A stretch of DNA of 38,553 bases from Methanoregula sp. (lineage in GTDB: Archaea > Halobacteriota > Methanomicrobia > Methanomicrobiales > Methanospirillaceae): the NCBI GenBank assembly GCA_030694985.1, contig JAUYTV010000030.1, forward strand, positions 1-38,553, given 5' to 3'. Positions 1-38,553 of this stretch are shown in pieces; position 1 is the first letter of the stretch, and the number at the start of each line of letters is the position of its first letter. A program made the position numbers and the translations under genes. The notes below the pieces were generated by a model. The model searched no databases, was not told the origin of the DNA, and worked only from the letters and a program-made list of their open reading frames with translations.

Positions 1-281
1 AGAGGAGATCGGCGATTTGAGAGGGCTAGCCGGGGCTCTACTGCCGTGATATGACAGCCCGAATTCCATATTTGTACAGCAAGGGGCTTAGTGCCTGCCA
101 TAATAGGTACCGGGTTTAATGGTGGATACAAATATATTCATTAAAAATTACTTACATTGGCTTATATTTTGGCGATCTCTTAAACAAATTAGATTAATAT
201 ATTCTAAAATAATTAGAAATAATCTTCGGGGTGAATACAACATTCTCCGAGGTAAAATGGCTTTTATTTAGAATTGGTCTT

Positions 282-848
282 TTATGCTAAACTCTGCATA
301 CAAAGGCAACGATATTTGATAAATCCCGCATATGTGAAATGTTTGAGCAGTGATGTCAGGGGCGAGATGCCGGGCCGGACAATCAGCCCTCTGTCTATCA
401 TCCCTGCGATTTCTTCAATGCGTTTTTGTCCCTTTGCAAGAATCTCCTCGCGTTTTTTTCCCTGCGGAGGATTATAGAGCGGGACGAAGTTGCCCGGCAT
501 CCGGACGGTAAATGAAGCATCAAGAGACCTGCCGCCATGTTTTTGTATAATATCATTTAGCTGGTGGAGGGCTGAACCACCCATGCCACCCATGGTGAGC
601 ACGGCAAAACAATAGCCGGTGCCGGAGAGATCCAGTTTTTGTGCAAATTCTGCAACAATAGACGGGAGGCCAAAATCGTAGACCGGGCAGACAATGCCGA
701 TACGATCGGCCGATGGAATAATTTCAGCAGGTGACCCGGCAAGAGCGGGTATCGATACCAGTTCGCAGTCACCGAGACGGGCACAGATCACTTTGGCTGC
801 GGCAAGCGAGTTTCCGGTGCCGGTAAAATAATAAATAATGGTTTTCAT
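282..848 (-). CDS. EFR1-like flavodoxin domain protein, truncated
   Basis: The 188-residue product opens with a flavodoxin FMN phosphate-loop pattern (YYFTGTGNS, residues 5-13), followed by GIVCPVYDFGLP and the MPGNFVPLYNPP segment. Both are typical of the EFR1 family, which pairs a flavodoxin domain with a C-terminal 2[4Fe-4S] ferredoxin. I chose the ATG at 848 because the longer frame upstream (to 1013) is not flavodoxin-like. The protein stops about where the EFR1 ferredoxin part should begin, ending in YRCLCMQSLA, and I see no Cys-rich ferredoxin cluster in the remaining 281 bases. It is therefore either a free-standing flavodoxin or a 3'-truncated EFR1 relic. An electron-transfer role is inferred from the family. 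Confidence 0.7.
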   Translation of the reverse strand: MKTIIYYFTGTGNSLAAAKVICARLGDCELVSIPALAGSPAEIIPSADRIGIVCPVYDFGLPSIVAEFAQKLDLSGTGYCFAVLTMGGMGGSALHQLNDIIQKHGGRSLDASFTVRMPGNFVPLYNPPQGKKREEILAKGQKRIEEIAGMIDRGLIVRPGISPLTSLLKHFTYAGFIKYRCLCMQSLA

Positions 849-1017
849 AGCCGGTATTCCTCTGTTTTTTAATAAACTTATCCGGTAATTGGCGAGTTGA
901 GGGCAAAAAAAGTTCGGTTGTTGGTGGAGATTAACATTTTTTTCACATAGAGAGGTGAGTTTTGATTGGATTATTAAAAACGAAAATGGCAAAAAAGAAT
1001 TAAAAAAAAACATCCAA

Positions 1018-1971
1018 TTATTCCGGAGGCGGGGGTATAGTACATGTACATACAGTCGAACTTGTAGGAATCACACTCACCGAACTTTTGGCGATATGGG
1101 CTTCAAGCGACACCTTGATCCGGTTGATGATATCCTGGACCTCACACATCTTCTTCTCACCGTCAAACTCTAAGAAGATATCAATATACACGTTGCTTCC
1201 CGAACGGCGTGAGCGTACCCCGTGCAGGGCCGTATAATCATGAAAGAAGACTGCCAGGTGCCGGACAATCACCATCTGGAGTTCTTCATCAAGCGTCTTA
1301 TCGAGCAGGTCCGGCAGGGATGTGGTGATCACCCGGTACCCGGAGAACAGTAAGAAACCGGCGATCACAAAGGATGCGAGCGGATCGATATACAGTGACC
1401 AGCTGTAGGCAGAGAGTTCGAGGGTGGCAATCAGGGATACAAGAACCGTGAAATCAGAAAACGCCTTTGTGCGGAACAGCCGCCACTGTGAATCCATGAT
1501 GGGAGATGGTTCCTTTTGGTTAAACCGGTAATTCTTCAGCCAGAGATACGAGTTCATGGTTACGCCGATCACCATGAGAACGATACCCAGCAATACCCCC
1601 TCATGGACAAGTTCTCCCGGGACTGCGATACGATACAGGGCAACTACAAAGACGATCATTAACGAGATGATCATCACTCCACCTGTGATGACAGATGTTA
1701 TCGTCTCCATCTTGCCCATACCGTAATCGTACACCCCAGCGCCACCTTTTGACATCTTGCGTATTGTAAGATAGGCCAAAAATGTGGCAATGATCTCGTT
1801 GCCGCATTTCACCGCATCTGCAAACAGGACAATCGAACCAGAGAGGATAGCTGCGATAATGTCCGGGATCCAAAGTATGAAATCAACAATAAGACTGATC
1901 AGGACGGTCCGCTGTTTTTTGGCATAGGAACCAGGATCGTCCCCAACATCGACAGATACGGAATGCGGCAT
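1018..1971 (-). CDS. Cation diffusion facilitator (CDF) family protein with altered metal site
   Basis: 317 residues with about six hydrophobic segments between residues 22 and 215 and a soluble C-terminal ferredoxin-like domain (about 220-305), the CDF layout. CDF hallmarks include DYGMGKMET after TM2 (family consensus YG.G..E) and DPLAS in TM6. By eye alignment to E. coli YiiP, the transport-site pairs in TM2 and TM5 (D45/D49, H153/D157) correspond here to K55/E59 and K169/D173. Two lysines would thus replace metal ligands. The start at 1971 gives a short polar N-terminus before TM1, as in homologues. The C-terminus ends in a small CTC motif and a PPPP stretch. A membrane transporter fold is well supported; metal transport is doubtful. 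Confidence 0.88.
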   Translation of the reverse strand: MPHSVSVDVGDDPGSYAKKQRTVLISLIVDFILWIPDIIAAILSGSIVLFADAVKCGNEIIATFLAYLTIRKMSKGGAGVYDYGMGKMETITSVITGGVMIISLMIVFVVALYRIAVPGELVHEGVLLGIVLMVIGVTMNSYLWLKNYRFNQKEPSPIMDSQWRLFRTKAFSDFTVLVSLIATLELSAYSWSLYIDPLASFVIAGFLLFSGYRVITTSLPDLLDKTLDEELQMVIVRHLAVFFHDYTALHGVRSRRSGSNVYIDIFLEFDGEKKMCEVQDIINRIKVSLEAHIAKSSVSVIPTSSTVCTCTIPPPPE

Positions 1972-2123
1972 GTGTTACTCTAATGCTGGGTTGTTCCGGC
2001 TAAAAAGATCGTTGGATTTAATTTTAAACAGAGGGACGTACTAAAAAAGAATGATGGTTTTTTTACCGGAATCTAACCGATGATAAGGGGTTGACACTGG
2101 AAAACATAATTCAGATACGCTGC

Positions 2124-4268
2124 CTACTTCACCCTGACAATTACCAGCGTGATGTCATCGGACTGTGCCCTGCTGCCACAGAAACTTCTCACCTCATCAA
2201 CAAGCCCGTTCATAATTTCCCTGACCGGATCATTATGGTGGTTTTTAAGATACTTCATCAGCCGTTCTTCACCAAATTCTTCATCCTGCGGATTGAACGC
2301 CTCTGTCACACCATCGGTGTACATGACAATGAGATCGCCGCATTCCAGAGCCAGCTCAGAACATGTGATAGTTACTTCAGGAACTACCCCTAGTGCAATG
2401 CACCGGCCTTCTTCAAGAGTCCGGACCTCAGGGGGAGTGCTCCTTACAAGCATCGGGGGATTATGCCCGGCATTTACATACGTAAATTTCCGGTTTGCAG
2501 GATCCAGCACCCCATAGAAGAGGGTAATAAACATGCTGGACCGTCCATCTGCGTATATCAGCTGGTTTGCACGCTCCAGCACTACAGACGGATCTGCTTC
2601 AGCACTCCCGCTCACACGGATTACTGTGCTGCAAAGAGCCATGAACAGTGCAGCACTGACTCCCTTACCAGAAACATCTGCTATGGCAAGCCCCCAGAGA
2701 TCTTTTTGCACAGGTATAAAGTCATAGAGATCACCACCGATCTCCATGGCCGGAAGTGTAGTGGCTGCAAGTTCGATACCGGGAATTGTCGGTGTATACT
2801 CTGGCAGGAAATTATCCTGGATCTCCTTTGCAATCTCCATTTCTTTGGCATAGCGTTCCTTCTCAGCTGTAGTGAGACGGAGAACCTCAATATTCTTTTT
2901 TAAATCAGCAGCCATCGTATTGAACGATTGGGCAAGTTCTTCAAATTCATCTCCGGTCTCAATTGTAAGATGGTAATCAAGATCTCCTTTACCTAACGCT
3001 ACAGTTCCCTGCCTGAGCAACTCCACTGGCCGGGTGATTATCTTTGCAAGTTTGACCGAGAGCAGGATGACAACAATCAGGAGGATAAAAAACAGCCCTG
3101 CTAATATCTGCAGCATCAGGGTTGTCTGGGCGTCGATATTTTCAATGATTTCCCGTGTCTGAATATCGATTTTATTACCAGTCTTTACCGCAGGTTCGAT
3201 GATATGCGATGCCGGTACAGAAATGGCAAAACTCCAGTTTAGGGATTTTATTGGGGCATACGCGATATAGATATCCCCCTTGTAGACCTCATCATCGATC
3301 CTAAAATGATCGATTCCTGATTCTCCGGCAACCATCTTCCGGCCGATTTTTACCATTTCAGGATTGGAATTGTTAAATATATTCTTTGTAGGAAACGCCT
3401 CGTTCCATTTCGTATCGCCCGCTGAAAGATTCGGGCTGCTGATCACGTTTCCTTCACTGTCCACCAGTACTGCGTAGCCGCTGCTATCGAGCATGAGACG
3501 GTCGAAATTCGCGTTAATGGTATCTACGGTGACATCGGACGCAACCACCCATGTACGGTACTTTGTTGAAATCGCACGCGAGCAGGTAAACATCACGCTA
3601 CTATCGGTTGCGCCCACATACGGCCCGGACCAGACAGTGCCATAGGTTTTTTTTGCATTTACAAACCAAGATCGGGTACGGGGATCATAAATCGCTTCGT
3701 GTTTATTAGTCCAGGGATACATGCGTAAGATGCCGGAATCAGTAGCAATGTAGGTCGCTTTGAGATCCGTATCTGCTATTTTCATCGCCTTGAGCAGGTC
3801 ATCCATTCCTGCGAGGGTGCGATATTCGTCAGACTGAGGTGTTGCTGTGGATCCGGGTGCAAGGAGGACTAAAGTACCGCTGAGTGGGTTGGGTGGCGAG
3901 TTGTTTCTTGTAAAGGAAGGTATGGATGGTATAAGCGGGGGGTTATTCGTTAGGGAAATTGCCTGTGCCGCAAGGATATCAATCTCTGCTGCAGTGTCAT
4001 CGAATGATAACTGGGTAATCTGGGCCTGATCATTTGCTAACCTCTTCAGGTTAATCTCTGCCTCATTCTTGAGAGCGACTGTGCTGTCATTCACAGCATC
4101 ATTTCCGAGTTCTGACAAGCTCTTTTCCGCATAATTCCCAATACGGCTGATGGTGACAAAGGCCAACATACCGGTAATAAGCAGCGAGATGAGAGAGAGA
4201 GCTAAAAATAGGATGAGAATCTTCTCACGGACACTCATACCTTTTAAACGGGGAATTTCGGGTGTCAT
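2124..4268 (-). CDS. Cache-HAMP-SpoIIE (PP2C-type) serine phosphatase receptor
   Basis: 714-residue membrane receptor. A first TM segment (about 17-38) is followed by an extracellular dCache-like sensor region to about 380 (containing DPRTRSWF and GPYVGATDS, typical Cache strings). A second TM (about 392-412), a HAMP domain (about 412-465), a coiled linker and a C-terminal SpoIIE/PP2C domain (about 500-712) complete it. Phosphatase motifs are GGDLYDFI, DVSGKGVSAALFMA, YVNAGHNPPM, MYTDGVTEA and the terminal DDITLVIV, so the metal-binding aspartates appear present. In bacteria such proteins dephosphorylate anti-sigma antagonists; the archaeal target is unknown and no kinase/antagonist pair lies next to it. 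Start 4268 was used; a downstream Met (MSVREK) is possible. It is transcribed alone, with an AT-rich promoter-like stretch around 4320-4345. Confidence 0.92.
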   Translation of the reverse strand: MTPEIPRLKGMSVREKILILFLALSLISLLITGMLAFVTISRIGNYAEKSLSELGNDAVNDSTVALKNEAEINLKRLANDQAQITQLSFDDTAAEIDILAAQAISLTNNPPLIPSIPSFTRNNSPPNPLSGTLVLLAPGSTATPQSDEYRTLAGMDDLLKAMKIADTDLKATYIATDSGILRMYPWTNKHEAIYDPRTRSWFVNAKKTYGTVWSGPYVGATDSSVMFTCSRAISTKYRTWVVASDVTVDTINANFDRLMLDSSGYAVLVDSEGNVISSPNLSAGDTKWNEAFPTKNIFNNSNPEMVKIGRKMVAGESGIDHFRIDDEVYKGDIYIAYAPIKSLNWSFAISVPASHIIEPAVKTGNKIDIQTREIIENIDAQTTLMLQILAGLFFILLIVVILLSVKLAKIITRPVELLRQGTVALGKGDLDYHLTIETGDEFEELAQSFNTMAADLKKNIEVLRLTTAEKERYAKEMEIAKEIQDNFLPEYTPTIPGIELAATTLPAMEIGGDLYDFIPVQKDLWGLAIADVSGKGVSAALFMALCSTVIRVSGSAEADPSVVLERANQLIYADGRSSMFITLFYGVLDPANRKFTYVNAGHNPPMLVRSTPPEVRTLEEGRCIALGVVPEVTITCSELALECGDLIVMYTDGVTEAFNPQDEEFGEERLMKYLKNHHNDPVREIMNGLVDEVRSFCGSRAQSDDITLVIVRVK

Positions 4269-4458
4269 GAATATCAGGCTGCTTGTTCTTTGTTTACAGT
4301 GAGGTTAAGTGTGACCGGGAAATATTTTTAGATCTTTTTTTAAATCACTGCACAACAATCGTTATCAGATGATTGCTGGTAATTGGCAATAGCATTTGTT
4401 ATTGGGAGAAACGGAGAAACGCTAAAAAAATAGCGGTGCCGATGCCAAAAATCCCCGC

Positions 4459-5340
4459 TTATATGTTGACATTCAGGACAAACCGTATTGCAATACCTAT
4501 CAGGAATGATATTCCCGCAATGCCAAGGCTGATGGCTGCCATCTCGGCAAAACGCTTGTAAAACGGGAGATCTTTTGCTACAGATACATAGAATGTGAAA
4601 ACAAAGATCACCGTTATTGCTGCCAACAGGGTGAGCATCAGGGCAACAAAGGGACTGGTGAAGAGCAGGAACGGCAGGATCAGCAGGCTCACAGTGACAA
4701 TGTAGGCAGCGCCGGTGTAAACCGATGCCTTGATCGGATCAGCAGTCCCACCGTCAGATCGTTGCGAGAGATACTCAGATGCCGCCATTGAGAGCGATGC
4801 TGCGACACCCATTACAAGTCCGACAACTGCAATGATCTGCGTGTTCTGGATGGCAAACGTGAGACCGGCAAGGGTTCCGGTGAACTCAACGAGCGCATCA
4901 TTTAATCCCAGTACCACAGAGCCGACATATTTCAGGCGTTCTTCATCAATAAGCGCAATCAGTTCACGTTCATGTTCCTCTTCGTTCTTTAATATGCCGG
5001 CAATTTCCGGAATCGTAAACGGAATGGCCTGATCGGCTGACTGTGCCCTCTTCTCAACACCCTCCATCAGTTTGATGGCAAACGTCATTCCGAGAAGTCG
5101 TGCAATTAAGTAATAGAACCAGACCCGCAGCATATCGGGTGCAACATCCTGCTTTGTGTATCGCTTCCAGATCCCGTAATGAGCAAGCTCTTCGCTTGCG
5201 ATTCGTGTCAGCACTTCACGGTTATGGACATCTTTTGTTGTCGCTGCGATCTTTATGTAGATCTGGTGCTCAGTGATCTCGCTTTTTTGCATGGCGAGGA
5301 GGATTGTTACGTTTTTCTGATCGGTTGTGATGCCAGACAA
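4459..5340 (-). CDS. Ferritin-like domain fused to VIT1/CCC1 transporter
   Basis: 293 residues in two parts. Residues 8-135 are a helical rubrerythrin/ferritin-like domain with candidate di-iron ligands E21/E24, E50/E51 with H54, and the acidic cluster NEEEHERE around residue 120. Residues about 138-293 resemble the VIT1/CCC1 Fe/Mn transporter family, with hydrophobic segments and the signatures GLNDALVEFTGTLAGLTFA and MAASEYLSQRS. The same fusion order is known from membrane-bound ferritin MbfA-type proteins, which export or sequester iron. Iron or manganese detoxification is inferred from the family. The gene stands alone, separated from the downstream SpoIIE receptor by about 190 bases and from the upstream kinase gene by 65 bases. 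Confidence 0.88.
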   Translation of the reverse strand: MSGITTDQKNVTILLAMQKSEITEHQIYIKIAATTKDVHNREVLTRIASEELAHYGIWKRYTKQDVAPDMLRVWFYYLIARLLGMTFAIKLMEGVEKRAQSADQAIPFTIPEIAGILKNEEEHERELIALIDEERLKYVGSVVLGLNDALVEFTGTLAGLTFAIQNTQIIAVVGLVMGVAASLSMAASEYLSQRSDGGTADPIKASVYTGAAYIVTVSLLILPFLLFTSPFVALMLTLLAAITVIFVFTFYVSVAKDLPFYKRFAEMAAISLGIAGISFLIGIAIRFVLNVNI

Positions 5341-5405
5341 AAATCCATCAACTCACACACTTCTTTTTTCATTATATTCCCCATATCACCGGTTTTTTAA
5401 ACGAG

Positions 5406-7154
5406 TTATCCAGGTTTTGTTGAGGTAACCCTGTAACTGTTTTTTGGCACACGGATCTCAAAACGAACGCCATTTTGCGGGTCACCGTTTTCGGTTATTG
5501 TGATTCCGGTGATCGAGAGAATTTCCCGGGAAAGGAAGAGACCAAGACCAGTATGTTTGCCAAAACCGCGCTGGAACAGTTTTTTCTTATATTCAAGTGA
5601 AATACCCTCGCCATCATCCCGGTACGTGATCACTGCACCTTTTTGCTCTTCTTCAAAGGAAAACGACATACGAGTGACACGGCCCCCATGGCGAAGTGAA
5701 TTTTCCATCAGGTTATAGAACACTTTTTCGATGAGCGCATCGGCATATACCTCGACAGGGGGTATCAGGAGATCGAATGTGATCTCTTCAAGATTGAGTT
5801 GCGATGCAGCGGATCGTATCTGCTCAGCGATATCCTGCCATTGCGGGGCGTTCACACCGATACTCTCGTAATATCGCGTGAATTCGATCTGCCGCTCAAT
5901 TGCTCCTGCGGCATCGATCTCCTTTGCAAGATATTCGAGAAAGACCGGGTCTTTCACAGTCTCTTTTGAGAGTTCAAGATACATCTTCAGCCCGGTGAGT
6001 TTGTTTAAGATATCGTGCCGTGTGATAGAGGAGAGCATTGTCAGTTTATTGTTTGCAAGGCGCAGCGCATCTGCAGCGTTTTTGAGTTCGGTGATATCCC
6101 TCATCACATGGACGCTGCCCGTGACATTGCCCTCTTCATCACGGAGAGGTGAAGCGGTTACAAGAAAATCTGCATTCAGGGTGTCTTCATGAATTTCCTG
6201 TGCATGTTCCTTCCCATCGCCAAGCAAGCTGCCGTGCGGACAGAAACCGGGAGGGTTTGTGCTGTGGTGAACCAGCTCGTAACACGCTTTTCCCACAGCC
6301 TCTTCCGGTTGCACTCCCAATCGATCGGCCATTGCCTTATTCACGCGGACAATATGATAATCCCGTCCAATTATCGCAATCATGTCGGGAACAGCTTCAA
6401 AGGTGCGTTCCCATTCGATCTTTGACTGCAGGATCTCGTCCTGCAACTGTTTTTTATCAGAAATATCGTGGGCACTTACCGAAGCACCGACCAGTTCTCC
6501 TTTTACGTTTTTTATAGGGGAGAGCGACAGAGATACATGGATCCTTTTACCGGTTTTAGTCAGTCTCTCGGTTTCATAGCGATCAACCGGTATACCGTTT
6601 TGTATCTTCTGGAGTAGGAACTGTGATTCGTCCAGTTTGTCTGGAGGAAGAAGAATTGTAACCGGTTTTCCCTGAATTTCTTTTGATGTATAACCGTAGA
6701 GTTTCTCAGCACTGGCATTCCAGTCGGTGATGATGCCATCAAAGGTTTCTGCTACAATCGCGTCACTTGAGGAGGCTACAATAGAGACCAGTCGCCTGCA
6801 CATCTGGGTGTCATGGTGCATCCTGCCACTCAAAAAGGAGATAACAGAAGCTATTACTATGTAGACAACAACCCGCGCCAGAGCAGCAGTCAGCACATCC
6901 ATACTGGAAGGATACAGAAAAAAGACTGACCCGCAATAGAGTACCGAAAGCAGGATCGTGAATGGCACACCCCTTTTTGGATAGTAATACGCTGCAAGAA
7001 TGATCGGGATGTATAAGAGATGGGGAAAAACGTTTGTTATACCGTAAATAAGCCCATATATGTTGAGAACGAGGGTCACTGCTGCACTCGTGCCGATGAG
7101 CACCGGGATCAGAAGAGGTCGTTTGTATACCTGATCAAAATATAAAAAATCCAT
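5406..7154 (-). CDS. Membrane PAS-PAS sensor histidine kinase
   Basis: 582 residues. The N-terminus (about 12-110) has four or five hydrophobic segments forming a membrane sensor. Two PAS domains follow: about 122-235 (SSSDAIVAETFDGIITDWN, YGYTSKEI) and about 250-358 (AVPDMIAIIGRDYHIVRVN, with a CPHGS segment typical of PAS_4). The dimerisation helix carries H380 in TRHDILNKLTGLK. The HATPase domain shows the N box (NLMENSLRHGG), G1 (DDGEGI) and G2 (HTGLGLFLS). All catalytic boxes look intact. The linker FTRYYESIGVNAPQWQDI recurs almost word for word in the kinase-like protein at 27138-28049, so the two are paralogues. No response regulator is adjacent, so signal and partner are unknown. Confidence 0.93.
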   Translation of the reverse strand: MDFLYFDQVYKRPLLIPVLIGTSAAVTLVLNIYGLIYGITNVFPHLLYIPIILAAYYYPKRGVPFTILLSVLYCGSVFFLYPSSMDVLTAALARVVVYIVIASVISFLSGRMHHDTQMCRRLVSIVASSSDAIVAETFDGIITDWNASAEKLYGYTSKEIQGKPVTILLPPDKLDESQFLLQKIQNGIPVDRYETERLTKTGKRIHVSLSLSPIKNVKGELVGASVSAHDISDKKQLQDEILQSKIEWERTFEAVPDMIAIIGRDYHIVRVNKAMADRLGVQPEEAVGKACYELVHHSTNPPGFCPHGSLLGDGKEHAQEIHEDTLNADFLVTASPLRDEEGNVTGSVHVMRDITELKNAADALRLANNKLTMLSSITRHDILNKLTGLKMYLELSKETVKDPVFLEYLAKEIDAAGAIERQIEFTRYYESIGVNAPQWQDIAEQIRSAASQLNLEEITFDLLIPPVEVYADALIEKVFYNLMENSLRHGGRVTRMSFSFEEEQKGAVITYRDDGEGISLEYKKKLFQRGFGKHTGLGLFLSREILSITGITITENGDPQNGVRFEIRVPKNSYRVTSTKPG

Positions 7155-7234
7155 GTCGTGGAATCCCCGTTTATTAAGTACACAGTGTTTACCTGTCTCC
7201 TTTTAATGGTTGGGGAGATTACACAATCCCTGCA

Positions 7235-8044
7235 TCAGGATAGTGGCGTTGTGAGGTAGTGCAGGATTCGGCTAATGACGACCGCGTTCTTTGGCAGGTT
7301 GATGTGGCAGTACTGGTCGTGACGGGGCAACTGAACTGAATCATCCTGACCCAATGGCAAAATATCAAGAGTGATCCCTGGGAGGCGCGATTCACGGTGC
7401 GACACAATCCCATCACCATCCCATGTTTCCTGCCAGCTACCATCACTATTGATACCCCATGTTTTTCCGTCAAACAAGGGAAAGAAATCCGGCATTCCAT
7501 CGGGGTTTGCCGTTACGATGATCCGGTAGGTGATGTCATCTCTGGTTCCTGCCAGACGGAGTTTTTGCATCGCGGAACTTGCCGGCCTTACATCCTGTAC
7601 TATCAAATCCATTGAAGGATCAAATCCCTGCGGGACAAATACCCCAGTGAGCCGGTTGATGATATCTCGTCCTTTCAGCGGGTCGTGGAACAGTTCGGCA
7701 AGTACGGAGCCATTGTTGGGCGGGCCAAGGCCAATGAGCTGCCGAACTTTCTCTTTTCGTTCTGTACCATCCATCACTTCAAGGAGATACCGTGTTATGC
7801 AGGTGCCAACCGAATGGCAGACAATGTCAACCGGACCCGTGTACCCGCTCTCGTCCCGCATATCGCAGATGTAGGCTTTCAGATAAGCCGCACGCTTTGC
7901 AATATCCGTGTTGTCCATGGTCGAATGGTCAAATTTCCACACTGGGAGAGAAATATCTGATAACCGGGGTACGAGCCGGTTCCAGATCCCCGGATGGCTG
8001 TTCCATCCATGGACGAGGAGAACCGGGCATTGACCTGCACTCAT
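7235..8044 (-). CDS. Lipase/esterase-like alpha/beta hydrolase
   Basis: 269 residues beginning directly with the fold's first strand, VLLVHGWNSHPGIW (oxyanion-hole HG motif). The nucleophile elbow is CHSVG, a variant of the usual G-x-S-x-G with Cys in the first position. LIGLGPPNNGS follows, as in the lipase class 2 / triacylglycerol lipase group. A late DGDGIVSHRESRLPG segment and HDQYCHINLP near the C-terminus may provide the acid and the catalytic His. No signal peptide is visible, so it is probably cytosolic. The ATG at 8044 has no Shine-Dalgarno sequence but lies about 25 bases downstream of a TATA-like box at 8063-8071, suggesting a leaderless transcript. Substrate unknown. Confidence 0.83.
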   Translation of the reverse strand: MSAGQCPVLLVHGWNSHPGIWNRLVPRLSDISLPVWKFDHSTMDNTDIAKRAAYLKAYICDMRDESGYTGPVDIVCHSVGTCITRYLLEVMDGTERKEKVRQLIGLGPPNNGSVLAELFHDPLKGRDIINRLTGVFVPQGFDPSMDLIVQDVRPASSAMQKLRLAGTRDDITYRIIVTANPDGMPDFFPLFDGKTWGINSDGSWQETWDGDGIVSHRESRLPGITLDILPLGQDDSVQLPRHDQYCHINLPKNAVVISRILHYLTTPLS

Positions 8045-8062
8045 TACTAAAACGGTTAGCCG

Positions 8063-8071
8063 TCATATACG
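8063..8071 (-). promoter_or_regulatory. TATA-like box of the lipase-like gene
   Basis: Read on the minus strand this is GTATATGAC, centred about 22-25 bases before the ATG at 8044. That distance would place the start of transcription at or very near the start codon, which fits the absence of a Shine-Dalgarno sequence. Confidence 0.45.
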
Positions 8072-8241
8072 ATAGGTTCTGCGATCTGGTTTTTCCGGTT
8101 TCTGAACGGAACTGGGATCTCTTATGTTGAGAGGAGGAGACGGTCGATTGTCCCAAGATATTCCTATTCCCGGATTACAAAAAAACCCAAATACAGATCT
8201 TCAGAAAAAACAAAGACAAAAAAGAGTATATTGTCAGATCT

Positions 8242-9423
8242 TTAAAAATCAGTCATAATCCTGAACTGATCGATCTCTTCCCGGTCGAGCTGCTCTAAGA
8301 ACTCGTCTGCCGCGTGACCAATGTCTTTGCTCGCGGTGATGGCACGGCCGACAACTAAGATATCCGCCCCAGCCTTGAGGGCATCTTTGACTACATTGAC
8401 CCGGACGCCGCCAGCGGTTGCCACAAGGAGCTTGCCTCCTGCTGCTTTCTTGATTGCCGGGATGTCGCCCCATGCATGGGCTGCGTCATCGGTGTCGATT
8501 GCACGGTGGAGTTCCACGATATCGGGCTTGACTTTCAGGCTTGCAATGACCTTTGCCGGGTTCTGCACATTGAGCATATCGACAATTGAGTAGATGCCAA
8601 CTTTGCGGGCTTCGGCAATTGCCTTTTCCATGGTTGATACAGGTGCAAGACCAGACACCACAACAGCGTCTGCGGTTGCATCGGCGGCCATCCGGGCTTC
8701 AAGGTTGCCGGTGTCTAAAATCTTTAAGTCCGCGATGATGAACGCGTTGGGGCGGAGCTTGCGGATCTCGGATATCACGCCAAGGCCAAACTTCTTGATG
8801 AGCGGTGTACCAGCCTCGATGATGAGGTGGTCATTCTCCGGAAGTTCCTTTAGTACCTGTGCAACTTTGCCCATGTCCACAAGGTCCATTGCGACCTGCA
8901 GGTATGGTGCATCCCAGAGGCGCTGTACCTTGAATCCCATAATCGCATGGGCGGCACGGTCTTTCTCGTACACAAGGGTCTTTGCGTCCGGGAATGCTGC
9001 AAGTGCACGGTTGAGTGCAAGTTTCATAGCGCCATAGTTATACCGGTAGAGTCGGTTGTAATCCTTTGCATCCGGGTGAACGAACACCGATGCAAGGATC
9101 GCAACTTTCTCAATGTCGACACCATTAAACAGACCTTCTTCTACACAATCTGCAACTGCCTTAGCCACTGCTGCCTGCACAGGGCCAAACATCTCGTTTA
9201 CCTGCGACATATCCTTTAAGGTGACTTTCGGGATGACGAGCGTGACTGGTTTTGTGAGCAGGTTCGGGCGGACAACTGCGAGCAGCGGGGTGTGCCCGGC
9301 TGACAATTGTGAAACCGCATTTGCAAACGCTGAGCCGATCGGGCCTTCCTTATCGCCCATCAGCAGATCGATGTGCGCAATCTCCGCGCCATCGCCAATA
9401 AGTGCTTCTCCGACTAAATACAT
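8242..9423 (-). CDS. fae-hps: Bifunctional formaldehyde-activating enzyme / 3-hexulose-6-phosphate synthase
   Basis: 393 residues, the usual length of the archaeal Fae-Hps fusion. Residues 1-160 are the Fae part, condensing formaldehyde with tetrahydromethanopterin; it shows GEALIGDGAEIAHIDLLMG with the conserved His, and the PVTLVIPK strand. Residues about 165-393 are Hps, an orotidine-decarboxylase-like barrel with the DxKxxD motif (IIADLKILDTGNLEARMA) and the phosphate-binding ATAGGVRV and ADILVVGRAIT segments. In methanogens that lack a classic oxidative pentose phosphate route, Hps run in reverse supplies ribulose 5-phosphate and Fae captures the formaldehyde released. It is a single cytosolic enzyme preceded by a strong TATA box and a good Shine-Dalgarno sequence (9428-9434), so it is probably highly expressed. 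Confidence 0.97.
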   Translation of the reverse strand: MYLVGEALIGDGAEIAHIDLLMGDKEGPIGSAFANAVSQLSAGHTPLLAVVRPNLLTKPVTLVIPKVTLKDMSQVNEMFGPVQAAVAKAVADCVEEGLFNGVDIEKVAILASVFVHPDAKDYNRLYRYNYGAMKLALNRALAAFPDAKTLVYEKDRAAHAIMGFKVQRLWDAPYLQVAMDLVDMGKVAQVLKELPENDHLIIEAGTPLIKKFGLGVISEIRKLRPNAFIIADLKILDTGNLEARMAADATADAVVVSGLAPVSTMEKAIAEARKVGIYSIVDMLNVQNPAKVIASLKVKPDIVELHRAIDTDDAAHAWGDIPAIKKAAGGKLLVATAGGVRVNVVKDALKAGADILVVGRAITASKDIGHAADEFLEQLDREEIDQFRIMTDF

Positions 9424-9427
9424 GGAA

Positions 9428-9475
9428 CTCTCCTAATCCTGATAGTATGTGACGCTAAAGTATGATAAATATATC
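9428..9475 (-). promoter_or_regulatory. Promoter and ribosome binding site of fae-hps
   Basis: On the minus strand a strong TATA box (GATATATTTATCATA) occupies 9461-9475. An AGGAGAG Shine-Dalgarno at 9428-9434 lies four bases before the ATG at 9423. A start of transcription about 25 bases after the TATA centre gives a 5' leader of about 20 nt. Confidence 0.65.
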
Positions 9476-9505
9476 AAATCGCGTGCTTGTAGCAAATTCC
9501 AGATC

Positions 9506-10066
9506 TCACTTCTTCTGGTACTTCTTACCTGCCGAGAATGCCTTATCGATCGGTTTTCCAACCTGCCAGTAGGCTGCCTGAGCGTACACGATCGGGTCTA
9601 ACCTTTCTGTATCGGGCTTCCCGTCATTTGCGCATGCCTTATCGACATGGATCTCCATAACTTCACCGATATAGAGCAGGTGGCTCCCGCAGTCAACGGA
9701 CTTGAACAATTTGCATTCGATGTTGACCGGACATTCCTCTGCTAAGGGAGCAGTCTTTAACCTGCCGTAAAATGTCTTAAAAACCCCGGACTTGTCTTCC
9801 TGTGCGCCGGAGACGAGCCCGCAGTGATCGGTCTCGACCACATATTTTGCAGACGGTATATTCAGGCTGAAGGTCTTGTTCTCCTCAATTCCCTTTGCAG
9901 TGTAACGCGTTTTGTTGATCGCAACGCAGACCATGGGCGGCGCCATGCAGGCAACTGTGGACCACGCGGCAGTCATGTAGTTTTCTTTTCCCTTCACATT
10001 TACCCCTACGAGCAGGGCGGGCATGACACTCATGTACGGCATCGGGCCGATGGTTATTTTTTCCAT
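9506..10066 (-). CDS. Flavin reductase-like, FMN-binding split-barrel protein
   Basis: 186 residues from the ATG at 10066, chosen because it is preceded by GGTGAG at good spacing and the product then opens with GPMPYMSVMPALLVGV, the usual beginning of the family. The frame continues upstream to 10162 but that part does not look conserved. Family signs are NYMTAAWSTVACMAPPMVCVAI (FMN-binding loop with Thr and Ala, read here as separate motifs NYMTAAW and APPMVCVAI), FSLNIPSA, and CKLFKSVDCGSHLLYIGEV near residue 130. This is the DIM6/NTAB flavoredoxin group, which reduces or carries FMN in the cytosol. It lies 82 bases upstream of the fae-hps start on the same strand, but a separate promoter in between argues against strict co-transcription. 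Confidence 0.88.
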   Translation of the reverse strand: MEKITIGPMPYMSVMPALLVGVNVKGKENYMTAAWSTVACMAPPMVCVAINKTRYTAKGIEENKTFSLNIPSAKYVVETDHCGLVSGAQEDKSGVFKTFYGRLKTAPLAEECPVNIECKLFKSVDCGSHLLYIGEVMEIHVDKACANDGKPDTERLDPIVYAQAAYWQVGKPIDKAFSAGKKYQKK

Positions 10067-10293
10067 TTTTGTTCTCACCGAAATGATGTTTGGTAAGGAG
10101 GAGTTTAAGGGTATCTTTACCGTGGGTTTGCAGAGACTCTGATCCAGAACGAGCCCCGGCACTCAAACAGCAGAAGGTTTCAATTTACCGGATCTGCTAT
10201 TACTAACAGCGTCCGTACAACAGGGATTCTCTTAACTCTTTTTGATGATTTGTGCGACCAGATGTTCTTTTTCATTGGTCCAGCATATTTGGT

Positions 10294-10311
10294 TCCACAT
10301 CTGGATGTGGA
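10294..10311. promoter_or_regulatory. 18-bp perfect dyad in the intergenic region before the protease gene
   Basis: TCCACATC-TG-GATGTGGA is an 8-bp perfect inverted repeat with a two-base centre. It lies in the 395-base gene-free stretch 10067-10461 between two divergent genes, about 150 bases before the protease start. It may be an operator for either gene, or part of a hairpin. Otherwise the stretch holds only AT-rich promoter-like sequence around 10365-10375. Confidence 0.4.
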
Positions 10312-10461
10312 GCAAAACCCGCTACTTTTTCTGGAATCAATGAAAATCTATATTGGGACTTGATCAATTTTTTTATGAACCTGATGGATCAGTTTTGAAT
10401 GAGCGAGTGCAACTGATATCCCCTATTAAAAATGAATTTTTCCCTGAACCACGGAGGGACC

Positions 10462-13400
10462 ATGAAGCATAGTATCCAGATAAAACCCCTGGTCGCCGTT
10501 CTCATCTGCATGGCATTCCTCATCGGTATTCTGCCTACAATGGCCGCCGCTTCATCGGATGCATATATGGATGATCTCTCCATTCAGGATATGAATGATG
10601 AGTATGTCGCTTATGATAATGCATCGGTCTATATTCCCGTGGCCAAACTCAGTGAGGCCCCAACAACCCTTGCCAATGAATTTCCCAAGCCCTCGTACGC
10701 TAACTGGAGCCAGGGAGAATGCGGGAGCTGCTGGATATGGGCCGGCACCGGAGCGCTCGCCCAGTCTCTCTTCGTATACACTGGCACATCAACCCCGTTA
10801 TCGATCCAGTTCTTCAACTCGAATTATATGGATGGAAATATCCTCATGCAAAAACCCCATGACTGGGCCTGTACCGGGGGATCTGCTTCCATGTTTGCTG
10901 ATATCTACACAACCGGATTGAACCAGTCCTATGCGGGGGGACCGTTTGTGGTCCCCTGGAGCAACGTCAACGCCTCGTATAAGGATTCCGATGTCGACGG
11001 CAACAATGCCCAGACAACGCTTCAGAAAAACCTCATTACCAATACCCCGAATTTCGGTCTCAGCCGGGTAGAAGACCTGCGGGTACTGGAAAAACCGTAT
11101 TCAAACCAGACTGCTGCAGTTGATAATATCACCCTTGCACTGGTAGATAAAAAGGTAATATATTATGCAATGCAGCTGCCCAACAAAACAGCCTGGGATC
11201 AATTCAAGGACTTCTGGAATAATCAAGATGATAATAAGATCTGGGACATGGACCAGTATAATCAGTCTTTTTTCAACGAATCGTCCGGAGAGGGCAGTGG
11301 TCACGCCATGATCCTTATGGGATACAATAAAACTGGCGTCTCTGCCAACCATTACTGGATCATACAGAACAGTTGGGGGAACTCGACTAACCGCCCTAAA
11401 GGCCAGTATAAACTCAAGATGTGGATGGACTACAATGCCACCTTCAATAATCTCGAATGGACCACGCAGGAGTTCTCGGTCCTCAACGTATCCTGGAAGA
11501 CCGATCCAACGATCAGCAGTATCGCGCCATCGACCGGCCACACGGGAAGCGTCAGCATCACGGACATTGAAGGAACGAACTTTGTAACTGGTGCAGACGT
11601 GATGCTGAAGTCAGCCAGCCTCAATCCGCGGCACGTCGGGAGTCTGGTCAACGGTACGGGCGGGGCGCTCCTCAACGATCCGGCCAGGGTTACGATTTCA
11701 GGCAATTACGCGTATATCGCCAGCAATACAAGCAATGCCCTTGAGATCGTGAACCTGAGCAATCCCTTTGTTCCGGTACATGAAGGCCGTATTGTCAATG
11801 GTGAAGGCGGAGCACTCCTGGACGGCCCCTACGATGTGGCCGTATCCGGTAACTATGCCTATGTTGCCAGTTACCGGGATAATGCCATCGAGATCATTGA
11901 CATCTCCAAACCTTCGGCACCGGTCCACAAGGGCAAGATCTCCCACGGAACCGGTGGGGCGCTTCTCATGGGACCGCAGAGAGTTGTGGTTTCCAAAAAT
12001 TTTACTTTTGTTGCCAGTTCAGGCAGCAATGCACTTGAGATCGTGAACATATCCAACCCAGCTGCTCCAGTGCATTGGGCAAGTCTCTCGGATACAGTGG
12101 GTGGGGCGAAGCTGAACACACCATACGATCTCGCTGTTATCGATGATTACCCGTACGTGTATGTTGCCAGTTATGGGAGCAACGCCCTTGAGATCGTGAA
12201 TATAACAGATCCCGCTGCCCCCTCACACATGGGAAGCGTGGTGAACGGGGCGGGTGGGGCGCTGCTTGACAACCCGTGGAGTGTGACCGTGGCCGGGTAC
12301 AACGCATTTGTCACCAGCAAGGGAAACGCGCTGGAGATCATCGACATCAGTAACCAGTCAGCGCCGGTTCACCGGGGAAGCCTGGCCAAGACCGCAGGGG
12401 TGGCGTGGTTAAACGCACCGGTCGATGTCGCAATCTCGGCTGACCGGAAATATGCTTACATTGCGAGCAACGGGGGAAACACATTGGACATCATCGATGT
12501 TTCTGATCCCGCAGCACCGGTATACAAGACCGGCCTTTCGAACGGAGTTGGTGGTGCACTTCTTGAAACCCCGAGCAGTGTTGCACTCTATCGATCCCTG
12601 GTCTATGTCACATCGCGCGGCAACGATGCCCTTGAGGTAATAGCCGTGGACTCCATTCCAGCAACAGGAATTTCAGTATCTTCGACCTCCAGTATTACCA
12701 ATTCTTTCAACCTGACCGGTGCACCCTCTGGATCCTGGAACCTGGTTGTGACCAATGTCAACAGCAGGTTTGCCACCCTTTCCAATGGATTTACAGTAAC
12801 CCTGGTCCCGGAACCAACTCCCATTCCACAACCCGGTGGAGGTGATGGGGATAACGCAGATGTTGCAGAAGATAAAGAGGCCGTCACTGATGTTACTCCC
12901 GGCCAGGCAAGCGTGTCCCTCAAGACCAATGATCTTGGCCAGACCCTTGCCCCCTATACTGTCGAAACCACGTTAGAATCACCAATAGACGTTGAAATAT
13001 CAATACCCCAGTCTACAAAATCCCTCACTGCACAGGGGCTGCCAATCAGCCAAGTGACCATAGCACCGGCCTCGCAGGAAGTCGTTGAAGGGATTACCGG
13101 GAGTGCCACTTCTCCGGAAGGCACTGTCTTTGCAGTTGGCGGTCTTGGCGTTGAATGTCTACCGTCCGGGGCAACCTTCGATCAACCGGTAACGATTACC
13201 TTCACCATGACCCAATCCCAGTGGGATGCTACGCTGGCCCAGGCCAATGGCAAATCCCAGGATATCACCGTCCAGCATTACGATACTGCTGCAAAAACAT
13301 GGGTATCTCTCCCAACAACCGTTGATGGCAACTCCCGCACGGTTACCACTACAACAAAACACTTCAGTCTCTTTGCGGTATTTGTAAAGATCGCCAAAAC

Positions 13401-13647
13401 GGCCAGCTCTGCTCCTACACTGGCTACCTATTCCTATGAAACTCCGGCTGCGGTAATTCTCACTTCGGCAAGCGTCATTCCCACAGCTACACCCGTTCCT
13501 GCTCCACTACAATCTTCGCCCCAGATGCTGTTTTTGACGATTGTTGCAATAATCGCAGGTCTAGCGGTCCTGATCGGTTGTATCCTGCTCATAAGGCGTT
13601 GGTGGATCCGTAGGCAGAACCCGGCATTATTCCGGGATTATGACTGA
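10462..13647 (+). CDS. Secreted, membrane-anchored papain-like (C1A) protease with TIG and seven-bladed propeller
   Basis: 1061 residues from the ATG at 10462, preceded by GGAGGG; an in-frame ATG at 10432 lacks a ribosome site and would lengthen the signal peptide. A signal peptide (residues 1-31) is followed by a C1A protease domain. Its catalytic residues are Q84 and C90 (SQGECGSCWIWAG), H281 (GHAMILMGY) and N303 (QNSWG). Residues 348-383 start an IPT/TIG fold. Residues about 386-729 are seven repeats of about 48 residues (GGALL..P..V..SGNYAYVAS....ALEIV in outline), a predicted seven-bladed LVIVD-like propeller. The TIG fold then seems to resume (730-774). Next come a linker with GGGDGD, a beta-rich domain to about 985, a Thr/Pro/Ala stretch and a TM helix near the end with basic anchor (RRWWIRR). 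It probably acts outside the cell on proteins or peptides. No partner gene is adjacent. Confidence 0.9.
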   Translation: MKHSIQIKPLVAVLICMAFLIGILPTMAAASSDAYMDDLSIQDMNDEYVAYDNASVYIPVAKLSEAPTTLANEFPKPSYANWSQGECGSCWIWAGTGALAQSLFVYTGTSTPLSIQFFNSNYMDGNILMQKPHDWACTGGSASMFADIYTTGLNQSYAGGPFVVPWSNVNASYKDSDVDGNNAQTTLQKNLITNTPNFGLSRVEDLRVLEKPYSNQTAAVDNITLALVDKKVIYYAMQLPNKTAWDQFKDFWNNQDDNKIWDMDQYNQSFFNESSGEGSGHAMILMGYNKTGVSANHYWIIQNSWGNSTNRPKGQYKLKMWMDYNATFNNLEWTTQEFSVLNVSWKTDPTISSIAPSTGHTGSVSITDIEGTNFVTGADVMLKSASLNPRHVGSLVNGTGGALLNDPARVTISGNYAYIASNTSNALEIVNLSNPFVPVHEGRIVNGEGGALLDGPYDVAVSGNYAYVASYRDNAIEIIDISKPSAPVHKGKISHGTGGALLMGPQRVVVSKNFTFVASSGSNALEIVNISNPAAPVHWASLSDTVGGAKLNTPYDLAVIDDYPYVYVASYGSNALEIVNITDPAAPSHMGSVVNGAGGALLDNPWSVTVAGYNAFVTSKGNALEIIDISNQSAPVHRGSLAKTAGVAWLNAPVDVAISADRKYAYIASNGGNTLDIIDVSDPAAPVYKTGLSNGVGGALLETPSSVALYRSLVYVTSRGNDALEVIAVDSIPATGISVSSTSSITNSFNLTGAPSGSWNLVVTNVNSRFATLSNGFTVTLVPEPTPIPQPGGGDGDNADVAEDKEAVTDVTPGQASVSLKTNDLGQTLAPYTVETTLESPIDVEISIPQSTKSLTAQGLPISQVTIAPASQEVVEGITGSATSPEGTVFAVGGLGVECLPSGATFDQPVTITFTMTQSQWDATLAQANGKSQDITVQHYDTAAKTWVSLPTTVDGNSRTVTTTTKHFSLFAVFVKIAKTASSAPTLATYSYETPAAVILTSASVIPTATPVPAPLQSSPQMLFLTIVAIIAGLAVLIGCILLIRRWWIRRQNPALFRDYD

Positions 13648-13775
13648 TACAATTCGTGATGGTCGGAAGATATTGCCGGATAATCTTAATTTTTCAGGAA
13701 TGATACGGACATATCTGGAGAAAACCTGCTAACAGAAAAACGACCAGCGTTCCTTAATGGAATTAAGAGAAAATG

Positions 13776-13943
13776 TGGGGTTGGTGAGATTTGAACTCAC
13801 GATCGACGGGTCTCTCCGACATGCATCAGTGCTCCAACGGGTCATCATCTTTTTATCAGCAGACCCATTGTTCATCATCTGCGAGCACAAAGAACGCAAA
13901 GACCGCTGGAGCCCGTCGCCATTCCGGGCTAGGCCACAACCCC
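13776..13943 (-). tRNA. tRNA-Trp (CCA), interrupted by a 94-nt intron
   Basis: Acceptor GGGGTTG (13943-13937) pairs with CAACCCC (13783-13777), and the discriminator base is A. The D arm, the T arm (GTGAG/CTCAC around TTCAAAT) and the anticodon stem ACGGG/CCCGT (13806-13810 on the 3' side) all form. The loop CTCCAG|A contains anticodon CCA. The intron (13812-13905) lies after position 37, the canonical archaeal site. Loop bases 32-35 (CTCC) pair with GGAG near the intron's 3' end, leaving three-base bulges A-G-C and A-G-A, a clean bulge-helix-bulge for the splicing endonuclease. CCA is not encoded at the 3' end. Confidence 0.95.
13812..13905 (-). ncRNA. Box C/D guide RNA inside the tRNA-Trp intron
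   Basis: On the minus strand the intron contains, in order: box C ATGATGA (13872-13878), a 12-nt guide, box D' CTGA (13856-13859), box C' ATGATGA (13842-13848), a 12-nt guide and box D CTGA (13826-13829). By the fifth-nucleotide rule, the D guide pairs with the exon 1-intron junction so that C34 of the anticodon is the 2'-O-methylation target. Ten pairs form with the unspliced RNA, including one G-U. The D' guide pairs with exon 2 and targets C39. Haloferax pre-tRNA-Trp is known to carry a comparable intron guiding methylation at 34 and 39. Confidence 0.9.
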
Positions 13944-14077
13944 TTTTTTGTCCACGTACAGGATTTTCCTGCCGCTGACTCAATAAATTCGCAGTATACA
14001 AACTTAAGAGTTTGGTTATCCGGGTTTTCATTTTTGAGATTTAAGTCCTATCAGAATCCTGGTACTGACTGATCCAA

Positions 14078-14089
14078 CTATAAAAAAAA
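14078..14089 (+). promoter_or_regulatory. TATA box upstream of the acyl-CoA ligase gene
   Basis: ACTATAAAAAAA. A transcription start 25-27 bases downstream would fall near 14108, which makes the ATG at 14097 an unlikely start codon and favours 14178 or 14205. Confidence 0.5.
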
Positions 14090-14204
14090 CAAGATAGTGA
14101 CACGGGATTTGTTAAAGGATTGCATACAGAGCGTTTCTTTGGTGCACCACACCCCGCAAAAAAATCAGTATCCATATATGTCAATCATACCCCATATTTT
14201 ACCA

Positions 14205-15905
14205 ATGATTGAGGGGAGCTATGCAAGCGGGACATCGACGTTTCCTTTACTGGGAAGGACGATCGGTGAGATGATTGACAGCATTGCGGCAAAATATCCG
14301 GACAATGAAGCGGTTGTATCTGTCCACCAGGATATCCGCTGGACGTACAGTGAGTTTATCGCGCAGGTAAACCAGGTTGCCCGCAGCCTCATGGGTCTTG
14401 GTGTGGAGAAAGGTGACCGCGTCGGTATCTGGGCAATGAATTACGCGGAATGGGTTGTCGTACAATTCGCCACTTCAAAGATTGGGGCGATCATGGTCAA
14501 CATCAACCCGGCCTACCGGACATACGAACTCGAATACGTGCTCAAGCAGGCCGAGATCCAGACGCTCATCATCCAGGGCCGGTTCAAGACCTCCGATTAC
14601 GTGGGGATGTTCTACGAGGCTTGTCCCGAAGCCTTTGAATCCAAACCCGGCAAAATCTCCTGCGAAAAATTCCCATTCTTAAAAAACGCTGTCTTCCTTG
14701 GCAATATCCCTTATAACGGTATGTACACATGGGACGATCTCTTAAAAAAAGCCGATGAGATCACTTTAGATGAACTTATCGAGCGGGGTGAAGTGCTCAC
14801 GTTCGATGATGCGATCAACATCCAGTACACGAGCGGAACCACAGGTTTTCCAAAAGGAGTTGTGCTTACCCACCATGGCATCCTCAACAACGGCTACATC
14901 ATTGGGGAGGGCATGGGCTTTACAGATAAGGATCGGCTCTGCATCCCTGTCCCCTTCTACCACTGCTTTGGCATGGTGTTATCGAATCTAGCCTGCGTAA
15001 CCCACGGCTCAACAATGGTGCTGCCCTCTCCCACGTTCGATGCCGAAGATGTCTTAAAAACGATCGAAAAAGAGCATTGCACGGCGGTCCATGGTGTTCC
15101 GACAATGTTCATCGCCGAACTCACCCACCCGGACTTTGCAAAATACGATTTGCGGACCCTCCGTACAGGTATCATGGCAGGTTCTCCCTGCCCCATCGAG
15201 GTCATGAAACAGGTCAACACAAAAATGCACATGAGCGAGATTGTCATTGTGTACGGCCAGACCGAGACCAGTCCCGGAGTCACCATGACAACGACAAAAG
15301 ATCCGGTTGACCGGCGCGTATCCACAGTCGGGCGCTCATTCCCGCACACCGAACTTAAGATCGTGGATTCCAAGACCGGCAAGATCGTTCCGACCGGAGA
15401 GATTGGAGAGATCTGTGCCCGTGGCTACTGTGTCATGAAGTGTTACTACAACAATCCCTCGGCCACGCATGCCACCCTTGACAAGGATCACTGGAACCAT
15501 ACAGGGGATCTCGGCACCATGGATGAGGAGGGTTATTTCAGGATTGTCGGGCGGTTAAAGGACATGGTCATCAGAGGCGGCGAGAACATCTACCCGCGCG
15601 AGATTGAGGAGTACCTGCACCATCACGAGAAGATCGCTGATGTATACGTAGTGGGTGTGCCGGATATCAAGTACGGAGAGGAACTCTGTGCCTGGGTGAA
15701 GATGAAACCCGGCCAGACCTTGACTGAACAGGAAGTAAAAGATTTCTGCAAGGGAAAGATCGCCCATTACAAGATCCCACGTTATGTTATGTTTGTTGAT
15801 GATTTTCCCATGGGTGTCACAGGTAAGATCCAGAAGTTCAGGATGAGGGAATCCTCAATTAAGGTTCTCGGTTTACAAGAAGCTGACAACATCGAAACCG
15901 CGTGA
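14205..15905 (+). CDS. AMP-dependent acyl-CoA synthetase (medium/long-chain type)
   Basis: 566 residues from the ATG at 14205. Earlier in-frame ATGs (14178, 14097) exist, but homology-like sequence begins at [19 protein letters not shown], and the TATA box argues against 14097. ANL-superfamily motifs are complete: the P-loop [12 protein letters not shown] (about residue 207), the [12 protein letters not shown] adenine motif, [19 protein letters not shown] with the hinge, [15 protein letters not shown], and the C-terminal catalytic Lys in GVTGKIQKF. The enzyme activates a carboxylic acid as acyl-AMP and transfers it to CoA in the cytosol. The substrate cannot be read from sequence; the overall pattern resembles medium-chain fatty acid ligases. 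No fatty-acid degradation genes are adjacent. Confidence 0.92.
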
Positions 15906-15978
15906 TCCGGTCTGATTTTTTTTCATTATAAAATTCAGATTGCGTTCCTGCATCACATATTTTACGACCATCACAGAC

Positions 15979-15990
15979 ACTATAAATACC
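15979..15990 (+). promoter_or_regulatory. TATA box upstream of the K+ channel gene
   Basis: ACTATAAATACC, a near-consensus archaeal TATA box. A start near 16010 gives a leader of about 60 nt for the gene at 16071. Confidence 0.55.
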
Positions 15991-16070
15991 ATCCATACGG
16001 ATTTCGTCATATCACAATCAGATTCGGTTTTTTAACCAGATGATTAAAAAGATCCAACCCGGACGGTGCA

Positions 16071-17042
16071 ATGATGGCAGAGAATCCAGCTAAACACACA
16101 CAGGAAATTATAAAACCCTCACGCTATGACCGGATAAAAAACCGGGTCAATACGATCCTCAACACCTACCCAAACGAGGAACGCACGGCACGGTTTGTGA
16201 GGTATTTCCTTGCCATCTTTATACTGGCCAACACAATTGCGGTCGTCATTTCTACGATGCCGGATCTCCCGCATTCATTCCGCGCCCAGCTCTTTGCGAT
16301 CATTTCGGTATGTCTTACCATTTTTGCAATCGAGTATATCCTGAGGCTCTGGTCTTGTACGAATAACCCCACATTCACCGGAAGGGTAATCGATCGCCTG
16401 CGTTATGCCACCAGCATTTACATGATAATCGATCTCATCTCGATCATCCCCATCGTCTTTCCCTTCGCTTTCCCCAAAGACTATTCCATGCTCCACATCT
16501 TCCGGCTCCTCTCGATCTTCAAACTAGTGCGCTACACCCGCCACTCTGATGCGCTGCAACTCATGAACCGTGTCTTTTTCAAGAAACGGGAGATCATCTC
16601 ATTCCTTGTAATTTTTCTGGTCTTTGAGATCCTGTTCTCCTCTACGGTCATGTACCTTGTTGAGAACGCTGCCCAGCCGGATAAATTTTCCAGCATCCCG
16701 GCGGCCATGTGGTGGGCAGCAATGACAGTTACTACTGTTGGGTATGGGGACATTGTACCCATAACGCCGTTAGGAAAGACCATCGCCAGCATGGTAACAA
16801 TTGGGGGCGTCTTACTCCTTGCCCTTCCCTCTGCAATTCTCGCTGCCGGGTTTATGGAGGAACGGCAGAAAGAGCAGACACACAATAATCATTACGGTAC
16901 GGAAGCAGGCATTTCACTGCTTGAGCGCGTAGGAAACTTAAAGGAGCGCGGGCTGATTAACGAAGAGGAATTTGAAGAATACAAGACCCTCATCCTGCCA
17001 CGGTTGCGTGATCATGAGGAAGAAGGGGAAGATAAAAAATAA
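16071..17042 (+). CDS. Six-TM voltage-gated-type potassium channel with C-terminal SHOCT-like domain
   Basis: 323 residues. S1 to S3 lie between about residues 42 and 130. S4 follows with spaced basic residues (FRLLSIFKLVRYTRH). S5, a pore loop with the K+ selectivity filter TTVGYGDIVP (about 218-227) and S6 ending in ALPSAILAAGF complete the channel unit. The S4 charges suggest voltage sensing. After S6 the cytosolic tail contains a short helical hairpin (ERVGNLKERGLINEEEFEEYK), which matches the SHOCT pattern, an oligomerisation module. Two adjacent ATGs exist at the start (16071 and 16074) with a weak GGTG before them; either may be used. Monocistronic, with its own TATA box. Confidence 0.93.
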   Translation: MMAENPAKHTQEIIKPSRYDRIKNRVNTILNTYPNEERTARFVRYFLAIFILANTIAVVISTMPDLPHSFRAQLFAIISVCLTIFAIEYILRLWSCTNNPTFTGRVIDRLRYATSIYMIIDLISIIPIVFPFAFPKDYSMLHIFRLLSIFKLVRYTRHSDALQLMNRVFFKKREIISFLVIFLVFEILFSSTVMYLVENAAQPDKFSSIPAAMWWAAMTVTTVGYGDIVPITPLGKTIASMVTIGGVLLLALPSAILAAGFMEERQKEQTHNNHYGTEAGISLLERVGNLKERGLINEEEFEEYKTLILPRLRDHEEEGEDKK

Positions 17043-17053
17043 TTTAAAAATGG

Positions 17054-17245
17054 TTACAATACGCCAAACCATGCGACATACGAGATCGCGATCATGACAA
17101 TCAATACGACAATGAGGATCTTGTATACGCAGCCGTGACAGACACCCCCCACGGATGCCTTGTGATTGGGATCATGGGACGATGAGCAGAGTTTACAGGT
17201 ATGTCCGGCATGGTTGGGGTGCTCGAACTTCTGGTGATGAGTCAT
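17054..17245 (-). CDS. Small zinc-ribbon-like membrane protein, unrecognised
   Basis: 63 residues from the ATG at 17245; a GTG at 17254 is an alternative. The first half is His/Cys-rich (HHQKFEHPNHAGHTCKLC, then CHGC), giving two CxxC pairs 15 residues apart that could bind one metal. The second half is a single TM helix (YKILIVVLIVMIAISYVAWF). I do not recognise the family. It is convergent with the K+ channel gene, whose stop is only 11 bases away, and it has its own upstream AT-rich region. Composition and the clean Cys pairs argue that it is a real gene. Confidence 0.6.
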   Translation of the reverse strand: MTHHQKFEHPNHAGHTCKLCSSSHDPNHKASVGGVCHGCVYKILIVVLIVMIAISYVAWFGVL

Positions 17246-18129
17246 ACCAACCACTTTGATCGTTTGAGCGAAAAAACATACCGAAATTCAAAAGGAGATT
17301 TTTTAAAACACGGGCACGCGAAAAAAAAATATTTCTGAAAAATTCCTGTAAGGGGAAGGAAAATCGTTCTTCACCATCCACCCCCCACTCTTTTCCATGG
17401 GGATCCCGTTAACCCCCATTTAATCATCATTTATCTCGACATATAACGCCCCAATCGCCAAAATAACCCTAAATTGAGGTGCATATAATGCGTTCTAAGG
17501 CACCTTATAGCGGTTTGGCGGCACTTTAATTCCGACCCGCTACCTACCATTGAAAAAAAGATTTAACGCGAAAACTCACCCTGCTCCTGATAAGGTTAAA
17601 ATGAACTCCTTTTGTGGTTTTCTCCACAAAACCAGCCCCGATGGAATCCGGGCGTTTTACGGGGTTTTTTAAAAATGCCCCGTTTGACAAACGGAGCGTT
17701 TTGCTGGGTTTTAGGGGGTGCAGACCTCCTTTTTCCATGACCTCCCGTACCGTCTGGCGAAAGGGGGGGTTTTGGGGATTATCCTAGGGTGAAATGACAG
17801 GGGCCGGTACGAGCGGGGCAGGGATTGAAGGGGGGGCATGCCGGACCAGACCGGCCCGTGATTTTTTGTCATAAACATTTCAAGATCTGCTCACGATAGT
17901 GCGGACAAATGAAAATTAAATTTGGAGAGCAAAATTTTCATTGCTCTGGTGCGAGGCCTTTGGCTTCCGCGATTTTTTTTATTAACCGTCATATTCGATC
18001 CCGCGATTGTCAGGACATCATACATCCTCACTGCCAACGGATTTAAAAAAATTGTTTTGAAGGGTCGACAAGAACCAGATTCACACGGTAAAAAGAAAAT
18101 TAATGGATGCGGCGCGTTGAAACCCCCGG
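17246..18129. other. Gene-poor, hairpin-rich intergenic region
   Basis: No gene supported over about 880 bases. The stretch contains G- and C-homopolymer runs and several inverted repeats. These are TTTTGTGG/CCACAAAA (17609-17632), a palindrome around GTTTGACAAAC near 17687, ACGGGG/CCCCGT flanking a 13-base loop near 17660, and GCCGG/CCGGC near 17845. A minus-strand reading frame at 17544-17738 overlaps these hairpins and looks non-protein-like. The region could hold a structured RNA or a small repeat element. Confidence 0.5.
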
Positions 18130-18342
18130 TCATCTCTTTTTTAATTTTTCAATCAGAGATGAGACCCGATCCTTTGAAGCTGCCGTTGTCCCTTCATCGC
18201 GATCAATTGCAATACTCACAATATCCCCTTCCTTTGCACCGGGCGGAAGGACTGATACCGGCACGGTCATGCGTACTGGCTCTTTGTCAGTACTGATCAG
18301 CACTGCAACGCCCTCTTCAATACGGTCAATGGTTGCTTTCAT
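18130..18342 (-). CDS. DUF3006 family small protein
   Basis: 70 residues with the DUF3006 pattern: it opens MKATIDRIEEGVAVLI, has the PVSVLPPGAKEGDIV middle and the charged helix at the C-terminus. DUF3006 proteins are small, probably beta-rich, and very often follow ComEC/Rec2-like or MBL-fold hydrolase genes. Here it starts six bases after the stop of such a gene, in the same operon. A role as accessory to the MBL protein is inferred only from that recurring neighbourhood. Confidence 0.85.
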   Translation of the reverse strand: MKATIDRIEEGVAVLISTDKEPVRMTVPVSVLPPGAKEGDIVSIAIDRDEGTTAASKDRVSSLIEKLKKR

Positions 18343-18348
18343 CTCATC

Positions 18349-19752
18349 TCACTCCGACCTATGGTCCATAATCTTTCCGCTTCCGTCTTTTAAGATTGCA
18401 ATGTCTCGGCTGTTGCCCCACACAGGCTCGGTTTTTCCCATGAAAAGTGCAGTGTCGTTCAACGTTCCCGTGCCGGAAAAGATCGTGATCGTTTCACCGG
18501 GCACAAGGAGCATTGCCGGGAATGTATACAGGGGTATCCGGTTGTTGTCGGATAAGGTCCAGCCTGCGAGGAGAACCGTATCATTCCCCCGGTTGGTCAG
18601 CTGGACCCATTCGCCATTCACGTTCTGCCGGTCATCGCCCGGTGCATTGAACTGTGTGGCACTGATCACCACAGCCGCTGCATTGCCAATCTGGGGAATG
18701 GCAATCGATGGCTGGGGGATGGTGATGTTGATCGCTGACGCAGGGAGAGTGGGAATCGTGGGAACAATTACAGCACTGGTACAAGTAACCTGCGGCTTTT
18801 GCGTTGTCGTTGGGACTAATCCCCCAATGCTTTTTCCGGTCTTTACCATGTAGGAAATCCCATTGCTCCTCACAAGAATCGTGCCGTCACGATCCGTCCG
18901 GTAGATCTTGGCTCCGGCTTTTGTAAGGGTATCAACTGCCTGTTTATGGGGATGACCGTACAGGTTGTCCCGCCCAAGGGAGATGATCGCGGTTTCAGGG
19001 TGCACTCGTGCAATGAATGCCGGCGAACTCGAGTACATACTACCGTGATGACCGACTTTTAAGATCTGGGCATTGATAGCGTACCCGGACTTTGAGAGTG
19101 CAGTCTCGGTTTCAAAGCCGGCGTCTCCCGTGAACAGGAAGTTGATCGTGCCATAGGAGATGCACAGAACAATGGAGTCGGTATTTAAGTCATCGCCAAA
19201 CCGTTTTTCAGGAGGTGAGAGCACAACGATCCGCAGGGCCGGGTCGATCTCGATCGTATCGCCCTGAACCGCAATCTTGTAAGGGATATTTTTCTTATCG
19301 ATCTTTTCTAAGAACCGCTCGTAGATGATCGATGTGTGCGGCATGCCGGAATCGAGCACCTGCCCTACAGTGAAATTATCCAGCACTTTTAGCATACCTC
19401 CGATATGATCGGAGTGCGGGTGGGTAGCTACAAGCAGATCAATTCTGGTAACGCCCAGTGATTTGAGATCGTTAACCACACGATCGCCCATATCCATCTC
19501 GCCAGCATCGATCAGGATCGTTTTATTGCCAAAGATAATCAGCGATGAATCGCCCTGGCCGACATCAAGGAAATATACAGAGAGTTTGCCATCATTTTCG
19601 GCGTGGTGGAAAGGACCATTCAGGCCAAAACCTGGAATGCCGGGAATGCTTATGCAGCCACTGATAACGATACATAAGAGCAGGAGAAAAAAGATGCTGA
19701 TGGCTGCAACCGCACGGTGCGATCTGGTATTTTTCCTGTGAGTTTTATCCAT
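18349..19752 (-). CDS. MBL-fold hydrolase lipoprotein (ComEC/Rec2 C-domain type) with lamin-tail domain
   Basis: 467 residues from the ATG at 19752, one base after the stop of the deaminase gene. The N-terminus has a hydrophobic signal ending in VISGC, a lipobox-like cleavage site, so the enzyme is probably anchored outside the membrane. The MBL domain (about 45-300) carries LDVGQGDSSLI, the metal motif ATHPHSDHIGGM, FTGDAGFETE and KVGHHGS, the set typical of ComEC-associated hydrolases. A C-terminal lamin-tail (LTD) domain (about 355-467) follows, with NGEWVQLTNRGNDTVLLAGWTL as its marker, read as EWVQLTNRG plus GWTLSD. LTD plus MBL occurs in extracellular nucleases and hydrolases; nuclease or phosphodiesterase activity is a reasonable inference, not shown. 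Confidence 0.9.
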   Translation of the reverse strand: MDKTHRKNTRSHRAVAAISIFFLLLLCIVISGCISIPGIPGFGLNGPFHHAENDGKLSVYFLDVGQGDSSLIIFGNKTILIDAGEMDMGDRVVNDLKSLGVTRIDLLVATHPHSDHIGGMLKVLDNFTVGQVLDSGMPHTSIIYERFLEKIDKKNIPYKIAVQGDTIEIDPALRIVVLSPPEKRFGDDLNTDSIVLCISYGTINFLFTGDAGFETETALSKSGYAINAQILKVGHHGSMYSSSPAFIARVHPETAIISLGRDNLYGHPHKQAVDTLTKAGAKIYRTDRDGTILVRSNGISYMVKTGKSIGGLVPTTTQKPQVTCTSAVIVPTIPTLPASAINITIPQPSIAIPQIGNAAAVVISATQFNAPGDDRQNVNGEWVQLTNRGNDTVLLAGWTLSDNNRIPLYTFPAMLLVPGETITIFSGTGTLNDTALFMGKTEPVWGNSRDIAILKDGSGKIMDHRSE

Positions 19753-19753
19753 A

Positions 19754-21073
19754 TTATACGGATTGTGAGCGGCTGACGAGCTCGTGGGCTGCCTTTGCAG
19801 CACCGGCAAGGATCGTATCTTCGTTAGGGATCTCCCGGTTCAGCATCAGCACCCTGCCATCACAGATAGTAGTCTCAACGGCAGCCCCGCTGCACGAGTA
19901 CACGAGATTGGATGTTGCGTTGTGTAATGGAATATTGCACGCAGTGCGGGCAGAGACGAGCACTATGTCTGCCGGGGCACCTGCTGCGAGCGTTCCTGTG
20001 CCAAAGCCAAGAACCTTTGCGCCATTTGTTGTTGCCATTGCAAGTGCCGCAGGTGCCGGAAGAACGGTGGGATCGTTCCAGAAGAATTTCTGGAGGATAG
20101 CTGCGGTCTTCATCTCTTCAAACATATCGAGGTTGTTGTTGCTGGCGCAGCCATCGGTGCCGAGGCAGACATTAGCCCCTGCTGCCATGAGCTGGGGAAT
20201 CGGCATTGCCCGGTTGGTGGCAAGTTTCATGTTGCTCACCGGGTTGTGAGAGGTTGAAACTCCGCGTTTTCCGAGCAGGGTGCACTCTGCATCATCGAGC
20301 CAGCAGCAGTGAGCGGCGATGGTTTTTGGGGTGAGGATCCCGCAGTCATCAAGCACTGAAGCCGGGCGTTTGCCGTGCTGGGCAATGCAGTCATTGACCT
20401 CCTTTTCCGTTTCGGCAAGGTGGATATGAATTGCGATCTTCTGTTCTTTTGCATACTCTGCGCACCATTTCAGACCTTCGGGAGATACCGTGTAGATCGA
20501 ATGGGGGCCGACTGCTGTCTTGATCCGCGGGTTGTTCATCGAACGAATCTGCAAAGCAAGTTTCTCAGTGGCCTTGCACTCACTCTCCCGTTTTTCTGCA
20601 TTGAAGAGATCAATAAAACCATAAGAGAGGAGCGCACGGATACCGGCCTCGTCAACTGCCCGCGCTGCTTCATCCATCATGAAGTACATGTCATTGAATG
20701 CGGTGGTGCCGCTCTTTATCATCTCAAGACAGGCCAGCTTCGTACCCCAGTACACATCATTTCCGGTCAGGTGGGCTTCAAGCGGCCAGATCTTCTGGCT
20801 GAGCCAGTCCTGGAGGATCATATCATCTGCATACCCACGGAGCAGGGACATGGCCGCATGGGTGTGGGTATTGGCAAGACCGGGGAGTGCGATCGCACCA
20901 TCGCCGTCAATCACCAGATCGGCTTCACCCTTGTGCTGTGTCCGGACTCCTTTTCCAACCGCAGCGATAGCACCACTGTCATTGACAAAAATATCTCCAG
21001 CCTTTCCGTCCACCATCACATTTGCAATCAGGATCGATTGCTGTTTGTTGAAAATATTGTCCATATCGCCCAT
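19754..21073 (-). CDS. dadD: 5'-deoxyadenosine / S-adenosylhomocysteine / methylthioadenosine deaminase
   Basis: 439-residue amidohydrolase of the MTA/SAH deaminase family. Metal and substrate motifs are present: ANTHTHAAM (HxH), HLAETEKEV preceded by IHIH, AAHCCWLDD and GTDGCASNNNLDM. Members convert MTA, SAH or 5'-deoxyadenosine to the inosine forms; in Methanocaldococcus jannaschii the homologue (DadD) prefers 5'-deoxyadenosine, the radical SAM by-product. The ATG at 21073 is preceded by GGAGAA. It lies 18 bases after the phosphorylase gene and ends one base before the MBL gene, so the four genes 21763 to 18130 form a tight operon. Its product is the expected substrate of the phosphorylase upstream. 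The symbol is used by family analogy. Confidence 0.9.
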   Translation of the reverse strand: MGDMDNIFNKQQSILIANVMVDGKAGDIFVNDSGAIAAVGKGVRTQHKGEADLVIDGDGAIALPGLANTHTHAAMSLLRGYADDMILQDWLSQKIWPLEAHLTGNDVYWGTKLACLEMIKSGTTAFNDMYFMMDEAARAVDEAGIRALLSYGFIDLFNAEKRESECKATEKLALQIRSMNNPRIKTAVGPHSIYTVSPEGLKWCAEYAKEQKIAIHIHLAETEKEVNDCIAQHGKRPASVLDDCGILTPKTIAAHCCWLDDAECTLLGKRGVSTSHNPVSNMKLATNRAMPIPQLMAAGANVCLGTDGCASNNNLDMFEEMKTAAILQKFFWNDPTVLPAPAALAMATTNGAKVLGFGTGTLAAGAPADIVLVSARTACNIPLHNATSNLVYSCSGAAVETTICDGRVLMLNREIPNEDTILAGAAKAAHELVSRSQSV

Positions 21074-21091
21074 ACTATTCTCCGTTTAGCC

Positions 21092-21763
21092 TCATGCCAT
21101 ATTTTTGATGATTGTGTTTACCAGTTCTGCGGTGCGGTGCCGGTATGATCGCGAGATCTCAAGAATCTCCTCAAAGGTCAATATCCCGTCAGCCAGACCG
21201 TTTGCATAGTTGTCTACTGTGCAGACTGCGGCAAAATCCATTCCAAGTTCCCCGGCAAGGGTAGCTTCAGAAGCTATTGTCATGCCAACCAGATCGGCTA
21301 TCTGTGAGAACGCCCGTATCTCCGCTACGGTCTCAAACCGTGGGCCTTTTGTCTGGACATACACCCCACCGTGCCGGGCTTTTGGTATGTGTGTTGCGAG
21401 TCGATTTGAAAGATCCTCAGACAATACGGGAAGCACATGTTCAATCGCGTGATCGTGGATGGAGGGGATATCGGTCATGCTCACGTAATCGGTTGGAATC
21501 ACGAGCGAGCCGGGGGTTATCTCACGGTTCAGCGAGCCGGTAGATCCAAAGGCGATAATCCGGTCCACGCCTTCGATCGCAAGCGCGGCCATGTTCGCCC
21601 GGTAATTGATCCTGTGCGGGGGAAGTCCATGCTGGTGGCGCATCAGCATCACGAAATCACCGCAGAGAAGTTCAGCATTGCCAAACGGCGTGTTCACCTG
21701 CCGCCTTTCGAGCACCGGCAGTTCCGAGAACAGGAGACTGGTACCCCCGACAATGCCGAGCAT
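21092..21763 (-). CDS. 5'-methylthioinosine/purine nucleoside phosphorylase (MTAP family)
   Basis: 223 residues from the ATG at 21763, which has GGAGGCAGGTG upstream and begins with LGIVGGTSL, the family's phosphate-binding opening; the frame extends to 21865 without family similarity. Other motifs are RHQHGLPPHRINYRAN, FGSTGSLN, YVQTKGPRFET and MTIASEATLAGELG. The base-recognition segment reads VDNYANG, with Asn where adenosine-specific MTA phosphorylases have Asp. That resembles methylthioinosine phosphorylases, and it fits the deaminase encoded next in the operon. The proposed route is MTA to methylthioinosine to hypoxanthine plus methylthioribose 1-phosphate. Substrate preference is inferred. 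Confidence 0.88.
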   Translation of the reverse strand: MLGIVGGTSLLFSELPVLERRQVNTPFGNAELLCGDFVMLMRHQHGLPPHRINYRANMAALAIEGVDRIIAFGSTGSLNREITPGSLVIPTDYVSMTDIPSIHDHAIEHVLPVLSEDLSNRLATHIPKARHGGVYVQTKGPRFETVAEIRAFSQIADLVGMTIASEATLAGELGMDFAAVCTVDNYANGLADGILTFEEILEISRSYRHRTAELVNTIIKNMA

Positions 21764-21935
21764 CAGCACCTGCCTCCAGCTCGTGTGGACTTTTTTCCCG
21801 TAAATGTATTCGATACAGACTGCATGCACTACCTTTGCTTTAAGAATGATTGTCGCGGGAGGCACTAATATCTAGCGACTTTTTTTTAAGAAGCATTCCG
21901 CAAGCGTAAATTCCTCACACGTACCAACATCTGGT

Positions 21936-23066
21936 ATGGGCATGTTCGATACGGTCAGCGATGAAACGATCCGGCACGGGGAATGCACGGACATATACTT
22001 TGAGCGCACGGAAGAGACGCTTCGAGCAGAAGGGATCAATCCTCACGTTGTCATGGAGGTGACTGCAACTGCACTTCCCGATACATGGGCAACGTTTTGC
22101 GGGCTTTCCGATGTGATTGCGCTGCTTGAAGGGGTGCCGGTAACTGTTGATGCACTGCCAGAAGGTTCGGTCTTTTACAGAAATGAGCCGGTAATAAGGA
22201 TATCCGGTAAGTATCGCGATTTCTGCCGCTATGAAACAGCCATCCTTGGTTTTCTCTGCCATGCTTCCGGTATTGCAACTGCTGCTGCCCATGTCAAACT
22301 CGCAGCCCATCAAAGACCGGTTTATTCCTTTGGTTCCCGCAGGCAGCATCCCTCAATCGCCCGGATGATCGAACGGGCTTCATGGATCGGTGGAGTGGAT
22401 GGGGTTTCCAACACCTGTGCTCCGGAAGGAATACCCGTTGTCGGAACAATGCCGCACGCATTTGTGATGTGCTACGATAAGCCCGAAGATGCATGGCGCT
22501 CGTTTGACAAACACGCACCAAAAGAAGTACCGCGGATCATGCTCTCCGATACGTACTGTGATGAAAAATCTGAATCCCTGCGGGCAGCTAAATGCGGCGC
22601 GACCGCAGTCCGGCTCGACACGCCTCGTTCACGGCGGGGCAATATGCGCTCTATTATTGAAGAAGTCCGCTGGGAACTGGATGCCCACGGGTATTCCGGG
22701 GTTAAGATCTTCTTATCCGGCGGAGTAACGAGAGAAGAAATTATTGCGTACCGCGATATTGTGGATGCTTTCGGGGTCGGCGGTTCCATTGCAAATGCAC
22801 CAGTGATCGACTTTGCGATGGATATCGTAGAAATTGATGGTGAGGCAAAGGCAAAACGGGGCAAGCGGAGCGGGGTAAAACAGGTGTACGAATTACCGGG
22901 CAAAAAGCGCACGGTGTTGCCAGTAGCAGGCAAAATGCCGCAGGGTGCTATTCCTCTGATTGAAGAGTTCATAAAAGACGGTGCGATAACAAAGAGATCG
23001 GATATGGAAGGAGCCCGTTTGCGGGTGCTCACCTGGCTCAAATCCCCGGCCGCATCAGAGAAATAA
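21936..23066 (+). CDS. pncB: Nicotinate phosphoribosyltransferase
   Basis: 376 residues, the archaeal short form of the family. It converts nicotinate plus PRPP to nicotinate mononucleotide for NAD synthesis in the cytosol. Visible motifs are TDIYFERTEETL near the N-terminus, the substrate-site string YSFGSRRQHPSIARMIERA (about 128-146), GTMPHAFVM, VRLDTPRSRRGNM and the phosphate-binding FLSGGVT followed by FGVGGSIANAP. The start could be 21936 or the Met two codons later; neither has a strong Shine-Dalgarno. It is divergent from the MTA salvage operon. A run of eight T follows the stop (23068-23075). Confidence 0.93.
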   Translation: MGMFDTVSDETIRHGECTDIYFERTEETLRAEGINPHVVMEVTATALPDTWATFCGLSDVIALLEGVPVTVDALPEGSVFYRNEPVIRISGKYRDFCRYETAILGFLCHASGIATAAAHVKLAAHQRPVYSFGSRRQHPSIARMIERASWIGGVDGVSNTCAPEGIPVVGTMPHAFVMCYDKPEDAWRSFDKHAPKEVPRIMLSDTYCDEKSESLRAAKCGATAVRLDTPRSRRGNMRSIIEEVRWELDAHGYSGVKIFLSGGVTREEIIAYRDIVDAFGVGGSIANAPVIDFAMDIVEIDGEAKAKRGKRSGVKQVYELPGKKRTVLPVAGKMPQGAIPLIEEFIKDGAITKRSDMEGARLRVLTWLKSPAASEK

Positions 23067-23076
23067 ATTTTTTTTG
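23064..23076 (+). terminator. Poly-T terminator after pncB
   Basis: Eight consecutive T (23068-23075) directly behind the stop codon, the usual form of an archaeal intrinsic terminator. No hairpin is needed or seen. Confidence 0.4.
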
Positions 23077-23152
23077 GGGAAATCCCGTTTTATCTCCCGC
23101 CCTTTTTTAAAGCCCAATTCTTTTAACCTATGGCATCCTACTAAAGAGGAGC

Positions 23153-23224
23153 GGGCTGGTAGATCAGTGGTAGATCGCTCCCTTGGCATGGGAGAGGCCG
23201 CGGGTTCAATTCCCGCCCAGTCCA
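23153..23224 (+). tRNA. tRNA-Ala (GGC)
   Basis: Acceptor GGGCTGG (23153-23159) pairs with CCAGTCC (23217-23223) with one G-U, and the discriminator is A. D stem GATC/GATC, anticodon stem CTCCC/GGGAG with loop TTGGCAT (anticodon GGC), and T arm GCGGG/CCCGC around TTCAATT all form. No intron and no encoded CCA. Confidence 0.95.
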
Positions 23225-23394
23225 CTCGTTTTTTATCAGAGCCAAAAGACGGCTCCGGTCTCTTTTTAAAAGGATTTATCACTCCTCAAAAGTGTCATCC
23301 CGTATTGGGATTTTTAATCCGTAACAGATTTGTGTTGCATCCATACAAGAACAGTGATTTCCTTTGAGGATTTTTATGAGATGCGTGTCCCCTT

Positions 23395-23407
23395 GCTTTT
23401 TATACTT
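23395..23407 (+). promoter_or_regulatory. TATA box of the first DUF47-PiT cassette
   Basis: CTTTTTATACTTG about 30-40 bases upstream of the ATG at 23437, giving a very short leader. Confidence 0.5.
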
Positions 23408-23436
23408 GAATACCAGAGGGACTATTCAGACCTCTT

Positions 23437-24066
23437 ATGCGTATCCGTGATCTGATTCTTCCTGAAGATAAAATATTTTTCAAACTTTTTAAAGACATGT
23501 CTGCCATGATTTCTGAAGCTTCTGTCACGTTAAACGAGATCACCCATGAACTTCCGGATGGCACAGAAAAGTCTCACAAGGTGCGACAGTTTGAGCATAA
23601 ATGTGACGAGATCACCCGTCATGTGTACGAACAGCTGAACGAATCCTTAATCACCCCGCTCGAACCCGAAGAGATCTCCCGACTTGCACCGGTTATGGAT
23701 GATGTGATGGACCGCATTGACCGGGTCACCCAGCAGATCTGCAACTACGAGCTTACCGAGAGTAATGAGACATTAAAGGAATTTTCCTACCTGATCATGC
23801 TCTCTGCCACTGAGATCGCAGAAGCAGTAACGGCCCTTGAAAGTTTAAAAAAGCCTGATGACCTGAAGAGTCATGCAACCGAGATAAACCGGATATATAA
23901 CCTCTCGATAGAATTGCAGGCAAAGGCAGTGCTCGATCTCTTCAAGACAAAGGATCTGCTGCTGATCATCAAGCTCAAGGATATCTACGAGGGGCTCGGC
24001 CGGGTGATGGAGAAGTGTAATGATGTCGGGCACGCACTCAATGACATCGCAATGAGCCACGCATGA
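23437..24066 (+). CDS. DUF47 (PhoU-like) protein, copy 1
   Basis: 209 residues, all-helical, with the DUF47/PhoU-like pattern: LPEDKIFFKLF at the start, FEHKCDEITRHVYEQLN (first metal motif, ExxxD), ITPLEPEEIS and IKLKDIYEGLGRVMEKC. DUF47 proteins are coupled to PiT-type anion transporters and are thought to regulate them. In copy 2 the second helical repeat reads EVNRLENLADDVL, a clean metal motif; here it is EINRIYNLSIELQ, so the acidic ligands are partly lost. Its stop overlaps the ATG of the transporter gene by four bases (ATGA), indicating translational coupling. Cytosolic. Confidence 0.9.
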   Translation: MRIRDLILPEDKIFFKLFKDMSAMISEASVTLNEITHELPDGTEKSHKVRQFEHKCDEITRHVYEQLNESLITPLEPEEISRLAPVMDDVMDRIDRVTQQICNYELTESNETLKEFSYLIMLSATEIAEAVTALESLKKPDDLKSHATEINRIYNLSIELQAKAVLDLFKTKDLLLIIKLKDIYEGLGRVMEKCNDVGHALNDIAMSHA

Positions 24067-25253
24067 TTGGCATTGAACCAATAATTCTGTTTGGCATCAT
24101 CCTAGCGCTTGCGTTAAACTTTGTAAACGGTCTCAATGACGCCTCACATTCGATTGCAACGGTTGTTGCTACAAAAGCGCTCTCGCCCATAAAGGCAGTG
24201 TTCTCGACTGCGATCTGCAACATGCTCGGGCCATTTATTTTTTCCATAGCAGTTGCAACTACGATAGGTACAGCAATAGTTACTGCCGGTGCTCTTACCC
24301 CATTATCGATTGTCGTTGCTATGGGAGCATCGATCATTTTGGTCTTTGTTGCTACCCGCATGGGAATCCCGCTCTCCAGCAGTCACGCTTTGGTGGGAGG
24401 GTTACTGGGAGCAGGGATTGGGGCAATTGGCCTTTCTGCGGTTATCCTTCCCAGTGCAGAGATCGTGCTTCAGGTATTTTTCTATGCGATTCTTGGGGCG
24501 ATTCTTGGGGCCATCATACTTGCGATTATCTGTGCAGCGTTTGAAGGAGATATCCGGTATGGAGTAATGCTCGGGGGGGTTTGCGGTGCGGGAATCATCA
24601 TCCCGATCCTGATGATTGCCGGTGTGATACAGCTCCACGGTCTTTTTGCGATCGTATTGTTCATCTTCATCTCACCGCTTCTTGGTATGTCGGGTGCATT
24701 TCTTTTTAATGTCCTAGTTTCACAGATGATCAAGCACTCGCGGCAGAGCAGGGCAAAGCATATCTACCAGCCTTTACATGTAGTTGCATGCCTTGTGCAG
24801 GCGACAGCCCACGGCGCGAATGATGGTCTCCACGCGGCAGGTGTAATTACTGCACTGTTGCTCTCGTCCGGCTTTTTACTCGCGTTCGAAGTCCCCCTTT
24901 GGGTACTTCTTGCATCCGCAGTTGCCATTGGCCTTGGCACCTGTTTTGGCGGGTGGCAGGTAGTTGACAAAATGGCAAAAGACATCACCAGGATCCGGCC
25001 GTACCAGGGTTTTTGTGCAGCAACTGCAAGCAGCGCGATTCTTGTGATGGTCACCCAGCAGGGTATACCCGTCTCTTCCACCCATGCAATAAACGGCGCG
25101 ATTATCGGGGTGGGGGCAACGAGAGGCAAAAACGCTGTCCAGTGGAAAGTTGTGCGCGAAATGATGACTGCGTGGATAATCACCATCCCTCTCGCTTTGA
25201 TTGTATCATTTACCGGTTACCTGCTTGTCAGCTTTTTACTGACGCTGATATAG
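24063..25253 (+). CDS. PiT-family inorganic anion transporter, copy 1 (divergent)
   Basis: 396 residues with about ten TM segments in two homologous halves. The PiT signatures are NGLNDASHSIATVVATKALSP (first half; core N-x-x-N-D) and AHGANDGLHAAGVIT (second half). Compared with copy 2 the signature residues are unusual: NGLND instead of NGFHD, SH instead of AN, and the second half lacks the usual QK. PiT members carry phosphate with H+ or Na+, but some (for example Bacillus CysP) carry sulfate, so the anion is uncertain here. It is translationally coupled to the DUF47 gene. The DUF47-PiT pair is repeated immediately downstream. Confidence 0.9.
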   Translation: MIGIEPIILFGIILALALNFVNGLNDASHSIATVVATKALSPIKAVFSTAICNMLGPFIFSIAVATTIGTAIVTAGALTPLSIVVAMGASIILVFVATRMGIPLSSSHALVGGLLGAGIGAIGLSAVILPSAEIVLQVFFYAILGAILGAIILAIICAAFEGDIRYGVMLGGVCGAGIIIPILMIAGVIQLHGLFAIVLFIFISPLLGMSGAFLFNVLVSQMIKHSRQSRAKHIYQPLHVVACLVQATAHGANDGLHAAGVITALLLSSGFLLAFEVPLWVLLASAVAIGLGTCFGGWQVVDKMAKDITRIRPYQGFCAATASSAILVMVTQQGIPVSSTHAINGAIIGVGATRGKNAVQWKVVREMMTAWIITIPLALIVSFTGYLLVSFLLTLI

Positions 25254-25268
25254 AGCCCCAAATATTTC

Positions 25269-25282
25269 GCTATATTTTTTAA
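25269..25282 (+). promoter_or_regulatory. TATA box of the second DUF47-PiT cassette
   Basis: GCTATATTTTTTAA, about 30-40 bases before the ATG at 25313. Its presence suggests the second cassette can be expressed separately from the first. Confidence 0.5.
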
Positions 25283-25312
25283 GAACCGCAACCGATTACC
25301 AGTAGGTTTGTT

Positions 25313-25942
25313 ATGGGTCTTCGTGAGTTGTTGATACCAAAGGATAAGATATTTTTTGACCTGTTCGAAAAACAGGCGGCAGTTGTAAAGGAAGCTGCCT
25401 GGCAGCTGGTCGCCCTGACGGAAGATTTTACCAATGTCAAGGAGAAGCGCCACGCGATCGAGAAGCTCGAACACAAGGGTGACCAGATCACCCACGATAT
25501 CTACCAGCAGCTGAACAGCACGTTCATCACACCAATGGATCCCGAAGAGATCTCAAAACTTGCTTCGTCCCTTGATGAAGTACTGGACTATATCGATGGT
25601 GCAACCGAGAAGATGTACTATTACGGAATCAAAGGCACTGATTCACATATGATCGAACTGGCAAAACTGATTCATATGTCCAGTATTGAGATCGAAAGTG
25701 CGGTAAAAGCTATCCGTTCAATCAAAGATCCCCGGTATATTGAAGAGCGCTGCATCGAGGTGAACAGGCTTGAAAATCTCGCTGATGATGTGCTTGCAAG
25801 TGCAGTGACTGAACTCTTCAAGACCACAGACGCTATTACGATTATCAAACTCAAGGACATCTACGAACATCTTGAAACTGCAACTGACAACTGCGAAGAT
25901 GTTGCAAACGTGCTGTCCGATATCGCTATCCGACATTCGTGA
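25313..25942 (+). CDS. DUF47 (PhoU-like) protein, copy 2
   Basis: 209 residues, the same length as copy 1 and collinear with it. Both metal motifs look intact: LEHKGDQITHDIYQQLN and EVNRLENLADDVLASAV. Other shared strings are PKDKIFFDLF, FITPMDPEEIS and IIKLKDIYEHLE. It probably regulates the PiT transporter encoded 28 bases downstream. It is the more canonical of the two copies. Confidence 0.92.
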   Translation: MGLRELLIPKDKIFFDLFEKQAAVVKEAAWQLVALTEDFTNVKEKRHAIEKLEHKGDQITHDIYQQLNSTFITPMDPEEISKLASSLDEVLDYIDGATEKMYYYGIKGTDSHMIELAKLIHMSSIEIESAVKAIRSIKDPRYIEERCIEVNRLENLADDVLASAVTELFKTTDAITIIKLKDIYEHLETATDNCEDVANVLSDIAIRHS

Positions 25943-25970
25943 GGGGCAGGATCACACATAAGGAGTCTGC

Positions 25971-27002
25971 ATGATAGAGGCACCGTTGATTCTGATTATT
26001 GCCATCATCGGCATAGCGCTTATCTTTGATTTCACAAACGGGTTTCACGATTCGGCAAACTCAATCTCAACGGTTGTCTCTACAAAAGTGCTTTCCCCAA
26101 GAAATGCGGTAGTCTTTGCTGCGTTTTTTAATTTTATTGCTGCATTCGGATTTGGGGTTGCAGTCGCGAGTACAATCGCCAAAATCATTCAGCTGGAGAT
26201 TGTCGAGACTGCGATGATCCCCTATATCATTCTCGCTGCTCTCACTGGTGCCATAGTATGGAATATGATTACATGGTTCTTTGGTTTGCCCACGTCATCA
26301 TCCCATGCGCTTATCGGGGGAATGGCAGGAGCCGGCATTTCAGCAGCCGGACTTGTCGCAATCAAGTGGTCCACTGTTTCACTGGTAGCAGCTTTTATGG
26401 TCATCTCCCCTTTGATTGGTTTTGCAATAGGTTTTGTGTTCATGGCACTCGTGCTTAACATTTCTAAGAATGCCCATAAATCAACAGCAGAAACCCATTT
26501 CAAACGTCTCCAGCTCTGTTCAGCGGCAGCCTATAGTTTCAGTCACGGAACAAACGATGCCCAGAAAACAATGGGTATCATTGTTCCACTGCTCTTCTCA
26601 ATAGGATATTTCGGGGCGTCTGTTGACCCAAACAACCTGCCGGTTCCTCTATGGGTGATCCTTATTGCCCATGCCGCCATCGCACTAGGGACACTCTTTG
26701 GAGGGTGGCGGATTGTAAAAACAATGGGCTACAAGATCACAAAGCTGCGCCCTGTGCACGGGTTTGCTGCAGAAACTGCCGGAGCAGCAACGATTATCGG
26801 GGCTTCTATTGCAGGTATTCCCGTAAGCACAACGCACATCATCTGCACATCGATCATGGGTGTTGGTACCACCATGGGTGCAAGTACTGTAAAATGGGGC
26901 GTTGCACGGAGCATCGCTCTTGCATGGATCCTGACAATTCCGATCAGCGCTCTCATAGGGTTTGCTGCGTTTGTGGTGATCCGGCTCATTGTCGGATCAT
27001 AA
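25971..27002 (+). CDS. pit: PiT-family inorganic phosphate transporter, copy 2
   Basis: 343 residues with about ten TM segments. Signatures of phosphate transporters are canonical: FTNGFHDSANSISTVVSTK in the first half and SHGTNDAQKTMGII in the second. LPTSSSHALIGG and GIPVSTTHII follow the usual repeat pattern. A good Shine-Dalgarno (AAGGAG) precedes the ATG at 25971. Low-affinity phosphate uptake driven by a cation gradient is the family function. It is 53 residues shorter than copy 1, mainly between the halves and at the C-terminus. Confidence 0.93.
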   Translation: MIEAPLILIIAIIGIALIFDFTNGFHDSANSISTVVSTKVLSPRNAVVFAAFFNFIAAFGFGVAVASTIAKIIQLEIVETAMIPYIILAALTGAIVWNMITWFFGLPTSSSHALIGGMAGAGISAAGLVAIKWSTVSLVAAFMVISPLIGFAIGFVFMALVLNISKNAHKSTAETHFKRLQLCSAAAYSFSHGTNDAQKTMGIIVPLLFSIGYFGASVDPNNLPVPLWVILIAHAAIALGTLFGGWRIVKTMGYKITKLRPVHGFAAETAGAATIIGASIAGIPVSTTHIICTSIMGVGTTMGASTVKWGVARSIALAWILTIPISALIGFAAFVVIRLIVGS

Positions 27003-27013
27003 CCCCGGCACCA

Positions 27014-27031
27014 GAAAAAAATCCTTTTTTA
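27014..27031 (+). terminator. T-rich terminator after the second PiT gene
   Basis: An A-run followed by CCTTTTTT within 30 bases of the stop codon, between convergent genes. Typical archaeal T-tract terminator; identification by eye only. Confidence 0.35.
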
Positions 27032-27137
27032 TTGACTGCAAATTCTCATCGATAATCAATAGGGATCAAAAGCACGCTCTGCTCATAGTGCAGATGGGTA
27101 AACAGAGAAAAAAAAGAATTTTGTTTTATCTCATGCG

Positions 27138-28049
27138 TTATTTCTGACGGTACATTTTCGGAGGGACCTGAATTTCCAAACGTGCCCCAATACCAGACAC
27201 CCCGGTCTCCCGGATGCTGATTCCTGTTGTAGCAAGAATTTCTTTGATAAGAAACAGTCCATAACCAACCGGGCTTCCGGATACCTTTGGAATGAGGAAA
27301 CTTTTTTTATCAGCGGGCATCCCGACACCGTCATCCTGGCAGATAATGACAAAATTATTTTCTGACATTTTGCCATAAAACCGGATTTTTGATAATTTTT
27401 CACCGCCATATTTCAGGGAATTATCTATCAGATAATAAAATGCCTTTTCTAAAAGACGATCCGCAAAAATTTCCACATCCTGAATCTCTACTTCAAAGTT
27501 AACCTTACCTAAATTCACACCAACCTTTGCTCTCATGATTGTATCAGAGACATTCTGCCATTCCGGTGCATTTGCCCCTATATCCTGGTACTCTTTGGTG
27601 AATTTGATCTGCCTGCGAATCCGGTTTATTGTTGTTCTCATTTTTTCGATTTCGGTCTTATGCCCTATCGATTCCAGAACATTGAAAAGTTGCGTCAGTT
27701 GATTGAGAATATCCTCGCGGATGATGTTGTTGAGAAACGTAAGTTGTGTATTTGACCGGTATAACGACAACTCAACATGATTGAAATTATTCATTACGCG
27801 TTTTAACTCACTCCACAGGTAAACGATCAGGAGTGCAAAGGCAATAGTGAGGAATACCAGAACAATAAAGGCAGTGTCGAGATGCACAGTATCTATAGAC
27901 TGAAGATACCGGAACAATGCTCCTGCAAGATTCGTTATTTCGGCAATAACGATCAACAGGATCGCCAGGATTACAATGATTAAAAGATAGACTGAAATCC
28001 TAAGATAAGGCATTTTATGTTTTTTAAACGGGTCGTCTCCCATATCCAA
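27138..28049 (-). CDS. Membrane histidine-kinase-like protein lacking the phospho-acceptor His
   Basis: 303 residues. Two TM segments (about 17-40 and 56-77) precede a coiled dimerisation region and an HATPase-like domain. The helix that carries TRHDILNKL in the paralogue at 5406-7154 reads IREDILNQL here: residue 112 is Glu (GAG codon, 27714-27716) instead of His. The linker FTKEYQDIGANAPEWQNV and the N box LIDNSLKYGG are conserved, as is DDGVGM. The ATP-lid region is degenerate, with VGYGLFL replacing G-x-G-L-G-L and no F box. It is probably a pseudokinase or a signalling partner of a true kinase rather than an active enzyme. There is no PAS domain and no adjacent regulator. Confidence 0.85.
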   Translation of the reverse strand: MDMGDDPFKKHKMPYLRISVYLLIIVILAILLIVIAEITNLAGALFRYLQSIDTVHLDTAFIVLVFLTIAFALLIVYLWSELKRVMNNFNHVELSLYRSNTQLTFLNNIIREDILNQLTQLFNVLESIGHKTEIEKMRTTINRIRRQIKFTKEYQDIGANAPEWQNVSDTIMRAKVGVNLGKVNFEVEIQDVEIFADRLLEKAFYYLIDNSLKYGGEKLSKIRFYGKMSENNFVIICQDDGVGMPADKKSFLIPKVSGSPVGYGLFLIKEILATTGISIRETGVSGIGARLEIQVPPKMYRQK

Positions 28050-28196
28050 CTCTCAATATATAATATCCGACGTTATCAGGATATCATGTTATCGGTAACT
28101 GGTTATTTACGGGGTATCCCGAATCTGTCATGATTAATAAGTGTCTGTTCAGCCCGATCGTTGAGGATAGTATGGAATGAACGGACACAGAAAAAA

Positions 28197-28853
28197 TTAT
28201 CCACTCTTCTTTCCAGAGCTTTTGAAAAACCGGCACCACGAACTGATCGGACATTCTTCACACCGGGGCTTCTTCGCATCGCAACATGCCCGCCCATGAG
28301 CGATCAGGACATCGGTGAGATCACCCCACTGCTCCTGCGAAAAGATTTTCATTAAGTCCCGTTCAATCACCGTGACATTATCTGTACTTGAAAAACCGAT
28401 CCGCTGTGACAGCCTGCGGACATGAGTATCGACCGCAATCCCTTCGTTCATGCCAAGCGCGTGGTAGAGTACAATGTTGGCGGTTTTCCGGCCAACCCCG
28501 GGAATGGTGAGCAGCTCGTCCATTGATTCGGGAACGTTCCCTCCAAAAGTGGAGAGCAGGGCCTGGGAAGCAGCTATAATATTCCGGGCTTTTGCGTGAT
28601 AATAGCCAAGACTGTGGATGATTGTTTCCACATCTTCTGTCTTTGCCTTTGCAAGAGCAGACGGTGTCGGGTATTTTTCAAACAAAGGTCCACCTACTTT
28701 CAATACCGCCCGGTCAGTGGTCTGCGCGGAGAGGATCGTGAGGATGAGCACTTCAAAGGCAGAGCCTTTTGCAATGATGGCAGGAGAATTACGGACATCA
28801 GGATAGCGTTTGACAAGAAGAGAATAGATTAGCGCTGCGTCTTGTTTTTTCAT
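28197..28853 (-). CDS. nth: Endonuclease III (DNA glycosylase/AP lyase)
   Basis: 218 residues from the ATG at 28853; the longer frame would start inside tRNA-Pro. The helix-hairpin-helix with catalytic Lys is LTIPGVGRKTANIVLYHA, and the catalytic Asp is in VDTHVRRLSQR. The C-terminal [4Fe-4S] cluster motif is C-x6-C-x2-C-x5-C (CDAKKPRCEECPISSWC). The enzyme removes oxidised pyrimidines and nicks the abasic site. The start codon is only six bases beyond the 3' end of tRNA-Pro on the same strand, so the two are almost certainly co-transcribed and the mRNA is released by tRNA 3' processing with a near-leaderless end. Confidence 0.96.
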   Translation of the reverse strand: MKKQDAALIYSLLVKRYPDVRNSPAIIAKGSAFEVLILTILSAQTTDRAVLKVGGPLFEKYPTPSALAKAKTEDVETIIHSLGYYHAKARNIIAASQALLSTFGGNVPESMDELLTIPGVGRKTANIVLYHALGMNEGIAVDTHVRRLSQRIGFSSTDNVTVIERDLMKIFSQEQWGDLTDVLIAHGRACCDAKKPRCEECPISSWCRFFKSSGKKSG

Positions 28854-28859
28854 AGCCAA

Positions 28860-28934
28860 TGGGGTAGGGCGGATTCGAACCGCCGTCAAAGCGTCCCAAA
28901 CGCTCTAGGATGGACCAGGCTACCCTACTACCCC
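28860..28934 (-). tRNA. tRNA-Pro (TGG)
   Basis: Acceptor GGGGTAG (28934-28928) pairs with CTACCCC (28867-28861), and the discriminator is A. Anticodon stem GAGCG/CGCTT closes the loop TTTGGGA (anticodon TGG). T arm GGCGG/CCGCC surrounds TTCGAAT. No intron, no encoded CCA. It sits six bases upstream of the endonuclease III start codon. Confidence 0.94.
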
Positions 28935-28986
28935 GCGCCATCATAGATGTGCCGGGATGATAAAAATAGGTACTGGTCTTTACGGT

Positions 28987-29691
28987 TCAGAGCGGCAGGG
29001 GATTTTTATTGTTTTCAGAAACAATGGTGCCGGTGAATGTGCCTTTTAAGATGGCATTTTTCAGGTTTTCCGGCTCAGTTCCATCCAGCACTACCAGAGG
29101 GATATGGCTGCGCTCAACGATCCGGGCAGCGATGATGTCAAGCACATTGTTGGATCCGGCGCCAAGACCAATCTGGCTTACAATATTCAACAGCTGCTGG
29201 GGAGTGATGGTCTCAAACCGCTTTGCACCATTATGTTTTTTCGGGTCTTTGTCATAGATGCCATTTACTGAAGTTACGTTGATAAAAACCGACGCCCTCA
29301 CCAGTTCTGCGAGCACAGCAGCGACTGCATCGGTTGTCTGGCCCGGAGTGATTCCACCCATTATTACGATCTTTTTTGATTCTGCAAACTTCTTTGCCTC
29401 GGCATGATTCTCTGCAACTTTTGGGTAGACTGCATCCCCCAGAGCAGCAATAAGAAGTGTGGCATTGAGCCGGGTAACAAGGATGCCGATCTCATCAGAA
29501 GTCGCTTCGTCCACTCCGAGTTTTCGTGCAGCTTCAATATAATCCCGGGCTGCTCCGCCCCCGCCAACGACCACAAAGAGCCGGTGGTGCTCTGCGATTG
29601 CCCTGAGTACCGGAACATAGCGGCTGATCCGGTTCTGCTCAAGGGTTGGGATCAGGATCGAACCACCCAGTGAGATGACAATATTTCTCAT
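28987..29691 (-). CDS. pyrH: UMP kinase (archaeal type)
   Basis: 234 residues of the amino-acid-kinase fold. Motifs are ISLGGSIL at the N-terminus, VVVGGGGAARDYIE, the uridine-site GILVTRLNATLL, MGGITPGQTTDAVAA and VTSVNGIYDKDPKKH. It phosphorylates UMP to UDP with ATP in the cytosol. The short archaeal length and the lack of an N-terminal extension match the archaeal PyrH group. The start at 29691 lacks a Shine-Dalgarno sequence; an ACTATATGAG box about 30 bases upstream suggests a leaderless transcript. It is divergent from the small zinc-ribbon gene. Confidence 0.94.
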   Translation of the reverse strand: MRNIVISLGGSILIPTLEQNRISRYVPVLRAIAEHHRLFVVVGGGGAARDYIEAARKLGVDEATSDEIGILVTRLNATLLIAALGDAVYPKVAENHAEAKKFAESKKIVIMGGITPGQTTDAVAAVLAELVRASVFINVTSVNGIYDKDPKKHNGAKRFETITPQQLLNIVSQIGLGAGSNNVLDIIAARIVERSHIPLVVLDGTEPENLKNAILKGTFTGTIVSENNKNPLPL

Positions 29692-29734
29692 TGCACTAGT
29701 TTTTGTACCTGATGCTCATATAGTGTTGTTCACT

Positions 29735-29908
29735 ATGTTTTACTGCCCGAACTGTAAAAGCCAGGAAATATTTCCCGTTGCCGGCGGCTGTGTCGGACAG
29801 GTATATCTCTGCAAAGACTGCGGATATCGCGGTTCGTTTGTGCTCGAGATCGATGGTGCGGATGCTTTCCGTGAGATAGAGAAAGAGAATAAGGACCATC
29901 CCAAATAA
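29735..29908 (+). CDS. Small zinc-ribbon protein
   Basis: 57 residues from the ATG at 29735; the longer frame would run into the promoter of pyrH. Two CxxC knuckles, CPNC and CKDC, lie about 20 residues apart and define a single zinc ribbon; the sequence around them is hydrophobic beta (VYLC, GSFVLEI). The C-terminus is a charged tail. Family function unknown. It lies 18 bases before the radical SAM gene on the same strand and is probably the first gene of that operon. Confidence 0.72.
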   Translation: MFYCPNCKSQEIFPVAGGCVGQVYLCKDCGYRGSFVLEIDGADAFREIEKENKDHPK

Positions 29909-29926
29909 CACTTCGGGGAGCCGGGT

Positions 29927-30940
29927 ATGCACGAGGCACGCCAGTACGAAAAACGAGACAATAATTCGGTGAAGTGCTCGTTATGCAGCCATCGCTGCAC
30001 GATCAATGACGGCAAGCACGGCATCTGTGGTGTACGGGTGAACGAACAGGGTTCGCTTGCGGCAATGACCTACAAAAAGATCAGCGCTGAAGCGGTGGAC
30101 CCGATCGAGAAAAAACCCCTTTTCCATTACCTGCCCAGCACTCTTTCGTACTCATTGGGATCGATCGGCTGCAACTTCCATTGCGAGCACTGCCAGAACT
30201 GGCATATCTCCCGTGCGGGACTGGACATGGCAAAGCTCCGTCCTCTGGAACCGGCAGAAGGTGTGAAGCGGGCGCTTGCGAGCGGGAGTGCAAGTATCTC
30301 GTGGACATACAACGAGCCTACAATCTGGCATGAATATACTCTCGATATGGGCGCGATTGCCCGGGCAAAAGGACTGGGCACGATCTATGTAACAAACGGG
30401 TACATAACAGAAGAAGCACTTCGTGAGCTTACACCAATGCTTGGCGCATTCCGGGTTGACCTCAAAGCATTCACTGATGATTTCTACAAAAAGATCTGCG
30501 GTGCGAAGCTCCAGCCGGTGCTTGACTCGGCAAAGCTCGCGCGGGAGCTTGGCATGCATGTCGAGACCGTCACGCTGGTGATACCGGGTCTCAATGACAG
30601 TATGGAAGAGCAGGAAGGTTTGATTCGCTGGGTGATAGAAAACCTCGGGCCGGAAACCCCGATGCACTTCTCTGCATTCCACCCGGATTACAAGATGCTC
30701 AACCGTGGGGCGACACCTGTAGCTACACTTGAAAAGATATACCGTAAGGCAAAAGAACTTGGGCTCCGGTTTCCGTACCTTGGCAATGTGTATCATCATC
30801 CCTTTGAGAACACGTACTGCCCGAACTGCAATGCGATACTGATCGAGCGGCAGGGTTTTTCCAGCCGCTTTTTGGCACTCGAAGGCCAGCAGTGCACACA
30901 CTGCGGCGAAAAGATTGAGATTGTGCATCATGTCTCCTAA
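29927..30940 (+). CDS. AmmeMemoRadiSam-system radical SAM enzyme
   Basis: 337 residues. The N-terminus has a metal-binding-like CSLCSHRC with GKHGICGVR, the radical SAM core carries CNFHCEHCQNW (CxxxCxxC, about residues 84-94), and a WTYNEPTIW segment and LVIPGLNDS follow. The C-terminus ends in a zinc ribbon (CPNC...CTHC). This is the pyruvate-formate-lyase-activase-like group that is often encoded with AMMECR1 and MEMO proteins; those partners are not in the window. The reaction is unknown. A GGGGAG lies before the ATG at 29927. Its 3' end overlaps the next gene by 11 bases. Confidence 0.92.
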   Translation: MHEARQYEKRDNNSVKCSLCSHRCTINDGKHGICGVRVNEQGSLAAMTYKKISAEAVDPIEKKPLFHYLPSTLSYSLGSIGCNFHCEHCQNWHISRAGLDMAKLRPLEPAEGVKRALASGSASISWTYNEPTIWHEYTLDMGAIARAKGLGTIYVTNGYITEEALRELTPMLGAFRVDLKAFTDDFYKKICGAKLQPVLDSAKLARELGMHVETVTLVIPGLNDSMEEQEGLIRWVIENLGPETPMHFSAFHPDYKMLNRGATPVATLEKIYRKAKELGLRFPYLGNVYHHPFENTYCPNCNAILIERQGFSSRFLALEGQQCTHCGEKIEIVHHVS

Positions 30941-31436
30941 ACCCTCACCATTAGTCAAACCCGGTCCGGGCACCGAGTCCCGCTTTATTGCTGACCGGAT
31001 GGTCGGTACACTCACCCGTTACCTGCGGTTCATGGGCTACGATACTACCAGTGCAAACGGTCTTGCGGAGGGAAATACAAAGGAAGATACCCTCCTGCTC
31101 GAACTCAGCCTCCAGGAAAAACGTATCCTGCTCACCCGGGACGCCGAGCTTGCACGGCGCGGCAAGGACCGGGTGATCCTCGTCCGATCCGAAGATGTGA
31201 TGGATCAACTGGAGCAACTCGTTGAACTTGGTCTTATCGAGCGAAGGGTGACTATGAGCCGTTGCTCGCTTTGCAACACCGTGCTAAGGGAAGCCTGCGA
31301 ATGCGAGATCTCTGGTGCCGATTATGCGCCAAAGGACTGGCGGGGTTTATCGTTCTTCTGGTGCGAGCAGTGTAAGAAACTCTACTGGAATGGTTCGCAT
31401 GGCCGAATGCTTGAGGAGCGGATTGGAGGGAAGTGA
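30930..31436 (+). CDS. Mut7-C RNase domain protein with zinc ribbon
   Basis: 168 residues from the ATG at 30930, overlapping the radical SAM gene. The PIN-like Mut7-C pattern is present: RFIADRMVGTLTRYLRFMGYD at the start (conserved Asp), TRDAELARRG in the middle and DVMDQLEQL. Then comes a zinc ribbon, CSLCN followed by CEQCKKLYWNGSH, standard for the family. A ribonuclease role is inferred from the domain name and fold; direct activity is little studied. Translational coupling to the radical SAM gene suggests common regulation. Confidence 0.9.
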   Translation: MSPKPSPLVKPGPGTESRFIADRMVGTLTRYLRFMGYDTTSANGLAEGNTKEDTLLLELSLQEKRILLTRDAELARRGKDRVILVRSEDVMDQLEQLVELGLIERRVTMSRCSLCNTVLREACECEISGADYAPKDWRGLSFFWCEQCKKLYWNGSHGRMLEERIGGK

Positions 31437-31510
31437 TGAAGGGCAGAACGACTTCGTCTTTTAATCGGGTCAACAGGATAATGGGTAAAAGTCAGGGCAT
31501 TTAAAGACGA

Positions 31511-31522
31511 GCTAAATATATT
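31511..31522 (+). promoter_or_regulatory. TATA box upstream of the glycosyltransferase gene
   Basis: GCTAAATATATT, about 60-70 bases upstream of the ATG at 31582. Confidence 0.5.
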
Positions 31523-31581
31523 GAGATCCATACCCAATACTACAGAGAAATATCAGCCTGATTAAAAATCCCCCCCAGATC

Positions 31582-32328
31582 ATGATTTCCGTAATTATTC
31601 CGGCGTATAATGAAGAGGCCACGATACGACGATGCCTCCTGGCACTGTCCAGCCAGACAGTTCCCCGCAGTTCCTATGAGCTGATTGTAGTTGACGGTAA
31701 CTCCAGAGACCGGACACGGGAAATTGCCGCAGAGTATGCGGATCTTGTTTTTATCCAGGAATCAGAACGGGTTCCCGGAGCACGAAACGACGGGTTTGCC
31801 CGGGCAAAATATGATATCGTTGCAACCACAGATGCCGACAGTATTGCAGCTCCGGACTGGATTGAGCAGATAATTTCCTCGTTTAAAGATCCCCGTGTGG
31901 TTCTTGCCTTTGGCCCGGTAACTGCCATTGAAGATACCAAAAAAAACCGGCGCTATGTCCTTTTGTTCGATATCCTGATGGGGTTTGGGGCGGCAACCCG
32001 CCTCTATTATTATACGCTCGGTTGCAACACGATCTTCCGGTATAAGACCTTAAAGCAGGCCGGATTTTACAAGGTGATGGATGCAGGTGACGACCTGGAA
32101 GTGGCAACCCGGATGCGCAAAGAGGGAAAGGTTGTTTTTAATTCCAGCATGAAAGTCGGCTTTGATTTCCGGAGATATGAGCAGTACGGGTTCTGGCAGA
32201 CGATCTTTGAATGGTACTGGATTGTCCTTTCCGGAGGTGTATCCAAAAAATTTACCTATACAAAGAAAGAATACAAAACCCCGAAATCAAACGGAAAGAT
32301 CATGCATCCTGAACTGCAGGAAAAATAA
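31582..32328 (+). CDS. Family 2 glycosyltransferase
   Basis: 248 residues of the GT-A fold. It begins ISVIIPAYNEEATI, has LIVVDGNSRDRT, the DxD-type nucleotide-sugar site in TTDADS, and GDDLEVATRMRKEG as the acceptor-side ED-like motif. There is no C-terminal membrane domain; a hydrophobic stretch (FWQTIFEWYWIVL) near residue 215 could be a membrane contact. It probably transfers a sugar to a lipid or glycan precursor on the cytosolic face. The convergent gene downstream encodes a flippase-like membrane protein, a pairing often seen in surface glycan synthesis, but a joint function is inference. Confidence 0.9.
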   Translation: MISVIIPAYNEEATIRRCLLALSSQTVPRSSYELIVVDGNSRDRTREIAAEYADLVFIQESERVPGARNDGFARAKYDIVATTDADSIAAPDWIEQIISSFKDPRVVLAFGPVTAIEDTKKNRRYVLLFDILMGFGAATRLYYYTLGCNTIFRYKTLKQAGFYKVMDAGDDLEVATRMRKEGKVVFNSSMKVGFDFRRYEQYGFWQTIFEWYWIVLSGGVSKKFTYTKKEYKTPKSNGKIMHPELQEK

Positions 32329-32358
32329 TTACTGGAACCGGCAGAACCGGCCCGCTGC

Positions 32359-33414
32359 TCATTCCGTTTTTCCGTCTTCTTCTTCTTTCTGATATTTTAG
32401 TTCACGTTTAAAAATTGCAAGACTTGAAACTGCGCCGAGAATGATGTTCAGGTAGAATGTCACAAAACGCCAGAGTATGACAAAGATTCCAATCATTCCT
32501 GATGGGATGATCAGCGCATATAACGATAATGTGGAGATCTCAGTTACTCCTGCAGCACCTGGAGTGAGCGGGATCATCATGATGATGGCAATAAGAATCT
32601 GGAAGAAAAAAGATTCAAGTAAAAAAGGTGGAAGACCAAGCCCCATCATAATTACTGAAGCCACGAGAAACTCAAGGATCCAGAAAAAGGTGGTTACGAC
32701 TCCTCCAAAGAACAGGCCTTTCCAGGCATTTCCGGTAAAATGGGACATACTTGCAAATAAGTTATCAATCTCATGATCGGCCCGCTCAGCGATCGACTGG
32801 TGTGAGGCGGAGTATTTTCCAAGCCGCGGGACAATCCAGTTGATCAGTTTCATGAGGAAAATTTTTGTCCGTTCTGGATACATGATTGCAAAAAACGGAA
32901 TGAGGAGAAAACTGATTAAAAAGAACCATGCGATGATAACAATGATGATGAGCGCCGGGGTAAAAATCGTCTCGATATACCGGGTCATCAGGATTATGAG
33001 AAGAATCCCCATGATGGTCAGAACGATCCCGTCAAGTACCCGCTCCATGATAACGATTGCAGTAGCATCCCCAATTTTAACCCCTGCCCTGTAGAGTTCA
33101 TGAACCCGGACCGGTTCTCCGCCTGCTCCCGTGGGCGTGATGGTGGCGGCAAGTAGTCCGGCTAGTACCATGTTCACGCAGTAAGGGAGTTTTACCCGGT
33201 AGCCAAGCGAGCCCGACATCAGCTGAATCCTTACACCCCAGAGCCCGAGCGAAAGAAAACGTAACAGGATGGCAAGTCCCAGGAATACGAGATTGAACGA
33301 AAGAATATAACCAATTGTTTCCTGGTTGAAAGTTGTTGCAAAGATGATGATGATAACCGTCAGGCTAAAGAGGATTGTAAGTGCAAACCAGCCCCGTGTT
33401 GATAATTTCACCAT
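32359..33414 (-). CDS. Flippase-like integral membrane protein (UPF0104 / LPG synthase TM type)
   Basis: 351 residues with about eight TM segments. Signature strings of the UPF0104/YbhN-AglD family are FLSLGLWGVRIQLM, TPTGAGGEPVRVHEL and LTPGAAGVTE. Bacterial relatives are the membrane part of lysylphosphatidylglycerol synthase; in haloarchaea AglD-type proteins join this domain to a dolichol-phosphate glycosyltransferase. Here the family 2 glycosyltransferase is a separate, convergent neighbour 30 bases away. A lipid or lipid-linked sugar transport role is inferred. It has a basic/acidic tail (KYQKEEEDGKTE). Confidence 0.88.
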   Translation of the reverse strand: MVKLSTRGWFALTILFSLTVIIIIFATTFNQETIGYILSFNLVFLGLAILLRFLSLGLWGVRIQLMSGSLGYRVKLPYCVNMVLAGLLAATITPTGAGGEPVRVHELYRAGVKIGDATAIVIMERVLDGIVLTIMGILLIILMTRYIETIFTPALIIIVIIAWFFLISFLLIPFFAIMYPERTKIFLMKLINWIVPRLGKYSASHQSIAERADHEIDNLFASMSHFTGNAWKGLFFGGVVTTFFWILEFLVASVIMMGLGLPPFLLESFFFQILIAIIMMIPLTPGAAGVTEISTLSLYALIIPSGMIGIFVILWRFVTFYLNIILGAVSSLAIFKRELKYQKEEEDGKTE

Positions 33415-33665
33415 ATCTTTTGCAACCTTTTGTATCCTGATCGTTAGTTTAAGTTTGACATTTTATGGTTGTAAGGGTTTCTGATTTTTTTAAATAGGAA
33501 AATGGCTCTGCGTTTTTCATCTGCCACTATCCTTGTTTTTTATCAAAATCATGTGGTTTAGCTTAAAATATCATCGAGCCGACTCTTATTTTGTTGAGCC
33601 TGAACTGGCATGGTCCATAAGGGTTTTTTATAGGTATGACAGGAGTCAATGTGTTGTAAAAACCC

Positions 33666-34445
33666 TCAAACCTCTTTGATAAGAATGTTGAAAAATGCTT
33701 CAGAAGCATTGCGCTCAATCCACGGCCGGTGACCACATTTATTTAACAGTATAAACTTAAAATCAGAAAGTTCCCTTGTGAGCGGGACATTCACTCCTTC
33801 GGCCGGGTGAGGATCACAATTTCCATGAATTGCCACCACCGGGCACCTGATCGAATAGGCCAAACGGATAAGAGACAGATTACGCCGCCGTTCAACTGCC
33901 TCGTCCCAGACACTTTTGAAGATCGCATACTGGCAGTGGAACGCCTCGTTTTCCAGAGTGACCGGATCAAAAGCATCCGCTGCGAGAAGGAGGCACCCCA
34001 TTCTTTCAAGGAGCGCATTCTTGTCCAGAGTTTTGGGATCATCAATCTGTAAAAGCAGTGACTGCGCTTCATCACGTTGTTGGGATTTTAGCCGGCCAAG
34101 CCGGGTCTTTGTAATCGAAGCTGCATATTGCTCTTCAAACGGGGGGCTGCTGACAAGGATCAACTTCTTAACAAGCGCAGGATACCGTGCAGCAACCATC
34201 CATGAGAGAAATGCCCCCCATGAAAAACCAATGAGGGTTACTGGTACCTGGCCATGCTCTGACAGGACTGCCCTGAGCTCCTGGATCTGCCCTTCAAGAG
34301 AGGTCTCGGTCTGAAAAGGTTCGAGCACACTTTTTACTGAAGAAAGTTCCCTTGCCACTTGCGCCATCTCACCGGGAGCTCCCGGCCCTCCGTGAATGAC
34401 GGCAACCGGATAGGGTTCTGGCCCCCACTTGCGTACCGGTCTCAT
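33666..34445 (-). CDS. Alpha/beta hydrolase
   Basis: 259 residues. The oxyanion loop is IHGGPGAPGEM, as in prolyl-iminopeptidase-like hydrolases. The nucleophile elbow is GFSWGAF with Ser flanked by the G-x-S-x-G spacing, AIHGNCDPHP probably carries the acid, and NKCGHRPWIE carries the catalytic His. No signal peptide. The substrate is unknown. The 250 bases before the flippase gene (33415-33665) show only AT-rich, promoter-like sequence and no gene. Confidence 0.87.
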   Translation of the reverse strand: MRPVRKWGPEPYPVAVIHGGPGAPGEMAQVARELSSVKSVLEPFQTETSLEGQIQELRAVLSEHGQVPVTLIGFSWGAFLSWMVAARYPALVKKLILVSSPPFEEQYAASITKTRLGRLKSQQRDEAQSLLLQIDDPKTLDKNALLERMGCLLLAADAFDPVTLENEAFHCQYAIFKSVWDEAVERRRNLSLIRLAYSIRCPVVAIHGNCDPHPAEGVNVPLTRELSDFKFILLNKCGHRPWIERNASEAFFNILIKEV

Positions 34446-34675
34446 ACCTACCCGGTTATTCCCAAGGGGTATATATTGTCCCTGTAACTGCCGGGCAGAA
34501 AAAAAGCTCTTTAAACTCTATTCCTTGCAGGCCTGCTTCATCAAAACTTAAGAAAAAACCCGGTGCCTGTATCAAAAAAAACATTTCGAAAGATTCTTGG
34601 ATTTTCATTACATGTATTTGTGTACGCATAGGTCTAAAAAAAATATGACATATGCAACTGGGAAAGGTAAATATT

Positions 34676-35257
34676 ATGATCGATGAGTTACTTTCAGGGA
34701 ATGTAAAATTCCAAAATACCATTTTTAAACAGAACCACGAACGCTATTCTGAATTAACAAAAGGCCAGCAGCCGCCGGTTCTTTGGATCGGGTGTTCTGA
34801 TTCACGAATACAGACAGGGCATATCACAAATACACAGGCAGGTACCCTGTTCATGCACCGGAATATCGGCAATATGGTGCCGGCAAATGACTGGAGCCTT
34901 GCAACGGTTCTCGAATATGGGATCAAGCACCTAAAAGTGCAGCACATTGTCATCTGCGGCCATTCGGACTGCGGGGCGATAAAGGCTCTTGACAAGGATC
35001 TCGATGATGCCCATGTCCCCAACTGGCTTAATAATGCAATCGAGGCAAAACTGAGAATCGATGCGAAAATAAAAAAACCGTCAACCCCCAAAGAACACAA
35101 AGAACGCTCCCGCATGATCGAGCAGGAGAATGTCCGGCTCCAGATTGAACATCTCAAAACATACCCGATTGTAAAAAATGCGTTAAAGGAAAAGCGAATC
35201 GATATTCACGGTATGTATTATGATTTAGAGACCGGGGCACTCTCAAAAATTGAATAA
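34676..35257 (+). CDS. Beta-class carbonic anhydrase
   Basis: 193 residues from the ATG at 34676, preceded by GGAAAGG at suitable spacing; an in-frame ATG at 34652 lies before that site. Zinc ligands are C40, H96 and C99 (CSDSR and CGHSDCGA), and the D42-R44 dyad is present. This is the plant-type beta class. It interconverts CO2 and bicarbonate, useful for CO2 supply to methanogenesis. It is convergent with the following gene, with only two bases between the stop codons. Confidence 0.94.
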   Translation: MIDELLSGNVKFQNTIFKQNHERYSELTKGQQPPVLWIGCSDSRIQTGHITNTQAGTLFMHRNIGNMVPANDWSLATVLEYGIKHLKVQHIVICGHSDCGAIKALDKDLDDAHVPNWLNNAIEAKLRIDAKIKKPSTPKEHKERSRMIEQENVRLQIEHLKTYPIVKNALKEKRIDIHGMYYDLETGALSKIE

Positions 35258-35259
35258 AT

Positions 35260-35598
35260 CTAAAGTTCCCGTTCTATTTCTTTTTTGATCCGGTCAAGCG
35301 CTATGCGCCCGATACGGGTGAGTTTTCCATTCACAAGGACAATGGGAAGCGGAGGGAAATCTGTCTCGATTATCTTCTTGACATAATCAGGTACACCGTC
35401 ATCCAGCAGTGTGAGTTTAATCTCCACACGGTCACCGTACTCTTTCCTGAGCGCTGCTGCCAGTGCATCGAATGCGGCAGTGAGTTTTCCTGTTGGGGAG
35501 CAGTCGGACAGTCCGCAGGTCCGGTTTTCATCGCAGGGAAACGGGCAGCATTCAGAATCTTTCATGCCGATGATCTCGATTTTTATTGTGCCAGCCAT
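35260..35598 (-). CDS. Cys-rich thioredoxin-fold-like protein, unrecognised
   Basis: 112 residues from the ATG at 35598. That start is chosen because a TATA box (35621-35630, TGATATAATG on the minus strand) sits about 26 bases upstream, giving a leaderless mRNA. Codons further upstream in the same open frame belong to a RhuM relic and should not be merged with it. The N-terminus has a beta strand, IEIIGM, then a cysteine cluster (ECCPFPCDENRTCGLSDC, five cysteines). The C-terminus has LPIVLVNGKLTRIG, with Pro before the strand like the cis-Pro of thioredoxin folds. A redox or metal-handling role is inferred. Confidence 0.75.
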   Translation of the reverse strand: MAGTIKIEIIGMKDSECCPFPCDENRTCGLSDCSPTGKLTAAFDALAAALRKEYGDRVEIKLTLLDDGVPDYVKKIIETDFPPLPIVLVNGKLTRIGRIALDRIKKEIEREL

Positions 35599-35620
35599 AC
35601 TAGTACTATTTGGCAGAGAC

Positions 35621-35630
35621 ATTATATCAG
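35621..35630 (-). promoter_or_regulatory. TATA box of the Cys-rich gene, within the RhuM relic
   Basis: TGATATAATG on the minus strand, about 26 bases before the ATG at 35598. It overlaps the 3' end of the RhuM pseudogene, so the relic's end supplies the promoter. Confidence 0.5.
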
Positions 35631-36084
35631 GATTGGGAAAATGACAGTGTGGGGATTGGGAGGGGGCAGAACTTCTGGTAGAACCGTCTCTCGCTGAGGC
35701 GGATCTTACGTATCTCTGCAAGTAAGCGCTCAAAGTTATCTTTTCCAAGGAAAGTACCGGTTTCCATTCTTTTTTATCACGTACGTATCCCTTAACCGCG
35801 AATTCCCACAATATCCGGGTTGCCCACTGGCGGAACGGGGTGGCTCTCTTTGAATTGATCCGGTATCCGACCGGGATTATGGCATCAAGACAGTAGTATT
35901 CAAGATTGCGTGAAACGTCGTGGTTTCCTTCATTACGAACCATTAGGAATTTCCTAATAGTTGCTTTACGGGCCAGTTCACCGCTCTCATAAATGTTTTT
36001 TAAGTGTACGTTTATTGTCGGAATCCTTACATCAAAGAGCGCAGCCATCATCTTCTGGCTTAGCCAGATCGTTTCATCCTCGTA
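35627..36084 (-). pseudogene. RhuM-family relic, truncated and frameshifted
   Basis: Reading from 36084, YEDETIWLSQKMMAALF, then IPTINVHLKNIYESGEL, IRKFL, YYCLDAIIPVGYRINSKR and FRQWATRILWEFAVKGYV follow the RhuM pattern closely. After KKEWKP (near 35762) the matching sequence moves to another frame: GKDNFERLLAEIRKI and RLSERRFYQK, then stop at 35627. The native start is missing; immediately upstream lies a methylase-tail fragment. So there is a 5' loss, one frameshift and a 3' truncation. RhuM genes often accompany type I restriction-modification operons. Confidence 0.85.
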
Positions 36085-36089
36085 CCTGA

Positions 36090-36170
36090 CTTTTTGTTCA
36101 GGTCCAGGATCTGCGTGACAAGTGCAACCATGCGATCGTGCCGGGTGATATCGGCAAGGTCATTGGGGGT
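36090..36170 (-). pseudogene. Fragment of a DNA N6-methylase C-terminal tail (front half)
   Basis: One frame reads TPNDLADITRHDRMVALV then TQILDLNKK, which fits the start of the helical tail (DRMVALVxxMLxLxKKL) found at the C-terminus of type I/IIG-like DNA methylases. It breaks off at LNKK and the frame ends a few codons later. It abuts the RhuM relic. The matching second half of such a tail lies at 37271-37426. Family assignment is from memory of the conserved tail. Confidence 0.6.
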
Positions 36171-36175
36171 TGATG

Positions 36176-36469
36176 CTACTGATTGGATGAAAAAATAATG
36201 CTTGCGGGAAAAAAGCAGCTTTGGTTAACATGGCATAGCAGAGCCGGGAACTCGACCTTCGTACATCTACCTGTGCCCCACTCTTTGCGATTGCGTTCTG
36301 CGATGGTAAGAATTTCATGGGCGACATGCTCATCAACGTAATCCTCGCTGCAGTTTGTGCAGACCCGGGCAGGAACATCTTTTACGACAAGGGTCATTCC
36401 ATCGCGATCAAAGGTGACGGTAGTTGTGCCCTCTTTGGTTTTGCCATGTTTACAGATGACGCACTTCAT
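36176..36469 (-). pseudogene. YgiT-type (MqsA-like) zinc-finger antitoxin, frameshifted near the C-terminus
   Basis: The open frame gives 97 residues. Residues 1-60 match the YgiT zinc-finger family: MKCVICKHGKTKEG, the second knuckle CTNCSEDYVDEHVA, and TVTFDRDGMTLVVKDVPA between them. After TIAERN the expected ending, like AIAKSGAQVDVRRSS, lies in the neighbouring frame from about 36301. The in-frame end instead reads WGTGRCTKVEF and unrelated residues. The zinc finger itself is intact, so some function may remain. Its ATG overlaps the stop of the HEPN gene (ATGA), showing the genes once were an operon. Confidence 0.75.
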
Positions 36470-36861
36470 GTTGTCTCGTTGAATTGTTGTTCAACCCATG
36501 AAAAAACAGTCTCTGCACCTTTTAAGGCTTTTTGGTATTCCCGTTCTTTCACCGGTTCATAGGATCCGGGATACCGGGTTGATACTGCATAGTGAGTGAG
36601 GGAAATCGCTGTTTTCACATCATCCGGCACACTAACGTCATGCTTTTCGATTGCTTCAATGAGATGAGCGAGCGAATGTGTCTGGGGTGGGACGATTCCC
36701 TTAATAATCAGCAGACCTTTGAGAGCTTTTTCTGCGGCTTGTTAACAGTCAAAGCAGAGGTCTTCGTACATGATATCAGGAGCGCTCTTCCCCAGCCGGG
36801 CACGAGCGATATTACTTCGTGCCCGGACTAGCCATGTATCAGCAAGGGACCGGTTTTTCAT
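36466..36861 (-). pseudogene. HEPN-domain toxin gene with an in-frame TAA
   Basis: 132 codons from the ATG at 36861 to TGA at 36466-36468 run in one frame except for TAA at codon 40 (36742-36744). Flanking residues are MYEDLCFDC before and QAAEKALKGLLIIKG after, so the stop replaces a Gln that family members usually have (CAA to TAA, a single change). The rest is intact, including HSLAHLIEAI and STRYPGSY (residues 94-101), the conserved HEPN region of the COG2250 type. It overlaps the MNT gene by 23 bases and YgiT by three to four. HEPN proteins of this kind act as ribonuclease toxins neutralised by MNT. Inactivation is inferred unless readthrough occurs. Confidence 0.88.
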
Positions 36862-37183
36862 AGATGATCCTTCCCTGATGAGCGATGTCGTGGTATACCA
36901 TAAAGGGGTTATCTTTGAGTTCAGCAAACGTCTCCGGCGTCTCGACAATAATATCGACGGGCACACCTACTCCATACAGGTCACAGTAGAGTTTCATGGC
37001 GAGTTCCCTGCGGTGTTTAATCCCCCGCTTGATGACGCAGATATCATAGTCACTCTCATGTGTCTGCGTCCCTTTTGATCGTGAGCCAAAGAGGATAATA
37101 CGATCGGGGTCAGCGGATCGTGCAATAATATCAATTTTTTTTTTTAGTGCCGCTGTAGTTACCCGCGATGTTTTTCCTTTCAT
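36839..37183 (-). CDS. MNT-family minimal nucleotidyltransferase (antitoxin of a HEPN/MNT pair)
   Basis: 114 residues. The nucleotidyltransferase signature is complete: G33-S34 followed by ten residues, then D45 and D47 (FGSRSKGT...ESDYDICV), and a third acidic residue D77 in VDIIVETP. MNT proteins in HEPN/MNT modules neutralise the HEPN toxin; in the studied pairs this happens by AMPylation. Its end overlaps the HEPN pseudogene. With the toxin apparently dead, this antitoxin would have no local partner. No signal peptide. Confidence 0.9.
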   Translation of the reverse strand: MKGKTSRVTTAALKKKIDIIARSADPDRIILFGSRSKGTQTHESDYDICVIKRGIKHRRELAMKLYCDLYGVGVPVDIIVETPETFAELKDNPFMVYHDIAHQGRIIYEKPVPC

Positions 37184-37270
37184 AGTTATCCGTTACCGCC
37201 AGTGTGTGCACCCAATTGTGCATATATTTTTGGTTCTGCTGGTGATTGTGTTTTGTTCAGAAGTGGATAA

Positions 37271-37426
37271 TCATTTCCCTGTTCCTTCAACAATCGCAAT
37301 CTCCTCTTCCGTCAGCCCGTACAACTCGTACACCAGTTTATCGATCGCCCCATTTGTCGCCTCAATCTGCCGGGACAGCATCGTCCTTTCCTGTTCAAGT
37401 CTCGCATCCTGCAATTTCTTGTTCAG
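37271..37426 (-). pseudogene. Fragment of a DNA N6-methylase C-terminal tail (back half)
   Basis: 51 codons plus stop. It reads LNKKLQDARLEQERTMLSRQ, then IEATNGAIDKLVYELYGLTEEEI and ends GTGK. IDxLVYxLYGLTxEEI is the conserved end of type I/IIG-like DNA methylases. Upstream of LNKK the sequence is unrelated and no start exists. It complements the front-half fragment at 36090-36170, both sharing LNKK at the break, but it lies on the wrong side of it. Confidence 0.75.
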
Positions 37427-37924
37427 GGGCCGGCATCTGTAGTGATCTTTTTTCTCATTGGCGTTAAACCTGTTGAAAATATTTTAAGGCTAAAATTTCT
37501 CCATCTCCATCTTCAGAAAAAACCCAACTTCCACCTTTTACAAAAAAATTATTCAGCATAAAAGCATGAGCATGAGAGAAAATTTGGAAAATTTTGTTCA
37601 GAGCAATATAACCATGAACGCGATTCGCCATTTCGCAGACTGATTGCGAGTCACTCTTCTGAATTTTAAAAACTCGCAATGCAATTGCAAAAGATAAAAC
37701 CAAATTTTTTTTTGATTGTGAACCCGTATTTTTCCCGCCCCGAATAATTATTGCGGAAATCTTTGAAAAATCCCCGCTAAAACATCAAATGGACCCCCCG
37801 GATATTGGCCATTTTTCCCCTCAAAAAAACGGAGTTTACTGCGATCGGAAAAACCCCTAATCCGGGCATTTTGCGGGCTTTGCTTTCTGTATCTCTCCAA
37901 AATGGGCTCCGATTATATGAAAAT

Positions 37925-37976
37925 GACCCCCTGTTCGATTGTAAAACTCCTGGATTATTTGCATGAACAGGGGGTC
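37925..37976. repeat. 12-bp perfect inverted repeat, 28-base loop
   Basis: GACCCCCTGTTC (37925-37936) and its exact complement GAACAGGGGGTC (37965-37976). The stem would be strong in RNA or could mark the ends of a small element. Confidence 0.7.
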
Positions 37977-38526
37977 CTGAGTATGTCAGACAACGCCAGA
38001 ACTCGTGTAGTTTTCCTGCACTAAAAGATACACTATTCTGAGCCCAATGCGGGCTCCGATTGACATTTTTCTGATCCAGTTTTCGGGTTTTTAAAAAGAT
38101 GGTGTCCACCGCTAAAAAAATAACGGCTTTAAAGGGTTATTTTTCGAAAAAAATCGATTTACAAGCGATTTAACCCTGCAATTTAGAAGCGTTTTAAGGG
38201 CATCAGATTTTGGCACATAGGTAAGGTTAATTTTTGAGAGAAACTGCCCACAAAGGCCCGTGGTGGCCCTCTATCGCGATCACGTCGAAGAATAGGGTAT
38301 TTTATGAGGTTTTTTCAGGGGTTTTGAATAATTCCGGTTTGCAGGAGTGTGCGTGTTCAGATCCTGCCGAAAAATAATTTTCGGATTTTCCTCGCACGCC
38401 AGAACTTTTTTAACCTAAGCTCCCGAACTTTTTAGGCGCTCGCTCATATTTTTCTCTCCAATAGTAGTCCCCAATCGAATTTCATGACTAATACCTGCTT
38501 CTAACCGGAATTATTTTATAGTTTAA

Positions 38527-38550
38527 TGTGCCTATATATTATTAGGCACA
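38527..38550. promoter_or_regulatory. Palindrome next to a TATA-like box
   Basis: TGTGCCTA-TATATTAT-TAGGCACA, 8-bp arms. On the minus strand it is followed about ten bases later by ACTATAAAATAA, a TATA-like string, so it could be an operator. The window ends here and the regulated gene is not visible. Confidence 0.4.
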
Positions 38551-38553
38551 CTA

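Follow-up and report, generated by a model that had tools for sequence, protein, structure and literature searches.

The Intron of a Methanoregula Pre-tRNA-Trp Is a Regular Member of the Archaeal Self-Guiding Box C/D RNAs

The pre-tRNA-Trp gene of a Methanoregula sp. contig raises the question of whether its intron, besides being spliced out, serves as a guide RNA for the anticodon region of the very tRNA that it interrupts. Such an arrangement is known from Haloferax and Pyrococcus, and at least 29 archaea have been reported to possess it (PMC2584109; PMC7994747). We analyzed the locus within a window of 38,553 nucleotides and compared it with related archaeal sequences. The locus is a regular, well conserved member of this already known class, and we are highly confident that it is an ordinary tRNA-Trp intron-encoded box C/D guide of the Rfam sR3 type.

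The tRNA-Trp gene, its intron and the two guides

Comparison of the window with Rfam models demonstrated a tRNA match on the reverse strand (13943–13776; RF00005, 46.8 bits) with the anticodon CCA, enclosing a match to the box C/D family sR3 (RF01133; 62.1 bits; E value, 3.2e-13). The sR3 model was matched end to end (1–55 of 55), above its gathering score of 41, and the match lies in the intron of a tRNA-Trp(CCA) gene. These two covariance matches bear out the preliminary description, in which a 94-nt tRNA-Trp intron doubled as a two-guide box C/D RNA. The gene was absent from the ARAGORN output for the window, run as set, a result that cannot count against it. The features, all on the reverse strand (−), are as follows.

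13776–13943 (−): pre-tRNA-Trp(CCA) gene; 74-nt mature tRNA once the intron is removed
13906–13943 (−): exon 1, tRNA nt 1–37 (transcript 1–38)
13812–13905 (−): 94-nt intron at 37/38 (transcript 39–132), delimited by the bulge-helix-bulge and the anticodon-stem pairing ACGGG/CCCGU
13776–13811 (−): exon 2, tRNA nt 38–73 (transcript 133–168)
13907–13909 (−): anticodon CCA; C34 at 13909 is the predicted Cm34
13810 (−): C39, the predicted Cm39, paired with G31
13905–13911 (−): bulge-helix-bulge, 5′ half; helix CUCC at 13908–13911, bulge A36 G37 ^ C (intron nt 1) at 13905–13907
13811–13817 (−): bulge-helix-bulge, 3′ half; helix GGAG at 13814–13817, bulge A G ^ A38 at 13811–13813
13824–13882 (−): box C/D sRNA in the intron (sR3 match)
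13872–13878 (−): C box AUGAUGA (transcript 66–72)
13860–13871 (−): D′ guide ACAAUGGGUCUG, nt 5 from the box opposite C39
13856–13859 (−): D′ box CUGA (transcript 85–88)
13842–13847 (−): C′ box UGAUGA (transcript 97–102)
13830–13841 (−): D guide CCCGUUGGAGCA, nt 5 from the box opposite C34
13826–13829 (−): D box CUGA (transcript 115–118)

The intron has the anatomy of an archaeal box C/D RNA, with complete C, D′, C′ and D boxes, guides of about 12 nt and targets at the fifth nucleotide from the D and D′ boxes. The distances from C to D′ and from C′ to D are both exactly 12 nt, as had been noted in the preliminary description. Positions 2–11 of the D guide are all paired (10/10) with G31–G37 and intron nt 1–3 across the exon 1–intron junction, one pair being G·U, and guide nt 5, a G, faces C34. 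The D′ guide is paired at positions 2–9 (8/8) with the final two nucleotides of the intron, with A38 and with nt 39–43, and its nt 5, also a G, faces C39. Both registers are thus those originally proposed, and among the 310 CTGA sites on the two strands of the window, no other reached the scores of these guides.

The splicing signal is of the standard archaeal hBHBh′ type. Its central helix of 4 bp (CUCC/GGAG) lies between two bulges of 3 nt each (AG^C and AG^A), in which the cut is predicted to follow the second nucleotide, and the anticodon stem supplies an outer helix of 5 bp. The earlier wording of a "perfect" motif was slightly generous, since the inner helix consists of only three pairs, two of which are G·U. 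The host genome also encodes proteins expected for such an RNA and its splicing: fibrillarin (211.9 bits) and Nop (Nop5; 134.9 bits) gave one match each, at neighboring places, and the tRNA splicing endonuclease was represented by two of its domains.

Two further tRNA genes in the window, tRNA-Ala(GGC) at 23153–23225 (+) and tRNA-Pro(UGG) at 28860–28934 (−), have no introns. About 40 nt upstream of the tRNA-Trp gene (13981–13988, −), a TATA-like sequence, ATTTATTG, sits within a context resembling TGCGANTTTATTGAGTCAG; many congeneric genomes have it as well.

Known counterparts and conservation among relatives

The link to the Haloferax pre-tRNA-Trp system made in the preliminary description is correct in both identity and geometry. 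The intronic box C/D RNA of Haloferax volcanii and Pyrococcus (sR50), as summarized in later accounts (Clouet d'Orval, 2001; Singh, 2004; via PMC7994747 and PMC2584109), likewise occupies a tRNA-Trp intron at 37/38, carries two guides directed at C34 (D) and nt 39 (D′), and is spliced at a bulge-helix-bulge. The Methanoregula locus differs from that of Haloferax in having C39 with G31 rather than U39 and an intron of 94 rather than 103 nt; compared with the Halobacteria read here, its last intron nucleotide is G instead of U, and its D boxes are CUGA, whereas theirs are mostly CCGA. Relative to the sR3 model, the guide letters are the same except at a few positions, and the D′–C′ spacer is slightly longer (8 nt). 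The haloarchaeal sR-tMet, which directs Cm34 of elongator tRNA-Met, is likewise a box C/D guide for which the intron of the target forms part of the pairing site; unlike the tRNA-Trp intron guide, it is encoded outside the target tRNA gene (PMC4033218; PMC2584109).

The guide-bearing intron is not peculiar to this genome. A comparison across the order, as suggested in the preliminary description, yielded sR3 matches in all 13 genera (13/13) and in 54 of the 60 relatives compared, so that the feature is order-wide and covered by an Rfam family. We parsed 212 different pre-tRNA-Trp sequences, drawn from Methanomicrobiales, Archaeoglobi, Halobacteria, ANME-2 and the Methanosarcinia, Methanothrix among them. 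Introns ranged from 61 to 207 nt and D′–C′ spacers from 4 to 120 nt, and the measured guide length was 12 nt for D in 203 and for D′ in 166 of the 212 sequences. Pairing of guide nt 1, which varies freely, was left out of the scoring. The central helix of the splicing motif was CUCC/GGAG in 174 of the 212 and CUCC/GAAG or GGGG in the remainder. These results indicate that the textbook Haloferax case is typical of Methanomicrobiales, Archaeoglobi and their relatives.

Most sequences of the comparison set were found by a D-guide pattern or by the sR3 model and all 212 passed a D-guide pairing filter, so that the conservation of the D guide is partly a product of how the sequences were chosen. 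This bias is limited, though not removed, by a set of 50 loci picked by tRNA exon 1 alone, of which 48 had a matching D guide; the remaining two, L242 and L271 (the second near a contig start), did not pass the parser. Several pattern matches (L204–L207, L210–L212 and L223) occurred by chance, without a tRNA, and were discarded. A sequence labeled Candidatus Bathyarchaeota JdFR-04 (L123) seemed to widen the range, but its anticodon stem is of the Archaeoglobi type and its similarly short intron and near-identical guides resemble the Archaeoglobi sequences; it was therefore left out of the range evidence and is probably a mis-binned contig with an Archaeoglobi-type tRNA-Trp gene.

Apparent losses of the D′ guide in L048, L052 and L106 were parser failures, the guide being one base longer or the box degenerate, and L226 was misassigned by the parser. 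Two Halobacteria (L243 and L245, family f33) have the D′ guide in front of a CAGA box. In L048 and L106, which belong to two different families, the longer D′ guide reads GGGUCUUU-CUGA, and the N+5 rule would point to A38 instead of C39. The introns of L025 and L056, from Methanoregula-type genomes, are enlarged by an insertion of some 55 nt between D′ and C′.

Position 39 and its guide

The second target base had been described as having changed from U39 to C39 in Methanoregula. Our comparison favors the reverse direction. Every non-haloarchaeal sequence parsed has C39, with G at guide nt 5 wherever a D′ guide was assigned, and C39 combined with G31 and a guide G is the usual state among Methanomicrobiales, Archaeoglobi, Methanothrix and ANME-2. 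The tRNA-Trp of the window, with C at position 39, conforms to this pattern and does not present the U39 target of a Haloferax-type Um39 guide. In contrast, only the Halobacteria set contains U39, which occurs there as A31–U39, mostly with A at guide nt 5. That set includes two exceptions. L224, of the class Halobacteria, has kept G31–C39 with guide G5, and the f13 Halobacteria (L233–L241, nine parsed) place a guide G5 opposite U39, giving a G·U wobble at the nucleotide predicted to be methylated, whereas most other haloarchaea have A5.

Since C39/G5 is widespread, U39 is found in Halobacteria only and both exceptions exist, U39 in Haloferax is probably derived, as judged from its distribution among the parsed sequences. 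The simplest order of change would be C39/G5 to U39/G5 to U39/A5. The distribution suggests that the best-studied example, Haloferax, carries a derived second target. A previous review already lists "Um39 (or Cm39)" (PMC6313347), and C39 of Pyrococcus furiosus tRNA-Trp has been predicted as methylated (PMC7668247).

Conceivably, the intron guides Cm34 alone, through its D guide, and C39 stays unmethylated, the D′ half being a structural remnant. Several predicted methylations, including that of C39 in P. furiosus tRNA-Trp, were undetected in the tRNAs analyzed (PMC7668247), and the D′ guide of a few relatives is one base off register or next to a degenerate D′ box (L048, L106 and L052). However, nt 5 of the D′ guide, with the greater part of its other positions, has been kept from Archaeoglobi to Methanomicrobiales despite spacers of 4–120 nt, guide and target have changed together in most Halobacteria, and Um39 is known in Haloferax (PMC2584109). 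Loss of function in the D′ half is therefore unlikely, and a guide with two working halves is the preferred reading.

Order of methylation and splicing

The pairing of the D guide with intron nt 1–3 is present in nearly all sequences. Intron nt 1 and D-guide nt 9 form C–G in 181, A–U in 29 and U–A in 2 sequences, and are thus Watson–Crick paired in 212 of 212, with compensatory changes at intron nt 1 (these tallies count sequences, not independent events). Intron nt 2–3 are GG in all 212, and a single sequence departs from CC at D-guide nt 10–11. Since this pairing is lost on splicing, the predicted Cm34 should be made on the unspliced precursor; for Haloferax, both methylations are stated to precede splicing (PMC2584109). 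The claim that modification must precede splicing consequently follows from the sequence for C34 only, whose guide needs intron nucleotides, as the D′ guide fits the spliced tRNA too.

The D′ guide of the window forms eight pairs with the precursor and nine with the spliced tRNA (nt 35–43). It fits both about equally because the intron ends in AG, a repeat of A36–G37, and the timing of Cm39 is therefore not fixed by sequence in Methanoregula. Cm39 could accordingly be made after splicing, with Cm34 before it, if the excised intron RNP acted in trans on the spliced tRNA. This order would agree with the ninth pair, with four Methanothrix sequences in which the intron ends in U, a mismatch with guide C3, so that the guide fits fully only the spliced G37, and with the excised intron circles that accumulate in other archaea (PMC9014305; PMC12558985). 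On the other hand, seven sequences with A37, from the order of the window's own genus, have a D′ guide that fits fully only the precursor, the guide of 24 Halobacteria tracks the last intron nucleotide (U paired with A) and is hence precursor-specific, and both methylations have been placed before splicing (PMC2584109). Methylation of C39 after splicing is considered unlikely.

A broader proposal reconciling these groups deserves about the same small degree of belief. In C39-type archaea, the AG repeat at the intron end would let one D′ guide serve both forms, with Cm39 made after splicing or independently of it through the excised intron, whereas in Halobacteria the switch to U39, together with the last intron U and guide A3, would have locked Cm39/Um39 to the precursor. 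The linked changes in the 31–39 pair, guide nt 5, the last intron nucleotide and guide nt 3 provide a natural series for the study of guide–target co-change and of methylation timing.

A spliceable intron that resembles a guide only by chance is extremely improbable, given the sR3 E value, guide scores unique among the CTGA sites of the window, and conservation with compensatory changes across relatives, against which nothing of weight can be set.

For the sR3-type guide preferred here, the course of events may be drawn by analogy with the work on Haloferax and Pyrococcus. L7Ae, Nop5 and fibrillarin would bind the intron, and the D guide would direct 2′-O-methylation of C34 on the unspliced pre-tRNA-Trp, probably in trans, as in Haloferax, where the intron guide has been described as working sequentially and in trans (Singh et al., 2004; via PMC7994747 and PMC4090602). 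The D′ guide would direct methylation of C39, the splicing endonuclease would then cut at the bulge-helix-bulge, and the excised intron, probably circular, could keep working as a guide. The tRNA-Trp introns are circular in every organism with reanalyzed circRNA data (PMC12558985), and their circles are abundant in Thermococcus (PMC9014305). The Haloferax intron can be deleted with viability kept (PMC4090602).

In some Methanoregula-type genomes the guide region occurs twice, at a distance of about 1.1 kb, as in L103 (5181–5202 and 6343–6364).
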